From assembly GCF_021390675.1 (NCBI RefSeq), contig NZ_JAJEJV010000004.1, forward strand, positions 2,294,001 through 2,358,000: a stretch of DNA of 64,000 nt. Reading direction: 5' to 3'. The notes beneath the pieces are model-generated. The model did no database searches, was not told the DNA's origin, and was given only the letters and a program-made list of their open reading frames with translations. Numbering within the stretch: the first letter of the stretch is position 1; the number at the start of each line of letters is the position of its first letter. This stretch comes from Dyella sp. 2HG41-7 (lineage in GTDB: Bacteria; Pseudomonadota; Gammaproteobacteria; Xanthomonadales; Rhodanobacteraceae). A program made the translations under genes and the position numbers. Shown piece by piece: positions 1 through 64,000 of this stretch.

Positions 1-2
1 TT

Positions 3-305
3 CTTACTGATTCTGAAGGCTTCGTTATATTAGCAATCTCGGATCATCTCAGTTGGAGTGATGATCCAAGGAAGCACATGTGGCTGCTTCAGGAAAAAAT
101 TAATGGGTATCTTGTCTTTCTAGAAAGCGATGAAATTTTGGAGTCTTATCCCGACTATCGGGGACGATCCGCAAAGATTCGAGTGGTTGGAAAGTATCCA
201 CTTTCAGGTGACGCATCCGCTTTCTACATGAAAATGTCGCCAATTATTCTGGAAGCTGGTTTTGGGCTTGAGTTCAGGCTCCTAGCTGAAGGCGAGGGAA
301 GCTAG
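3..305 (+). CDS. C-terminal part of a DUF6572-like protein (5' end outside window)
   Basis: The frame is open from base 3 to the TAG at 303-305, so this is the last 100 or so codons of a gene that begins before the window. An internal ATG at 78 is probably not the real start, because the frame continues upstream with family-like sequence (ISDHLSW). The pattern of an SDHL.W segment, then LLQEKINGYLVFLES, then YPDYRGR and a VVGKYP strand is what I recall of the small DUF6572 family. That assignment is from memory, not a search. Function is unknown; members are small soluble proteins. Codon use is less GC-rich than in the core genes further on, which suits an accessory region. Confidence 0.55.
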   Translation, partial: LTDSEGFVILAISDHLSWSDDPRKHMWLLQEKINGYLVFLESDEILESYPDYRGRSAKIRVVGKYPLSGDASAFYMKMSPIILEAGFGLEFRLLAEGEGS

Positions 306-314
306 TGAACGACC

Positions 315-342
315 GCTTTCGACCCGGAGCAGACATTCCACA
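315..342 (+). repeat. dispersed intergenic repeat, copy 1
   Basis: The segment containing TTCGACCCGGAGCAGACATT closely matches a second copy at 931-957 (TTCGACCCGAAGCGGACATT). Both lie just downstream of a small gene. It resembles the short GACCC...GCGGACATT intergenic element common in gammaproteobacterial genomes; that comparison is from memory. Confidence 0.45.
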
Positions 343-381
343 GTTTCGAATATTCTTGGATGGCGGGACATGGAGGGGACG

Positions 382-909
382 ATGAAGAACTTATTGTTGG
401 CGCTCGTTGCGTTGGCGCCCCTGGGTGTAATCGCGAGCGACGATGCTCACACATTCAAGATTAGCAACATCAAGGTTGGTCTTGCATGTGGAAAAGCCAA
501 TCTTGAATCCGGTCAAGGCGGTTGGGTTTGCCAACCTGTGAAAGACATCTATGTGGTGGATCAAGGGACATGTGTCTACGACAAGCGCGAAGTGCCTTGT
601 ACGTGGACAGGTATTGAATTCGATTACCAGGGAGTTAAAGCTGGGGCCAAGCTGATTTGCACGGAAACCAGCGGTCTACCCTCCGCTTTCGGTAACCCTC
701 GAAGCGTTTCGAAGTCTGGAACGAAGCAGTTTACCTACGAGTTGCCTTTGGACAAATCGACTGGACACCGTTTCGAAGCGCAGTACGTGGTATTCGAAGT
801 GCACGATGTCGACTCTGAAATTCGGGCTACACACACGCAATGCTCGATAGATAATCATCTGGCTTTGTCATTTGATCAGGTGTTTCACTACCCAACAAAC
901 GGCCACTAA
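382..909 (+). CDS. small secreted protein of unknown function
   Basis: I do not recognise a family. The protein has about 175 residues and begins with a clear Sec signal peptide (MKNLLLALVALAPLGVIAS, cleavage near ASDD). The mature part has several cysteines (ACGK, VCQP, TCVYD, PCTW, LICTE, QCSID), which suggests disulfides in the periplasm or outside the cell. The ATG at 382 is preferred over the in-frame ATG at 370, because GGAGGGG (372-378) sits correctly before 382. It follows the DUF6572-like gene by about 75 bases on the same strand. A relation between the two is not shown. Base composition is lower in GC than the core genes. Confidence 0.6.
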   Translation: MKNLLLALVALAPLGVIASDDAHTFKISNIKVGLACGKANLESGQGGWVCQPVKDIYVVDQGTCVYDKREVPCTWTGIEFDYQGVKAGAKLICTETSGLPSAFGNPRSVSKSGTKQFTYELPLDKSTGHRFEAQYVVFEVHDVDSEIRATHTQCSIDNHLALSFDQVFHYPTNGH

Positions 910-923
910 TGTGCGTCAAGCAG

Positions 924-957
924 AATGTCTCCGTTCGACCCGAAGCGGACATTGCAG
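924..957 (+). repeat. dispersed intergenic repeat, copy 2, with inverted ends
   Basis: Second copy of the element at 315-342. AATGTC (924-929) and GACATT (948-953) form inverted ends around the TTCGACCC core, so the unit can fold as a short hairpin. It lies just past the stop of the small secreted protein. Confidence 0.45.
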
Positions 958-968
958 ATTAGGTAACT

Positions 969-998
969 CCCCCGTCCTCGCATCATCGAGGACGGGGG
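969..998. terminator. perfect 12-bp hairpin between convergent genes
   Basis: CCCCCGTCCTCG (969-980) pairs perfectly with CGAGGACGGGGG (987-998) around a CATCAT loop. It lies between the ends of the small secreted protein (+) and the GH76 gene (-). No T-run follows on either strand, so it is at best a non-canonical terminator or an mRNA 3'-end stabiliser. Confidence 0.5.
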
Positions 999-1009
999 CA
1001 GCAGTAATG

Positions 1010-2926
1010 CTATTCCGCAATATTTGCCGAAACGTGATACACCCGCCCACCCCAACCATCATTGGGGAACGAATCCGACACCTTCAAATAAATCGGTCTG
1101 GCGCCATTGGCGGCAGGGCCGAGATATTGCGTCAGGTCGATGGTGCGCGCGGCTTTGTTGGAGCCGTCGGTGATGGGTTGGGTTTCTTGCAACACGGTCG
1201 TCCAGTTTGTGTTGTCTGTGCTGACTTGCACCAGGAATTCGTTGTCGATGGTCAGCGTGACTTGTGCGGATGTGGTGTCTGCGGGGAAGGGGAATAGGTA
1301 GGTGAAGTGTGCGGTGCCGTCGGCGAAGCGGTTTTGCACGCCGTTGCTTTGCGAGCCGTCGGGATCGAACAGCCAGGGGAGTTCGGCGGCGGTGCCGGTG
1401 TCGAAGTCGATGGTGTGTGCGATCAGCACGTCGGCTTGTGTGGTGAATTGCATGCCGGCTGCCGATACGTTTGCGGTAATTGCATTGTTTCCATCGGTCG
1501 CGGTGCTTGGCACGGTGATGGTTAACGGAACGCTGCCGCTAACGGGATTTGCGTTGCCGCGCGGATTCAATCGCAGCATGGTGGTTTGCGGTGTGGCGCT
1601 CCAACCGGAAGGCGCATCGATCACGGCGCGCGTTTGCAGTGGAAAGAATCCGGTTGCCGATACGCCGAGGTTGATGGCGATGGATGTTGCGCCGGAGGCG
1701 GATGGCATCACCACGGGTTGCGCGGGTGACATGGTTGCGGCGAGCGATTCTTGCGGTGTCGCGCGTGGTACGTCGCCGATCACTGCGCTGAGCGCGCTCG
1801 CTTGAGTGCGCCAGTCGAAGACGTTTGGATTCGTATCGTTGGTGAGGCCGCTCCAACGCGTGCCGAGTCGGTCGGCGGCGTCGCGATCGTTGTTCCAGAT
1901 GGATTGGGCTTGTTGATCGAGGAATGCCGCGTAGCCTGGATCGTGCGTGGTGTCGACAAGGTCGGTCCAGTAGCGCATAAAGATGCCTTTGAACTGCTTG
2001 CCGTTGTCGTCGCAGGTTTGGTTCGAGGCATCACAGCTTTCGGTGAGGATGCCGTTGGTGACTAGCGCGTTCGGACCGATCGCCGCATCGGCCAAGCGAC
2101 GCACGCTTGCGAGAATGCTTGGGTCTTTGGTGGCGCGCCACAATTCCAGGCCGGCGCCGATCGCCATGCCTTGGTTGTACGTCCACACGGTTTGACCGTT
2201 GTTGGTGCAGGCGTTGGTGAGGCCGTCGTTGACCAGACCGTTGGCATTGATCATGCCGCTGCCTTGAAACCACGACCACGCGGTTTGCGATCGCGTGAGC
2301 CACGTGATGTCGCCGGGAATGCGGTTGTGCAATTCGGCGGTGAGTCGAATCCATAAGCCGTTGGTGACGGCGTTTTTATAGGTGCGTTCGGCATTCCACC
2401 AAACGCCGCCGCCGCACGTGCTGGTGTCCCAGTAGCCGTCGACGTAATTGGCGATGGTGATCGCCATGTTGAGGTATTTCGGATCGCCGGTGAGGTCATA
2501 TGCCTCCACCCATGTGAGGCCCCACCATTCGGTGTCGTCGATGGCGCGGCTGGTGAAGTTGCCTAGCAATGGATCGCCCGATAATACGCCTGCCGGAAAC
2601 ACGCCTTGGTCTTTGACGAAGGTGTTGTCCAACTGGCTGAGATAACGGCGATCGCCGGTGCGTTGCATGTAGTCGCCGATGGTTTGCAGCGCAACAGCCG
2701 AATTCCACCAGCTGGACGGGAACCATGCTTTAGTCGGGTCGTAGGAACTCATCAAGACGTCCGCTGCGACACGAGCGCGCGCCACGGCAGTCGGACCGTC
2801 GATGTATGCGTTGGCAGCGGGCGTTTGATCCGCCGCGGTGGCAGGGAAGACCGCGGCCATGGCCGTCAAACTGGCCGCAGCCAGCAAGGTCCTGATCCTT
2901 ATACGTGTCGCTTCGAGAAACCTCAT
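1010..2926 (-). CDS. secreted GH76-family glycanase (alpha-mannanase-like) with NEW3 and C-terminal beta module
   Basis: A predicted exported glycoside hydrolase. Residues 1-32 are a signal peptide ending near FPATAAD. Residues 45-400 look like the (alpha/alpha)6 barrel of GH76, endo-alpha-1,6-mannanases acting on fungal or mycobacterial mannans. The adjacent aspartates D130-D131 (AIDDTEWWGLTW) match the GH76 catalytic pair. Residues 430-510 resemble an NPCBM-associated NEW3 beta-sandwich, and the last 130 residues form another beta-rich, carbohydrate-binding-like module. The ATG at 2926 is chosen because GAGGAG precedes it and the signal peptide begins there; the longer frame from 3115 has an unlikely Arg-rich extension. 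GH76 is mainly described in Bacteroidetes, Actinobacteria and fungi, so mannan scavenging is an inference. It is far from any matching transporter apart from the TonB receptor ending at 4437. Confidence 0.75.
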   Translation of the reverse strand: MRFLEATRIRIRTLLAAASLTAMAAVFPATAADQTPAANAYIDGPTAVARARVAADVLMSSYDPTKAWFPSSWWNSAVALQTIGDYMQRTGDRRYLSQLDNTFVKDQGVFPAGVLSGDPLLGNFTSRAIDDTEWWGLTWVEAYDLTGDPKYLNMAITIANYVDGYWDTSTCGGGVWWNAERTYKNAVTNGLWIRLTAELHNRIPGDITWLTRSQTAWSWFQGSGMINANGLVNDGLTNACTNNGQTVWTYNQGMAIGAGLELWRATKDPSILASVRRLADAAIGPNALVTNGILTESCDASNQTCDDNGKQFKGIFMRYWTDLVDTTHDPGYAAFLDQQAQSIWNNDRDAADRLGTRWSGLTNDTNPNVFDWRTQASALSAVIGDVPRATPQESLAATMSPAQPVVMPSASGATSIAINLGVSATGFFPLQTRAVIDAPSGWSATPQTTMLRLNPRGNANPVSGSVPLTITVPSTATDGNNAITANVSAAGMQFTTQADVLIAHTIDFDTGTAAELPWLFDPDGSQSNGVQNRFADGTAHFTYLFPFPADTTSAQVTLTIDNEFLVQVSTDNTNWTTVLQETQPITDGSNKAARTIDLTQYLGPAANGARPIYLKVSDSFPNDGWGGRVYHVSANIAE

Positions 2927-3527
2927 CAGAAGCACTCCTCTTGGATACCCACAAAGGGGATGGAGGCCACGATGACCTCCACCATTCCGCGACCGGACCG
3001 TGGGCGGAGCTCCGGTTTGGGACCGAACACACAAGCGGCCGTTTAGACGGCTGTTGCTATGTGTGCCTGCACGCGCCCATCGGCGGATTTGAATCCGCCC
3101 CGCATGCACGAACATTTGGCTTGTTTCGAAACCCCTCGTCGTTATTTCCCGCGCCGCGTAGGCGTTTTCATGGGCCGCACACTCCCGAGCCGCTCGCGGC
3201 GACTTGCGATTTGTATCGATCTAAATTTGTGATCTAAAAAAAGGCCGTAACGCGATGGCCTGTGTGTAGGCTGCTCAGCGATCAATGCCAGCGGCAAGCT
3301 GTAGCGCATTGTTTGTCGCGAGTACGTCAAGAACAGTGCTGCGTAAATCAATGGGATACGAAAATGTCGAAAGCGATCACACAAGTGCGTTTTAGTGGTC
3401 GACGGCAAGAAGACGATTACAGAGAAAATTCGTCTCACTCCGAAAATCCTTTCGCTGCCTGAGTTTCTTGATGAGCGCCTTGACTAATAGCGCTACAGTG
3501 CGCCATGGAACCTGACGGGGGTTACCC
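2927..3527. other. 600-bp region without a convincing gene
   Basis: This separates the GH76 start (-) from the histone-like gene (+). Short open frames at 3142-3438 (-) and 3262-3462 (+) lack ribosome-binding sites and recognisable sequence, so I treat them as chance. An AT-richer stretch near 3215-3245 could hold the GH76 promoter. No clear promoter pair or repeat was found. Confidence 0.4.
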
Positions 3528-3944
3528 ATGGCCATGGCAAAGAAGTCGGCGAAAAAGGCAGTAAAGAAGGCTGCTAAAAAGGCTGCAGCCAAAAAAGTTG
3601 CCAAGAAGACAAAAGTAGTCGCTCGCAAAGCAACCGCCAAAAAGAAGGCGAAAGTCGCCAGCAAGAAAACGAATAGACGCGTCGCGAAAAAAGCGACGTC
3701 GCGTAAGAAGGCGGTTGCGACCAAAAAAGTGGCGCGTAAATCGGTCCGGCGAGTTGTCAAAAAAGCGACCAAGAAAACGTCCGTCAAACGACGCGCGCCA
3801 AAAAGGGAAGTCAAAAAGCGTCGGCGGTTAGATATATCGACCATCGATCTCGTCCCAGCAGAAGTAAGCACGGACTTTGACGAAGGTCCGCTGGACGGTA
3901 CCGGCGATGGTGGCGGACCGAAGATCCAGCGCGATGAAGATTAA
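3528..3944 (+). CDS. histone H1-like Lys/Ala-rich DNA-binding protein
   Basis: A 138-residue, extremely basic, low-complexity protein. Residues 4-100 are built from irregular KKA, AKK and VAKK units with many Arg, as in eukaryotic H1 tails and in bacterial H1-like proteins such as AlgP/AlgR3 of Pseudomonas, Hc2 of Chlamydia and BpH1 of Bordetella. The last 38 residues change abruptly to an acidic tail (STDFDEGPLDGT, QRDED). The likely role is non-specific DNA or RNA binding and compaction. An ATG six bases downstream (3534) is an alternative start. The following membrane-protein gene begins inside the end of this one, so the two are probably one translation-coupled unit. Such repeats vary in length between strains. 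Confidence 0.8.
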   Translation: MAMAKKSAKKAVKKAAKKAAAKKVAKKTKVVARKATAKKKAKVASKKTNRRVAKKATSRKKAVATKKVARKSVRRVVKKATKKTSVKRRAPKREVKKRRRLDISTIDLVPAEVSTDFDEGPLDGTGDGGGPKIQRDED

Positions 3945-4326
3945 ACAAGTCAGGGCACTGGTAGACACGTTCACGGGCAAAGCCAGTGAGTTGTGCCGTC
4001 AGCTTGCCTTTGCCGGGATCGCCGTGATTTGGGTGTTTAAAAATTCCGGCGACAAAAACATTATTCCTAACGATTTTCTTTTACCGCTCTTTTTTCTTGT
4101 GCTGGCGCTGGCGTTCGACTTTTTGCAATACATCGCAGGAAGCATTGAATGGCTGATCTTCAATGCCATACAAGAGCACAAGTACACCTGCACCAATGAA
4201 GATACAGAAGTGGATAGTTCGCCGAATTGGATCAACTATCCACATACCGTTTTCTTTATTTTGAAAATGCTCGCAGTCATTGCGAGTTACGTGTTTATCG
4301 TCAAGGGTCTTTCCGCCCGCCTCTAA
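3934..4326 (+). CDS. small integral membrane protein of unknown function
   Basis: A 130-residue protein with three likely membrane helices: about residues 20-36 (AFAGIAVIWVF), 46-70 (FLLPLFFLVLALAF) and 106-126 (FFILKMLAVIASYVFIV). Between helices 2 and 3 is a polar stretch containing EHKYTCTNEDTE. I recognise no family. The start MKIKQVRAL at 3934 overlaps the histone-like gene's last codons by 11 bases, which implies translational coupling. A longer in-frame start at 3877 would overlap much more and has no ribosome-binding site. The pairing with a nucleoid-type protein is unexplained. Confidence 0.65.
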   Translation: MKIKQVRALVDTFTGKASELCRQLAFAGIAVIWVFKNSGDKNIIPNDFLLPLFFLVLALAFDFLQYIAGSIEWLIFNAIQEHKYTCTNEDTEVDSSPNWINYPHTVFFILKMLAVIASYVFIVKGLSARL

Positions 4327-4343
4327 GGCGCGCGCAAAAAAGC

Positions 4344-4426
4344 CGGAGTGCCATTCCTGAAGACAAGCACTCCGACCGATGCTTCTATTTGTTTCGATGT
4401 GCCCGACCGATCCACGGCCGGGCACA
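4344..4426. terminator. two hairpins between convergent genes
   Basis: CGGAGTGC (4344-4351) pairs with GCACTCCG (4367-4374), and TGTGCCCG (4398-4405) pairs with CGGGCACA (4419-4426). They lie between the 3' ends of the small membrane protein (+) and the TonB receptor (-). Neither has a strong T-run, so termination activity is inferred from position. Confidence 0.45.
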
Positions 4427-4436
4427 TTGCATTTGC

Positions 4437-7400
4437 TTAGTAGTCGTACGTCACCGACAACCGCACCATCCGCGGCGGCGTCCAGAAAATGCCCTGTCCG
4501 TAGCTGTTATTGATGGAAATGACGTTGGTCGCGCTGTCGTACGCGCTTTCACCCACAGGCTGCGTTTGTATTGGTCTCTGTTGATTGAACGCGTTGAGCA
4601 CGTCGAGATTGAAGCCCAACTTGTGATCGGCGAACGCGGGCATGTAGTGCACGCCGAGGTTGAGCTGCTCAGTCCACGGCGTATGGCCGATGGAACCGGG
4701 TGGAATGCGAACGCCGTGGCACCAGTGATAGTTGCCGCTACCACCGTTGTTATAGCCGGTGGGGTCGCCGGTGCCGCTTGGGCCGTAATAGCCCAAGCAT
4801 TCTTTCGGGAAGCCGGATTGGGCTAACAAGGTGGCCGATACCAACCATTCCGGCGTGATTTGATACGCGCCGCGGAAACGGAGTTGATGTTTGCGGATAT
4901 TGCTCAGCTCGCCATCCTGGCCGTCCATTAGCTGCCAGGAATCCCAGTCTTCGGTTTTGGAAACATCGGACTGGCCGAAGTCGGAACGCACTTGGCCTTC
5001 TGTGTTGCCGAAGCCACGGCTGAAGGTGTAATCGATGCGGCCCATCCACTTGCCGTCGAACGGATGCTCCAAATACAAATTCAGCGAGCCGATCTTGCGT
5101 TTGACGCCGTTGATATAACCCCAGTCTTGCTTGCTCATCGGCACGAGCACGCCGCCGCTGCCGTCGTTCTTGGTGACGAGCATGTTGTTGGTAAGGCCTG
5201 GGTTGATCAGGCGGCAATACGATGCGCCGTACAGCGAATCGGAATAATCGCCGGGGTTCAATCCCATGCGTGTCATCTTGCTGGCGATTTGACTCGGCGA
5301 GCATTCGTCATCGATGGCCGTTTTCAGATCGCGCCACATGGCTTTGGCGCCGTAGTTCCATTTGGTGCCGAGCTGCTTGTCGAACCCGACGATAAATTCG
5401 TCGACGTATTCCGGCTTCAGGTTACGCGCGGTGACTTGTTTCGGATCTTTGGGGAGACCGAATTCGCCATCGGGCGAAACGGGATTGCCAATTTGCGTCA
5501 AGCCCGTCGGCTCGCCGGTGGTGGGGTTGATACCGGTGTAGTTGTACGTGGTGATGACATAGGTCGAACGATTGGCCGCACGCTCGGCCGCGTTGTCGGG
5601 TAGCGCGAGGTAATAGCGGCCTGCATTGCCATATACCTTGAACGTGGAGTCGCCGAATACGTCCCAGCTCACGCCGAGGCGGGGTTCCCACTGATTCACT
5701 TCATTGACAAACGCTACGCCCAGATCGTTGTAGTTGGTGAAGTGATCGTTGCGCACGCCAACGTTGAGCAGAAGGTTCGGCGTAGCTTGCCAGGCATCCT
5801 GCAGGTAATACGCCTTCTGGCTCATGGTCATGCTGGTGGCCCAGCCGATTTCGAACCTGCGCACGATGTCGCCCGGGTAATAGTGCCAGTAGTAGTTGAT
5901 GGATGGATTGAACGGGTTTTGCTGATCGGGCCCTTGATGTTTGGCCTGGTAGTTCATGTTGTCGATACCGGCGGATAGGTCGTGATCGCCGAGTTTGTAA
6001 TCCAAGTCGACGCGCAAACCGTGCGTGCCGTTGGCGGCTTGCGGCGACGTCCAGCTGGTGTTGGTCTGGCTGTTGATGATGCCGTTCGATCCCGTGCCCG
6101 GCGGCCAAAAACGCGGGTCCTGGTTGTCTGGGCGTGAAATAAACGGCAGGGGGCTGGTGTTGCTGTAGATGATGGGGTCCTGAAAACGGGCTTTGCCGTA
6201 CAGGATGCTCAACGTCAGGTCTTCGGTGATGTAGCTGGTGAAGTGACCGAGGTAGAACTGCGCATTGTCCTTGGTGACGTCGTTATCGGTAACGAATGCG
6301 CCACGCGTAAGCGTATCCGTGTCGAACGCGTAGGTCGTGCCGGCGCCGATGCTTGAGTTATTTCGGAGCGCGGTCAGCTCGAACACGTTGTTGTCGGTGA
6401 TGTTCCAATCCAACTTGCCATAGAACTTGTTGTCTTTGTCGCGGTTGTATTGGACGAGTTGGTTAGCCGCGAATTCCACGTTGGTGGAATCGGTTTTCGT
6501 GGTCTCTGCCGCCAAGAACAAGTACAACTTGTCTTTGATCAGCGGGCCGCCGACGTACGCGGAGTAGACGGTTTCCCACTGTTTGTTGTCGGCGCGGTAT
6601 TGGTTCAACGTGCCGGGCTTGTCCGGGTTTTCCAGTTGGTACGTGACCGGGCCGATGGGCGCGGGAATATCCGGGTGGCCGTAATAGTTGTTGATCGGAC
6701 TGGATTCGAGAAAGCGCGGCTGCCACAGCACTTGCGCGCCGAAATGCCATTCGTTGGTGCCGCGTTTGCCGATCTGGTTGATCACACCGCCATCGGAGCG
6801 ACCGTACTTGGCGCTGTAGCCGCCGGTGAGCGTTTCTTGCTGATCGATGGCGCCGTACGGCAATTGAAAGCCGCCGAGGTTTTTGTACGGCTCGCCAGTG
6901 TTGTAACCGTTGACGTAGTAAGAGTTCTCCGTCACCGACGAACCGCCGAATGCGACCAGCGTGTGGTTGCCCGGGCCCATAAAAAAGCTGCTGCCCGAAA
7001 CCGTGCCGGGCGCGAGCAAGGCGATGGATTCGGCGCTGCGTTGCAGGGGAAGTCTGGCCAAGTCTTGCGAGGTGATGATGGTGCTGGAGTTGACGCTCGA
7101 TACGTCGATCGCGGGCAGGGCATTCGCGACGACTTGTATCGAACTCAGATTCTTGGCGTTGGCCGCATTGGCTACCGTTGCGAAGGAAGCATCGGTCCCC
7201 GTTGCAACATTCACCATGACGTTGTTGCGCGTGGAAATGGTTTGTCCACCGCTGCGCAAGGTGACGGTATAGACACCAATAGGCAGCGATTTGATGGTGT
7301 AGCGACCATCTGCGCCGACGGGCACTTCGCGAGTGAGGCCCGAACTGCTGGTCACCATCACGGTTTCGCCGCTGGCTGCGGGCGCCTGACCGAAGATGCT

Positions 7401-7526
7401 GCCGGTAGTGCTTTGCGAAAACGCGGGCGTTGCAACGACGCCATACAGTGCGAGTGCGATAGCGATGCCTAAACCCGACCGAACTCGGGTGGTTTCATGG
7501 GCGCGAATGTCTTGCCGGTGATTCAT
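4437..7526 (-). CDS. TonB-dependent outer membrane receptor, Oar-like
   Basis: A 1029-residue outer-membrane transporter driven by TonB/ExbBD. Residues 1-37 are a signal peptide (ALYGVVATPAFSQS). Residues 38-110 form a carboxypeptidase-regulatory-like beta domain (GSIFGQAP, VPVGADGRYTIKSLPIGVYTV). Residues 125-245 form the plug (SSTIITSQDLARLPL, GGVINQIGK). The rest is a beta-barrel ending in the aromatic YDY typical of BAM substrates. Oar-type receptors are abundant in Xanthomonadales and import large substrates such as glycans or peptides; the ligand here cannot be read from sequence. The start is supported by AGAGGGG six bases before ATG 7526. It is not arranged with an inner-membrane transporter, so it is probably a single-gene unit. 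Confidence 0.9.
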   Translation of the reverse strand: MNHRQDIRAHETTRVRSGLGIAIALALYGVVATPAFSQSTTGSIFGQAPAASGETVMVTSSSGLTREVPVGADGRYTIKSLPIGVYTVTLRSGGQTISTRNNVMVNVATGTDASFATVANAANAKNLSSIQVVANALPAIDVSSVNSSTIITSQDLARLPLQRSAESIALLAPGTVSGSSFFMGPGNHTLVAFGGSSVTENSYYVNGYNTGEPYKNLGGFQLPYGAIDQQETLTGGYSAKYGRSDGGVINQIGKRGTNEWHFGAQVLWQPRFLESSPINNYYGHPDIPAPIGPVTYQLENPDKPGTLNQYRADNKQWETVYSAYVGGPLIKDKLYLFLAAETTKTDSTNVEFAANQLVQYNRDKDNKFYGKLDWNITDNNVFELTALRNNSSIGAGTTYAFDTDTLTRGAFVTDNDVTKDNAQFYLGHFTSYITEDLTLSILYGKARFQDPIIYSNTSPLPFISRPDNQDPRFWPPGTGSNGIINSQTNTSWTSPQAANGTHGLRVDLDYKLGDHDLSAGIDNMNYQAKHQGPDQQNPFNPSINYYWHYYPGDIVRRFEIGWATSMTMSQKAYYLQDAWQATPNLLLNVGVRNDHFTNYNDLGVAFVNEVNQWEPRLGVSWDVFGDSTFKVYGNAGRYYLALPDNAAERAANRSTYVITTYNYTGINPTTGEPTGLTQIGNPVSPDGEFGLPKDPKQVTARNLKPEYVDEFIVGFDKQLGTKWNYGAKAMWRDLKTAIDDECSPSQIASKMTRMGLNPGDYSDSLYGASYCRLINPGLTNNMLVTKNDGSGGVLVPMSKQDWGYINGVKRKIGSLNLYLEHPFDGKWMGRIDYTFSRGFGNTEGQVRSDFGQSDVSKTEDWDSWQLMDGQDGELSNIRKHQLRFRGAYQITPEWLVSATLLAQSGFPKECLGYYGPSGTGDPTGYNNGGSGNYHWCHGVRIPPGSIGHTPWTEQLNLGVHYMPAFADHKLGFNLDVLNAFNQQRPIQTQPVGESAYDSATNVISINNSYGQGIFWTPPRMVRLSVTYDY

Positions 7527-7722
7527 ACAAATCCCCTCTTGAACGCTTATGGGTGACCGTCGCGCGGAAACGGAGCCAGGCGGCCCCTTCGTTGCGAGAG
7601 CCTTTAGAGACGACGTTGCCGACGCCGTTTGCGGCCACCTTTCGGTGGCGACCTGGTGTGCATGGCGCCGCGCAGTGGCGTGCGGGCGATTGCATGGGTG
7701 AGCACGAATGCGGCGCGGGTGT

Positions 7723-8331
7723 TCAAGCGATCACCGTTCCGCGATTGCTGCGTACGTAGGCGGCAAGCGTTTGTTGAAACGCGATAAGGCGAAACGCGTC
7801 GCTCGGCCCAGGCCACGACAGAATGGTGTAAAGCTCGGCGATCGATTCCGCGCGCTGTGCAAGCGTGAGGGAACCGCCTGCTAGAACGACGTATGACTGC
7901 AGCAATTGCATGGCGGCGGCGAGGCGTTCGGAGTCAACGCCTGTTCCGTTGGCGTTGCGTGTGGGCTCGGTCGAGGCGTTGGTCATGTCGCCTTCGCCGC
8001 TGATCAGCCAAACGGGCGACACGTGGAGTACGCGTGCCAAAACCATGCAACGCTTGAGCGAAATATCGCTGCGGCTACTGCGCCAACTTTGCACCGTGCG
8101 TTCCGAGACGCCGCAGCGTTCCGCCAGTGCGCGCATGCTTCCGGCGCGTCGAATCACAAGGCGGACGCGCGCGCAAAAATTCTCTGCATCGACTTGCGCC
8201 GCCAACACCAAGGGCGAGTCTTCGTCTGCGCCGGTGGCGACCATCGGCCGGATGGGCGATGTGCGCGCATCCGACGTTCCTGCGGTAGGGCCGGCCACAT
8301 TTTCGTTGCGTAGGGATTCCATGACAGACAC
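7723..8331 (-). CDS. XRE-type helix-turn-helix transcriptional regulator
   Basis: A 202-residue protein with a phage-repressor-like helix-turn-helix at residues 53-113. ALAERCGVSERTVQSW is the recognition region, followed by the typical VLHVSPVWLISGEG end of the domain. The N-terminal 45 residues are low-complexity, and the C-terminal half (about 125-200) is helical with no family I know. An in-frame ATG three codons in is possible. It lies just upstream of the TonB receptor on the same strand, about 200 bases away, so it might regulate that receptor. No operator was identified. Confidence 0.75.
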   Translation of the reverse strand: MSVMESLRNENVAGPTAGTSDARTSPIRPMVATGADEDSPLVLAAQVDAENFCARVRLVIRRAGSMRALAERCGVSERTVQSWRSSRSDISLKRCMVLARVLHVSPVWLISGEGDMTNASTEPTRNANGTGVDSERLAAAMQLLQSYVVLAGGSLTLAQRAESIAELYTILSWPGPSDAFRLIAFQQTLAAYVRSNRGTVIA

Positions 8332-8735
8332 GAGATCGCTTCCGGCCGGGTTAAAAATGGCTTAGGAGGGCTTAGGGGAAATCACCCTCAAACCGGGCGT
8401 CTGCGTTAACGAGTCGACGGGGGAACAATCAACTTTTCGTTACGAGCGCCCGGGGAGCAAGATCGTTCGATGCCTGGTGCGCCGTACACGGCCAATTTTT
8501 TTGAGCCACGTAACGCCATTGGCTTGGTCTTTTGTCCGTTGGCGTCTGGCTGCCACGTCTATGGGCAAAGCCAAAGGGCTGAAGAGGGCGGTTATATGCC
8601 ATGCAAACGAAGCGCGGATTTGTTTTCGTGCGCGCAATAAGTTGCGATTACCGTTACGCTTCGAGCCAGGCTTCGACAGGGACGAGGTGCGCGGCGGCAT
8701 CCCCTGGATTGCCCCGTCCACAATGAGAGCGTTGA
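8332..8735. other. intergenic region between divergent regulators
   Basis: About 400 bases between the XRE gene (-) and the MocR-type gene (+). Overlapping frames on both strands (for example 8440-8721 minus) read as low-quality Arg-rich sequence and lack ribosome-binding sites. The region must contain both promoters. I could not identify a MocR operator with direct repeats. Confidence 0.4.
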
Positions 8736-10163
8736 ATGTTTCTGGAACTCGATGGTGAGGGTCCGCACTACGCGCAACTGATGCGTGCGTTGAAGTCGGC
8801 GATTCTTGAGGGCCGCATGGCTGCCGGCTCCCGATTGCCGCCGACGCGCGAGCTTGCGGTGGAGCTTGGGTTGTCGCGCACGACGGTGCTGGCTGCGTAT
8901 GAGCAACTGCGCTCGGAAGGGTTTATCGACGGTCGCGTCGGCTCTGGCAGCTTTGTGGCGACCCTCAAGCTCACGCCTCAACAGCGACCCAGTGTGGAGT
9001 CGAGCGAGATCACGGTTTCGCGTTACGCAGAACGTTCGCGTCAGTTTCGTGAGCGCAATATCGGACGTCTGCATTTCGGTTTGCGTTACGACTTGCGTTA
9101 CGGCGACCCGATCACCAATCCATCGCTCAACGCATTGTGGGGACGCGAGTTGGCGCGCGCCGCCGCGTACTCGCAACTGACGATTACCGGTTCATGGGGT
9201 TTGCCCGCGTTGCGTCAGCAGATTTGCGACTATCTCGCGCGGCGACGCGGTTTGCAGGCCAAGCCGGAAGACATATTGATCGTTACCGGTACGCAGCAGG
9301 CATATGCCTTGTGCGCGCGTGTGCTGCTCGACGAAGGCGACACCGCAGTCATCGAAGAACCGCATTACTTCGGCGCGTATCACATCTTGGTTGCGCACGG
9401 CGCAACGTTGCACCCGGTGCGAACCGACGACGAAGGCTTGGTCTGCGACGAGCTGCCCGAGGCTGCGCCGAGGGCCATTTTTACGACGCCCTCGCATCAG
9501 TTCCCGACCGGCGCGGTGCTGTCGCTGCAGCGTCGCCTCGAACTGCTGCGATACGCCGCCGAAAAACGCTGCTGGATCGTTGAAGACGACTACGACGGCG
9601 AATTTCGTTACGACGCGCGCCCACTCGCCGCGTTGCGTTCGCTCGACGACGGCGATCGGGTGATTTACGCGGGGACGTTTTCCAAGACGCTCTTTGGCGC
9701 GTTGCGCTTAGGTTATCTCGTACTGCCCGCGGCGTTGCGCGAGGACATCATCACCGCCAAGTATCTGAGCGACATGTCGTCGCCTGGCATCGAGCAGGCT
9801 GCGCTCGCACATTTTATGGAAAACGGCGGGTTCGAGCGTCATCTTCGTCGCGCCAGCAAAGCGTTGCGGGCGCGACGCGAAGCCGTGATCGAAGGTTTGA
9901 AGCGTCACGCCGGTGACCGCGTGGAGATCGTCCATTCGCCGGCGGGTATGCACGTCGTTGCGTGGTTGAACGGCTATGATCACGCCCGCGCTGAAGCGCT
10001 GATCTCGTACGCCCACGATCGCGGGCTGGGCATCTATTCCATGGCGCCGCATTATCTCAACCCACCGGAACGTCCCGGCTTGCTGCTCGGTTATTGCAAC
10101 TTGTCGGTCGCGGAGTTGCGCGAGGCGATGCAGTTGCTGGGCGAATGTCTGGATGCGGTCTGA
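8736..10163 (+). CDS. MocR/PdxR-type GntR regulator with PLP aminotransferase-like domain
   Basis: A 475-residue fusion. Residues 10-75 are a GntR winged helix (SRLPPTRELAVELGLSRTTV). Residues 110-470 are a fold-type I aminotransferase-like domain with the PLP lysine at K317 (GTFSKTLFGALRLGY) and an EDDYDGEF motif. This is the MocR architecture, in which PLP or an aldimine acts as effector, as in PdxR and GabR. Such proteins usually control a neighbouring, often divergent, metabolic gene. The nearest divergent gene here is the XRE regulator, so the target is unclear. The protein is full length and all key PLP residues appear present. Confidence 0.9.
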   Translation: MFLELDGEGPHYAQLMRALKSAILEGRMAAGSRLPPTRELAVELGLSRTTVLAAYEQLRSEGFIDGRVGSGSFVATLKLTPQQRPSVESSEITVSRYAERSRQFRERNIGRLHFGLRYDLRYGDPITNPSLNALWGRELARAAAYSQLTITGSWGLPALRQQICDYLARRRGLQAKPEDILIVTGTQQAYALCARVLLDEGDTAVIEEPHYFGAYHILVAHGATLHPVRTDDEGLVCDELPEAAPRAIFTTPSHQFPTGAVLSLQRRLELLRYAAEKRCWIVEDDYDGEFRYDARPLAALRSLDDGDRVIYAGTFSKTLFGALRLGYLVLPAALREDIITAKYLSDMSSPGIEQAALAHFMENGGFERHLRRASKALRARREAVIEGLKRHAGDRVEIVHSPAGMHVVAWLNGYDHARAEALISYAHDRGLGIYSMAPHYLNPPERPGLLLGYCNLSVAELREAMQLLGECLDAV

Positions 10164-10276
10164 GGCGAAAGCCGATTTGCAGGTTCGTTGCGCATCAACT
10201 TGTTCTTGGATAGCGTTCACCACACTTCAGCGTGAGGGCTTTGAAGGCTTGCAACGCAGAACGATTTTCGAGATGT

Positions 10277-10318
10277 AAAACAAAACGCCCGACGATTTCT
10301 CGCCGGGCGTTTTGTTTT
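10277..10318 (-). terminator. rho-independent terminator of ssrA
   Basis: AAAACAAAACGCCCG (10277-10291) is the exact reverse complement of CGGGCGTTTTGTTTT (10304-10318). Read on the minus strand it is a GC stem followed by T-rich sequence just past the tmRNA 3' end. Because both arms carry A/T runs it could also end the MocR transcript from the other side. Confidence 0.85.
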
Positions 10319-10320
10319 AG

Positions 10321-10672
<352 letters not shown>

Positions 10673-10823
10673 GGGGAAAAAAGATCGCTTAAGCGTTGGT
10701 AAGTATACACGCTTGCGTTGTTGGGATTTGGAGCGGTGTTGCGTTGAATGATTGAAGTCGCTGGGCCCTGGCTTTGGCCGGGGCGACGATGTTTGATGGG
10801 TGACGAAATGCGCGCGTTGTTTT

Positions 10824-11318
10824 TTAAGCCGCGCGATTATGCGAACGCATGGTGCGCTGTTTTTCGCGCTGCCAGTCGCGCTCTTTTTCGGTGCTGCGTT
10901 TGTCGTGTTCTTGCTTGCCGCGCGCCAAGCCGATTTCCACTTTGACCTTGTTGCCTTTCCAGTACATAGCGATGGGCACCAAGGTGTAGCCTTTGCGTTC
11001 GACCGCGCCGATCAATTGATCGATCTCCTGGCGATGCAGCAACAGCTTGCGCGTACGCCGGTCCACCGGCACCACGTGCGTGGACGCGCTGATCAGCGGC
11101 GGAATGGAGGTGCCGACGAGGAAGATTTCGCCCTTCAAGACCACGGCATAGCCGTCGCCGAAGTTGATGCGGCCGGCGCGCAGTGCCTTCAGCTCCCAGC
11201 CGAGCAGGGCGACGCCCGCTTCAAAGCGCTGGTCGATGTGGTATTCATGCCGGGCACGCTTGTTGAGGGCGATCGTGCCGCCGGTCTCTTTTTTGTTCTT
11301 GTCCTTCGCTTTTGCCAT
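10824..11318 (-). CDS. smpB: SsrA-binding protein SmpB
   Basis: A 164-residue small basic protein that binds the tRNA-like part of tmRNA and brings it to stalled ribosomes. Family segments include [10 protein letters not shown] near residue 20, [16 protein letters not shown], and the beta-barrel core with [10 protein letters not shown]. The basic C-terminal tail ([14 protein letters not shown]) folds into the mRNA channel. It is next to ssrA, as in many proteobacteria, and divergent from ratA with about 80 bases between their starts. Confidence 0.97.
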
Positions 11319-11399
11319 GTCCGTTAAACTTCGGGTCTATCGCCCCATGTAGGTTGCCGGTCGTCGGGCGAAACCTGGATTCTTGATAAAGAGGCTACT

Positions 11400-11831
11400 G
11401 TGATCGAAATCCGCCGCAGCGCCCTGGTGAAATACTCGCCGGCGCAGATGTTCGACCTGGTGAATGAGGTCGAAGCATACCCAAAGCGCTTCCCTTGGTG
11501 TGCGAGCGCCGAAGTGATCGAGCGTGGGGATAACATGCTGGTGGCGCGGCTCGATCTCAAGTTCGCCGGTTTCCACCACAGTTTCACGACACGCAACGTA
11601 ATCGATCGGCCTAAGCGCTTGCAGGTTAGCCTGGTCAACGGGCCTTTTCGCAGCCTGGATGGTTTGTGGGATTTCATCCCGTTGGGTGCGGACGGCTGCA
11701 AGGTCGCACTGGAGTTGGATTTCGATTATGCCGGCCGCCTGGGCGGCGCGGCGCTGAAGCTGGGTTTTCAGGGTTTGGCCAGCCGCATGGTCGACGATTT
11801 CTGCCGCGAGGCGGAGAAGGTGTATGGCTGA
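11400..11831 (+). CDS. ratA: RatA/PasT-type SRPBCC (START-like) protein
   Basis: A 143-residue protein of the polyketide cyclase/SRPBCC fold (SALVKYSPAQMFDLVNEVEAYP, VDDFCREAEKVYG). In E. coli the homologue (YfjG, RatA/PasT) was described both as a 70S-assembly-blocking toxin and as a persistence and ubiquinone-related factor, so its role is debated. It has a GTG start at 11400, preceded by AAAGAGG. It overlaps rnfH by eight bases. The smpB-ratA-rnfH-bamE order is the conserved gammaproteobacterial arrangement. Confidence 0.9.
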   Translation: MIEIRRSALVKYSPAQMFDLVNEVEAYPKRFPWCASAEVIERGDNMLVARLDLKFAGFHHSFTTRNVIDRPKRLQVSLVNGPFRSLDGLWDFIPLGADGCKVALELDFDYAGRLGGAALKLGFQGLASRMVDDFCREAEKVYG

Positions 11832-12099
11832 GCGCATCACCGTGGAGGTGGTTTGCGCCACGGCCGAACGTCAACTGCTGCGCACTGTGACGTTACCGGC
11901 CGGAAGCTCGGCGCTTGAAGCGATAGAGCAATCGGGCATTTTGAACGAGATGCCCGAGGTGCCGTTCGATGCATCGCGTCTGGGCATTTTTTCCAGACGC
12001 GTATCGGCCGATGAAACGCTGCACGATGGCGACCGGGTGGAAATCTACCGGCCGCTTACATTAGATCCGAAAGACGCGCGACGTCGCCGCGCAAGTTAG
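11824..12099 (+). CDS. rnfH: RnfH/RatB family ubiquitin-fold protein
   Basis: A 91-residue protein with the beta-grasp fold of the RnfH family: ITVEVVCATAERQ at the N-terminus, GSSALEAIEQSGIL, and DGDRVEIYRPLTLDPK at the C-terminus. Family function is not settled; it is named for association with Rnf clusters and as the RatB partner of RatA. The start codon lies within the last codons of ratA, so the two are translationally coupled. It ends 15 bases before the end of the convergent bamE. Confidence 0.92.
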   Translation: MAERITVEVVCATAERQLLRTVTLPAGSSALEAIEQSGILNEMPEVPFDASRLGIFSRRVSADETLHDGDRVEIYRPLTLDPKDARRRRAS

Positions 12100-12114
12100 G
12101 CGAGGCGAGGGCGA

Positions 12115-12576
12115 TCAGTTGCCGCCGTTGTTGTCGCCACCATTGTCACCGCCGCTGTCACCACCGCCGCTCTTGTCGCCAGAGGTATCGTTGACGTTGT
12201 AGTTGGTCTTGTACTTGCTGCTCTGCTGGACGAGCTTCTGCGCATCTTGGAAGTAGAGCGTGCCTTCGGTGCGAACGAGAACATCGTTGTTGAAGAACAG
12301 GCTCATGGACTGGGTCTTCATCTTTTCGCCACGATGCGAATAGGTGGAGACGTAATCCCAGCGGTTTTGATTGAAGGGCGTGGAGACCGATGGGGTGCCC
12401 AGCAGCACCAGTACCTGACGCTTGGTGAGACCCGGCTTCAGCTGTTCGCTCAGATTTTTGTCGATGGTCTTGTCGAACAAATTGCCCTGGGCGATATCGG
12501 GGGTATACACCAGATGGCAGCCGGCCAGCGAAATGGCCAGCGTGGCGTAGCCCAGCGTGCGAATCAGCTTTTGCAT
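12115..12576 (-). CDS. bamE: outer membrane assembly lipoprotein BamE (SmpA/OmlA)
   Basis: A 153-residue lipoprotein subunit of the BAM complex that inserts beta-barrel proteins. Residues 1-20 are a lipoprotein signal ending in the lipobox SLAGC (C20). The core follows the family pattern (HLVYTPDIAQGN, GLTKRQVLVLLGTP, FNQNRWDYV). The last 25 residues are a Gly/Asp/Asn-rich tail (GGGDSGGDNGGDNN) not found in E. coli BamE. The ATG at 12576 begins the lipoprotein signal; the much longer upstream frame overlaps fur and is spurious. It is divergent from fur, as is usual in this group. Confidence 0.95.
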   Translation of the reverse strand: MQKLIRTLGYATLAISLAGCHLVYTPDIAQGNLFDKTIDKNLSEQLKPGLTKRQVLVLLGTPSVSTPFNQNRWDYVSTYSHRGEKMKTQSMSLFFNNDVLVRTEGTLYFQDAQKLVQQSSKYKTNYNVNDTSGDKSGGGDSGGDNGGDNNGGN

Positions 12577-12651
12577 TCGTATGAAATCCGGATCGTGAAG
12601 GGTTGGATGATACACTAAAGGCTTGATTCCTCCGTGTATCGGGAGCTTGCG

Positions 12652-13065
12652 ATGGAGCAGGAAACTCAAGAACTCCGTAAAGCCGGGTTGAAGGTGACAC
12701 ACCCCCGGATGCGCATTCTCCAGATCTTCGAAGAAGACGGGGTTCGGCACCTGACTGCCGAAGACGTCTATAAGAAGCTGCTTGCGCACCAGGAGGACAT
12801 CGGCCTCGCCACGGTGTACCGGGTCCTTACCCAATTCGAGGCCGCCGGCATCCTCAGTAAGCACAACTTTGAGGGCGGGCAGGCGGTTTACGAACTGGAC
12901 CGTGGCCAACATCACGACCACATGATCGACGTTGACAGCGGAAAAGTGATCGAGTTCGTCAGCGAAGAGATCGAGCGCTTGCAGCGTGAAATTGCCGGCA
13001 AGTACGGCTACGAGATCCAGGACCACAGCCTGGTGCTGTACGTGCGGCCCCTCAAGCAGAAGTAA
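12652..13065 (+). CDS. fur: ferric uptake regulator Fur, cysteine-free variant
   Basis: A 137-residue iron-responsive repressor. The N-terminal winged helix is LRKAGLKVTHPRMRIL to ATVYRVLTQFEAAGI, with the dimerisation and metal-binding domain after residue 82. The conserved HHDH is at 87-90. The E. coli positions Cys93 and Cys96 are Asp93 and Ser96 here, and the whole protein contains no cysteine, so no structural CxxC zinc site is possible. The ATG at 12652 is chosen for the GGGAG seven bases upstream; a GTG at 12634 is in frame but unlikely. It is divergent from bamE. Confidence 0.96.
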   Translation: MEQETQELRKAGLKVTHPRMRILQIFEEDGVRHLTAEDVYKKLLAHQEDIGLATVYRVLTQFEAAGILSKHNFEGGQAVYELDRGQHHDHMIDVDSGKVIEFVSEEIERLQREIAGKYGYEIQDHSLVLYVRPLKQK

Positions 13066-13119
13066 CACCATGAGGACGGGGCGTTAACGCGCCTTCGGTC
13101 CGACTTTTCGTTCGCCCAT

Positions 13120-13157
13120 AAAAAAAGCCGCGGGAGGACTCCTGTCCGCCCTACGGC
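13120..13157 (-). terminator. intrinsic terminator of the candidate small RNA
   Basis: On the minus strand, GCCGT-A-GGG (13157-13149) pairs with CCCGCGGC (13134-13127), with an extended inner stem GGAC/GTCC and loop AGGA. Seven T follow. This gives direction to the small RNA. Confidence 0.8.
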
Positions 13158-13372
13158 TTACCGTTGTCTCTCGACGCGCAAGGTATTGGAGTTGCTCGCA
13201 ATACCCGCTCTTTGTCCAGACTCCGGCGGAATGGCTTCCTTGCCATTCTTCGAGCCCGCCGTCCCCACGGCTGACTCGTGCTCACCGTCTTGCGACGGTG
13301 GCTCCCCCACATCGATGGGACTGATCCTAACGAAGCCTTTACGAAGCTGGTATTGGAAAATTTCCTAGTTAC
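13120..13372 (-). ncRNA. candidate structured small RNA, unassigned family
   Basis: No protein frame explains this 250-bp gap. Read on the minus strand it contains successive strong hairpins. A 7-bp stem with a GCAA tetraloop occupies 13283-13300. GCCGT-GGGG-ACGGC lies near 13256-13270. GAATGGC-AAGGAA-GCCATTC occupies 13229-13248. GGTATTG pairs with CAATACC at 13182-13205, with an inner GAG/CTC. A final stem (13127-13157, inner GGAC-AGGA-GTCC) is followed by seven T at 13126-13120, a good terminator. It begins just past the stop of the sensor kinase on the same strand, so it may be an independent gene or a processed 3' UTR. A 6S-like or CsrA-titrating RNA is possible; I cannot assign it from sequence alone. 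The 5' end is uncertain. Confidence 0.6.
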
Positions 13373-13376
13373 AGTG

Positions 13377-14987
13377 TCACAAGTCACTGGTTTCTCTACG
13401 AGTTATGCTGCTTCGCAACAAAATGCGTAGGTGAACGCCCTGTTGATCGGGCCTCAGGCGGAACAATCCACCCAGGGAGGTAACGCGGTCGCGCATGCCC
13501 TGCAGACCTCGGCCGCCACGCGGAACGCGCTCGGGCAGGCCGATGCCGTTGTCGCGGATATCCAGAAGCGCCAGCGCCGATCCGGCGCGCTCGCCAATAC
13601 GCAGGCGTAGACGAAAATCCGTGGCCTGGGCGTGCTTCACCGCGTTGGTGGCGCTTTCCTGCGCCAGTCGATAGATGGCGGTGCGGATGTCCTCTTCGAG
13701 CAGGCGCGGATCGCCGTGCAATTCGGTGTGATAGCCCATGCCAGCGGTGGCGAGCAGGTCGCGGATCGGACCTTCGTCGAGGGCGCGCATCAAGCCGAAT
13801 TCGTCGAGCACGGCGGGACGCAGATCGTCGAGCAAGCGATGCAGTGCGCGGCGCATATGGCCGAGGATGCTGTTGATGGCGGTGCCGATATCTTCCATGC
13901 CGGCTTTCTGCAATCGACTCTGCGCGAGCTTGACGTGCGTTTGGATGGCGGTGAGGTTTTGGCCGAGTTCATCGTGCAATTCCGCGGCCATATGTCGGCG
14001 TTGGTTTTCTTCCGCCTGCATATTGCCGCGCGCGGCATCGCGCAGCTGGCGCGCGAGATGATCCAGACGTCTATTTACCGCGGCGAGATACACATTTTGT
14101 TCCGCCACGCGAGCGCTGCTGCGACGAAGCGCGTCGGTTGCGGAGCCGAGCATCAGCGCGCCGGTGCCGGCGACGGCAAAAAACATATGCGAGGAAGCGG
14201 TAGGCGTTACGTGCGTAAATACGCGGTCGACCAAGGTCATGCCGAGACTCGAGATAAGCATCGACAAACTCGCGCCGCGCCATCCATGTCGAAACGCGAA
14301 GAACAACACCGGCGCCAACGACAGAATGCGGGCGAATTCGCGTTGCGGTGCGGCCTGTTCCGTAAGGATCAACAAGATGACCAGCGCCGGCAGCATCACC
14401 AGCAAGCCGTCCATCAACAGCTCGGAAATCTCCTGCTTCGACGGGCGCGCGCGCCACAGCATGATCAAGGGCGGCACCAGCAACAGCAGGCCGACGTAGT
14501 TGCCGAGCATTTCGTCGCCCAGTGCTTGCAGCAGACCAGCGGGTGGCAGCTCGTGAACTACCGCCATCATCAGGGCGTCGGTGGCGGTGGCGGCGACGCC
14601 GGTAAAGCCGGCCGCGAGCAAGAGGCGCGAGACTTCTTCGGGATCGCGCATGCTTGCGCGCAGATTCGCGCGGCGCATCAGCCCAAGGCATAGCGCGACG
14701 ACCAGCGGTTGCGGAAGGTCGCCGTAAACAAACTCGCGCCAACCCAGCGCGTAGCCGTGCAAATAATCGATAAGCCCCGCGGCGGCCAGCTCACCGCCAA
14801 TCAACCACGGCCAATACCGCAACGGCGACAACAACAGAATGCCGAAGCGCAGGCCGAATTGAAGTGTCCAGTCGGGCTGCGAGGTCGGCCAGAGCAATGC
14901 CCAAAGCAGGCCATAGGCAAGACCCACAAGTGGGCCAGAAGGGAGATAGGGCAATGGTGATTTGAGTCGCATGCGCGGATGGTACAT
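13377..14987 (-). CDS. membrane sensor histidine kinase, MASE1-like sensor, NarX/UhpB type
   Basis: A 536-residue two-component kinase. Residues 15-285 hold about eight membrane helices resembling the MASE1 sensor (PLVGLAYGLLWALLWP, GILLLSPLRYWPWLIGGELAA). A coiled linker leads to a HisKA_3 dimerisation domain with the phospho-acceptor in AAELHDELGQNL (His338). The HATPase_c domain has AQESATNAVKHAQA, DIRDNGIGLP and GGRGLQGMRDRV. The ATG at 14987 (MYHPRMRLKS) is preferred, with GGAAGCGG upstream. The longest frame would start at 15032 and overlap the regulator's start codon. The partner is almost certainly the divergent NarL-type regulator at 15031. The signal is unknown. Confidence 0.88.
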   Translation of the reverse strand: MYHPRMRLKSPLPYLPSGPLVGLAYGLLWALLWPTSQPDWTLQFGLRFGILLLSPLRYWPWLIGGELAAAGLIDYLHGYALGWREFVYGDLPQPLVVALCLGLMRRANLRASMRDPEEVSRLLLAAGFTGVAATATDALMMAVVHELPPAGLLQALGDEMLGNYVGLLLLVPPLIMLWRARPSKQEISELLMDGLLVMLPALVILLILTEQAAPQREFARILSLAPVLFFAFRHGWRGASLSMLISSLGMTLVDRVFTHVTPTASSHMFFAVAGTGALMLGSATDALRRSSARVAEQNVYLAAVNRRLDHLARQLRDAARGNMQAEENQRRHMAAELHDELGQNLTAIQTHVKLAQSRLQKAGMEDIGTAINSILGHMRRALHRLLDDLRPAVLDEFGLMRALDEGPIRDLLATAGMGYHTELHGDPRLLEEDIRTAIYRLAQESATNAVKHAQATDFRLRLRIGERAGSALALLDIRDNGIGLPERVPRGGRGLQGMRDRVTSLGGLFRLRPDQQGVHLRILLRSSITRRETSDL

Positions 14988-15030
14988 GCGGACCGCTTCC
15001 GTCCGTCGTCCAGACTGATACAGTGCGGCC

Positions 15031-15666
15031 ATGCACAGTATTGTTCTGGTCGACGATCACGCCATTGTCCGCGAAGGGTTTAAACGGCTCATTGAAATGG
15101 AGCCGGACCTGGAGGTCGTGGCCGAATGCCGCAATGCCGACGACGCGGTGGAAGCCATCAGCCAGCGCCAGCCCGATCTGGTAGCGCTGGATCTGTCGTT
15201 GCCGGACGGCAGCGGGTTGCCGCTGATCGAACATTTGCGCAGTGTCGCTGCTGGCACGCGCATCGTGGTGCTGAGCATGCATGACGGCGAGCCTTATGTA
15301 TCCGAAGCGCTGCGGCGTGGCGCAAGTGGTTACGTCACCAAAGGCGTCGCGCCGGAAGAATTGGTGGCGGGCTTGCGCGCCGTGATGCGTGGCGAACAGT
15401 TTCTTAGTTCCGACCTGCGTCAGCGGCGCGCGGAGCGACCCAACGACACGCTCGATCCGATTGATCGGCTCACCGCTCGCGAGCATGAAGTGTTTTTGCT
15501 GTTGGCCGCCGGGCGCGCGCCGAAGCAAGTCGCCGCCGAATTGGGGATCGGACAGAAAACCGTGTACATCCATCGCGCAAGTTTGATGGGCAAGCTGGGG
15601 GCGGGATCGGAACTCGATCTTTATCGCATCGCCAGCGAACGAGGGTTGTTGCAAACGCGCACCTGA
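15031..15666 (+). CDS. NarL/FixJ-family response regulator
   Basis: A 211-residue regulator. The receiver domain (1-120) has the acidic pocket DD at 8-9, the phospho-acceptor D54 (VALDLSLPDGSG) and the conserved Lys in GYVTKGVAPEEL. A LuxR-type helix-turn-helix (about 143-200: LTAREHEVFLLLAAG, PKQVAAELGIGQKTVYIH) follows. The similarity to UhpA fits a UhpB-like partner kinase, which is encoded divergently with only about 43 bases between starts. That spacing puts both promoters in or next to coding sequence and favours autoregulation. Confidence 0.92.
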   Translation: MHSIVLVDDHAIVREGFKRLIEMEPDLEVVAECRNADDAVEAISQRQPDLVALDLSLPDGSGLPLIEHLRSVAAGTRIVVLSMHDGEPYVSEALRRGASGYVTKGVAPEELVAGLRAVMRGEQFLSSDLRQRRAERPNDTLDPIDRLTAREHEVFLLLAAGRAPKQVAAELGIGQKTVYIHRASLMGKLGAGSELDLYRIASERGLLQTRT

Positions 15667-15672
15667 CTTTAG

Positions 15673-15815
15673 TCCCCTCTCCCCTCCGGGGAGAGGGTTA
15701 GGGTGAGGGGCGGGGCTTGCCGGGAACTGCACGAATTGATTTTTTGATGTTGCGCACTCGCCAACATCGCGCGAGGTTGGCCCCTCACCCCAGCCCTCTC
15801 CCCGGAGGGGAGAGG
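15673..15815. repeat. inverted pair of GC-rich hairpin repeats between convergent genes
   Basis: CCCCTCTCCCCTCCGGGGAG with GAGGGTTAGGGTGAGGGG lies at about 15674-15710. Its near-exact reverse complement lies at 15781-15815 (CCCCTCACCCCAGCCCTCTC and CCGGAGGGGAGAGGG). Each unit is itself a hairpin (CTCCCC TCCG GGGAG), and the two units can pair over roughly 35 bases. They flank about 70 unique bases between the response regulator and recN. This looks like the widespread proteobacterial intergenic unit of this sequence, in an inverted doublet. Confidence 0.75.
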
Positions 15816-15818
15816 GAG

Positions 15819-17489
15819 TTAGAGCTGGGCTTGCTCCAACATTTTTTTGGCGTGCGCACGCGTTTCGCGCGTAATTTCAACGCCACCAAGCATGCGCGCC
15901 AATTCATCGCGCCGCCCTTCGGTGTTCAAGGTCTCGATACGCGTTTGCGTGGACGCGCCGTCGCTATGTTTGCTGACGCGCAGATGCGCATGGCCCTGCG
16001 CCGCGACCTGCGGCAAATGCGTCACGCACAACACTTGGCAACGCGAGCCAAGCGCGCGCAATTTCTGACCGACCACTTCGGCGACCGCGCCGCCGATGCC
16101 AGTGTCCACTTCGTCGAACACCATGCAGCCGATGGTGTCTTTACCGAGCGTTGCCACTTCGATGGCGAGGCTGATGCGCGCCAGTTCACCACCGGAGGCG
16201 ACTTTGCGCAGGGCGCGCGGCGGTTGTCCGGGGTTGGCGCTGACCAGCAATTCGCAACGCTCGCGACCTTGCGGGTCGGGTTCATTGTTGTCGGAGTGTT
16301 CCAGCGTAACTTGCAACACGCCGCCGGCCATACCGAGTTCGGACATCAGCGCGCTAACTTCTTTGCCCAGTCGCTTGGCGGCAATTTGTCTCGCCTTGCT
16401 CAAATCTTCCGCGGCTTTGTCGTAGTCGCGTTGCAGTTGCGCGCGCTGAGTGCCAAGGCGTTCGAGCGCGTCGCCGGCGTTTTCCAACTCCGTCAGTTCG
16501 GCCTGCAGCGCGATGCGTTTGTCGTCGAGTTCGGCCGCGGGCAGGCGATGTTTGCGCGACAGTTCGTGCAGGCGCGTCAGGTGCGCGTCCACTTCGGCGT
16601 AGCGCTCAGGGTCGAGGTCGACATCTTGCGCATAGCGGCCGAGGCTGTCGGCGGCTTCGTTGAGTTGGATCTGCGCGTTGTCGAGCAGTTCGAGCATTGG
16701 CGCAAGGCGATCGTCCAGTGCGGCAAGGCGGCCCAATTCAGCATGGGCGCGGCCAAGCGAGGAGCGCAGCGCAAATTCGCTGTCGCCATCGAGCAGATCG
16801 ACGACGTTGGTGATGCCTTCCGTCAGCTTGCTCGCGTTCGCCAAACGCTTATGGCTGTTTTCCAGATCCGCCAGCTCGGCAGCGGGCAGCGCCCATTTTT
16901 CGAGTTCGGTCAGTTCGTGCCGCAGCAATTCGAGGCGGTGTTCGCGATCGTCGCCGCCGCTCAGTTTGCGGATGCGCGCGCCAAGCTCGCGCCATTGCTG
17001 GGCGAGATCGCGCACCTGCGCCACGCGCGCTTCGTTTTCGGCGTAGGCATCGAGCAGGTTCATTTGATGACTGCGTTCGAGCAGTGCTTGATGCTCGTGC
17101 TGGCCGTGAATTTCAACCAGCAATGCGGCCAATTCGCCCATCTGGCCGATGGTGGCGGGGCGTCCGTTGATCCAGGCGCGCGAGCTGCCTTCGGCGCGAA
17201 TCACGCGGCGGAGCTGGCAGGCGCCGTCTTCGTCCAGTTCCTCGCGCTTCAGCCAGTCGTGCGCCTCGGGCAGGTCGGTGAGATCGAACTCGGCGGTCAG
17301 CTCGGCGCGATCGCTGCCGGCGCGCACGATGCTGCTGTCGGCGCGTGAGCCGGCCAAAAGCATCAGGGCATCTACTAGCAAGGATTTGCCGGCGCCGGTT
17401 TCCCCGCTGACCACGGTCAAACCCGGGCCGAAGGTGATGTCGGCTTCTTCAACGACGGCGAGATGGCGGACGTAGAGGGAGGTGAGCAT
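15819..17489 (-). CDS. recN: DNA repair protein RecN
   Basis: A 556-residue SMC-like ATPase for recombinational repair of double-strand breaks. The N-terminal Walker A is GETGAGKS, after the opening MLTSLYVRHLAVVEEADITF. Long coiled-coil arms occupy the middle (about 155-370). The C-terminal half carries the ABC signature (SGGELARISLAIEV), Walker B (CMVFDEVDTGIGG) and the final CVTHLPQVAAQGH. Length and all motifs are normal. It is placed back to back with hrcA, as in related genomes. Confidence 0.97.
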   Translation of the reverse strand: MLTSLYVRHLAVVEEADITFGPGLTVVSGETGAGKSLLVDALMLLAGSRADSSIVRAGSDRAELTAEFDLTDLPEAHDWLKREELDEDGACQLRRVIRAEGSSRAWINGRPATIGQMGELAALLVEIHGQHEHQALLERSHQMNLLDAYAENEARVAQVRDLAQQWRELGARIRKLSGGDDREHRLELLRHELTELEKWALPAAELADLENSHKRLANASKLTEGITNVVDLLDGDSEFALRSSLGRAHAELGRLAALDDRLAPMLELLDNAQIQLNEAADSLGRYAQDVDLDPERYAEVDAHLTRLHELSRKHRLPAAELDDKRIALQAELTELENAGDALERLGTQRAQLQRDYDKAAEDLSKARQIAAKRLGKEVSALMSELGMAGGVLQVTLEHSDNNEPDPQGRERCELLVSANPGQPPRALRKVASGGELARISLAIEVATLGKDTIGCMVFDEVDTGIGGAVAEVVGQKLRALGSRCQVLCVTHLPQVAAQGHAHLRVSKHSDGASTQTRIETLNTEGRRDELARMLGGVEITRETRAHAKKMLEQAQL

Positions 17490-17594
17490 GGGGCGGCGTG
17501 TTGGTGATCGGCGCGATTGTAAAGGGGAATAGGGAACATTTGGCTTGCCGCGAAGCGGGCGTTCCCAGGTCCCCGTTCCCGTTGTTACGGCTTT

Positions 17595-17623
17595 CTTGCA
17601 TTCTCGCCCGGCAAACCTTATTT
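17595..17623 (+). promoter_or_regulatory. weak sigma-32-like promoter upstream of hrcA
   Basis: CTTGCA (17595-17600) is followed after 15 bases by CCTTATTT (17616-17623), compared with the heat-shock consensus CTTGAA and CCCCATNT. The match is partial, and position about 30 bases before hrcA is suitable. No CIRCE inverted repeat is visible here. Confidence 0.35.
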
Positions 17624-17652
17624 CTTAGCTGTCTCACGGATTGCCACAGCGC

Positions 17653-18708
17653 ATGAACCGCCACCCTGGTCAAGAACTCGATATTCGCGCACGACGTCTG
17701 CTGCGCACCTTGATCGCGCAGTATTTGGCGGACGGCGAACCTGTGGGCTCGCGCACCTTGGCGCGGTCGTCAGGGCTGGACGTGAGTCCGGCCACCATCC
17801 GCAACATCATGTCCGACCTGGAAGACGCCGGCTTGATCGCGTCGCCGCATACCTCGGCCGGGCGTATTCCCACGCCGCGCGGTTTGCGACTGTTCGTCGA
17901 CAGCCTGATCGAACTGCAACCGCTGCCGCGCGACGAGATGGTGCGCTTGCAGCGCGAGCTGCCGCCCGGTCCGACGACGGCGCGCGATCTGGTGGGCAAT
18001 GCATCGATGCTGCTTTCGGCGATGACCCATTTCGCCGGCGTGGTGACCGTGCCCAGGCAAACGGACTTCCCGCTGCGCCATATCGATTTCGTGCCGCTGC
18101 CCGATGCGCGCATCCTGGTGATTCTGGTGTTCTCGGACAATCAGGTGCAGAACCGCGTCATCCAGCTCTCCAAGCCGTTGGATGTGCGGGAGCTGGAGCA
18201 GGCGGCCAACTACATCAACGAACATTTTGTCGGCCTGCGCGTCGACGAAATCCGCGCGCGTTTGCTGCGCGAATTGCGCGAGGCGAGCAGCGAATTGCAT
18301 CAGATGCTGGCTCAGGCGGTGGAGCTGGCGGCATCCTCGTTCGCGCCGCAAGACGAAGACGTGCTGGTCAGCGGCCAGACCAACCTGATGGCGTACGCCG
18401 AGCTCGCGAATCTGGATCGCCTGCGCGAGCTGTTCGACGCTTTTCAAAAGAAGAACGAGCTGCTGCAATTGATGGAGACCTGCGCCAAAGCGCAGGGCGT
18501 GCGGTTGTTTATCGGCGAGGAATCGGGTTTCGCCGCCCTCGACGGTTGCAGCGTGGTCACCGCGAGCTATGGCGCGCAGGGGCGGCTGTTGGGGGCGGTT
18601 GGTGTGATCGGTCCAACCCGAATGGCGTATGAGCGTGTGATCCCCGTGGTGCAGGCTACGGCGGCTTTGCTCAGCGACGCCTTGAATCGCGCCGCCAAGA
18701 CCTCATAA
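17653..18708 (+). CDS. hrcA: heat-inducible transcription repressor HrcA
   Basis: A 351-residue repressor that binds CIRCE operators and is activated by GroEL. The N-terminal winged helix is clear (RARRLLRTLIAQYLADGEPVG, GLDVSPATIRNIMSDLEDAG, TSAGRIPTPRGLR). The C-terminal GAF-like domain includes GEESGFAALDGCSVV and GVIGPTRMAYERVIPVV. The ATG at 17653 is chosen over the TTG at 17641. It heads the hrcA-grpE-dnaK cluster. No CIRCE sequence is visible before hrcA, grpE or dnaK, so its target is probably elsewhere (groESL). Confidence 0.96.
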   Translation: MNRHPGQELDIRARRLLRTLIAQYLADGEPVGSRTLARSSGLDVSPATIRNIMSDLEDAGLIASPHTSAGRIPTPRGLRLFVDSLIELQPLPRDEMVRLQRELPPGPTTARDLVGNASMLLSAMTHFAGVVTVPRQTDFPLRHIDFVPLPDARILVILVFSDNQVQNRVIQLSKPLDVRELEQAANYINEHFVGLRVDEIRARLLRELREASSELHQMLAQAVELAASSFAPQDEDVLVSGQTNLMAYAELANLDRLRELFDAFQKKNELLQLMETCAKAQGVRLFIGEESGFAALDGCSVVTASYGAQGRLLGAVGVIGPTRMAYERVIPVVQATAALLSDALNRAAKTS

Positions 18709-18790
18709 ATCGCTCGGGAGGCGGGAAATCCGCGTTATATTTGACGGTCGGCAGCACATGCCGGCCCTAGACGATGTTTGGAGTTATTTC

Positions 18791-19327
18791 ATGCACACCA
18801 GCGATTCGCAGTCGCCGAACGCGACGCCCGAAGCGGGCGCACAGAACCCTGCGCTCGATGCGCAGCTTGAGGCCCTGAAAACCAAGGTCGCCGAGCTGGA
18901 AACGAGCAACAACGAACTGCGCGAAACCGTGCTGCGTGAAAAGGCCGAGCTGGAAAACCAGCGCCGTCGTCTGCATCGCGATCTGGAGCAGGCGCGCCGC
19001 TTCGCCAACGAAAAACTGCTGAACGATCTGCTGCCCATCTATGACGGCCTCGAGCGCGGCCTGGCGGTGGAAAGCGGCGACTTGTCGGCGGTGCGTGAAG
19101 GCTTGAACCTTACGCTGAAAGAGCTGCTGCGCATTGCCGGCAACAATGGTCTGGTGCAGGTCGATCCCGTTGATCAGCCGCTCGATCCCGAGCGCCATCA
19201 TGCCGTGAGCATGGTGGAAGCGCCCGGCAAAGCTCCCGGCACCGTCGTGACGGTGCTGCAAAAGGGCTATGTACTCAATGATCGTTTGCTGCGCCCGGCT
19301 CTCGTGACCGTCGCCAAGGACGACTGA
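18791..19327 (+). CDS. grpE: GrpE nucleotide-exchange factor
   Basis: A 178-residue DnaK co-chaperone that releases ADP. The N-terminal tail is disordered, followed by a long coiled coil (residues 25-80: LEALKTKVAELETSNNEL) and the beta-wing domain with HHAVSMVEAP, GTVVTVLQKGYVLNDRLLRP and ALVTVAK. The ATG at 18791 is preceded by GGAG at the right distance; an in-frame ATG at 18758 is less likely. It lies between hrcA and dnaK, with 119 bases before dnaK. Confidence 0.97.
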   Translation: MHTSDSQSPNATPEAGAQNPALDAQLEALKTKVAELETSNNELRETVLREKAELENQRRRLHRDLEQARRFANEKLLNDLLPIYDGLERGLAVESGDLSAVREGLNLTLKELLRIAGNNGLVQVDPVDQPLDPERHHAVSMVEAPGKAPGTVVTVLQKGYVLNDRLLRPALVTVAKDD

Positions 19328-19367
19328 ACGGCGCCTGTAATTTCAGTACTGCAGGGTTCAACTGGTA

Positions 19368-19395
19368 TTGAACACCTTTTACACGAACCCCATCT
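19368..19395 (+). promoter_or_regulatory. sigma-32 (heat-shock) promoter of dnaK
   Basis: TTGAAC (19368-19373), 14 bases, then CCCCATCT (19388-19395). The -10 element matches the sigma-32 consensus CCCCATNT exactly, and the spacing is typical. It lies about 50 bases before the dnaK start, so dnaK has its own heat-shock promoter in addition to any read-through from hrcA-grpE. Confidence 0.75.
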
Positions 19396-19446
19396 GACAA
19401 CCATTCGCGGCCAGGGAGCCGCACACGAGATTCCGGAGCACACATC

Positions 19447-21378
<1,932 letters not shown>

Positions 21379-21396
21379 TAAACCAAGCAGTATGAA

Positions 21397-21430
21397 GACG
21401 AGCGCCTTATCCAAGGCGCTCGTCGTTTTT
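21397..21430 (+). terminator. rho-independent terminator after dnaK
   Basis: GACGAGCGCCTT (21397-21408) pairs with AAGGCGCTCGTC (21413-21424) around ATCC, followed by GTTTTT. It is a strong 12-bp stem just after the dnaK stop. Confidence 0.92.
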
Positions 21431-21443
21431 AGGAGGGGAGGCG

Positions 21444-22022
21444 ATGGAAAAGGGGCGGCTCGAAGCCTTCAGTGATGGCGTGTTGGCCATCATCATTACC
21501 ATCATGGTGCTGGAACTGAAGGTGCCGCACGGTGACAGCTGGGACGTCTTGATTCCGCAGTGGCCAGTGTTCGTGAGCTACGTGATGAGTTTCGTTTACG
21601 TAGGCATTTACTGGAACAACCACCATCACTTCCTGCATGCCGCCGAGAAAGTGAACGGCAGCGTGCTTTGGGCCAATCTCCATTTGCTGTTCTGGTTGTC
21701 GCTGACGCCGGTCACCACCGGCTGGATGGGCGAAAATCACTTCGCGCAGCTTCCTGTGGCGGTCTACGGCTTTGTATTATTGATGAGCGCCGTCGCCTGG
21801 GCGCCGTTTCAAGCCAGTCTCATCGGCGCTAACGGCGGAGAATCCTCATTGCTGGCGCAAGCGGTGGGCGGCGACTGGAAAGGCAAGGTCGCCATCGCCA
21901 TATACCTGATTGGCATCGTGCTGGCGTTCGTGGCGCCGTGGGTGTCGTGTGTTCTTTACGCCACGGTGGCAGCGATCTGGTTCATTCCCGATCGGCGCAT
22001 CGAATCGCGGATCTTGAAATGA
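21444..22022 (+). CDS. TMEM175-family (DUF1211) putative potassium channel
   Basis: A 192-residue membrane protein with about six helices. It carries the family signature [17 protein letters not shown] at residues 9-25 and a later [10 protein letters not shown] motif. Bacterial TMEM175 proteins are leak-type K+ channels in which the FSD motif helix lines the pore and which assemble as tetramers. It begins 13 bases after the T-run of the dnaK terminator, with GGAGG upstream. Its TGA overlaps the dnaJ start (ATGA), so it is translationally coupled to dnaJ. A channel gene in this position is unusual for the dnaK-dnaJ locus. Confidence 0.88.
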
Positions 22023-23134
22023 GCAAGCGTGACTATTACGAAATTCTAGGTGTCGATCGATCGATCGGCGATGCGGAACTGAAAAAATCGTTCCGCCGGT
22101 TGGCGATGAAATATCACCCCGACCGCTGCCCCGACGATCCGCACGCGCAAGAAAAATTCAAAGAGGCCAAAGAGGCCTACGAAGTGCTTTCCGATCCGGA
22201 AAAGCGCTCGATGTACGACCAGTACGGCCACGCCGCGTTCGAAGGTGGCATGGGCGGTCGCGGCGGCGCCGGCTTCGGCGATATGGGCGATATTTTCGGC
22301 GACATCTTCGGCGATATTTTCGGCGGCGGTGGACGCGCGCGTCAGCGGCGCGGCGCGGATTTGCGCTACATCATGGAACTGGATCTCGAAGAAGCCGTGT
22401 TTGGCGTCGAGAGGAAGTTCGATATCCCCACGCAAGTCAATTGCCATCACTGCAACGGTAGCGGTTCCGAAGACGGCAAAACGGTGACATGCAAAACCTG
22501 CAATGGGCACGGTCGTGTGCGCATGCAGAACGGCATTTTCTCGATTCAGCAGGCGTGCCCGCATTGCGCCGGTAGCGGCCGCGCGATCGAAAAGCCGTGC
22601 AAGCGCTGCCACGGCGACGGACGTCTGGAAGAAACGCGCACGCTGTCCGTGCGCATTCCGGCGGGTGTCGACAACGGTGATCGCATTCGTCTCACCGGGC
22701 AGGGTGAGGCCGGTCCCGCTGGTTCCGAATCCGGCGATCTGTACGTGGAAGTGCGCGTGCGCGAACATGCCATCTTTCAACGCGACGGCAACAATCTCTA
22801 TTGCGAAGTGCCAATTCGTTTTTCGCAGGCCGCACTTGGCGCCGAATTGCAGGTGCCGACGCTGGAAGGCGAAGTGGGCATCACCATTCCGGCCGAGACG
22901 CAAACCGGCCAGCAATTCACGCTGCGCGGGCGCGGCGTGAAATCCGTGCGCGGCGGCCGCACCGGCGATCTGATTTGCCGCGTGATGGTGGAAACGCCGG
23001 TTCGCCTCACACGCGAACAACGCGACTTGCTCGAAAAACTCGAAGCCACCTTCAGCGATGACGATCAGCACACACCGCGCGCCAAGACCTGGGCGGATGG
23101 TCTGAAGCAGTTCTGGTCGCGCGTGACTTCGTAA
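22019..23134 (+). CDS. dnaJ: Hsp40 co-chaperone DnaJ
   Basis: A 371-residue co-chaperone that stimulates DnaK. The J domain has HPD at residues 33-35 ([10 protein letters not shown]). A Gly/Phe-rich linker follows ([20 protein letters not shown]), then the zinc domain with four CxxCxGxG repeats ([32 protein letters not shown]) and the C-terminal substrate domains. The start [12 protein letters not shown] at 22019 overlaps the stop of the TMEM175 gene; the longer frame from 21938 is spurious. Length and zinc ligands are complete. Confidence 0.98.
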
Positions 23135-23151
23135 GCTAACGTCTGTGCAAT

Positions 23152-23181
23152 GGCTTCGTTCCTCGATCGAAGAACGAAGCC
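23152..23181. repeat. inverted repeat between dnaJ and dapB
   Basis: GGCTTCGTTC (23152-23161) pairs perfectly with GAACGAAGCC (23172-23181) around a 10-base loop. There is no T-run. It may be a weak terminator or processing site between dnaJ and dapB. Confidence 0.45.
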
Positions 23182-23206
23182 GGCATGAAACGAAAGGGAT
23201 ACCCGC

Positions 23207-24007
23207 ATGACGCAAGCCATTCGCGTTGCCATCAATGGCGCCTCCGGTCGTATGGGCCGGGCGCTGCTCGCGCTGTTGCGAGAAGATCGGCGTTTCGCAT
23301 TGACGCGCGCCGTGGTCGCCGAAGGTTCGGAGCAAGATGGTGCGTCGGTGTTCGGCGGTCTTTCTTATACGCACAACTGGGAAGGCGCGTTGGCGACGGA
23401 CGTCGTGATCGACTTCAGCGGCCCGGATGGACTGGCTTCCGCGTTGACGTACTGCATCGCGAACAAGGTTGCGCTGGTAACGGGCACCACCGGCATCGAA
23501 TCATCGTTGGAAGCGCAAGTCGCTGCAGCCAGCAAGCAAATACCAGTGCTGCAAGCCGCCAATTTCAGCCTTGGCGTGGCAGTGTTGACGCGGTTGCTGC
23601 GCGAAGCCGCTGCCGCATTGCCGAATTGGGATCTGGAAATTATCGAATCGCACCACAACCGCAAAGAAGACGCGCCGTCCGGCACTGCGCTGGCGTTGGG
23701 GCATGCAGCAGCTGATGCACGTGGCACGACGTTGGCGAAAGACGGCGTGTATGTGCGCGAAGGCAGACCCGGTGCGCGGCGTGAAGGCACGATCGGTTTT
23801 GCCGTCGTGCGTGGCGGCGATGTCGTGGGCGAACACACGGCGTTGGTGCTGGGTCAAGGCGAGCGCGTCGAACTGAGCCATCGCGCCACGGATCGATCCA
23901 TTTTTGCGCGCGGCGCGCTCGAAGCCGCCGCATGGCTGGCAGGCCGCAAGCCCGGTGCTTACAGCATCGACGATATGTTGCAGGATCGCGGCCGCAAGCC
24001 CGGATAA
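23207..24007 (+). CDS. dapB: 4-hydroxy-tetrahydrodipicolinate reductase
   Basis: A 266-residue NAD(P)H-dependent enzyme of lysine and diaminopimelate synthesis, reducing 4-hydroxy-tetrahydrodipicolinate. The Rossmann motif is NGASGRMGRALL near the N-terminus. The catalytic and substrate motif is ESHHNRKEDAPSGTAL, with GTTGI and ANFSLGV also present. It is followed by the manganese riboswitch and exchanger, then on the opposite strand by unrelated genes. The dapB-carA-carB-greA order of related genomes is here interrupted by three inserted genes. Confidence 0.97.
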   Translation: MTQAIRVAINGASGRMGRALLALLREDRRFALTRAVVAEGSEQDGASVFGGLSYTHNWEGALATDVVIDFSGPDGLASALTYCIANKVALVTGTTGIESSLEAQVAAASKQIPVLQAANFSLGVAVLTRLLREAAAALPNWDLEIIESHHNRKEDAPSGTALALGHAAADARGTTLAKDGVYVREGRPGARREGTIGFAVVRGGDVVGEHTALVLGQGERVELSHRATDRSIFARGALEAAAWLAGRKPGAYSIDDMLQDRGRKPG

Positions 24008-24050
24008 AGCGAAGGGCGGTTGTCCGCAACCTGCTGAGCTTGTAGCATCC

Positions 24051-24180
24051 GAAACGTTGTCATTGGGGAGTAGCCATCTTCGTCGTGTCGAGCCGTCATG
24101 GCTCCATGCATCGAGGAATTCGCGTCAACATACTTGAAGCCTTCGCGCTTCATGGCGCGGATAGTTATCGCAACGTTCTG
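24051..24180 (+). promoter_or_regulatory. yybP-ykoY (Mn2+) riboswitch
   Basis: The conserved L1 and L3 loop sequences of the manganese riboswitch are both visible: TTGGGGAGTAGCC (24063-24075) and GTCAACATACTTG (24124-24136). The outer helix P1 is formed by AACGTTG (24053-24059) and CAACGTT (24171-24177). Members sense Mn2+ through these two juxtaposed loops and usually turn on Mn2+ export genes when Mn2+ is high. It lies directly upstream of the CaCA-type exchanger. The 69-codon frame that spans it (24085-24294) is not a gene. Confidence 0.9.
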
Positions 24181-24225
24181 ATTGCGATGATCCGGCGAGA
24201 CCTTTGGCCACGACGCGCTTACCCA

Positions 24226-24278
24226 GGCCGGGCGAGCCGCGTACGTGCGCCATTGGTTTTCGCTTGCCCGGCCCGGAA
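24226..24278 (+). promoter_or_regulatory. expression-platform hairpin next to the exchanger RBS
   Basis: GGCCGGGCGAGC (24226-24237) pairs with GCTTGCCCGGCC (24262-24273) through 12 pairs including one G-U. It ends one base before the ribosome-binding GGAA (24275-24278) of the exchanger. No T-run follows, so control of translation rather than termination is more likely. This is inferred from position. Confidence 0.55.
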
Positions 24279-24284
24279 TCGCCC

Positions 24285-25286
24285 ATGCTTATGACAGCAC
24301 TGTTGTTTCTGCTCTCCGCCGCAGCGATCTATGCGGCCTGCGAGTATTTCGTCAACAGCATCGAATGGCTGGGTAAAAAGCTCAATCTCGGCGAGACCGC
24401 CACCGGCACGGTACTAGCCGCGTTCGGCACGGCATTGCCCGAAAGCGCGGTGACGTTCGTGGCTGTGATGATGGGGCGCACCGCGGATGTGCGCGACATC
24501 GGCGTCGGTGCGGCCATGGGCGGTCCGTTGGTGTTGGCGACGATCGCTTACGCCGTGGTGGGCATCGCGCTGTGGTGCCATCGACATCGCCTGCGTCGCG
24601 CCGATGGACGCGTGCAAGTCGACGACGCACGATTGGCGCGCGATCAAGCGTGGTTTCTTTCCATCTTCGTAGTGAAGTGCGCGCTTGGCTTGATCGCTTT
24701 CGCGTTCAAGCCATGGTTAGGTGTGTTGTTTTTGCTCGCCTATGCGATCTACGTCTGGCGCGAACTGAAAGTCGAAGGTGATGCTGCAGATCACGAAGAC
24801 CTCGAACCGCTGAAATTTCAACCACGATCTGCGACGCCTTCGATGTTGGCGGTCTCGTTGCAGGCGGCGCTGTCTCTAACCGTGATCGCCGTTGCTTCGC
24901 ATATTTTTGTTTCGCAGATCGAGGCCGTCGGGTTGGCCATGCATCTGCCACCGCATTTCGTCGCCTTGATTTTGAGCCCCGTCGCCACCGAATTGCCGGA
25001 AACCATGAATGCACTGATCTGGGTGCGTCAGGGCAAGGAGCGTCTGGCGTTAGCCAATATCTCCGGCGCAATGATGATTCAAGCGACCGTGCCCAGCGCA
25101 TTGGCGATCTTCGCAACACCGTGGTTGTTCGATTCCACGCTGGTTGTTTCCGGCGTGATGACGATGCTTGCCATCGTTTATTTGTGGCGTTTGTTCCGAC
25201 GCGGCCGCGTCGATGGCCGTGCGTTGATTCCGGTGGGATTGTTCTATGTGGCGTTTGCTGTGTACGCAGCTTGGCGGTTTATATGA
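24285..25286 (+). CDS. CaCA-type sodium/calcium-exchanger-like cation antiporter, probable Mn2+ exporter
   Basis: A 333-residue membrane protein of the Ca2+/cation antiporter superfamily, with about ten helices in two inverted halves. The two alpha-repeats are visible: FGTALPESAVTFVAV with GAAMGGP near residues 45-80, and SPVATELPETMNAL with ANISGAMM near 230-260. The acidic ExxxT/N-type residues of both repeats are present. Family members exchange Ca2+ or other cations for H+ or Na+. The riboswitch upstream senses Mn2+, so export of Mn2+ is the best inference. The ATG at 24285 is taken because GGAA precedes it; ATG 24291 is also possible. Confidence 0.85.
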   Translation: MLMTALLFLLSAAAIYAACEYFVNSIEWLGKKLNLGETATGTVLAAFGTALPESAVTFVAVMMGRTADVRDIGVGAAMGGPLVLATIAYAVVGIALWCHRHRLRRADGRVQVDDARLARDQAWFLSIFVVKCALGLIAFAFKPWLGVLFLLAYAIYVWRELKVEGDAADHEDLEPLKFQPRSATPSMLAVSLQAALSLTVIAVASHIFVSQIEAVGLAMHLPPHFVALILSPVATELPETMNALIWVRQGKERLALANISGAMMIQATVPSALAIFATPWLFDSTLVVSGVMTMLAIVYLWRLFRRGRVDGRALIPVGLFYVAFAVYAAWRFI

Positions 25287-25291
25287 GCGTT

Positions 25292-26047
25292 TTAGGACTC
25301 GCCCAGACGCGATAGTTCAAGCCGAGCGGCTTTCAGCCACGCTTGTTCCTTGCGGCGATAGTAGCGGGGCATCAGTTCGGCGCGACGGAGTTGATTTTGA
25401 AATACGCTGCGCGCTTCTGCGCGACGCTCGCTACGGCCGAGCAGGCTGCCATAGCGGAAGCGGCCTTCTTCGCCCGGATAGCTGTCCGCCAGCACTTCGT
25501 ACTTCTCGAGCGCAGCTTCGGTCTCGCCAAGTTCTTCGAGGCAACGCGCATAGAGCAATTGCATATCGTTCGATCGGTAGTTCGGGTTGGCCTTGATAAG
25601 CGCATCAAGCGTCGCGCGCGCATCGGCATAGTTTTCATTGCCGACTTGCGCCTGAGCCAGCCCCTCCATGAAATGTGGATCGGTGGCGTACATGCTGCCG
25701 CTCAACAGGTCCTGATAGAGCTCTTGCGCGTTGACATAGTCGCCTTGTTGCAGGCATTCCTCTGCTAGATGCCGGCGGTTGTCCACCGTATTGCTGAGTT
25801 CAAGCTGCCGCTGTAGTTCGCGCCGACGCCGTTGCGGATCGATCATGTTGGTCGCTTTGCTCGCGGCGTTGCGGCCGCGCGGATCGTGACGCAGATCGGG
25901 GATGATCGCGATCACCGTATAAACCAGCACGGCCAAATAGGAGCCGATAAGTATCAGCCAAATCCAATACAGCGGACGCCCACTGCGAATCACATGGATA
26001 GCGCAGGCCACTTGGAGGGTCAGCGACAGCAGGAACACGAAAGACAT
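25292..26047 (-). CDS. TPR-repeat membrane protein
   Basis: A 251-residue protein with two N-terminal membrane helices (about 1-20 and 27-48: WIWLILIGSYLAVLVYTVIAI). Its cytoplasmic or periplasmic region contains three or four tetratricopeptide-like units (GDYVNAQELYQDLL, NYADARATLDALI, GETEAALEKYEVL, RRAEARSVFQNQL). The overall layout recalls PLDc_N-like membrane anchors joined to TPR scaffolds, but I know no specific function. Its 3' end is five bases from the convergent exchanger gene. Confidence 0.7.
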   Translation of the reverse strand: MSFVFLLSLTLQVACAIHVIRSGRPLYWIWLILIGSYLAVLVYTVIAIIPDLRHDPRGRNAASKATNMIDPQRRRRELQRQLELSNTVDNRRHLAEECLQQGDYVNAQELYQDLLSGSMYATDPHFMEGLAQAQVGNENYADARATLDALIKANPNYRSNDMQLLYARCLEELGETEAALEKYEVLADSYPGEEGRFRYGSLLGRSERRAEARSVFQNQLRRAELMPRYYRRKEQAWLKAARLELSRLGES

Positions 26048-26112
26048 GGCTTCCCCCGAAGCGATTCAAGTGTTCGATATTACGGCATGGCTGGGATTTA
26101 GACGTTTACGCC

Positions 26113-26808
26113 TTAATCGCGATGCGCCGCGTTGCGATCGCGTCCCGCGCCGAGTTTTCGATCCAACACGCCGAAGATTTTTTTGAACACGCGCGAAAAC
26201 TTGCCGCGCTTGGTTTTGCGCAGTTTTTCTTCTTCGCTGGTCAACCACGCAACTTGAATCACGCGACGCTCGCCTTCGTACGGCAAATGACCGTGGAAGG
26301 AATTGTCGCAGCGTTTGAAGACGGCGAATTCGCCGTACAAAGGTTTGAGCTCAGGCGCGACGACGTCGTCGATATCGTCGATACGCTTGAGAAAGCGCAG
26401 GCAGCCATCACTGGTGTCCGGCCACTGCGTGTTGAGGTAGAGCAGGGCGGTGGCTACCTTGGAGCGGCTGTCGGTATGGATGGTGCCGTGGCGCTTGTTG
26501 AGCGTGCGGCACAAGGTGATGAGCGTGGGATACTGGCCCAGGTTTTCGATTCCCAGGTAACGGCCGACCGCGCTAGCGAATTGCGGCGTGGTCAACTGGC
26601 GCACCAGCGCGTTGATCGACGGTCCACAGTCGACTTCGTCATAAGGGAAGAAACCGGCGCTGCTGTACTTGGGGAAATCGCGCTCCAGGTCGCTGCGTGC
26701 TTCGTCCGGCAATTGGCCGTGGGCAATCATGAACGGGAAGGGATCCTGACGGACATCCGTGTCAGGACGATCGAGCCGTGTGGGATCCAGCAGAACGGTC
26801 GCGTTCAT
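26113..26808 (-). CDS. 2-oxoglutarate/Fe(II)-dependent oxygenase family protein
   Basis: A 231-residue protein with the double-stranded beta-helix pattern of 2OG-Fe(II) oxygenases. The iron ligands are probably H111 and D113 (GTIHTDSRSK) and H172 or H174 (NSFHGHLP), and R181/R182 (ERRVIQVAW) would bind 2-oxoglutarate. This layout is that of the prolyl-4-hydroxylase-like group, often linked to surface polysaccharide or protein modification. The substrate is unknown. The C-terminal 40 residues are very basic (RKTKRGKFSRVFKK). It is on the opposite strand to carA, sharing the intergenic region. Confidence 0.75.
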   Translation of the reverse strand: MNATVLLDPTRLDRPDTDVRQDPFPFMIAHGQLPDEARSDLERDFPKYSSAGFFPYDEVDCGPSINALVRQLTTPQFASAVGRYLGIENLGQYPTLITLCRTLNKRHGTIHTDSRSKVATALLYLNTQWPDTSDGCLRFLKRIDDIDDVVAPELKPLYGEFAVFKRCDNSFHGHLPYEGERRVIQVAWLTSEEEKLRKTKRGKFSRVFKKIFGVLDRKLGAGRDRNAAHRD

Positions 26809-26966
26809 GAAGTTTCGCAGCTTTCCTAGCTAAGTTGCCGCCAGTCTAGCGCGAGCAGGCTGACCATGCTTCATGAAAGTCCCTGCGCTTGCGCACGCTT
26901 TTCGGGTGGACAGAAAGGCCCTCAACGCCTATCATTTCAACCCGCCCGAGACTTTCCATGACCTAA

Positions 26967-27001
26967 GGTCCACAAGCCTGCTTCGATGCGGCTTGCGGAC
27001 C
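26967..27001 (+). promoter_or_regulatory. long hairpin in the carA leader
   Basis: GGTCCACAAGCC (26967-26978) pairs with GGCTTGCGGACC (26990-27001) except for one A-C mismatch, around an 11-base loop. It ends 27 bases before the carA start. An ATG at 26873 opens a frame that runs through the hairpin into carA. Position suggests leader control of carAB, for example attenuation; the T-run after the hairpin is weak. Confidence 0.45.
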
Positions 27002-27028
27002 TTGCTGTACCTAAAAAGGCGGTCCTCC

Positions 27029-28156
27029 ATGCCTCATCCCGCTCTGCTTGCCCTCGAAGACGGCAGCGTGTTCCACGGCTACGCCGTCGGCGCGACTGGC
27101 GAAACAGTTGGCGAGGTGGTTTTCAATACGGCAATGACTGGCTACCAGGAGATCCTCACCGATCCCTCCTACGCCCGCCAGATTGTCACGCTCACCTATC
27201 CCCATATCGGCAACACCGGCTGCAACGAGGTGGACGCCGAGTCCTCCGCGGTGCATACGGCCGGTCTGATCGTTCGCGATGTGCCGCGCCTCGCCAGTAA
27301 CTGGCGCAGCACCGAAAGCCTGCCCGATTACCTCAAGCGTCACGGCATCGTCGCCGTCGCCGGCATCGATACGCGTCGGCTGACCCGCATCCTGCGCGAT
27401 AAGGGTGCGCAGAATGGCTGCATCGTTGCCGGCGAGTCGATCAACCTCGACGCCGCGCTCGCCAAGGCGCGCGCCTTTCCCGGCTTGAACGGCATGGACC
27501 TGGCCAAGGTGGTCAGCGTCACCAAGCCGTACAACTGGAACGAGGGCGTTTACGATCTCGATCGCACGCTCTTCAACGAGACAGACAAGCGCTTCAACGT
27601 CGTCGCGTACGACTTCGGCGTGAAACGCAACATTCTTCGCCTGCTGGCGGAGCGCGGCTGCGAAATCACGGTCGTGCCGGCGCAGACGTCTGCTGCCGAC
27701 GTGCTGGCGATGAAGCCGGACGGTGTGTTCCTTTCCAACGGCCCCGGCGATCCGGCCGCGTGCGATTACGCCATCGCCGCGACGCGCGAATTCCTCGCTG
27801 CCGAGATTCCGCTGTTCGGCATCTGCCTGGGTCACCAGATCATGGGCGCCGCGGTCGGTGCGAAAACCTTGAAGATGAAGTTCGGCCATCACGGCGCGAA
27901 CCATCCCGTGAAAGACCACGACGACGGTCGCGTGCTGATCACCTCGCAGAATCACGGATTCGCGGTGGACGCCGCCACGCTGCCGTCCAACGTGCGCATC
28001 ACGCACACCTCGCTGTTCGACGGATCGCTGCAAGGCTTTGCCCTGACGGATCGTCCGGCCTTCTGCTTCCAGGGTCACCCCGAAGCCAGCCCGGGTCCGC
28101 ACGACATCCGTTATCTGTTCGAACGTTTCGCCAAGTTGATGCAGGAGTCCCGCTGA
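27029..28156 (+). CDS. carA: carbamoyl-phosphate synthase small subunit
   Basis: A 375-residue glutamine amidotransferase subunit that supplies ammonia to CarB for carbamoyl phosphate in arginine and pyrimidine synthesis. The N-terminal domain starts [15 protein letters not shown] and includes [15 protein letters not shown]. The class I GATase domain has the nucleophile Cys in [11 protein letters not shown], the SNGPGDP motif, and the His/Glu of [11 protein letters not shown]. The ATG at 27029 gives normal family length; the longer frame from 26873 adds 52 unlikely residues. carB starts one base after its stop. Confidence 0.97.
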
Positions 28157-28157
28157 G

Positions 28158-31100
28158 ATGCCAAAACGTCACGACATCAAGAGCATCCTGATCATCGGCG
28201 CCGGCCCGATCGTGATCGGTCAGGCCTGCGAGTTCGACTACTCCGGCGCGCAGGCTTGCAAAGCGCTGAAGGAAGAGGGTTACCGGGTCATCCTGGTGAA
28301 CTCCAACCCCGCCACCATCATGACCGACCCCAACATGGCGGACGCGGTCTATATCGAGCCGATCAACTGGCAGACGGTGGAACGCATCATTGCCAAGGAG
28401 CGCCCGGATGCGGTGCTGCCGACGATGGGCGGCCAGACCGGCCTCAATTGCGCGCTGGATCTCGCCGATCATGGCGTGCTTGAGAAGTACGGCGTCGAAC
28501 TGATTGGCGCATCGCGCGAAGCGATTCGCATGGCCGAAGACCGCGAGTTGTTCCGCGTGGCGATGTCCGAAATCGGACTGGAATGCCCGAAGGCTGCAGT
28601 TGCGCGCACGTTCGAACAAGCCGTAGAAATTCAGGCTACCGTCGGTTACCCGACCATCATCCGACCCAGCTTCACGCTTGGCGGTTCCGGTGGCGGTATC
28701 GCCTATAACCGCGAAGAATTCGAAGAGATCGTCAAGCGCGGTCTCGAACTTTCGCCGGTGCACGAAGTGCTGGTGGAAGAATCGGTGCTCGGCTGGAAGG
28801 AATTCGAGATGGAAGTGGTCCGCGACAAAGCGGACAACTGCATCATCGTGTGTTCGATCGAAAACCTCGATCCGATGGGTGTGCACACCGGCGACTCGAT
28901 TACCGTCGCGCCGGCGCAGACGCTCACCGACAAGGAATACCAGCGTCTGCGCGATGCATCCATCGCCGTGCTGCGCAAGATCGGCGTGGATACCGGCGGC
29001 TCCAACGTGCAGTTCGGCGTGAATGCCGAAACCGGTCGCGTGGTGGTGATCGAGATGAATCCGCGCGTGTCGCGTTCGTCGGCGCTGGCGTCGAAAGCCA
29101 CCGGCTTTCCGATTGCCAAGATCGCCGCGAAGCTCGCCGTCGGTTACACGCTGGACGAATTGAAGAACGACATTACCGGCGGCCTTACGCCGGCGTCGTT
29201 CGAACCGACCATCGATTACGTCGTCACCAAGATTCCGCGATTCGCGTTCGAGAAATTCCCGCAGGCCGACGCGCGTCTCACCACGCAGATGAAGTCGGTG
29301 GGCGAGGTGATGGCGATCGGTCGCAGCTTCCACGAATCGCTGCAGAAAGCGCTGCGCGGTTTGGAGATCGGCAAGACCGGTCTCAATCCCACCAATCTCG
29401 ATATCAGCACGGAAGCCGGTCTGGCGACGCTCAAGCGCGAATTGCGCGAGCCGCGTCCGGATCGCGTGTTCCATCTCGCCGATGCATTCCGCGCTGGTTT
29501 GACGCTGGAAGAAGTGCACGACCTGAGCCGTGTCGACCCGTGGTTCCTGGCGGCGTTCGAAGACATTGTCGTCACGGAAAACGAAGTGCGCGAGCAAGGC
29601 CTCACTGCGCTCGATGCGTCGCGCATGCGCGATCTGAAGCGCCTCGGTTTCTCCGACGCGCGGCTTGCGGAGCTGGCCGGCACCGACGAGGCGGCGATTC
29701 GTCATCTGCGCCGCACGATGGGCGTGCGTCCGGTGTACAAGCGCGTGGATTCCTGCGCGGCTGAATTCGCTACAACGACGGCCTACATGTACTCGACCTA
29801 CGAGGAAGAGTGCGAAGCCAACCCCACCAATCGCAACAAGATTATGGTGCTGGGCGGCGGTCCGAATCGTATCGGTCAAGGCATCGAATTCGATTACTGC
29901 TGCGTGCACGCCGCTTTGGCGCTGCGCGAAGACGGTTTCGAGACCATCATGGTCAATTGCAACCCGGAAACCGTTTCTACTGACTACGACACGTCCGACC
30001 GCTTGTACTTCGAGCCGCTGACGCTGGAAGATGTGCTGGAAATCGTCGATCTCGAAAAGCCCAAGGGCGTGATCGTGCAATACGGCGGCCAGACGCCGCT
30101 GAAGCTTGCGCGCGCGTTGGAAGCGGCCGGTGCGCCGATTATCGGCACGACGCCGGATTCCATCGATCTGGCCGAAGATCGCGAACGCTTCCAGCAAATG
30201 ATCAACAAGCTGGGCCTCACGCAGCCGCCGAATCGCACCGCGCGCAACGCGGACGAAGCCTTGGCGCTGGCGCGCGAGATCGGTTATCCGTTGGTGGTGC
30301 GTCCGAGCTACGTGCTAGGCGGCCGCGCGATGGAAGTGGTGTACGACGACGCGGATCTGTCGCGCTACATCCGCGAAGCGGTGCAGGTGTCGAACGATTC
30401 GCCGGTACTGCTCGATCGCTTCCTCGATCATGCGGTGGAAGTGGACGTCGACGTCATCGCCGATCACGAAGGCAATGTGCTGGTCGGCGGCATCATGGAG
30501 CATATCGAGGAAGCCGGCGTTCACTCGGGCGATTCGTCCTGCTCGCTGCCGCCTTATTCGCTGACACCAGCTGTGCAGAACGAGCTGCGTCGTCAGGTCG
30601 CCTTGATGGCGAAAGAACTGAAAGTGATCGGCCTGATGAATACGCAGTTTGCGATTCAGGGCGACACAGTGTTTATTCTGGAAGTGAATCCGCGTGCCTC
30701 GCGCACGGTGCCGTTCGTCTCTAAGGCGACTGGCGTGGCGCTCGCGAAAATTGCCGCGCGTTGCATGGCCGGAAGCACCTTGACGGAGCAGGGCGCGACG
30801 CGCGAAGTGATTCCGAGCTATTACTCAGTGAAGGAAGCGATTTTCCCCTTCCTGAAGTTCCAGAACGTCGATCCGATCCTCGGTCCGGAAATGCGTTCCA
30901 CTGGCGAAGTGATGGGCGTAGGTCGCAGCTTCGGCGCCGCATTTGCGCGCGGTCACGATGCCGCCGGCATCAAGACGCCACCGAAAGGCAAAGTGTTCGT
31001 GTCGGTGCGCGATGCCGACAAAGATCGCCTGTTGCCTGTCGCCGTGGATATCGCCGCGCGTGGGTTCACGTTGGTCGCGACGTCCGGTACGGCCAGCTAT

Positions 31101-31385
31101 CTCACTTCGCATGGCGTGATCTGTGAGCGCATCAACAAGGTGCTTGAAGGTCGTCCGCATATTGTCGACCTGATCAAGAACGGCGAGATTGTCTACATCG
31201 TCAACACTACCGAAGGTAAGCAGGCGATTTCCGACTCGTTCTCGATTCGACGCGAAGCCCTGCAGCATCGCGTGACGTATTCCACGACGGTGGCGGGCGC
31301 GCGCGCGCTGGTGCATTCGCTGGATTACCACGACAACGGCGAAGTACACAGCCTGCAAGAACTTCACAAGGAGCTAAGCGCATGA
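28158..31385 (+). CDS. carB: carbamoyl-phosphate synthase large subunit
   Basis: A 1075-residue enzyme that phosphorylates bicarbonate and carbamate. Two homologous ATP-grasp halves are evident, each beginning with a GxGPxxIGQxxEFDY motif ([18 protein letters not shown] near residue 15 and [16 protein letters not shown] near 565). Each also has a FIxEVNPRxSR-type metal site ([30 protein letters not shown]). The C-terminal MGS-like allosteric domain starts near [15 protein letters not shown]. Length is normal. It is coupled to carA in front, and its stop overlaps the greA start. Confidence 0.98.
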
Positions 31386-31858
31386 GTCGAGCGCCCATTA
31401 CCAAGGTCGGTTCGGAGCGCCTGCGCGGCGAATTGGAGCGCTTGAAGTTCGTCGAGCGTCCCAAGATCATCGCCGCCATCGCCGAAGCGCGCGCGCATGG
31501 CGATCTGAAGGAAAACGCCGAGTACCACGCGGCGCGCGAACAGCAAAGCTTTATCGAGGGCCGTATTGCCGAGTTGGAAGCGGCCTTGTCGACGGCGGAA
31601 GTGATCGACGTGTCGCGCCTGAGCGCCGGCAACAAGGTCGTATTCGGGGCCACGGTGGACCTTGAAGACGAAGACAGCGGCGAGTCGGTGACGTATCAGA
31701 TCGTTGGCGATCTGGAGGCGGATATTAAGCAACGCTTGATCGCCGTGTCCTCGCCGATTGCACGCGCGTTGATCGGCAAAAGCGCCGGTGACAGTTTTGA
31801 GTTCAAGGCGCCTAATGGCGTGAAACGTTACGAAATTACGGGCGTCAGTTACCAATAA
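31382..31858 (+). CDS. greA: transcription elongation factor GreA
   Basis: A 158-residue factor that rescues backtracked RNA polymerase by stimulating transcript cleavage. The N-terminal coiled coil carries the acidic tip D41 and E44 ([17 protein letters not shown]), and the C-terminal FKBP-like domain includes [11 protein letters not shown]-type sequence ([16 protein letters not shown]). The ATGA overlap with the carB stop makes it part of the carAB operon, as in related genomes. A strong terminator follows. Confidence 0.97.
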
Positions 31859-31901
31859 TTACGGCGCCTCAGATCGCGAGGCGCTTGTAAGCATGCATGC
31901 C

Positions 31902-31928
31902 GGGCTTCCTGTTGGAAGCCCTTTTTTT
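31902..31928 (+). terminator. rho-independent terminator of the carA-carB-greA operon
   Basis: GGGCTTCC (31902-31909), loop TGTT, GGAAGCCC (31914-31921), then seven T. The T-run overlaps the stop codon of the convergent chemotaxis receptor gene (TTA at 31927-31929 on the plus strand). Confidence 0.95.
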
Positions 31929-33273
31929 ATGTGGTCACGGCGCTGTTTGCGCGCAAACGTTCGATCGCTACATTGACGTGCGAAATATCCGTGGTCTGCG
32001 AGTCGGCTGCATTCGCGATTTGCCCAACGCGTTCGTTCACCTGCATGGTTGATGTCACGATGTTGCGCATCGCTTCGCCGGCTTGGCGCGCGCGGTGGCT
32101 GCCTTGAGCCAGCGAATCGATGGCGTTCTGGATCAATTCGCGAATATCCCGCGCCGACTGCGCACTGCGTTGCGAGAGGGCGCGCACTTCTTGCGCCACA
32201 ACGCCAAAGCCCTTGCCTTGTTCGCCCGCATGCGCCGCTTCGACGGCGGCATTGAGCGCCAGGATATTGGTTTGGAAGGCGATCGAATCCATCACACCGA
32301 TGATTTCGGCCATGCTTTGCGCGCGATCGTTGATATCGCTGATCGTGCCCACCAATTCGCTCACCATCGTGCCGCCCGTGCTCGCGCTGCTGCTTGCCTC
32401 GTTCGCTAGACGGCTTGCACGTTGCGCCTCGCCTGCAATAGCCGGAACCGATCTGGAAAGCGAACCCAACGCGGCTTGCAACGCCTGTACGGCGCGGGTT
32501 TGTTCGGTGACGTCGGTGGCATATTTGACGATCTTGAAGGGACGTCCATCCTGGTCGAAGATCGGGTTGTAGCTCGCCTGAATCCACACTTCCGAGCCGT
32601 CCTTGCGCACTCGGCAATATAAGCCGGCGTTGTATTCGCCGTCGCGCATGCGCGACCAGAATTGACGGTACTCGTCGCTCTCGCGCGTGGCATTGTCGAC
32701 AAACATGCGGTGATGATGGCCGACGATTTCTTCGCGCTGGTAACCGAGCGTCTGCAGAAAATTGTCGTTGGCATCGAGGATGATGCCGTTAAGGTCGAAG
32801 CTGATTACGGCTTGCGCGCGATCGATCGCGGCGAGACGGCCTTCCATGTCGGCGGCCTGCAGACGTTCGCCGGTGACGTCGATGGCGTGCTTGACGACTT
32901 TGAACGGTTTACCGCTTCGATCGAGAATGGGGCTATAGCTGCCTTGTATCCAAACATCGCGGCCGCCTTTGGCGACGCGCTTGTACTGGCCGGTGTATTG
33001 CTCGCCGGAGCGCAGACGTTCCCAGAATTTTGCATAGCCAGCGCTCTCGCGTTCGGCCGGGTCGACGAACATGCGGTGATGTTTTCCGACGACTTCGTCG
33101 CGCGTATAGCCCATGGTGCGCAAGAAGTTGTCATTCGCTTCGAGAATCGTGCCATCGAGCTTGAACTCGATAATGGCTTGCGCCTTGTGCAACGCATCGA
33201 CCTGCGCTTGAAGATCCAAGCGAGAGTGGTTGACGCGACGACTTTTGCTAAACAAGCTGCGCAGACGTTTCAT
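31927..33273 (-). CDS. soluble methyl-accepting chemotaxis-type receptor with two PAS domains
   Basis: A 448-residue cytoplasmic receptor without membrane helices. Two tandem PAS/PAC units occupy about 20-140 and 142-262. They are near-duplicates: [20 protein letters not shown] and [20 protein letters not shown], each ending in VVKHAIDVT or IVKYATDVT. The C-terminal MCP signalling domain has the hairpin tip [20 protein letters not shown] and [19 protein letters not shown]. The architecture resembles BdlA, a biofilm-dispersal regulator, and Aer-like redox sensors; PAS ligands are not predictable. The ATG at 33273 ([13 protein letters not shown]) has GGAACGGG upstream, and the longer frame from 33402 is unlikely. 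No che genes are nearby. Confidence 0.9.
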
Positions 33274-33484
33274 GGTGCCCGTTCCGGTGGCGACGATGTC
33301 GAATCGAACGTACCGACTGGCGCGATTCAGTACAGATGAATGATCTTCATGGCACCGATTGCGACTCCGAATCAGCCGTGTCGTTACGGGTTTCATCGGC
33401 ACAACGGAGAGTGGACTTAAGGCGTCACCGCGTCTCGCCAGGCTTTCTGAGCATCGACCTTGGGCGGATCGACTACGCCAGACA

Positions 33485-33550
33485 TGAAAAAACCGCCTTT
33501 CGGCGGCTCGTCATGCAGATAAAAAAAGCCGCTACGGGAGCGGCTTTTTT
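33485..33550 (-). terminator. two tandem intrinsic terminators after rpmJ
   Basis: On the minus strand the first is AGCCGCT-type: AAAAAAGCCGCT (33522-33533) pairs with AGCGGCTTTTTT (33539-33550), ending in a T-run. The second is CCGCC-GAAA-GGCGG followed by TTTTTT (about 33506 to 33487). Two good terminators in a row close the rpmJ transcript before it reaches the receptor gene. Confidence 0.85.
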
Positions 33551-33569
33551 CACGTATTCGCGAAAACGA

Positions 33570-33695
33570 TCAACGCTGGCGCGCTTTGAAACGCGGGTTG
33601 CTCTTGCAGATCACGAACACTTTGCCGCGACGGCGCACAACCTTGCAGTCACGGTGCCGCTGCTTGGCGGACTTCAAAGAGGAAAGCACCTTCAC
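33570..33695 (-). CDS. rpmJ: 50S ribosomal protein L36, zinc-independent (YkgO-like) form
   Basis: A 41-residue ribosomal protein. The translation begins [18 protein letters not shown] and ends [11 protein letters not shown]. It starts with GTG at 33693-33695, preceded by TAGGAG at the right spacing, and stops with TGA at 33570-33572. It matches the C-minus (YkgO) type of L36: only Cys17 and Cys30 remain of the zinc-ribbon ligands seen in the classical form. The gene lies alone, not in the spc operon, as is usual for this type. Confidence 0.95.
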
Positions 33696-33758
33696 GGCAG
33701 GCTCCTAGAACGAAATGAATCACGGAAAGCGCGCAAGTATAACGATTTGAATCACTTA

Positions 33759-34670
33759 TCACAAGCCCAGCGCGGCTTTGGCGTCGGCCGCCGTTTCCAG
33801 GAACTGCAGCACCACCGGCGAAGGATTTTCCGCCCGACTGGCGACGGCCAGCAAGAGGTAGGCATCGGGGTCGGCCAGCGGCACATAGCTCACGCCGGGC
33901 AGCTTCACCGCCTGCATGCTGGCCGGGACCAGGGAAAGGCCGATGCCAGCCGACACCAGGGCGACCAGGCCGTTGATCTGCTGCGCATGTTGCCGAATCA
34001 CGGGGTGAAAGCCCGCCTTCGACGCCAGCCGGACCAGCCGGTCGTAGAGCGTCGCCGCCAATTCGCGGGGTTGGATCACGAAGGGATCGCCCGCTACTTC
34101 GCCGAGCTCCACGCTTGATCTTCCTGCTAGGCGGTGATTTTCGGGCATGGCCAGCAGTAGGGGTTCGCGATCGATCACGTCGAGGCGGATCGCGTAGGCA
34201 TCGTCTTCATGGGTGGGCACATCGCGCACGAAGCCGACATCGATCTGCCCGTTACGCAGGGCGACGAATTGTGGCTCGGTGTACATCTCGGTCAGCCAGA
34301 CACGCACATTGGGCGCGTTTTGGCCGAGCCGGAGCAACGTTTGGGGCAGGGCAGGATGGAATGATACCGATACGGTGTAGGCGAGCTTAAGTTGCCCGCT
34401 GAAGCCAGCGGCGGCTTCGGCAACCTGGGCGCGGGCATCGTCGGCCATCGCGAGGATCTGGCGAGCCTGCTCAAGAAATAGCCTGCCTGGAGCGGTGAGA
34501 GCGACATTGCGTTTGTCGCGTTCCAGCAGCTTGACGCCCAGCTCCTGCTCCAGCGCCTGGATTTGCTGAGAAAGCGGTGGCTGAGAGAGATGCAGGCGCT
34601 GCGCGGCGCGGGTGAAGCTCAGTTCTTCCGCGACGGCGACGAAATAGCGAAGTTGGCGAAAATCAAACAT
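33759..34670 (-). CDS. LysR-family transcriptional regulator
   Basis: A 303-residue regulator. The N-terminal helix-turn-helix is typical (RQLRYFVAVAEELSFTRAAQRLHLSQPPLSQQI, described here by its positions 5-37). A linker leads to the periplasmic-binding-protein-like effector domain (about 90-295). The effector domain resembles those of the aromatic-degradation group (BenM/CatM/CbbR-like), but the ligand is unknown. Target genes may include itself or the upstream dienoyl-CoA reductase gene on the same strand. The AT-rich leader with palindromes is the likely operator. Confidence 0.93.
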   Translation of the reverse strand: MFDFRQLRYFVAVAEELSFTRAAQRLHLSQPPLSQQIQALEQELGVKLLERDKRNVALTAPGRLFLEQARQILAMADDARAQVAEAAAGFSGQLKLAYTVSVSFHPALPQTLLRLGQNAPNVRVWLTEMYTEPQFVALRNGQIDVGFVRDVPTHEDDAYAIRLDVIDREPLLLAMPENHRLAGRSSVELGEVAGDPFVIQPRELAATLYDRLVRLASKAGFHPVIRQHAQQINGLVALVSAGIGLSLVPASMQAVKLPGVSYVPLADPDAYLLLAVASRAENPSPVVLQFLETAADAKAALGL

Positions 34671-34902
34671 ATATGATTTTCAAATAAGTGGGGCTCTAAA
34701 TATATATTTGATTCTGTATCGGGTCGATCATAATATAGGCCCTGTCGCACCACTGACCCCCTCCCCCCGAGTGGTGCTGACCCTCGCCCCGCAGCGACGC
34801 TACCCCCGCGGTATTTCGGCCTCCCTCCCCAGAGCCACTACCGACGCGTCGCTAGCGGGGCGCTTCCTTTCTTGATCCCCGGCAATGCTTTACGGAACTT
34901 TC
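34671..34902. promoter_or_regulatory. AT-rich promoter/operator region of the LysR gene
   Basis: From 34671 to 34735 the composition drops sharply to A/T-rich with palindromes such as AAATATATATTT near 34697-34708 and ATATATGAT near the LysR start. These are plausible LysR-type T-N11-A operators and promoter elements. Further on, GCACCACT and AGTGGTGC (about 34748-34779) form an 8-bp hairpin that may end the fadH transcript. Confidence 0.4.
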
Positions 34903-37002
<2,100 letters not shown>

Positions 37003-37007
37003 CTATT

Positions 37008-37313
37008 TCAGTCGAGCAATTGTTGTACCAAGGCGATGTATTGACGCATGGCTTCGTCCTGCGACATGCCCTTCAAACGCGCCCAGGCTTCCTGTTTGGC
37101 GGTGCCGATAAAGTCAAAGAAGCCAGGCTGACAACCGTGCACGTCGCCCTCCATGCCTTGCTTGTAAAGCGCGTAAAGGCTCAACAGCGTGTCGTTGTCG
37201 GGCCGCTCGTGCACATGCCGCACATCTTGCGCGGCTTGGGTGAACTGATGATGGAGCTCGTTCATGGAGAGCGGCTGGTATTCAGTGGCGATGGAGCGAG
37301 AGCTGTTGAGCAT
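37008..37313 (-). CDS. acyl-CoA-binding protein
   Basis: A small ACBP-fold protein of about 85-101 residues that binds long-chain acyl-CoA. The four-helix pattern is visible, with the ligand-binding LLSLYALYKQGMEGDV and the later GTAKQEAWARLKGMSQDEAM. The ATG at 37313 has GAGGT upstream; an internal ATG at 37265 (MNELHHQFTQAAQ) gives the usual family length and is a good alternative. ACBPs are common in eukaryotes but patchy in bacteria. It precedes fadH by about 80 bases on the same strand, so the two may form a unit handling acyl-CoA. Confidence 0.9.
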   Translation of the reverse strand: MLNSSRSIATEYQPLSMNELHHQFTQAAQDVRHVHERPDNDTLLSLYALYKQGMEGDVHGCQPGFFDFIGTAKQEAWARLKGMSQDEAMRQYIALVQQLLD

Positions 37314-37373
37314 GCGCTTAGTACCTCTGTAAACACGATAAGCTAAGCACTTCCCGTGCCATCAGGTTCGTCC

Positions 37374-38054
37374 ATGCAAACACGCCAGTCCGCGCCCGTA
37401 CTAACCATCGACGGACCCTCCGGATCAGGCAAAGGCACGATCAGCCGGCTGGTGGCGGAGCACCTCGGCTGGCGATTGCTGGATTCAGGAGCCCTGTACC
37501 GAGCAGTCGGTTACGCGGCGGGCATGGCTGGGCTGGATTTATCCGATGCCGAAGCCGTGACCCGCTGTGCCGAAACCACGAAGATCCAGTTTCGTGCGGT
37601 GCCACATGATGCCGAAACGCGCGTAATCGTCAATGGACACGATGCCACAGACGAGCTTCGGACTGAGACGGCTGGCGCCGCCGCGTCGGCGATCGCCTCG
37701 ATTCCAACGGTCAGACAGGCGCTTGTTGCCTTGCAGCTGAGCTTCCGCAAGTCACCCGGTTTGGTGGCCGACGGACGGGATATGGGGACCGTGATCTTCC
37801 CTGACGCCCCCTACAAGGTGTTCCTGACCGCCAGCGCGGCCGAAAGAGCCAAAAGGCGCTATAAGCAGTTGAAGGAAAAGGGGCTGAGCGTTACACTTGC
37901 TACTCTTCAGAGCGAAATTGAAGCGCGTGACGCCCGCGATGCATCGCGAGCTGTGGCGCCGCTCAAACCCGCCAGCGATGCGGTGCTAGTGGATACCACC
38001 GGCATGGGAATCGAGGATGTGGTCGCTAAAGTATTGGCCGTCGTGAAACCGTAA
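37374..38054 (+). CDS. cmk: cytidylate kinase
   Basis: A 226-residue nucleoside monophosphate kinase that phosphorylates CMP and dCMP. It has the P-loop GPSGSGKGT, the [15 protein letters not shown] segment, the [16 protein letters not shown] motif and the [12 protein letters not shown]. The ATG at 37374 is preferred over GTG 37356. The position before rpsA is the conserved cmk-rpsA-ihfB order. A hairpin with a short T-run follows. Confidence 0.96.
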
Positions 38055-38074
38055 AGGTTGCGGCGGCATTGGTG

Positions 38075-38098
38075 CTTCATGCCGCGGCATGAAGTTTT
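38075..38098 (+). terminator. hairpin with T-run after cmk
   Basis: CTTCATGC (38075-38082), loop CGCG, GCATGAAG (38087-38094), then TTTT. It lies about 20 bases past the cmk stop and precedes the rpsA leader. Confidence 0.65.
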
Positions 38099-38213
38099 GG
38101 TCAACGGTGTGAGGGCGTGTCCCGACCACCCATAACCGGTGGGCCTGCCCAATTGCGCAAATATCCGACGGCGCGCACGTGGGTGAGGGCCTTTTCTTAT
38201 TTCTGGAATCAAC

Positions 38214-39887
38214 ATGACTGAAAGTTTTGCCGAGCTGTTTGAACAGAGCCAACAGGCCATTTCTAAGCTGAAGCCGGGCGCCATCGTCACCGGTATCGTT
38301 GTGGAAATCCGCAACGACGTCGTTGTGATCAACGCGGGCCTCAAGAGCGAAGGCATCGTTCCGATCGAGCAGTTCAAGAGCGAGAACGGCGAGTTGGAAG
38401 TGCGCGTTGGCGACGAGGTGAAGGTAGCCCTCGATGCCCTGGAAGACGGCTTCGGCGAAACGAAGCTCTCCCGCGAGAAGGCCAAGCGTTCCATGGTGTG
38501 GGACGATCTGGAACAGGCTTTCGACAAGGAAGAGACCATCGTCGGCAAGATCTCCGGCAAGGTCAAAGGCGGCTTCACCGTCGACATCAAGGACGTCCGC
38601 GCATTCTTGCCGGGTTCGTTGGTCGACGTGCGCCCGGTCCGCGATCCGGTTTATCTGGAAGGCAAGGACCTCGAGTTCAAGATCATCAAGCTGGACCGCA
38701 AGCGCAACAACGTCGTTGTCAGCCGCCGCGCCGTCGTCGAGACCGAGTTCTCCGAGGAGCGCGAGAAGCTGCTTGAGCGCCTGACCGAAGGCGCCGTTGT
38801 GAAGGGCACGGTCAAGAACCTCACCGACTACGGCGCGTTCGTGGATCTGGGCGGTATCGACGGCCTGCTGCACATCACCGACATGGCGTGGAAGCGCGTG
38901 CGTCATCCGTCCGAAGTCGTCAACGTCGGCGACGAGCTGGATGTTCGCGTGCTGAAGTACGACCGCGAGCGCAACCGCGTGTCGCTGGGTCTGAAGCAGC
39001 TGGGCGACGATCCGTGGGTGGCGATTTCGCGTCGTTATCCGGTTGGCAGCCGCCTGTTCGGCAAGGTCTCCAACGTCACCGATTACGGTTGCTTCGTCGA
39101 GATCGAACCGGGCGTGGAAGGTCTGGTCCACGTGTCCGAAATGGATTGGACCAACAAGAACGTCAATCCGGCCAAGGTGGTGCAGGTTGGCGACGAAACC
39201 GAAGTGATGGTGCTGGACGTGGATGAAGAGCGTCGCCGCATCTCGCTGGGTATCAAACAGACCCGTTCCAATCCGTGGGAAGCGTTTGCGGCCACCCACA
39301 AGAAGGGCGACAAGGTGTCCGGTCAGATCAAGTCGATCACCGACTTCGGCATCTTCATCGGCCTGGACGGCGGCATCGACGGTCTGGTTCACCTGTCCGA
39401 CATCTCCTGGCAGGCGTCCGGCGAAGACCTCGTGCGCAACTTCAAGAAGGGCGACGAGATCGAAGCCGTGGTGCTGGCCGTGGATCCGGAGCGCGAGCGC
39501 ATCTCCCTCGGCATCAAGCAGATGGAGCAAGATCCGTTCGGTCACTTCATGGCGGTCCATCCGCGTGGCGCCGTCGTCAACGGCACGGTGAAGGAAGTGG
39601 ACGCCAAGGGTGCGGTGATCGACCTGGGCGACGGCGTCGAGGGTTACCTCCGCGCCAGCGATATCGCCAAGGAACGCATCGAAGATGCCACGCAGCATCT
39701 GAAGGTGGGCGACAAGGTCGAAGCCAAGTTCACGGGTATGGACCGCAAGGGTCGCCAGCTGTCGCTGTCGATTCGCGCCAAGGACGAGGAAGAGCTGCAA
39801 GACGCCATGGCCGAGTATTCGTCCGCGTCGGGTGGCACGACCAAGCTTGGTGCGCTGTTGAAAGAACAGCTCAACAAGGCTGACTGA
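38214..39887 (+). CDS. rpsA: 30S ribosomal protein S1
   Basis: A 557-residue mRNA-binding ribosomal protein with six S1 (OB-fold) repeats. The repeats start near residues 21, 106, 192, 277, 364 and 451, with typical phrases such as [20 protein letters not shown] and [20 protein letters not shown]-like sequence. The length is the normal one for gammaproteobacteria. The 159-base leader between cmk and rpsA is where S1 autoregulation occurs in E. coli; no specific element was confirmed here. A strong hairpin follows before ihfB. Confidence 0.98.
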
Positions 39888-39900
39888 TATAGTGCCTGCA

Positions 39901-39928
39901 TTGGGGCGGCGGTCTCGCCGCCCCAATT
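39901..39928 (+). terminator. GC-rich hairpin between rpsA and ihfB
   Basis: TTGGGGCGGCG (39901-39911) pairs with CGCCGCCCCAA (39916-39926) around GTCT, followed by TTCG. The T-run is minimal, so it may only attenuate read-through into ihfB. Confidence 0.6.
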
Positions 39929-39956
39929 CGTTCCACGTCACGGACATTGGGGACCC

Positions 39957-40256
39957 ATGACCAAATCCGAGCTGATTGAGGCGCTGGCAAGGCGTCAGAC
40001 CCATCTTGCGTTTGGAGACGTCGAGCTGGCGGTCAAAAACGTTATCGAGCAGATGAGCCAGGCGCTATCTAGCGGCGAACGTATCGAGATTCGCGGCTTC
40101 GGTAGCTTCGCACTGCATTACCGTCCGCCGCGTATGGGCCGCAATCCCAAGACGGGCGAAGCTGTCGCTTTGCCTGGTAAGCACGTTCCACATTTCAAGC
40201 CAGGAAAAGAGTTGCGCGAACGCGTCAATTTGCACCTGGAGCAGCAAGCCGGCTAA
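39957..40256 (+). CDS. ihfB: integration host factor beta subunit
   Basis: A 99-residue HU/IHF-family DNA-bending protein that pairs with IhfA. The sequence [14 protein letters not shown] opens the protein, and the DNA-binding arm includes [23 protein letters not shown], with [12 protein letters not shown] at the end. It acts in nucleoid structure and in transcription from sigma-54 promoters. The rpsA-ihfB-lapA-lapB order is conserved in this group. A good terminator follows. Confidence 0.97.
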
Positions 40257-40282
40257 GGCCGTTGCTTCATTCTTATTCCGAC

Positions 40283-40324
40283 AGGCAGGCGGTTTCGAAC
40301 CGATCCTGCCTTTTCTTTTTTTTG
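40283..40324 (+). terminator. rho-independent terminator after ihfB
   Basis: AGGCAGG (40283-40289) and CCTGCCT (40305-40311) form the stem, with an inner GGTT/AACC pairing. TTTTCTTTTTTTT follows. Confidence 0.9.
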
Positions 40325-40404
40325 ATTGTCGAAAACAACGACTCAGACTGAATTTTCCTTCACATAGTCCCCTGTGAGGCATTCAGGCAATCAGGTAAAG
40401 TCGC

Positions 40405-40668
40405 ATGATGCGACTGATCGTTATGCTGTTATTGCTGCTGTTCATCGCCGGGGGAGTGGTGCTGGGGGCGCTCAACGCGGACCTCGTCGGCTATGACCTC
40501 GTGTTTGCGCGTGTCCAAGTGCCCAAAGGGGCGGCTCTGTTGACCATGCTGGCGCTGGGCTGGATTTTGGGTGGCCTGACGGCATGGCTGGGCGTTACCA
40601 CGCGCCACCGCCGCGAGCGACGACGCTCGGTTAAAGCTACTGGCGCCAAGGTGTCGAAAACCCCATGA
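40405..40668 (+). CDS. lapA: lipopolysaccharide assembly protein A (DUF1049)
   Basis: An 87-residue inner-membrane protein with two helices (about 1-24 and 45-66: LLTMLALGWILGGLTAWLGV) and a basic C-terminal tail. This is the LapA/YciS family, which works with LapB in controlling lipopolysaccharide synthesis. Its stop overlaps the lapB start (ATGA), so the two are coupled. Confidence 0.92.
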   Translation: MMRLIVMLLLLLFIAGGVVLGALNADLVGYDLVFARVQVPKGAALLTMLALGWILGGLTAWLGVTTRHRRERRRSVKATGAKVSKTP

Positions 40669-41840
40669 GCGCCTTTTATCCGCTGCTGGCTTTGCTTATA
40701 CCGGCGGCCTTCCTAAGTGGCTGGTGGACAGCTCGACGTGCTGGCGTGCGCCGTTCGGGCGCGCAGGTCAGCGAACTGTCCTCGGACTATTTCCGTGGCT
40801 TGAACTACTTGCTCAACGAGGAGCAGGACAAAGCTATCGAAGTGTTCCTCAAGCTCGCCGAATACAACCGCGACACCGTAGAAACGCACTTAGCGTTAGG
40901 CAATCTTTTTCGGCGTCGCGGCGAAGTGGATCGAGCTATCCGTTTGCATCAACACTTGGTTTCCAGGCCCGGCTTGTCCGAAGGCATGAAGACCGTGGCC
41001 TTGCTCGAGCTCGGCGAGGACTATATGCGCGCCGGCCTCCTCGATCGCGCGGAAGCCTTGTTTTCCGATCTCGTGGCGATGAACGCACATGCGCCATCGG
41101 CGCTGCGCCATCTCATTGCGATCTATCAGCACGAACGCGATTGGCACAAAGCCATCGAACACGCGCGCCGCCTGGAAGCAATGACGGGCGAAGAAGAAGC
41201 AACCACGATCTCGCAGTTCTATTGCGAACTTGCGGAACAGTCGCGTCAGCACGGCGCCCGTGCAGACGCGCGCGAGTACTTGCAGCAAGCGTTTTCCAGT
41301 CAGCCTGATTGCGTTCGAGCCTTCATGCTCACTGGCCGATTGCATGCCGAGGAAGGACATCACGCCGAAGCGGTCGACGTCTACGAACAAGCCGTCAGCG
41401 CCGATATCGCGTTCGTACCGGAAATTCTACCGCCCTTGCTCGACAGCTATGCGCGGTCCGGGCAAATGGAACGCGCGGAGCGTTTTCTGCGGGATATTCT
41501 CGCGCGTTATCACGGTATTTCGCCGGTATTGGCGCTCACGCATTTGTATCAGCGACGCGATGGCGAAAAGCCTGCCATCGAATTTCTTACCTCGCAATTG
41601 CGGCAACGTCCTTCGGTGCGCGGACTTATGGCATTGATCGACGCGACCATGGATAAGATCGAAGGTGAGGCGCGCGAAAACTTTTTGATCCTGCGCGACC
41701 TCACGCACAAGCTGCTCGAAGGGCAGGCGATGTATCGCTGCAGTCATTGCGGCTTTGGAACCAAGGCGCACCACTGGCAGTGCCCGAGTTGCAAAGGCTG
41801 GAGCACTATTCGGCCAATCCACGGTGTCGCCAATGAGTGA
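40665..41840 (+). CDS. lapB: lipopolysaccharide assembly protein B (YciM), TPR protein
   Basis: A 391-residue membrane-anchored protein. One N-terminal helix is followed by about nine TPR units (for example YFRGLNYLLNEEQDKAIEVF, GNLFRRRGEVDRAIRLHQ). A C-terminal rubredoxin-like zinc domain has the CxxC pairs CSHCGF and CPSCKG. In E. coli LapB is an adaptor that presents LpxC to FtsH, limiting lipid A synthesis, and interacts with PbgA/YejM. All metal ligands are present. The next gene begins inside its last codons. Confidence 0.96.
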   Translation: MSAFYPLLALLIPAAFLSGWWTARRAGVRRSGAQVSELSSDYFRGLNYLLNEEQDKAIEVFLKLAEYNRDTVETHLALGNLFRRRGEVDRAIRLHQHLVSRPGLSEGMKTVALLELGEDYMRAGLLDRAEALFSDLVAMNAHAPSALRHLIAIYQHERDWHKAIEHARRLEAMTGEEEATTISQFYCELAEQSRQHGARADAREYLQQAFSSQPDCVRAFMLTGRLHAEEGHHAEAVDVYEQAVSADIAFVPEILPPLLDSYARSGQMERAERFLRDILARYHGISPVLALTHLYQRRDGEKPAIEFLTSQLRQRPSVRGLMALIDATMDKIEGEARENFLILRDLTHKLLEGQAMYRCSHCGFGTKAHHWQCPSCKGWSTIRPIHGVANE

Positions 41841-42879
41841 TGCATTCGCGGCTTACGTTGCCCCGATTGCGTTGGCGGTGTTGTTTGCTTTTTTGATCGC
41901 GTGGAGCGTGGTGCGTATCGCCATTGCGTACGCTCATCGTCGCGGCATGCTGGATCAACCAGGGCAACGGCGCTCGCATACGATCCCCACACCGCGCGGT
42001 GGCGGTATCGGTATTGTCGTAGCGATTTTGCTCACGATTCCCGTTTCTTTGTGCGAACGATCGTCGCCTTGGCCGGTTCACGTTGTTATCGCGTTGATGC
42101 TCGCGACGTCGATGATTGCCGCCATCGGTTGGTGGGACGATCATCGTTCCTTGCCGGCGCTTCCACGCTTCGGCGTGCAATTATTGGCGGTGGCCTTGTT
42201 TTTCGCTTCCTTGATCGCCGGTGGCCCAAGCTGGCTCTGGTTACCGCTGTGGGTTCTCGGCGGTACATGGAGCGTCAACTTGCATAACTTCATGGACGGC
42301 ATCGACGGACTGCTGGCCCAACAGGGCATCTTCGTGGCAACCGGTTTAACCGTACTGGCATGGGCGATTGGCCAGCCTGCACTCGCCGGGGCGTCGGCAT
42401 GCGTCGCAGCATCTTGCGTCGGGTTTTGGTACTACAACCGGCCGCCAGCTCGCATTTTTATGGGGGATGTGGGCAGCGGCACCATCGGCCTATTGATATT
42501 CGGACTGACCGCGATGGTATGGCGGATAGATTGGCTTGCGGTATGGCCTGCGCTGATTCTCAGTTCAGCTTTCGTGACGGATGCAAGCCTTACCCTGCTT
42601 ATCCGAATCGTGCGAGGACGTCGCTGGTACACTGCGCATCGCGAACATCTGTATCAATGGATCGTGCGCAGGGGGCATACGCACGCAGTCAGTGCAGCAT
42701 GGTATTTGGGGTGGAATGTGCTGGTCGCGGCGCCGATGGCCGCGTTGGCGTTCGAAAAACCAAGGATGGGGCTTATGGCCTGCATCGTCACTTATGCGGT
42801 CGCAGCGGTCGTTTGGATCTTTGCCAAACATCGTCTCGTCCAGCGGGATCGATACAAGGTTCGTTATGTCCATACGTAA
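41833..42879 (+). CDS. polyprenyl-phosphate sugar-phosphate transferase (WecA/MraY family glycosyltransferase)
   Basis: A 348-residue integral membrane enzyme with about ten helices. It carries the family motifs GRGGG-type TPRGGGIGI, WDDHRSLP (Mg2+/substrate), NLHNFMDGIDGLLAQQ, FMGDVGSGTIGLL and the cytoplasmic HREHLYQWIVRRGHTH loop. Members transfer HexNAc-1-phosphate from UDP-sugar to undecaprenyl phosphate, the first step of O-antigen or exopolysaccharide units. The start at 41833 overlaps lapB by eight bases. The next gene overlaps its end by 14 bases, so it is part of a tight operon. The exact sugar is not clear. Confidence 0.92.
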   Translation: MSDAFAAYVAPIALAVLFAFLIAWSVVRIAIAYAHRRGMLDQPGQRRSHTIPTPRGGGIGIVVAILLTIPVSLCERSSPWPVHVVIALMLATSMIAAIGWWDDHRSLPALPRFGVQLLAVALFFASLIAGGPSWLWLPLWVLGGTWSVNLHNFMDGIDGLLAQQGIFVATGLTVLAWAIGQPALAGASACVAASCVGFWYYNRPPARIFMGDVGSGTIGLLIFGLTAMVWRIDWLAVWPALILSSAFVTDASLTLLIRIVRGRRWYTAHREHLYQWIVRRGHTHAVSAAWYLGWNVLVAAPMAALAFEKPRMGLMACIVTYAVAAVVWIFAKHRLVQRDRYKVRYVHT

Positions 42880-44761
42880 ATGGGTCGGCACAGTTCATCC
42901 GCGGGCGGCAGTCGTCTTGCACGACTTGCTGGTCACGGCGCTGGCGTGGTGGGTCGCCAAGGAACTGCGTTACGCATTGGACCCTAAGCTGATTATCACG
43001 TTCGAGCCGTACGAATTTCCGATTGTGCTGTCCGTGCAAGGCTTGGTCTACGCATGGACCGGTCTCTATAAAGGCGTATGGCGTTTCGCCAGCCTGCCGG
43101 ATTTGTGGAACATCTTGCGCGCAGCCATCGTCGGCATGGTCGCGATTGGCGTTGCATTGTTCTTGTACGGACGCCTGGACGGCGTGCCGCGTTCGATCTT
43201 GTTGCTCTATCCCTTCGTGTTGGCGTTGTTCCTGGGTACGCCACGACTGGCTTATCGCTTCTGGAAAGATAGCCGCGTCGATCTGTTCATGAACGCCAAG
43301 ACCCAGCGCGTGCTCGTTGTCGGCGCGGATCGCGCGGGCGAAGCACTTGCGCGCGATTTGCATCGCGATAGCCGCTATATGGTGGTGGGTTTCGTCGACG
43401 ACCATCGATCGTTGCGCGGCGCACGCATTAACGGAAAGCCTGTACTGGGTACGTTGGAACAGCTTCCGGAAGTCGCGAAAGAAGCCGCAGTACAAATGCT
43501 GCTGATCGCGTTGCCTGGCGCGAGCGCACGACAAATGCGTCAGGTCGTCGAGTTATGCGACCGCACCGGATTGCCGTACCGCACGGTTCCAAAGCTGGAA
43601 GACGTCGTCGCGGGACGCGCGCAATTCAATCAGATCAAAGAAGTGTCGATCGAGGATCTCCTCGGGCGCGACGCCGTCGAATTGGATTGGACGAAAATCC
43701 GCGAGACGCTCACTGGTCGCCGCGTGCTGATCACGGGCGGCGGCGGCTCGATCGGATCGGAACTCTGCCGACAAGTTGCGCGGCTCGGCGTGCATGCCTT
43801 GACGATTGTCGAATCGTGCGAATTCAATCTGTACCAAATTTCGCAGGAACTGCGCGCGGCGTATCCCGAGTTGTTACTCAATAGCGTGCTTGCCGATTGC
43901 GGCGATGCGACGGCGATGCGCCGTTTGTTCGCCGACGCCAAGCCGCAGGTCGTCTTTCATGCGGCGGCTTACAAGCACGTGCCCATGCTGCAAGGACAGT
44001 TGCGTACCGCGGTTCGCAACAACGTCATGTCGACGCGCACGGTGGCTGATTTGTCGAGCGAAACCGGCGTGGAATGTTTCGTTTTGATTTCCACCGACAA
44101 GGCCGTCAACCCGACCAGCGTCATGGGCGCGTGCAAACGCATTGCCGAGATCTGGTGCCAGAATCTCAACGCCCATTCGAAGACGCACTTCATCACCGTG
44201 CGGTTCGGCAATGTGTTGGATTCGGCAGGCTCCGTCGTGCCCCTGTTCCGTCAGCAAATTCAGGCCGGCGGCCCGGTGACGGTGACGCACCCGGAAATCT
44301 CCCGTTACTTCATGACCATTCCCGAAGCGACGCAGCTTATTTTGCAGGCCGCAGCCCTGGGCCAGGGCGGCGAAATCTTCGCGCTGGATATGGGCGAGCC
44401 GGTCAAGATCCGCGATCTTGCCGAACAGATGATCCGCCTTGCCGGCAAAAAACCAGGCACCGAGATACCGATCGTCTACACGGGACTGCGTTCAGGCGAG
44501 AAATTGTTCGAAGAATTGTTCCATCCACTCGAAAACTACAGTGCGACGACACACAACAAGATATTTCTAGCGCAGCACAGGCCCGTGTCGTGGGATCTGC
44601 TGCAAGCGCAGATGGCCAAGGCCGGCAGCGCAGTCAGCAACTACGACGAGGATGAGCTGCGCCAGTGCGTTTCCAGCCTGCTTCCGTCTTTCAGCTGGAG
44701 CGACACCGCGCAATCGAACAATGTGATTCCGCTTCGGCGTAACGATATTGGAGAGAAGTGA
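42866..44761 (+). CDS. membrane nucleoside-diphosphate-sugar dehydratase (WbpM/PglF/FlaA1-CapD type)
   Basis: A 631-residue protein. Residues 1-125 hold four membrane helices. Residues 130-270 form a CoA-binding-like Rossmann domain (RVLVVGADRAGEALARDL), and 285-600 a large SDR domain starting with VLITGGGGSIGSELCRQ. The catalytic region STDKAVNPTSVMGACKRIAE has Met and Lys in place of the usual Tyr-x-x-x-Lys, as in the WbpM group. These enzymes make UDP-4-keto-6-deoxy-GlcNAc for rare amino sugars on O-antigen or glycoproteins. The ATG at 42866 overlaps the preceding transferase gene. galU begins directly after the stop. Confidence 0.92.
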   Translation: MSIRKWVGTVHPRAAVVLHDLLVTALAWWVAKELRYALDPKLIITFEPYEFPIVLSVQGLVYAWTGLYKGVWRFASLPDLWNILRAAIVGMVAIGVALFLYGRLDGVPRSILLLYPFVLALFLGTPRLAYRFWKDSRVDLFMNAKTQRVLVVGADRAGEALARDLHRDSRYMVVGFVDDHRSLRGARINGKPVLGTLEQLPEVAKEAAVQMLLIALPGASARQMRQVVELCDRTGLPYRTVPKLEDVVAGRAQFNQIKEVSIEDLLGRDAVELDWTKIRETLTGRRVLITGGGGSIGSELCRQVARLGVHALTIVESCEFNLYQISQELRAAYPELLLNSVLADCGDATAMRRLFADAKPQVVFHAAAYKHVPMLQGQLRTAVRNNVMSTRTVADLSSETGVECFVLISTDKAVNPTSVMGACKRIAEIWCQNLNAHSKTHFITVRFGNVLDSAGSVVPLFRQQIQAGGPVTVTHPEISRYFMTIPEATQLILQAAALGQGGEIFALDMGEPVKIRDLAEQMIRLAGKKPGTEIPIVYTGLRSGEKLFEELFHPLENYSATTHNKIFLAQHRPVSWDLLQAQMAKAGSAVSNYDEDELRQCVSSLLPSFSWSDTAQSNNVIPLRRNDIGEK

Positions 44762-45634
44762 GTGAGTAAGCCATTACGCAAGGTGGTGTTTCCCGTGGCC
44801 GGCCTCGGCACGCGTTTTCTTCCCGCCACCAAAGTCGTCGCCAAGGAGATGTTGCCGGTACTGGATAAACCGCTGATTCAGTACGCGGTTGACGAAGCTG
44901 TCGACGCCGGCGCCGACACCCTGATCTTCGTCACCAATCGCTATAAGCACGCCATTGCCGATTACTTCGACAAGGCCTACGAGCTCGAAGCCAAGCTGCA
45001 GGAAAAGGGCAAGGACGAGCTGCTTGCGTTGGTGCAAGGCACGCTGCCCAGACACGTGCGCGCCATTTTCGTTACGCAGCCTGAGGCGCTGGGTCTCGGC
45101 CATGCCGTGCTCTGCGCCAAGCCGGTTGTGGGCGATGAGCCTTTCGGCGTCGTGCTGCCCGACGATTTGATCTGGAACCAAGGCAAGGGCGCGTTGCGCC
45201 AAATGGCCGATCTGTCCGAGTCCGAGAAAGCCGGCGTCATCGCCGTCGAGGAAGTGCCCCACGATCAAACCGACAAATACGGCATCGTCGATGCCGAACC
45301 CGTCGACGAGCGTAGCGCGCGAATCCGGTTTATGGTCGAAAAGCCCAAGCCTGCGGATGCGCCGTCCAATCTGGCGGTGGTCGGCCGTTACGTATTGCCT
45401 GGTCGCATCTTTCAGTTGCTGGAGCAAACCAAGCCCGGCGCCGGTGGTGAAATCCAGCTTACCGATGCTATCGAGGCTTTGTTGATGGAGCAGGGCAAAG
45501 TGCTCGCCTACCGCTTCGAAGGCACGCGTTTCGACTGCGGCAACAAAGCTGGCCTGGTGCGCGCCACCATGCATATGGCAATGCAAGATCCTTCTCTGGC
45601 CAAAGTCGTACGCGAAGTCGCCAGCACGCTTTGA
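44762..45634 (+). CDS. galU: UTP-glucose-1-phosphate uridylyltransferase
   Basis: A 290-residue enzyme making UDP-glucose for LPS, exopolysaccharide and trehalose. The nucleotide-binding signature is VFPVAGLGTRFLPATKVVAKEMLP at the N-terminus, here described by residues 8-31. Further motifs are FGVVLPDDLIW and a C-terminal GTRFDCGNKAG. The start is GTG at 44762, directly after the TGA of the preceding gene, with GGAGAG just upstream. A terminator follows. It closes the lapA-lapB-transferase-dehydratase-galU run. Confidence 0.96.
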   Translation: MSKPLRKVVFPVAGLGTRFLPATKVVAKEMLPVLDKPLIQYAVDEAVDAGADTLIFVTNRYKHAIADYFDKAYELEAKLQEKGKDELLALVQGTLPRHVRAIFVTQPEALGLGHAVLCAKPVVGDEPFGVVLPDDLIWNQGKGALRQMADLSESEKAGVIAVEEVPHDQTDKYGIVDAEPVDERSARIRFMVEKPKPADAPSNLAVVGRYVLPGRIFQLLEQTKPGAGGEIQLTDAIEALLMEQGKVLAYRFEGTRFDCGNKAGLVRATMHMAMQDPSLAKVVREVASTL

Positions 45635-45650
45635 GCGCGACGAATCATCG

Positions 45651-45680
45651 AACGGCCGCCAGTAACATGGCGGCCGTTTT
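45651..45680 (+). terminator. rho-independent terminator after galU
   Basis: AACGGCCGCCA (45651-45661) pairs with TGGCGGCCGTT (45668-45678) around GTAACA, followed by TTCTATTT. It is a strong 11-bp stem. Confidence 0.9.
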
Positions 45681-45963
45681 CTATTTGCGGTGAGTTACCA
45701 ACCCCAGGCGGTTAGGCGATAGAAGGGCGAGAGTCTAATTTGCGGACCAAGTCCTTGCTTCGGGCTTGCCATCTTTCTGCCTCGGCGCTTCCACTCGTGC
45801 CAGAATCGTGACCGCAGGCTGCCATGATTCCTGGGCAGTATGCGCATGGGGAATTCCGTTCGTAGCCGCTCATACCCACCGGTGTGACCTTTCCCTACAG
45901 CTGTGCGAACGCCATGGCGGGCGATGCCGTGGAACTTAAACGGATTGATCTTCGGAAAGCATT
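45681..45963. other. intergenic region before the alpha-2-macroglobulin gene
   Basis: About 280 bases between the galU terminator and the next gene. Short frames lack ribosome-binding sites. The promoter of the macroglobulin/pbpC unit must be here, but no clear -35/-10 pair was identified. GGAAAG at about 45954-45959 is the ribosome-binding site for the next gene. Confidence 0.4.
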
Positions 45964-48900
45964 ATGGATTTGCTGCGTTTTCTCCTACTCCTGCCCGTAA
46001 GGCTGTTGCGCGGCGTAATGGCCGCGCTGGGATTGGTGCTCAGTCCCCTGTTTGGGCAGGTGAGTTGGTCCGCGCCCGGCTGGACCCATGCGGTGCGGAA
46101 AAACCCCAAGCGTTCGCTCGGCGTGGCGTCGGCCAGCTTGCTAGTCGTTGCTTGCGGTTGGTTGGGCTGGCATTGGTACAAGCATCGGCCGCGTCCTGAA
46201 GAACCTGTGCGCATCACATGGAAGGTCGACGCACCGCAAGTCACCGACTACACCAAGCAGCCGGTGGCCATCCATCCGTTAGAGATCGAGTTTTCGGCAT
46301 CCGCGGCGCCGATTGAGCTAGTCGGCAAACCCGTCGCAGACGGGATCGTCATGCAGCCGCAAACGAGCGGTCAGTGGACATGGGTGGACGATAAAACATT
46401 GCGTTTCACGCCAGCCGCGGACTGGCCGATCGGGCAGCATTACAAAGTTCGATTCGACGTTGCGCACGCGTTCGCCCATCACGTGCTGATGGCTGACGAA
46501 AAATTCGAATTCGACACCCAAGCCTTCAAAGCCGTGTTGGGTCGAGGCGAGTTCTATCAGGACCCACAGGACCCCACCGCCAAGAAAACCATCATTCCCA
46601 TCGATTTCAATTACCCGGTCGATCCCGCGCAGTTCGAAAAACGTATTGCGCTGAGTCTTGCCGGAAAAGGCGATCAATCCGCGACAACGCTGAAATACAG
46701 CGTTACCTACGATCAATACAAGTTACGCGCATGGGTCCACTCGCAACCTCTGGACCTACCTCGCGACGATGGCGCGGTGATGCTTGCGCTCGACAGTGGC
46801 GTGCGCAGCGTGCGCGGAGGCAACGGCACCGACAGTGTGTTGAATGCCAGCGTACGTGTGCCCGGTCTATACAGCCTCACCGTCGACGACGTCAGCCCCA
46901 CGCTCGTCGACAACGACAAATACGAGCCCGAACAGGTGATGGTGATTAACCTGAGCGGAGCCGTGCGCGACAGCGATCTGGCTGGGCTTGTGCATGCGTG
47001 GATACTGCCGGATCGCAATCCAAGATTCGCAAGCAACGGCAGCGTTGGCACTCAGGATAGTGAGAACGACGGAGAGCCCGAAACGTATTCGTGGGGTGCC
47101 GAGGAAGTCGGTGAAGATATTCTGCGCAAATCGCAGAAGCTTCCGTTGGAAGTCGTGCCGACGGAAAACGACTACCAAGCGCTGCAAAGCTTTAAGTTCC
47201 ACGCCAATCCTCGTCAACACATTTACGTGCGTGTCGACAAAGGGCTAAAGTCTTTTGGCGGATATGTGCTGGGCAAGTCGGTAAATTCGGTAGTTACCGT
47301 ACCCGATTATCCGAAACTTCTGCGATTCATGGCCGATGGTTCGTTGCTTTCGCTTAGCGGCAGCAAGCGCGTTTCGGTGGTGTCGCGCAACATGACCGGC
47401 ATGCGTCTGCAAATCGGTCGCGTATTGCCGGATCAACTGCAGCATCTCGTCAGCCTTAATCAGGGCGATTACAAGCATCCGCAGCTTCCTTACAATTTCA
47501 GCGACGAACACATTGTCGACCGGTTCGAACTCAAGCGCGCATTCCCGTCGGGCGATCCTGCGCATGCGCACTACGAAGGCGTCGACCTTGGGCAATACCT
47601 GCAGTCAGGCAAACGCGGCGTATTTCTGCTGCATTTGTACGATTTCGACCCCGCCCAGGACAAAAAACAGGCTGAGCAGGCTGCCAAAGCCAAGGCGTAT
47701 CAAAAGCAAGGTATTGCGCCTACTCCTCCTGGCGCGAAACCTGATCCGGATACCGATACGTCTGCGCCGGCATCCGGTGATGACGTCGACGGCAACGACG
47801 ACGAGTCTTCTGCGCAAGACAGTCGTCTGATCGTCGTCACCGATCTGGGTATGTTGGTGAAGCGCTCACTGGACGGCAGCCAGGATGTTTTCGTGCAATC
47901 GATCCGTACTGGCCAGCCGGTTTCGGGGGCGAACGTATCGGTACTGGCGGTCAATGGGCAGACACTGTTCGCGCAGGACACAAGCGCCGATGGCGTCGTG
48001 CATTTTCCGACCTTCAAAGGATTGGATCGCGAAAAGCGCCCCGCGATGTATGTCGTCAAGAAGGCAGACGATCTGTCGTTCCTGCCGATTGGTGGCAGCG
48101 ACCGACAACTCGATTACTCGCGATTCGACATCGGCGGCGAGGCAAGCGCCGTCAATCCGGGCACGTTGTCTGCGTACCTGTTTTCCGATCGGGGCATTTA
48201 TCGTCCTGGCGACGACATCCACATCGGTTTGATCGTGCGTGCCGCCAGTTGGCTGCGCAATGTCGCCGGTATTCCGCTGCAAGCGGAGGTCGTCGATCCC
48301 CGCGGCGTTACCGTAAAGCAACTGTCGCTGAAAATGGACGACTCCGGCTTCGGTGAATTGACCTATACCCCAGCAGAAACCGCACCCACGGGCACCTGGA
48401 CGGTGAACTTGTATATCGTGCGCGACGGCAAGGCCGACACGCAGATCGGCAACACCACGGTACAGGTCAAAGAATTTCAACCCGATCGCATGAAGGTATC
48501 GGCGAAGCTTTCGAGCATCGTTGCCGAAGGGTGGGTAAAGCCGACCGGACTCAAAGGACTTGTCGACGCGCAGAATTTGTTTGGTACACCGGCCGCGGAT
48601 CGACGCGTCGAAGCGACATTGACGTTACGCCCGGCGTGGCCGTCGTTCCGAAGCTGGCCCGACTATCAGTTCTACGATGTTCACCGTGCGAAAGACGGTT
48701 ACGACGAAGCGCTGCAAGACGGCAAGACCGACGAGAAAGGTCATGCCGAATTCGACCTCGACCTCAAAAAATACGCGGATGCGACCTATCAGCTGTATTT
48801 CCTCGTCAAAGCGCACGAGCCCGATGGTGGCCGCAGCGTGGCGGCTGCTACGCAGACGCTGGTGTCGAGCAACGATTGGTTGATCGGCTATCGCAGCGAA

Positions 48901-51900
48901 GACCCGCTCGACTACGTCAGCCGCAATGCCGTGCGCAAAGTGCATATCGTGGCGATCGATCCGCAGGCCAAGTCGATCAAATTGGACGGACTCAAAGCGG
49001 AGCTGATCGAACGACGTTACGTGTCGGTGCTCACGAAGCAGGATTCGGGCGTCTACAAATACGAATCCAAACTCAAGGAAATCCAGGTCAACGAGCAGCC
49101 ATTGAGCATCCCGGCAGGCGGGCTCGATGTGACGCTACCGACCGACAAGCCTGGCAATTACGCCTTGGCTATCCTGCGCGGCACCGATCGTGTGGAAGTG
49201 AACCGTGTCGGCTATTCGGTGGCGGGCGATGCGAATCTTTCGCGCTCGCTCGATCGCAACGCCGAGTTGCAGCTCAACTTGGAGAAGGCGAACTACACGC
49301 CTGGCGATACCGTCAACGTTTCCATTCGCGCGCCTTATGCGGGCAGCGGTCTGATTACGATCGAGCGCGACAAAGTGTATGCGCATGCGTGGTTCCACGC
49401 GGACACCACCAGCTCAGTGCAACAGATCACCATTCCGAAGGACTTCGAAGGCAACGGATACATCAATGTGCAGTTCATCCGCGATCCTTCGTCGGATGAG
49501 ATCTTCATGAGCCCACTGAGTTACGGCGTGGTGCCGTTCTCCGTGAATCTGGATGCGTGCCGCGATGCGATCAAGGTCGACTCGCCCGATGTGGTGAAGC
49601 CCGGCGATACCGTCACGTTCAAACTGCACGCGGAGCATCCGACGAAAGCGGTAGTGTTTGCCGTGGACGAAGGCATTCTGCAAGTCGCGCGTTACAAGTT
49701 GGGCGATCCGCTGCAGTTCTTCTTCCGCAAGAAGATGCTCGAAGTGCAAACGTCTCAGATACTCGATCTGATCTTGCCGGACTTCGAAAAATTGATGGCG
49801 CTGGCGGCGCCGGGTGGCGATGCGGACGCGGCGATCGGTCGGCAGCTCAATCCATTCAAGCGCAAACGCGACAAACCGGTGGTGTTTTGGTCGGGTATTG
49901 TCGATGTCGATGGCGACAAGGACTTCACTTACACCGTGCCCGATTACTTCAACGGCAAGTTGCGTGTGATGGCCGTTGCCGTTTCGCCGGATCGCGTCGG
50001 CACGTTTGAAGGCGCTACCACGGTGCGTGGCGATTTCGTGCTCTCGCCGAATGTTCCCACCACGCTTGCGCCGGGCGATGAAGCCGACGTGAGCGTCGGC
50101 GTCGCCAACAACCTTACCGGCCTGGGCGGAAAACAGGTGCCGGTAGCGGTGACGTTGCAAACGGGGCCGCAGCTGCAAGTCGTCGGTTCGGCCACGCAAA
50201 GCGTGAGCTTGGCCGAAATGCGCGAAGGCGTGGTGAAGTTCCGCGTCAAGGCTACGGAAAAGCTCGGTTCCGGCCATCTCGCCTTTACGGCGGCGTATGC
50301 CGGCAAGTCGGCGCATCAAGCGGTGGATGTATCCGTGCGTCCGGCCTCGGCGTATCGCACGCAGGTCGACGTCGGTCAGGTGTATACGCGCAGCCAGTCG
50401 GAAGTGTCGCCGTTGCGGCAGATGTTCGACGCGTACGCCGCGCGCGACGCCGCGGTTTCGCCGTTGCCGGTCGTGCTGGCGCAAGGCATCACCAGTTATC
50501 TCATCAACTATCAAAACTACTGCAGCGAGCAAGTGGTGAGCATGGCGATGCCGCGTCTTGTCGTGGCCAAATGGCCGCAAGTGCCGGTGTTCGCGCATGC
50601 CTTGCAACCCGCCTTTGGCGGGGAAGACGCCAAGAAGATCAGCAACCAGGAGGCGATCGCCAAGCTGATGGACGTGCTGCATGCGCGTCAGAACAGCGAA
50701 GGCGGATTCGGCTTGTGGTCGGCTACGCCCGATTCGGAGCCCTTCGTATCGGTCTATGTCATGAACTTTCTGCTCGAAGCGCGCGACCGCGGCACCGCCG
50801 TACCGCAGGACATGATCGACGGGGGTAACAAATATCTGCAGCAATTGGCGGCCGACGAAGGTATGGATTCGCTCGACAAGCTCCGTCAGCGCGCCTATGC
50901 GGCGTACCTGTTGACGCGGCAGGGCAATGTCACCACCAACGCCTTGGCATCGATCCAGAAGCGTTTGCAGGATGCCTATCCGCAAGTCTGGAAAAACGAT
51001 CTGGCCGCAGCGTGGCTGGCGGCTTCCTACAAGCTGCTTAAGCAGGACGATGAAGCCAATCGCCTGATAGCCGGTCCCGAGCGCGTGCTGACGCGGTCGA
51101 AGCCCGACGATACCTACGTTTACAGCTACTACTATGACCCGCTGGTGCGCGATGCGAGCGTGCTTTATGTGTTGTCGAAGCATTTTCCTGAGCGCGCCAA
51201 AGCGTTGCCGGCGCGTGTGTTCGAAAACATTGCATGGCCGCTGGCGCACAATAACTTCAACACGTTGTCTTCTTCGATGACCATCCTTGCGCTGGACAGC
51301 TATGCCGGCCAGACGGGCGGCGAGCTGGACAAGCTCAGCATCCAGGAAGTGCACAGCGATGGCAGCGCCAAGGTCATATCAAGCGTGCAGAGCGATCTAC
51401 TGCAAGCAGGAAGCTGGGACGCGGCAGCAACCAAGCTGCGGTTCATCAACCAAAGCAGTCTGCCAGCGTGGCGCGTCGCGAGCCAAAGCGGCTACGACCG
51501 CATACAGCCGGATAAGGCCATCGCCAACGGCATCGAGATTGTGCGCGAGTACACCGATACGCAAGGCAAATCATTGGACTCGGTGACATTGGGCGAAGAG
51601 ATCGACGTTCATGTAAAAATTCGCGCCACGGGTAGCGACGCGGTCGGGAATGTCTCGATCGTGGATCTGCTGCCCGGCGGATTCGAGCCGGTGATCGAAC
51701 CCCCGCCGGTCGTGAACGCTCAGCAAAATAGCGATGCCTCCGGCGGCAATTCGGACAGCGGCAACAGCGCGAGCGATAGCAACACGAGCGCCCCGCAGGC
51801 ATGGCGTTCGCCGATCGGTCTGTCGGAATCGACCTGGCGTCCTGAGTACGCGGATATCCGTGAGGACCGCGTGGTGATCTATGGCGTTGCGACGCCGGAT

Positions 51901-52044
51901 GTGCGCGAGTTCGTGTACCGCATACGCGCCACGAACGCGGGTACGTTTGCCGTGCCACCGGCTTATGCCGAGTCGATGTATGACCGGACTTTGCAGGCGC
52001 GCTCGGCAGGTGGTGCGTCATTGAAGGTCGTGGACAAACCTTGA
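45964..52044 (+). CDS. bacterial alpha-2-macroglobulin (YfhM type) with thioester motif
   Basis: A 2026-residue envelope protein thought to trap foreign proteases in the periplasm. The N-terminus has two hydrophobic stretches (about 3-30 and 51-71), the second preceded by KNPKR and containing VVAC at C64. Macroglobulin beta domains run from about 90 to 1300, including ISLKFN-like MG repeats and the bait-region area. The internal thioester motif CSEQ is at 1520-1523 (YQNYCSEQVVSMAMPR), followed by the helical TED and a receptor-binding-like domain. Two low-complexity Asp/Ser/Pro inserts occur near residues 575-620 and 1920-1945. The next gene encodes PBP1C, the usual partner, which repairs peptidoglycan. 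Confidence 0.95.
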   Translation: MDLLRFLLLLPVRLLRGVMAALGLVLSPLFGQVSWSAPGWTHAVRKNPKRSLGVASASLLVVACGWLGWHWYKHRPRPEEPVRITWKVDAPQVTDYTKQPVAIHPLEIEFSASAAPIELVGKPVADGIVMQPQTSGQWTWVDDKTLRFTPAADWPIGQHYKVRFDVAHAFAHHVLMADEKFEFDTQAFKAVLGRGEFYQDPQDPTAKKTIIPIDFNYPVDPAQFEKRIALSLAGKGDQSATTLKYSVTYDQYKLRAWVHSQPLDLPRDDGAVMLALDSGVRSVRGGNGTDSVLNASVRVPGLYSLTVDDVSPTLVDNDKYEPEQVMVINLSGAVRDSDLAGLVHAWILPDRNPRFASNGSVGTQDSENDGEPETYSWGAEEVGEDILRKSQKLPLEVVPTENDYQALQSFKFHANPRQHIYVRVDKGLKSFGGYVLGKSVNSVVTVPDYPKLLRFMADGSLLSLSGSKRVSVVSRNMTGMRLQIGRVLPDQLQHLVSLNQGDYKHPQLPYNFSDEHIVDRFELKRAFPSGDPAHAHYEGVDLGQYLQSGKRGVFLLHLYDFDPAQDKKQAEQAAKAKAYQKQGIAPTPPGAKPDPDTDTSAPASGDDVDGNDDESSAQDSRLIVVTDLGMLVKRSLDGSQDVFVQSIRTGQPVSGANVSVLAVNGQTLFAQDTSADGVVHFPTFKGLDREKRPAMYVVKKADDLSFLPIGGSDRQLDYSRFDIGGEASAVNPGTLSAYLFSDRGIYRPGDDIHIGLIVRAASWLRNVAGIPLQAEVVDPRGVTVKQLSLKMDDSGFGELTYTPAETAPTGTWTVNLYIVRDGKADTQIGNTTVQVKEFQPDRMKVSAKLSSIVAEGWVKPTGLKGLVDAQNLFGTPAADRRVEATLTLRPAWPSFRSWPDYQFYDVHRAKDGYDEALQDGKTDEKGHAEFDLDLKKYADATYQLYFLVKAHEPDGGRSVAAATQTLVSSNDWLIGYRSEDPLDYVSRNAVRKVHIVAIDPQAKSIKLDGLKAELIERRYVSVLTKQDSGVYKYESKLKEIQVNEQPLSIPAGGLDVTLPTDKPGNYALAILRGTDRVEVNRVGYSVAGDANLSRSLDRNAELQLNLEKANYTPGDTVNVSIRAPYAGSGLITIERDKVYAHAWFHADTTSSVQQITIPKDFEGNGYINVQFIRDPSSDEIFMSPLSYGVVPFSVNLDACRDAIKVDSPDVVKPGDTVTFKLHAEHPTKAVVFAVDEGILQVARYKLGDPLQFFFRKKMLEVQTSQILDLILPDFEKLMALAAPGGDADAAIGRQLNPFKRKRDKPVVFWSGIVDVDGDKDFTYTVPDYFNGKLRVMAVAVSPDRVGTFEGATTVRGDFVLSPNVPTTLAPGDEADVSVGVANNLTGLGGKQVPVAVTLQTGPQLQVVGSATQSVSLAEMREGVVKFRVKATEKLGSGHLAFTAAYAGKSAHQAVDVSVRPASAYRTQVDVGQVYTRSQSEVSPLRQMFDAYAARDAAVSPLPVVLAQGITSYLINYQNYCSEQVVSMAMPRLVVAKWPQVPVFAHALQPAFGGEDAKKISNQEAIAKLMDVLHARQNSEGGFGLWSATPDSEPFVSVYVMNFLLEARDRGTAVPQDMIDGGNKYLQQLAADEGMDSLDKLRQRAYAAYLLTRQGNVTTNALASIQKRLQDAYPQVWKNDLAAAWLAASYKLLKQDDEANRLIAGPERVLTRSKPDDTYVYSYYYDPLVRDASVLYVLSKHFPERAKALPARVFENIAWPLAHNNFNTLSSSMTILALDSYAGQTGGELDKLSIQEVHSDGSAKVISSVQSDLLQAGSWDAAATKLRFINQSSLPAWRVASQSGYDRIQPDKAIANGIEIVREYTDTQGKSLDSVTLGEEIDVHVKIRATGSDAVGNVSIVDLLPGGFEPVIEPPPVVNAQQNSDASGGNSDSGNSASDSNTSAPQAWRSPIGLSESTWRPEYADIREDRVVIYGVATPDVREFVYRIRATNAGTFAVPPAYAESMYDRTLQARSAGGASLKVVDKP

Positions 52045-52068
52045 ACGCCTGGAAGACGAAATGCGATC

Positions 52069-52095
52069 CCCTCACCTACGTGCAGTAGGTGAGGG
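52069..52095 (+). terminator. 11-bp hairpin between the macroglobulin gene and pbpC
   Basis: CCCTCACCTAC (52069-52079) pairs perfectly with GTAGGTGAGGG (52085-52095) around GTGCA. It lies 24 bases past the macroglobulin stop and just before pbpC. No T-run follows, so it may stabilise the first gene's mRNA or reduce expression of pbpC. Confidence 0.6.
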
Positions 52096-52130
52096 AGCCT
52101 TCTCCGGTTTGCATGCAGATATCCGTATCC

Positions 52131-54509
52131 ATGAAGCTACTGTTTATTGCCCGCGATTGGATCGTGCGCTGGCAGAACTGGCTCGTAGCGGCAGGGTTGT
52201 TGTTGGGCTTGCTGGTGGGTTGCAGGTTATGGCCGCACCCGTCGTTGCGTAGTTGGTCGCCGTCGTCCACGGCCGTATACGACAGCAAGGGACACTTGCT
52301 GCGCCTGACACTCGCCAGCGATCAGCAATATCGCCTGTGGGTCCCGTTAAAAGACATTTCGCCACAACTGGTCGATGGCGTACTTCTGCATGAAGATCGC
52401 TGGTACCGGTGGCATCCCGGTATCAATCCGTATGGCTTGTTGCGTGGTGCGTGGATTACGTATGTTCGACATGGCGCACCGCAGGGTGGTTCGACCATTA
52501 CGATGCAGCTGGCCCGGCTGTTATGGGGGCTCAATACGCGCACACCGTTCGGCAAGTTGCATCAGATTGCGCGCGCCACGCAGTTGGAGCTGTTCTATTC
52601 CAAACGGGAGATATTGGAGGCGTATCTCAACCTCGCGCCCTACGGTTCCAACGTGCAGGGCGTGGCGACCGCCAGCCTGGTGTATTTCGGAAAACCCGCC
52701 AACCAGCTTTCGCTGCCGGAGGCGCTGACGCTTGCGGTGATTCCGCAAAATCCATCGCGCCGTCTGCTCGCAGGGCAGGGTGCAAATGGCGCATTGATCA
52801 GCAGCGGCCTGGCCGATGCACGCAATCGTTTGTATCAGGCGTGGCTGCCAGCGCATCCACAAGATGCCGGTTTAAAGCCGCTGTTCGCGTTACCGCTTAC
52901 GCTCAGGCCGCTGAGTCGTCTGCCGTTCGAGGCGCCGCATGCGGTCGAGCAGCTTCTCGCAGCGCAGGCGTTGAACGGCAACACGCAGAACGCCGTGGTC
53001 GCCACCACGCTCGACCTCGATATGCAGCACATCTTGGAGCGTCAGGTTGCGCTGTACGTAAAACGCCGAGCATCCAGCGGCATCCTCAACGGGGCGGCGA
53101 TTCTGATCGACACGCGCGACATGGGCATCAAGGCGATGGTGGGGTCGGCCGACTATCGCAATGCCGCGATCCAGGGGCAGGTCAACGGTACCTTGGCGAA
53201 ACGCTCGCCGGGCTCTGCGCTGAAACCTTTCATCTACGCGCTGGGTTTCGATCAGGGCGTGTTGCATCCGCAAACCGTTTTGCGCGATGTCCCAACCGCT
53301 TTCGGGCCGTATACGCCGGAGAATTTCGACGGCAATTTTCTCGGGCCGATTACGGCGACGCAGGCTTTGATTCGCAGTCGAAATATTCCCGCCGTATGGG
53401 TTGCTTCGCAGTTGCATCAACCCAGTTTGTACGATTTTCTGCAACAGGCTGGCGTTAGCCGCCTGGCTAGCGAGCAGCATTACGGCCTTTCGTTGGTGCT
53501 CGGCGGCGGGGAGGTAAACATGCAGGAGCTGGGCGATCTTTACGCTATGCTTGCCAATCGTGGCGTGCTGCGACCTTTGCGTCTGCGGGCGGACGATCCG
53601 CAAACCGAAGGAACGCGTTTGCTGAGCGACGAAGCCAGCTACATGGCGATGGACATTCTTAGGCAGAATCCGCGCCCCGACGATGCGGCCGACACGCAGG
53701 GAGCCCGTCTGCCGGTGTACTGGAAAACCGGCACGTCCTGGGCGTTTCGCGATGCGTGGACAGCCGGCAGCTTCGGCCCTTACGTGCTGGTGGTGTGGAT
53801 CGGTAACTTTGATGGCAGCAGCAATCCGGCCTTCGTCGGCGTCGACGCCGCGGCGCCCTTGTTTTTCCAGATCATCGACGCACTGAGCGCCGAGCATGTG
53901 CCGTTGAGCGAACCCATCCGCGCCATGCCTGCAAACTTGCGGCGCGTGCAAATATGCCTAGCCAGCGGCAACCTGCCCACCGAATGGTGTCCCCAGCGCG
54001 GTATGACTTGGTTCATTCCAGGCAAATCGCCGATACGCGTCGATACCATTTATCGCCCGGTGGTCATCGACGACGCCAGCGGCAAAGGTGCATGCCCGCC
54101 TTTCGACGGCAAGCATACGCATGTGGAGGTGTACGAGTTCTGGCCCTCGGATTTGCAACGCGTGTTCGAACAAGCCGGCATGCCGCGCCGGAAACCGCCC
54201 GTCAATGAGGAGTGCAACGATAACGATCGCATCAGCGGCGCCGCGCCGCGCATTACCTCGCCCTTGCGCGGCAGCACCTATACCTTGCGGCTCAAACAAA
54301 TAGCCGACGAGCGTATCCCTTTCACCGCGACCAACGACGCGAACGTGCACGCGTTATATTGGTTTGTGGATGACGCCTATATCGGCCGCAGCGAGCCTGG
54401 CGAATTGCTGTACTGGCAACCCCATAGTGCGGGGCGGTACACAGTGCGGGTGGTCGACGATCACGGGCTTTCCGATCAGCGCTTTCTGGATGTGACGTTG
54501 GTCGAGTAA
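52131..54509 (+). CDS. pbpC: penicillin-binding protein 1C
   Basis: A 792-residue bifunctional peptidoglycan synthase. One N-terminal membrane helix (NWLVAAGLLLGLLVG) leads to a GT51 transglycosylase domain with ILHEDRWYRWHPG-type (VLLHEDRWYRWHPG) and GGSTITMQLARLL. The transpeptidase has the catalytic SxxK at S362 (SPGSALKPF), SRN-like IRSRNIPAVW and KTGTSW. A C-terminal BiPBP_C Ig-like domain lies after about 690 (RISGAAPRITSPLRGSTYTL). The ATG at 52131 is chosen to start just before the membrane helix. ATG 52113 and GTG 52089 are also in frame, but the latter lies in the hairpin. It pairs with the macroglobulin gene. Confidence 0.95.
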   Translation: MKLLFIARDWIVRWQNWLVAAGLLLGLLVGCRLWPHPSLRSWSPSSTAVYDSKGHLLRLTLASDQQYRLWVPLKDISPQLVDGVLLHEDRWYRWHPGINPYGLLRGAWITYVRHGAPQGGSTITMQLARLLWGLNTRTPFGKLHQIARATQLELFYSKREILEAYLNLAPYGSNVQGVATASLVYFGKPANQLSLPEALTLAVIPQNPSRRLLAGQGANGALISSGLADARNRLYQAWLPAHPQDAGLKPLFALPLTLRPLSRLPFEAPHAVEQLLAAQALNGNTQNAVVATTLDLDMQHILERQVALYVKRRASSGILNGAAILIDTRDMGIKAMVGSADYRNAAIQGQVNGTLAKRSPGSALKPFIYALGFDQGVLHPQTVLRDVPTAFGPYTPENFDGNFLGPITATQALIRSRNIPAVWVASQLHQPSLYDFLQQAGVSRLASEQHYGLSLVLGGGEVNMQELGDLYAMLANRGVLRPLRLRADDPQTEGTRLLSDEASYMAMDILRQNPRPDDAADTQGARLPVYWKTGTSWAFRDAWTAGSFGPYVLVVWIGNFDGSSNPAFVGVDAAAPLFFQIIDALSAEHVPLSEPIRAMPANLRRVQICLASGNLPTEWCPQRGMTWFIPGKSPIRVDTIYRPVVIDDASGKGACPPFDGKHTHVEVYEFWPSDLQRVFEQAGMPRRKPPVNEECNDNDRISGAAPRITSPLRGSTYTLRLKQIADERIPFTATNDANVHALYWFVDDAYIGRSEPGELLYWQPHSAGRYTVRVVDDHGLSDQRFLDVTLVE

Positions 54510-54568
54510 GAACCACCGGCGAATCTGCGTTATGCTCAACCGCTGAAACCGCCCGGTTTTTCCTATTC

Positions 54569-55858
54569 ATGAAGCAACCCTCGGTTCCTTCCTATTACCG
54601 CGTCACGGCGACGCCATACGAACCATATCCGCCATTGCAGGGGCGTCATGAAGCGCGCGTTGTAATCGTCGGAGGCGGTTTTGCCGGATTGAACACCGCG
54701 CTCGGGCTGGCCGAACGCGGTGTTCGCGATGTCGTCGTTTTGGAACGCGAGCAGGTAGGCTTTGGCGCCTCCGGACGAAACGGCGGCTTTGTGTTCGGCG
54801 GGTATTCGCTGGGCGAGGAAGCGTTGCATCATCAACTCGGTGTGGAGCGCTCCAAACGCATCTTCGATCTCACCACTGCAGCCGTGCAACGCATACGCGA
54901 GCGGGTGACTCGTTACGCCATTCCTTGCGATATGGTCGATCAAGGCGTGATCTGGGCGAACTGGTTTCGCGATCCGAATGTGTTGCGCAAGCGTCAGCGG
55001 ATGCTCGACGAACATTATGGCGTGCATTGGAATTGGTTACCGCAGGAAGAGCTGCGCGAAATGGTGCGCAGCGAGCGCTACTACGACGGACTCTACGAAC
55101 GAAACGCCTTGCACTTGCATCCGTTGAATTACGCGATAGGGCTTGCGGCGACCGCAGCGGAGCAGGGCGTACGCATCCACGAAAACAGCGATGTATGGCG
55201 GCTGCGTCGCGAAGGCAGCCATTGGCAGATCAGTACGCCGCAAGGCGAATTGCAAGCCGAACACGTGGTGCTTGCGTGTGGCGGCTACCTTGCCGGATTG
55301 CGTCGACAGATCGACCGCGCGGTGCTGCCGATCGCCACGTATGTCATGGTGACCGAACCGCTGGGCGACCGACTCGATGAATGTCTTCAAACCCGCGCTG
55401 CAATTTACGACACACGTTTTGCCTTCGACTACTACCGGCCGTTGGTCGACAAACGACTGCTGTGGGGTGGACGAATTTCGATTCGGAATCGTTCGGCGGC
55501 AGCGGTGCGGCGCGTGCTCGTACGCGATTTGGCGCGCGTCTTTCCCTCGCTGAAAGATGTAAAGGTGGATTACGCCTGGTCCGGATTAATGAGTTACGCG
55601 CGCCACCAGATGCCGCAAATCGGTACGGATGGCCGGGGTTTATGGTGGGCGCAAGCCTTCGGCGGCCATGGCCTCGCACCGACGTGCGCAGCAGGCGAGC
55701 TGCTGGCGTCGGCCATCGCACAAGGCGATGAAGCCTGGAAACAATTTGCCGATTACGGTCTCGCGCATACGTACAAACCCTTTGGCTTGCTTGCGGCGCA
55801 GGCCAGCTACTGGTGGCAAGAATTCAACGATTGGTTCAAGACGAGTTTGGAAGGATGA
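54569..55858 (+). CDS. FAD-dependent oxidoreductase, DAO/PuuB-like
   Basis: A 429-residue flavoprotein of the D-amino-acid-oxidase superfamily. The FAD site is [21 protein letters not shown] near residue 31, followed by [17 protein letters not shown] as in gamma-glutamylputrescine oxidase (PuuB) and related amine oxidases. The C-terminal part has [22 protein letters not shown]. It probably oxidises an amine or amino acid, with the substrate unknown. Its TGA overlaps the start of the tRNA-binding protein gene. Confidence 0.88.
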
Positions 55859-56208
55859 CTACGCAAGCGGCAACGGTGGAAGAAATTGGTTGGGCGGATT
55901 TTCACAAGGTTTTGATCGTCGCCGGCACGATTACGCGCGTCGAAGCGTTTCCGGAAGCGCGCAATCCCGCATGGAAGGTCTGGGCGGATTTCGGTCCTTA
56001 CGGCGAGCGTAAGACCAGCGCGCAAATCGTCGCGCTATATACGCCCGAGTCGCTGGTCGGTCGCCAGATCGTGGGAGTCATCAACTTTCCTGAGAAGCAG
56101 ATCGGGCCTTTTCGTTCTCAATTTCTGCTGACGGGTTTTCACACCGAGCAAGGCGTGGTGATCACGACCATTGAGCGCCCCGTTCCCAATGGCGCAAGGC
56201 TCGCTTGA
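55855..56208 (+). CDS. CsaA/YgjH-type tRNA-binding domain protein
   Basis: A 117-residue OB-fold protein of the CsaA and YgjH group. Typical phrases are [48 protein letters not shown] and [19 protein letters not shown], as in the anticodon-binding domain of bacterial MetRS. B. subtilis CsaA was described as an export-related chaperone, and family members bind tRNA-like RNA. The start overlaps the preceding stop (ATGA), with GGAAGG upstream, so the two are co-translated. The functional link is unknown. Confidence 0.9.
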
Positions 56209-56229
56209 CATGAGCGGCGAGCCGGTTCG

Positions 56230-57159
56230 CTAAGCGCGCGTGCGATCCAGCCAGACGCCGAGTCCTTGAGCGTTGAGTTCGATATCCGTGCCCAACCAGT
56301 GAACAAGCGCATCGCGATCGCCGCGCCATCCGTGTTCGGCGGTGCGCGTCATATACAGCTCGGTTAGCGCGTCCACCAAGTGGCGATGGCGATCCGGCGA
56401 GCCACCGATACGCAGTGCGACAGACACCATCGCATCGATCGAATCGCGCAGCTTGCTCGCGAGCTGCTCAACGTTTTCGACGCGACCATAGTGCGTGAGA
56501 TACATCGCCTCGGGTTTCAGTGCCAAGAGTCGTTGGATCGATGCGTGAAGCGCTTCCGGATCGAATTGCACGGGCGTAGTTGTGGGCAGAATAAATGCGC
56601 CTTGTTCTGTGTCGAATTCGCGATAGGACAGGCCAAACGTATCGCCCGTAAAACATGCGTTGGACTGTTGGTCGTAAATGGCCATGTGATGTTTGGCGTG
56701 ACCGGGCGTATCGATGCAACGCAAGATCCGTCCCTGAAGATCGATCTCGTAGTTATCCGGTGCTTCGACGACGCGTTCGGCAGGGATAGGGCGAAGGCGG
56801 CCGTAGGCTTTCATCATCACGTCTTCGCCGTAAACCGCCATGGCGCCTGCCCAAAGCTGGGACGGATCGATCATGTGCCGTGCGCCGCGCGGGTGTACCA
56901 GCAATCGCGCTTGAGGCAGCTTGGCCAGAAGTTCGCCGGCGCCCCCGGCGTGGTCCAGGTGAACGTGGGTGAGTATCAACCAATCGACCTGGGAAACGTC
57001 CAGGCCCGCGTCGGACAGATCCTTTAACAATCGCGGTACGGAATGATTGGTGCCGCAGTCGATAAAGGCGCCGCGCCCGTTTTGAACGATCAAATAGGCC
57101 GCATCGAACCCTGGGCGCACAAACCCGGTATCGATGGTGCGGATGCCTTGGGGATTCAT
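56230..57159 (-). CDS. MBL-fold metallo-hydrolase
   Basis: A protein of about 309 residues with the metallo-beta-lactamase fold. The metal motif is LTHVHLDHAGG near residue 64, with further ligands H in TPGHAKHHM, D in FTGDTF and H in LTHYGRVE. The sequence is of the glyoxalase-II-like or lactonase-like subgroup; the substrate is not predictable. The ATG at 57159 has AGGT upstream; ATG 57174 is five codons longer but lacks a ribosome-binding site. It is convergent with the CsaA-type gene and transcribed away from the hybrid kinase. Confidence 0.88.
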   Translation of the reverse strand: MNPQGIRTIDTGFVRPGFDAAYLIVQNGRGAFIDCGTNHSVPRLLKDLSDAGLDVSQVDWLILTHVHLDHAGGAGELLAKLPQARLLVHPRGARHMIDPSQLWAGAMAVYGEDVMMKAYGRLRPIPAERVVEAPDNYEIDLQGRILRCIDTPGHAKHHMAIYDQQSNACFTGDTFGLSYREFDTEQGAFILPTTTPVQFDPEALHASIQRLLALKPEAMYLTHYGRVENVEQLASKLRDSIDAMVSVALRIGGSPDRHRHLVDALTELYMTRTAEHGWRGDRDALVHWLGTDIELNAQGLGVWLDRTRA

Positions 57160-57507
57160 GGATTTACCTGTCATGGAAAGAGGCCGCTTTCGCAGGTTAC
57201 CGGCTGGCGCGTGAAGCTCGGCGGGGATCGTTGCGTTTAAGGCGTGTCCGATATCTCTCCGATTTTATTGCCCCTACGATTCCTAGGCCTGTGTTCCCTC
57301 GCTCGTTGTCGTCTGAGAGGTCCGAGCGCTGCGGGGTTTTCTGACACAGGCGGGCGGTTTGCCGGCCCTGACTTTCGCGTCTTGTCGCCTAGTGTCGCCA
57401 GAGGGAGCCTTGTGTCTAGAATGTACTGGAGTAGGTTTTCCCGTCTTTTCCGCAAGGCAGTTCCATTACGCGTTGAGCGTAGTGGCCCTCTTGAATCATC
57501 GGACGAG
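57160..57507. other. intergenic region before the hybrid kinase gene
   Basis: About 350 bases in which the kinase frame stays open from 57244. The upstream part reads as low-complexity Arg/Pro-rich sequence, so the true start is probably at 57508 or 57421. The divergent promoters of the hydrolase and the kinase must lie here; none was clearly identified. Confidence 0.35.
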
Positions 57508-59619
57508 ATGACGATGCCTGAGCCTGTGTATCACGATGCCCTGGCCGGCCAGCAGGACATTACCGCGTTGGAACGGCATCATCACCGGTTGCTGTTCGGT
57601 GGCGGCGTGTTTCTGTCGCTGGTGATCGTGCTGATGCTGGCGATGTCTCTCCTGCAGGATGTCGGAACCTACCGATCCGAACAGGTCGACGATTTCCGAA
57701 ACGCAAAACTGGCGCTCGACTCGGTCTTTATCCAGCGCGATACCAGTTACGTGCGCACGCTGAACATGGTCGAGTACGCGTGGCACAACCGATCCAACGA
57801 GTTGGCTACAAAGGGCGCCGAGGCATTTGCGGCCTTTGCGGAGCACGACGATCAGGCGGTCATTCAGCCTACCGATCAGTCGGCGCCCATGCTGGTGCTG
57901 GGAAGCGGCGTTGGCGCATGGCCGCAGGACAAGGTCGATCGTTACCTTGGCCTTGCCAATGAGATGTCCGTCGTTGTCGGTACGTCGTTGACGGCGCGCG
58001 GCAGTGAAAGAGGGACGATGGGATATTTCTACGAACCCAGCGAAACGCTATTTATTTTTGGCGATAAGCTCGCCACTCAAGACATTCATCTTGCGGCGGA
58101 TCGCTCCGATCGAGAGGCGTTGTTCGCCAAGCTCGCCGCACCGAAGATCGACTTCAATGATCTTCAGGCGCTGCACGAATTGCGCGAGGGGAATGACGCG
58201 CTTGGCTTTTTTGGGAAGAAGCTGCCGAAGATTCTTTCCTCGATCGGAAAAAACCCCGCAACGGGCGAGCTCTCGGTCATAGGCAGCTTCGTGGCGATGG
58301 ATCGCGATACGCCTATCGGTGCGTTCGTCGTCTATGAACCCGTATCTCGGTTCGTGGATCAATTGCGCAAGGCGACGCGCCATGACATGACCGTCTTGAG
58401 TGATAACGGAGATGTCGCATTCGATACCGGACCGGCTGCAGACAGTAAAAACGTCGCAGCGGCGTTTCGCGACTTGCCTGCCGCTCAACTCGCAGCCGGT
58501 GGCATTGTGCGCCATTACCAGGGCGGCCAGTTCTTTATCGCCGAGCATGTTGCCGGCAGTAACTGGGTTCTGGTGCGCGCCTATCGCTGGTCGGACATCC
58601 TTCGCGGCGAAAGCACCGCGATGGCGATTGAGATCGCGATGGCCGTCGTGTTGCTGGCCATCCTCTGGGCCTTGCTTACAAGGCAGGATCGTAGCGTGTT
58701 CACGCCCGTGCTCGCGCGCGCCAAGCGCGTCTATCAAAGCGATGCGCTCAATCGCACGATGATCGAAACCTCGCCGGTGGGTCTGTGCGTCATTCGGCGC
58801 GACGATGCGGCGCCGTTGTTGCAGAACGACCTTGTGCGTGGTTACGCGGGTGCTATGGAGGAGGGTCAGGCTGAGTTTTATCGACAGTTGCTTAGCCACT
58901 ATGCCGATGCGGCTGCTCCGGTTAGCGAGCCGGATGTGCGCGAATTCAACTTTGCCATTGCCGATGCAAGCAAGGAAAACGGGCGTCACTTGGCGGCAGT
59001 CGCCAAGCCAATCGTCTACCGAGATCGCGACGCCCTATTTTTTGTGTTGCGTGACGTGACGGCTCGCGCGGAAATCGAAGAGAATTTACGGCGAGCGCGA
59101 AAAGATTCAGAACAAGCGAGGCTGGCCGCCGAATCGGCTAGCCGCGCCAAAACGGCATTCGTGGCTACCATGAGTCATGAAATCCGCACGCCGCTCAACG
59201 GCATTCTCGGGCACCTCGAGCTATTGGGCCACTCAAAATTGGAGCCGGCGCAGCGAGAGCGCCTGGATCGCATTCGCTTTTCCGCCGATACGTTACTGGC
59301 GATCATTAGCGATGTGCTGGACTTTTCACGCATTGAAGCCGGCCAGCTAGACATCGATCCGATTGCATTCGAACTCAGGCCGTTGGTCGAGCAGACCGTG
59401 CTGCTTTACGCGCCCACCGCTCAACGAAAGGGTTTGAAGCTCTATTTCAATATCGATTCGAATTTGGCCCGTGGATATATCGCCGACCCGCATCGTATCC
59501 GCCAGATATTGAACAACCTCGTCAGCAACGCCGTGAAGTTCACGGAATCGGGCCGCATCGTGTTGCGGGTGGCGCGTTCGCCTCACGCGACGGCCAGATA
59601 CTTTCTGGTTGCGATTTGA
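57508..59619 (+). pseudogene. hybrid sensor histidine kinase, N-terminal part (frameshifted)
   Basis: The first 703 residues of a tripartite hybrid kinase. Membrane helix 1 (LLFGGGVFLSLVIVLMLAM) is followed by about 330 periplasmic residues of Cache-like type and helix 2 (AMAVVLLAILWALLT). A PAS-like segment follows, then HisKA with TMSHEIRTPLNGILGHLELL and the ATPase N-box NNLVSNAVKFTE. Translation then runs RYFLVAI and hits TGA at 59617-59619. The rest of the same ATPase domain continues at once in the next frame. Removing one T near 59609-59610 restores RYFLVRFEVIDSGIG. So this is a one-base insertion, genuine or an assembly error. Starts at 57421 or 57514 are also possible. Confidence 0.8.
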
Positions 59620-60943
59620 GGTCATCGACTCTGGAATCGGCATGAACAAGGGGCAGCTGCAGCAAGTGTTCGAGCCGTTTTCGCAGGCGGATGCGAGTAT
59701 TTCCCGGCGGTTTGGCGGAAGCGGGCTTGGTCTGACGCTGTGCCATCAGTTGGCCGAATTGATGGGTGGCCGGATCGAGGCGAGCAGCACACCGGGTGTC
59801 GGCAGCGTCTTTACCTTCGATTTGCCTGTGTCCGAAAGCAGCAACGCATCGACGACGGGTCTACGTCCGCTCGAAGGTCGAAACGTTGCGCTGCTCTCGG
59901 CAGTCGCGGAATGGCGTTCGGAGATTTCCACGTTGCTCGCTTCATGGGGCGCGAATGTGTCCGTCGCTGCGCAGCCGTCCGAACTGGATCCCGAAGCGGT
60001 TAGGCGCGCGGATGCTCTCGTGATATTCGGCATGGAGCGGGCGTGGACAGGCGACGAAGAGAACGAACTGATGTCGCATGTTCCTCGGGTCATTCAGGCA
60101 ACCATCGATGGCCCGTTGATTCCTGAAGCGCGGGACAAGGTTGTTGCTATTTCATGCTATTCGAGCGGCGCGCTTCGATCCGCCATTCTTCAATACGCGA
60201 CGGATAGCAAAGAGCACCGCCAGCGGGGTGCGTCCAGATCGCCCGAGACGCAGAAGCTCGCTCGCGGCGGCAGGGTATTGCTTGCGGACGACAATGCCGT
60301 CAATCGCGAGCTAATCCAACAACAGCTGGAGAATTTGGGCTATAGCGTCGATGTGGCCGAAGACGGCGATGTGGCGTTGCGTCTTTGGCGTGACGATCGA
60401 TACGCCGCCGTGCTGACCGATATCAATATGCCCAATATGAATGGTTACGAGTTGGCGCAACATCTACGCGCGCAAGGCGTCACGCTGCCGATCCTTGCAG
60501 TGACCGCTACGGCGCTTGCCAGCGAAAAAGTTCGTTGCCGGGAGGCGGGTATTACCGATCTCTTGCTCAAGCCGCTTTCGTTGGAGAAGTTGAACAGAGC
60601 GTTATCGCACTATTTGCCTCGCGCGAACCCAGTGCCTGTTATCAAGGCTCCATGGGCCGCCAAATATCCCGAAAAAGTGCGACGCGTGTTTGTTGACTCG
60701 GGAACGCGCGACGTTCAACTGCTGGTTGATGCCAAGCAATCGGGCGATAGAGAGAAATTGCTTTCGCGCGTCCACTCCATGAAAGGAGCGCTATTGATGA
60801 TGGGCGAAAAAGAAGTTGCCGAGCAGTGTGCTGCGCTGGAGCAGCGTATCGAAGCGGAAGGTATCGGCGCGTCTCGATCGCATATCGAAAGACTTGAATC
60901 GGCGATGAGAGAGTTGCTTGGACGTTATGCTGAAACGCTTTGA
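59609..60943 (+). pseudogene. hybrid sensor histidine kinase, C-terminal part: ATPase end, receiver, Hpt
   Basis: The continuation of the kinase in the next frame, 444 codons. It begins inside the ATPase domain with RFEVIDSGIGM (G1 box), then the F box and GGSGLGLTLCHQLAEL (G2 box). A degenerate receiver-like segment (about 75-175) lies before a full receiver domain, with ADD acidic residues and the phospho-acceptor Asp in LTDINMPNMNGYEL and Lys in LLKPLSLEKL. The C-terminal Hpt domain carries the phospho-His in RVHSMKGALLMMGE. No normal start with a ribosome-binding site is visible; the TTG at 59609 only opens the frame. All downstream catalytic residues are intact, which suggests either a very recent mutation or a sequence error. 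Confidence 0.8.
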
Positions 60944-61079
60944 GTTCGGCCTGACCCACGATTTGATCGCGATCTTGCAGGTCCTCGCTTTCAAACACTA
61001 CTTGAATTTCAGATAGCCTGAACATTGGCGCTCTCATAATCCGCCACACCGAGTGTCTATTTGCCGCGAGGAAACAGCC

Positions 61080-61442
61080 ATGTCCATGTGCTCGATTCGG
61101 CGTTCTTTTTTTATGTCAGTCGCCTTGCTGATGGCGTGCGGTGCAAGCGGTTCCGCCATCGCGCAGGACCAAACGCCGCCCGGCTCTATGCCAAGCCAGG
61201 GGCAAGCAGGCAACGTGCATATGACGCACACACCAAGGACCAACTCCGCGGTGAATATGCACGGCATGCACACGATGCCGGCGACGGTCACCGATGCCGA
61301 TCCGAAAACCGGCATTGTCGATGTGATGACGGAAGGCATGGCCTTGAAGGTGCATTTTCCACCGTCATCCATGGTGAACTTGAAGGCTGGCGACAAGATC
61401 GGACTCTATATGGGCTATAGCCAGGCCGACGTTGTGAAGTAA
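61080..61442 (+). CDS. small periplasmic Met/His-rich copper-binding-like protein (CusF-like)
   Basis: A 120-residue exported protein. The signal peptide (residues 1-32) ends near GSAIAQD. The next region is rich in Met and His (NVHMTHTPRTNSAVNMHGMH), a typical copper or silver ligand pattern. The last 55 residues (MPATVTDADPKTGIVDV to GYSQADVVK) resemble the small OB-like barrel of CusF, a periplasmic Cu+/Ag+ chaperone, but the match is weak. The start at 61080 follows GAGGA. It is the first gene of the copper cluster. Confidence 0.65.
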   Translation: MSMCSIRRSFFMSVALLMACGASGSAIAQDQTPPGSMPSQGQAGNVHMTHTPRTNSAVNMHGMHTMPATVTDADPKTGIVDVMTEGMALKVHFPPSSMVNLKAGDKIGLYMGYSQADVVK

Positions 61443-61495
61443 ATGCCACTGGCGATGGTTGAGCTGATGCCCCGGCGAGGATAAGCTTTCGTCTT

Positions 61496-61882
61496 ATGTC
61501 TCAGCCTTTTTTCCTGCGCCGTCTTTCCCGCTCGCGAACGTTGCGGGCGATCATGGTGCTGGCATGGATGCTGATGACTGTTTCGTTGCCGGCCATGCCT
61601 GCCGATTCCATGGACAACGCCACGCATGGCACGCATGCAGTATCGATGGTCCACGCCATGCATGCGCACGCCGTCGGGACGAGTGGCCAGCATGCGAATC
61701 AGTGTTGTGGCGGCGCTTCGCAGCCTGCCTGCCATTGCGATGCGATGTGCGGCAGCGTGCTCCTCCCTTCGGTGCCTTCGTTATCTTGGCTGACACTGTT
61801 AGCCATGGTTCGCGTGCCCATGCGTCGCCTCGATGCCCCCGCGCCCAGTCTTGCGCCTCCATTGCGGCCACCCGCGGCCTGA
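61496..61882 (+). CDS. copL: CopL-like small Cys/His-rich protein upstream of copA
   Basis: A 128-residue protein with an N-terminal hydrophobic segment (AIMVLAWMLMTVSLPAMPA). A His/Met-rich stretch (ATHGTHAVSMVHAMHAHAVG) and a cysteine cluster (CCGGASQPACHCDAMC) follow. In Xanthomonas the copL gene lies directly before copA and copB and is needed for copper-induced expression. Position and composition here fit that gene, but sequence identity could not be tested. About 80 bases separate it from copA. Confidence 0.65.
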   Translation: MSQPFFLRRLSRSRTLRAIMVLAWMLMTVSLPAMPADSMDNATHGTHAVSMVHAMHAHAVGTSGQHANQCCGGASQPACHCDAMCGSVLLPSVPSLSWLTLLAMVRVPMRRLDAPAPSLAPPLRPPAA

Positions 61883-61965
61883 TTGCGTCTAGCGATGTGT
61901 TCGCCTGGCTCCATGCATGTTGAGCATGGAACGCCAGGGCATCCTGTTTCGCATGGAGTTCGCCC

Positions 61966-63714
61966 ATGAATACGCTTTACCCGCTATCCGCGGTCGATCT
62001 GTCGCGGCGGCGCTTCGTTCAGGGCTTGGCGCTTGGGGGCGCGGTAAGCGCCTTGGGTTTTCTGCCAAGCGCACGCGCTGTCGGTTCCTATCTTGGCGAC
62101 GGCGTTAATACACTCACCGGCACCGATTTCGCTTTGGCGATTTCTCAAATGCCTGTCAATTACACGGGAAGGCCAAGTGTCGCGACCACGGTCAACGGTA
62201 GCGTGCCAGGTCCCATTCTCCGTTGGCGTGAGGGCAGTCATGTTCGACTGCGGGTTACCAATCGTCTAAACGTGCCGACCTCCATCCATTGGCACGGCAT
62301 CATCCTGCCGTTTCAGATGGATGGCGTGCCGGGCATAAGCTTTGGCGGCATCGCACCTGGTGAAACATTCGAATATCAGTTTCAGGTGCGGCAATCGGGC
62401 ACCTATTGGTATCACGCGCATTCGGGTTATCAGGAACAGACCGGTTTATTCGGCGCGATGATCGTAGAGCCGGCAGGCAAGCAAAGAGTCGCGGCGGATC
62501 GCGACTACGTCGTCATGCTTAATGATTGGACCGACGACAATCCCGCAAGCATTTTCTCCCGTCTGAAGAAGCAGAGCGATTTTTACAATACTGCGCAGCC
62601 TACCGTCGCAGACTTTATGCGCGATGCGCACCGCGTAGGACTTCGCGAAGCGTTCGCCATGCGCAAGATGTGGAACGCCATGCGCATGAATCCCACCGAT
62701 TTGAGCGACGTTTCTGCTTACACGTACACCTATCTCATGAACGGACAGACATCGGTGTCCAATTGGACGGGTTTGTTCCTTCCAGGCGAAAAAATTCGTC
62801 TCCGCATTATCAATGGTTCGGCCATGACGATCTTCGACGTGCGTATCCCCGGTTTGAAAATGACCGTGGTCAGCGCCGATGGGCAGGACGTTGAGCCGGT
62901 CCAGGTAGACGAATTTCGAGTGACGCCGGCCGAGACATACGATGTCGTCGTCGAGCCTGATGAAGATCGCGCATACACGCTGTTTGCTCAGTCGATCGAC
63001 CGCGGCGGCTACGTACGGGGCACGTTAGCGCCGCGCAACGGCATGCAGGCCGCTGTGCCGACCATGGACCCGCGCATATGGTTGTCCACGCAGGATGTAA
63101 TGGGGAATATGTCGTCAGCACAGCACGGTGCATCGATGGACATGTCCGGGATGTCGTCCATGCAAGATATGCCCGGCATGAGGATGGATCACCAAGCCTC
63201 GGCTCCTTCGGTGCCGAAAACGGCGCCCGGTGTCGACATGCGCGTCGCGCAGCCGAGAAAAAACTTGGACGATCCCGGCTCTGGCGTTCGCAACAATAGA
63301 CGGCGCGTGCTTACGTATGCGGATCTGCATACCATCGGCGGCCCCATCGATAAGCGCGAACCGGAAAGAGACGTCGTGTTGCGCTTGACCGGCAATATGG
63401 AGCGCTACATGTGGTCGTTCGACGGCGTGAAATTCTCCGATGCCCCTCCGATACGTTTCCGCAGCGGCGAACGTTTACGCATGGTGCTTATCAACGACAC
63501 CATGATGAACCATCCCATTCATCTGCATGGCATGTGGAGCGAGCTTGAGGATGAAAATGGTCGATTCCAAGTGCGCAAGCACACCGTCAACGTGCAACCG
63601 GCACAGCAAATCAGTTATGCCGTTACCGCCGACAATCCTGGGCGCTGGGCGTATCACTGCCATATGCAGTTCCACATGGAAGCGGGCATGTTCCGCGAAG
63701 TGGTGGTGGCATGA
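61966..63714 (+). CDS. copA: multicopper oxidase CopA, copper-resistance type
   Basis: A 582-residue periplasmic enzyme that oxidises Cu+ and binds copper. A twin-arginine signal (SRRRFVQGLALGGAV) directs folded export. The three cupredoxin domains carry the copper ligands: SIHWHGII, YWYHAHSGYQE, NHPIHLHGMW and YHCHMQFHMEAGM. A Met-rich segment between domains 2 and 3 (MDMSGMSSMQDMPGMRMD) is typical of CopA/PcoA. The stop overlaps the copB start (ATGA). Confidence 0.97.
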   Translation: MNTLYPLSAVDLSRRRFVQGLALGGAVSALGFLPSARAVGSYLGDGVNTLTGTDFALAISQMPVNYTGRPSVATTVNGSVPGPILRWREGSHVRLRVTNRLNVPTSIHWHGIILPFQMDGVPGISFGGIAPGETFEYQFQVRQSGTYWYHAHSGYQEQTGLFGAMIVEPAGKQRVAADRDYVVMLNDWTDDNPASIFSRLKKQSDFYNTAQPTVADFMRDAHRVGLREAFAMRKMWNAMRMNPTDLSDVSAYTYTYLMNGQTSVSNWTGLFLPGEKIRLRIINGSAMTIFDVRIPGLKMTVVSADGQDVEPVQVDEFRVTPAETYDVVVEPDEDRAYTLFAQSIDRGGYVRGTLAPRNGMQAAVPTMDPRIWLSTQDVMGNMSSAQHGASMDMSGMSSMQDMPGMRMDHQASAPSVPKTAPGVDMRVAQPRKNLDDPGSGVRNNRRRVLTYADLHTIGGPIDKREPERDVVLRLTGNMERYMWSFDGVKFSDAPPIRFRSGERLRMVLINDTMMNHPIHLHGMWSELEDENGRFQVRKHTVNVQPAQQISYAVTADNPGRWAYHCHMQFHMEAGMFREVVVA

Positions 63715-64000
63715 GCGCACTTGCAAAGAAACGGCGACAATCCGTTTGGTTGGCGTGTCTGGCCGCGGTGATATGTCGAGCAAGCATCGCGCAGGACGCA
63801 TCCGCGATGAGCGCACACGATATGGCGCCGATGCCGCAATCGGAGGCGCCGTCATCCATGCAAGGCATGGAAATGAACGACAACACCTCTCGCGGCATGC
63901 TGCTCGTCGACCAATTGGAATATTTCAACGGCTATACGGGTAACGGTGTCATGTGGGAAGCCGAAGCCTCGTATGGCAACGACAACGACAAACTATGGCT
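63711..64000 (+). CDS. copB: copper resistance protein CopB, 5' part (cut by window end)
   Basis: The first 96 codons of an outer-membrane copper-resistance protein. A signal peptide (QSVWLACLAAVICRASIAQ) is followed by a Met-rich segment (MSAHDMAPMPQSEAPSSMQG) and then DQLEYFNGYTGNGVMWEAEA, the start of the CopB beta-barrel (PcoB family). The ATG at 63711 overlaps the copA stop, so the two are translationally coupled. The frame is open to the window end. Confidence 0.92.
   Translation, partial: MSALAKKRRQSVWLACLAAVICRASIAQDASAMSAHDMAPMPQSEAPSSMQGMEMNDNTSRGMLLVDQLEYFNGYTGNGVMWEAEASYGNDNDKLW

Follow-up and report, generated by a model that had tools for sequence, protein, structure and literature searches.

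Manganese riboswitches of the yybP-ykoY type are ranked among the most abundant riboswitch classes in two reviews (PMC7266159, PMC9481103). The closest described counterpart of the locus considered here is that of B. pertussis, in which a yybP-ykoY riboswitch (the BprK RNA) controls BP3410, a protein of the calcium:cation antiporter (CaCA) family (PMC8546581). The mRNA of BP3410 is raised by Mn, a response that is abolished by two G->A changes in the aptamer; calcium is stated, without data being shown, to have no effect, and the Mn content of cells with functional BP3410 was about 5-fold lower (PMC8546581). The same work saw an RNA of roughly 200 bases, which it ascribed to growth without Mn. 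The length of this RNA is close to that of an aptamer together with the downstream module described below, a comparison that is ours and not that of PMC8546581. A second relevant leader is that of E. coli mntP, which is switched off without Mn in a manner concerning its ribosome-binding site (PMC11647493) and is controlled at the levels of both transcription and translation (PMC7838592).

The locus analysed here lies in a 64,000-nucleotide stretch of DNA from Dyella sp. 2HG41-7, referred to as the window (Table 1). In common with BP3410, for which induction by Mn and Mn export have been shown (PMC8546581), its gene belongs to the CaCA family and is preceded by a Mn2+ riboswitch; as BP3410 has been published as a riboswitch-controlled, Mn-exporting CaCA protein, the window unit is a further member of a published arrangement. 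However, the organism is a different one, no downstream pseudoknot is described for BP3410 in the available portion of PMC8546581 and the two proteins are likened by superfamily, not by tree.

Table 1. Features of the riboswitch-exchanger locus, in positions of the window
Feature	Position	Strand	Basis
Mn2+ riboswitch (RF00080, yybP-ykoY), aptamer plus downstream alternative hairpin	24053..24192	+	cmscan 62.6 bits, E 4.6e-14
Aptamer P1, 5' strand, pairing with 24171-24177	24053..24059	+	7 Watson-Crick pairs
Aptamer P1, 3' strand, partly common to the alternative hairpin	24171..24177	+	constrained fold
Alternative hairpin competing with P1; first 7 bases pair with last 7	24167..24188	+	exact 7-bp stem; in minimum-free-energy fold
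Conserved GGCGAGACC motif, opening the downstream module	24194..24202	+	motif count in phylum sample; alignment
S0/S1 helix: 24200-24202 with 24255-24257, 24205-24208 with 24249-24252, inner 24213-24217 with 24238-24242	24200..24257	+	covariation on 81 distinct sequences
S2, 5' strand, within the S1 loop	24226..24237	+	covariation
S2, 3' strand, separated by one base from the weak ribosome-binding sequence that follows	24262..24273	+	covariation
GGAA, weak putative Shine-Dalgarno-like sequence, six bases before ATG	24275..24278	+	read from sequence
CaCA-family exchanger, predicted Mn2+ exporter, 333 codons plus stop	24285..25286	+	PF01699 E 3.4e-32; predicted fold; distribution

The aptamer and its competing hairpin

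An Rfam scan of the whole window at curated cut-offs returned two matches, RF00080 and a tmRNA gene (10321-10672, - strand, 199.6 bits). The RF00080 match exceeds its cut-off of 45 bits, spans the whole length of the model with an inner skip and is the sole match to this family in the genome (4.26 Mb, 4 contigs). Both conserved metal-site loops are present and aligned within it. The initial annotation had proposed a yybP-ykoY element from these two loops and a P1 helix, and the covariance model bears this out, with both loops where they had been placed and a P1 of seven pairs. A Mn2+ riboswitch ahead of a predicted exporter gene is thus a confirmed observation.

When the stretch 24045-24200 is folded, the structure with P1 forced has an energy of -54.8 kcal/mol and that with the alternative hairpin forced -57.1 kcal/mol; these energies are close, so that the ligand could tip the balance between them. 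A simple scan of 23950-24320 found neither a sigma-70-like promoter nor an intrinsic terminator. A permissive Rfam scan of 24030-24310 yielded, besides RF00080, only Xoo1, at 16.9 bits against a cut-off of 70 (E 1.3), and assignment of the downstream module to a known RNA family was rejected on this score.

A conserved crossing-helix module before the start codon

Between aptamer and start codon lies a stretch that opens with GGCGAGACC and holds two helices, S0/S1 and S2, whose strands cross. The initial annotation had recognised a 12-bp hairpin ending one base before the ribosome-binding site; this hairpin is real and corresponds to S2, but it forms only one limb of the crossing-helix module, and the earlier picture of the expression platform was therefore incomplete. 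Among 132 leaders examined, 86 carried the module as judged by its motif and, once a Streptomyces copy was dropped and identical copies were merged, 81 distinct sequences were aligned. Primary sequence in and around S0 is strongly conserved in this alignment. Standard pairs occupy 94.3% of the pair cells of S0/S1 and S2, double-sided changes occur in 10 of 26 pairs (73 cells), and none of 500 shuffles reached any of five covariation measures, although the helices were derived from the same 81 sequences on which they were tested and relatedness inflates the covariation counts. Pairing falls to 34-41% when the partner strand is slid by one to three columns. The inner part of S1 was taken from the crossing-helix search of the window itself. 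Considered alone, S2 shows double changes in 4 of 12 pairs (22 of 500 shuffles were as good) and 18 additional types of pair (equalled by 3 of 500), together with 19 double-change cells and a covariation score that were each equalled in 0 of 500. RNAalifold, which cannot draw pseudoknots, returned S2 and a small other stem.

The module extends well beyond the leaders of CaCA genes. A covariance model of it (R1) matched 31 of 61 genomes of relatives, comprising 29 with the riboswitch-CaCA unit and two with GDT1 genes. In a sample of the phylum, searched with strict filters, R1 matched 6 of 378 genomes, each time beside an RF00080 match, a low count that is taken to mean fast divergence of the module. 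The same sample held 134 RF00080 matches, of which 87 were taken as loci for a test of the downstream motif; 81 of these 87 possess it. In the form [AGC][AG]AGAC[CT] the motif occurs in 81 of 86 core-bearing leaders, against 14 of 86 stretches of equal length further downstream. Most of these motif-bearing leaders precede GDT1/UPF0016 genes, as judged by a short motif test that is occasionally wrong. Specificity of the module for CaCA genes was accordingly dropped, given the R1 matches to GDT1 leaders and the wide occurrence of the motif in the phylum sample.

Crossing helices were then sought in 97 leaders (the 81 of the phylum sample, 15 others and the window), each compared with 100 dinucleotide shuffles of itself. 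At most five shuffles were as strong in 86 of the 97 and at most one in 66, several leaders being near-identical and the 97 thus not independent; for the phylum-sample leaders alone the figures are 73 and 55 of 81. The corresponding values are 6 and 1 of 97 for coding-sequence controls, and 4 and 1 of 42 for controls upstream of the aptamer, for which only 42 loci were long enough. The 86 passing leaders contain 72 different S2 helices. Start-like codons and Shine-Dalgarno-like words were located by pattern, in 85 and 73 leaders, respectively; S2 ends upstream of both, at a median distance of 12 bases from the former and 3 bases from the latter. Eleven leaders failed the comparison with shuffles (L235, L274, L276, L286, L288, L308, L312, L313, L033, L039 and E. 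coli mntP).

The E. coli mntP leader resembles that of the window in that its aptamer is followed by GGCGAGACC and by crossing helices in the same order, immediately ahead of an AGGA and the start codon. Unlike the window leader, it controls MntP and not a CaCA protein, its S1 loop is longer and, in common with the alx leader, it gave no match to R1. Its RF00080 score (41.6 bits) is below the cut-off, and its crossing helices, despite lying in the expected places, do not beat shuffles (14 of 100 were as strong, or 22 of 100 with a longer stretch). In leaders that fit about 170 bases, the module occupies roughly positions 98-170 of the RF00080 model, where the Rfam structure has a stem of seven pairs enclosing a single unpaired loop; these positions are skipped by the match in the window and in two other CaCA leaders. 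No description of the module was found in the available portions of the literature on the yybP-ykoY, mntP or Mn2+ riboswitch with a pseudoknot (PMC7838592, PMC9495176, PMC7266159, PMC11087558), and the founding papers (Dambach 2015, Price 2015) may hold an earlier account.

The alignment and the shuffle comparison point to S0/S1 and S2 as conserved crossing helices, which either form an H-type pseudoknot or exist as two alternative states. In the window the link between S0 and S2 is just four bases long, too short to bridge the whole stem, so that not all of the helices can coexist there and they may alternate. This spacing lends weight to a model without any pseudoknot, in which S0/S1 and S2 are mutually exclusive hairpins and Mn2+ binding selects between them, and pseudoknot-free folding does give S0/S1 with an outer GGCGAG pairing. 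All six pairs of the outer GGCGAG:CUCGCC helix can form in 77 of 81 sequences, with one compensatory change; nevertheless, the helix is nearly invariant and hence weakly tested and, by eye, it is not general outside CaCA leaders. For the former reason it was set aside as the switch itself, and it is kept solely as part of the two-hairpin model. The median loop lengths of 11, 6 and 11 over the 86 passing leaders, in contrast, suit an H-type pseudoknot. Two exclusive hairpins are therefore a serious candidate, to which we give a little under an even chance.

The exchanger and its predicted substrate

The gene behind the module starts at the ATG at 24285, with a second in-frame ATG at 24291. Its product matches PF01699 (Na_Ca_ex repeats) in two stretches with 111.9 bits against a cut-off of 24.9, and neither PF01169 (GDT1/UPF0016) nor PF02659 (MntP) is among its Pfam matches up to E 1, in agreement with its earlier description as a CaCA-like protein distinct from those types. 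TIGR00367 scores 82.5 bits, under its cut-off of 179.65. The five best named relatives are Dyella proteins, 81-87% identical. An AlphaFold model (pLDDT 74.5, pTM 0.73) resembles CAX, NCX_Mj, VCX1, NCLX and YfkE and has the NCX/CAX fold, with Foldseek E values of 2.2e-7 for CAX (4kpp_A) and 9.3e-6 for 3v5u. By eye, hrcA, grpE, dnaK and dnaJ lie upstream of the gene and carA and carB downstream; profiles add dapB, a TPR gene and a TMEM175-like gene. The last of these (21444-22022; PF06736, E 1.1e-32) encodes a protein like TMEM175-type potassium channels and is located between reading frames that by eye resemble dnaK and dnaJ.

With NCX_Mj, the Na+/Ca2+ exchanger of Methanocaldococcus jannaschii, the protein shares its fold, both central glutamates and both threonines. 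It differs at ion ligands of NCX_Mj: Ser51, Ser77, Ser210, Ser236 and Asp240 are replaced by Ala, Gly, Glu, Ala and Gln, respectively, and the place of Asn81 is uncertain. The ligand set of NCX_Mj-type Na+/Ca2+ exchangers is thus incomplete in the window protein. Among 30 relatives offered for comparison of this site, 27 yielded a protein, that of L274 being partial; the three without one were L161, L165 and L202. The second-repeat motif ATELPE with the Gln is kept in the window and the 26 full relatives (as ATEMPE in L191), in all of which the place of Ser77 is taken by Gly or Ala. The signature was rejected as a mark of riboswitch control, since riboswitch-less members carry it too; it marks a branch of the family. 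As Na+-site residues of NCX_Mj are replaced, it may be guessed that the exchanger is Na+-independent and H+-coupled.

The distribution of the gene was followed in 61 genomes, 37 of the window's own family and 24 others of the order. The exchanger is present in 30 of the 37 and RF00080 in 36 (the match in G023, of 36.2 bits, falling short of the cut-off). The riboswitch lies directly upstream of the exchanger in 29 of the 30 carriers; the exception, G003, a member of the genus, has the exchanger with neither aptamer nor complete module. In the seven same-family genomes devoid of the exchanger, G023 among them, an RF00080 match is followed by GDT1/UPF0016 (6) or MntP (1). Among the 30 exchanger genomes, in contrast, GDT1 matches are found in none and MntP exceeds its cut-off in one (G033, elsewhere in the genome), with a further match below the cut-off in G030. 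The other 24 genomes of the order contain weak exchanger matches only (10 genomes, 22-29% identity) or none (14). G027 and G057 each contain an additional, weak RF00080 match (30.6 and 22.4 bits; L043 and L044), ahead of an open frame that by eye resembles TerC.

Although GDT1/UPF0016 and MntP share their place behind the riboswitch with the exchanger, they belong to unrelated Pfam families, and a dapB, dnaJ, carA or TPR neighbour was found at 0 of 15 non-CaCA riboswitch loci (roughly 3 kb each). An in-place gene swap was rejected on this evidence, which indicates replacement by function and not at one site. The occurrence of unrelated proteins behind one metal-sensing RNA is the strongest sequence evidence for Mn2+ export, and export of Mn2+ by the exchanger is a well-supported prediction. 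The assignment of Mn2+ from the riboswitch, made in the initial annotation, likewise gains support from the same-family distribution and from the BP3410 precedent (PMC8546581).

Alternatively, Ca2+ or several divalent ions could be what the exchanger transports, the riboswitch doing no more than tying it to Mn2+ stress. The family names and the nearest solved structures are those of Ca2+ exchangers, and some CAX-type proteins carry both Ca2+ and Mn2+. Some yybP RNAs, moreover, may answer to other divalent ions (PMC7266159). Nevertheless, all seven same-family genomes that lack the gene place GDT1/UPF0016 or MntP behind RF00080, and ligand residues of NCX_Mj are replaced across the aligned relatives. 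BP3410, in addition, exports Mn and is not induced by calcium (data not shown there; PMC8546581). This alternative is thus considered improbable.

Wider spread of riboswitch-CaCA units

A scan of a genome collection confirmed 371 relatives, the best 80 of which were used as named loci. Within these best 80, the exact aptamer core GGGGAGTAGC lies within 330 bases upstream in 76 and dapB is present in 69. A whole-genome RF00080 search of 30 of the 80 gave a match in 26 and none in the genomes of L111, L142, L143 and L147. L111 and L147 have the exchanger gene with neither aptamer nor complete module; in L111 and in L054, the locus of G003, the exchanger follows almost directly on a dapB-like end. 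L142 and L143 lack the aptamer core and keep the module, sharing with the window some 83 bases (24191-24273 in the window) ahead of the start codon. In L143 a tRNA-Leu (2208-2292) is followed by what looks, by eye, like no more than the 3' end of an aptamer, with the downstream module still present.

These two loci and the strong primary-sequence conservation in and around S0 would suit a tandem riboswitch, in which the module senses a second signal and is not the expression platform of the aptamer, but the R1 matches at E <= 0.001 (31 genomes of relatives, 6 of the phylum sample) sit directly downstream of RF00080, L143 looks like a truncated aptamer behind a tRNA-Leu, and tandem Mn2+ riboswitches are said by a review to be lacking (PMC9481103), so that this reading is very improbable.

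In a sample of Burkholderiales, exchanger matches of any kind occur in 60 of 250 genomes, mostly of a distant branch; RF00080 lies upstream in 6 of 6 close homologues (L194-L199) and in 0 of 14 distant homologues scanned (L200-L213). Near one of these riboswitch-CaCA loci, L199, a Guanidine-II riboswitch match is also found (1002-1056, - strand, 41.7 bits, cut-off 32). In a sample of the class, exchanger matches, again mostly of the distant branch, were obtained in 31 of 274 genomes (this count includes the genome of the window), with RF00080 in 0 of 15 loci scanned (L156-L166, L168-L171). Members of another CaCA branch, with 28-29% identity to the window protein, also lie behind RF00080 matches (L193, L246, L250, L236 and the partial L274); the four full ones carry the ATELPE and Gln signature.

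In a plasmid collection, a homologue was found in 16 records, and RF00080 precedes it in 6 of 9 stretches (Massilia, Azospirillum, two Novosphingobium, Aeromonas and Burkholderia), the other three being a second Massilia copy, Streptomyces and Enterobacter. A metal-sensitive repressor and dmeF come after the exchanger on both Massilia plasmids, and the Azospirillum plasmid also has dmeF near the exchanger, beyond an MFS gene. On the Massilia putida plasmids (L185, L186), the copy that adjoins an IS256 gene has no RF00080 match, and a mobile element may therefore have parted gene and riboswitch.

A proposed mechanism and its implications

What the sequences show directly, as far as comparison and folding go, is a match to the aptamer, helices that compete with one another, crossing helices that are conserved, a gene of the CaCA family linked to the riboswitch, and other exporters behind the same riboswitch in sister genomes. 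The model that these findings suggest, and that we consider very probable, is that the Mn2+-bound aptamer switches the crossing-helix module from a state in which S2 occludes ribosome entry to one that allows expression of a Mn2+-exporting CaCA exchanger. Rising cytosolic Mn2+ would bind the aptamer and stabilise P1, which would break the competing hairpin; with that hairpin gone, the module (S0/S1 and S2) would leave the arrangement in which S2 covers the ribosome entry region, and the exchanger thus expressed would export Mn2+. The position of S2 beside the ribosome entry site suggests that 30S binding is blocked in the off state. The direction and level of control, Mn2+ transport by the exchanger and its coupling ion are the parts of this model that we infer.

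Translational control is plausible in view of the position of S2, the failure to find an intrinsic terminator and the account of the E. coli mntP off state in PMC11647493. The response in B. pertussis was measured on mRNA, so that termination, Rho or decay may also matter. Several observations count against the model, namely the weak ribosome-binding sequence, the exchangers without an aptamer in G003, L111 and L147, the presence of both CaCA and MntP in G033, and the lack of RF00080 matches in the L142 and L143 genomes and at the second Massilia, the Streptomyces and the Enterobacter homologues. Overall, the interpretation given in the initial annotation is partly supported.

A broader proposal may be formulated in two parts. 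Proteobacterial Mn2+ riboswitches would consist of the aptamer and a conserved pseudoknot module that comprises the GGCRAGACC motif, S0/S1 and S2, reaches to about 12 bases from the start codon, gates ribosome entry and is common to CaCA, GDT1/UPF0016 and MntP genes; and one CaCA branch, recognised by ATELPE and by Gln in place of the NCX Asp240, would comprise Mn2+ exporters uncoupled from Na+. We regard the two parts, taken jointly, as evenly poised between being right and wrong. Despite the abundance of the class, Rfam draws the platform of the proteobacterial Mn2+ riboswitch as an unpaired loop. If the proposal is true, one aptamer would be able to serve unrelated exporter genes through a conserved crossing-helix platform. 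The proposal also suggests a substrate for a CaCA branch whose members are labelled sodium:calcium antiporters in plasmid records, perhaps including those that lack the riboswitch.
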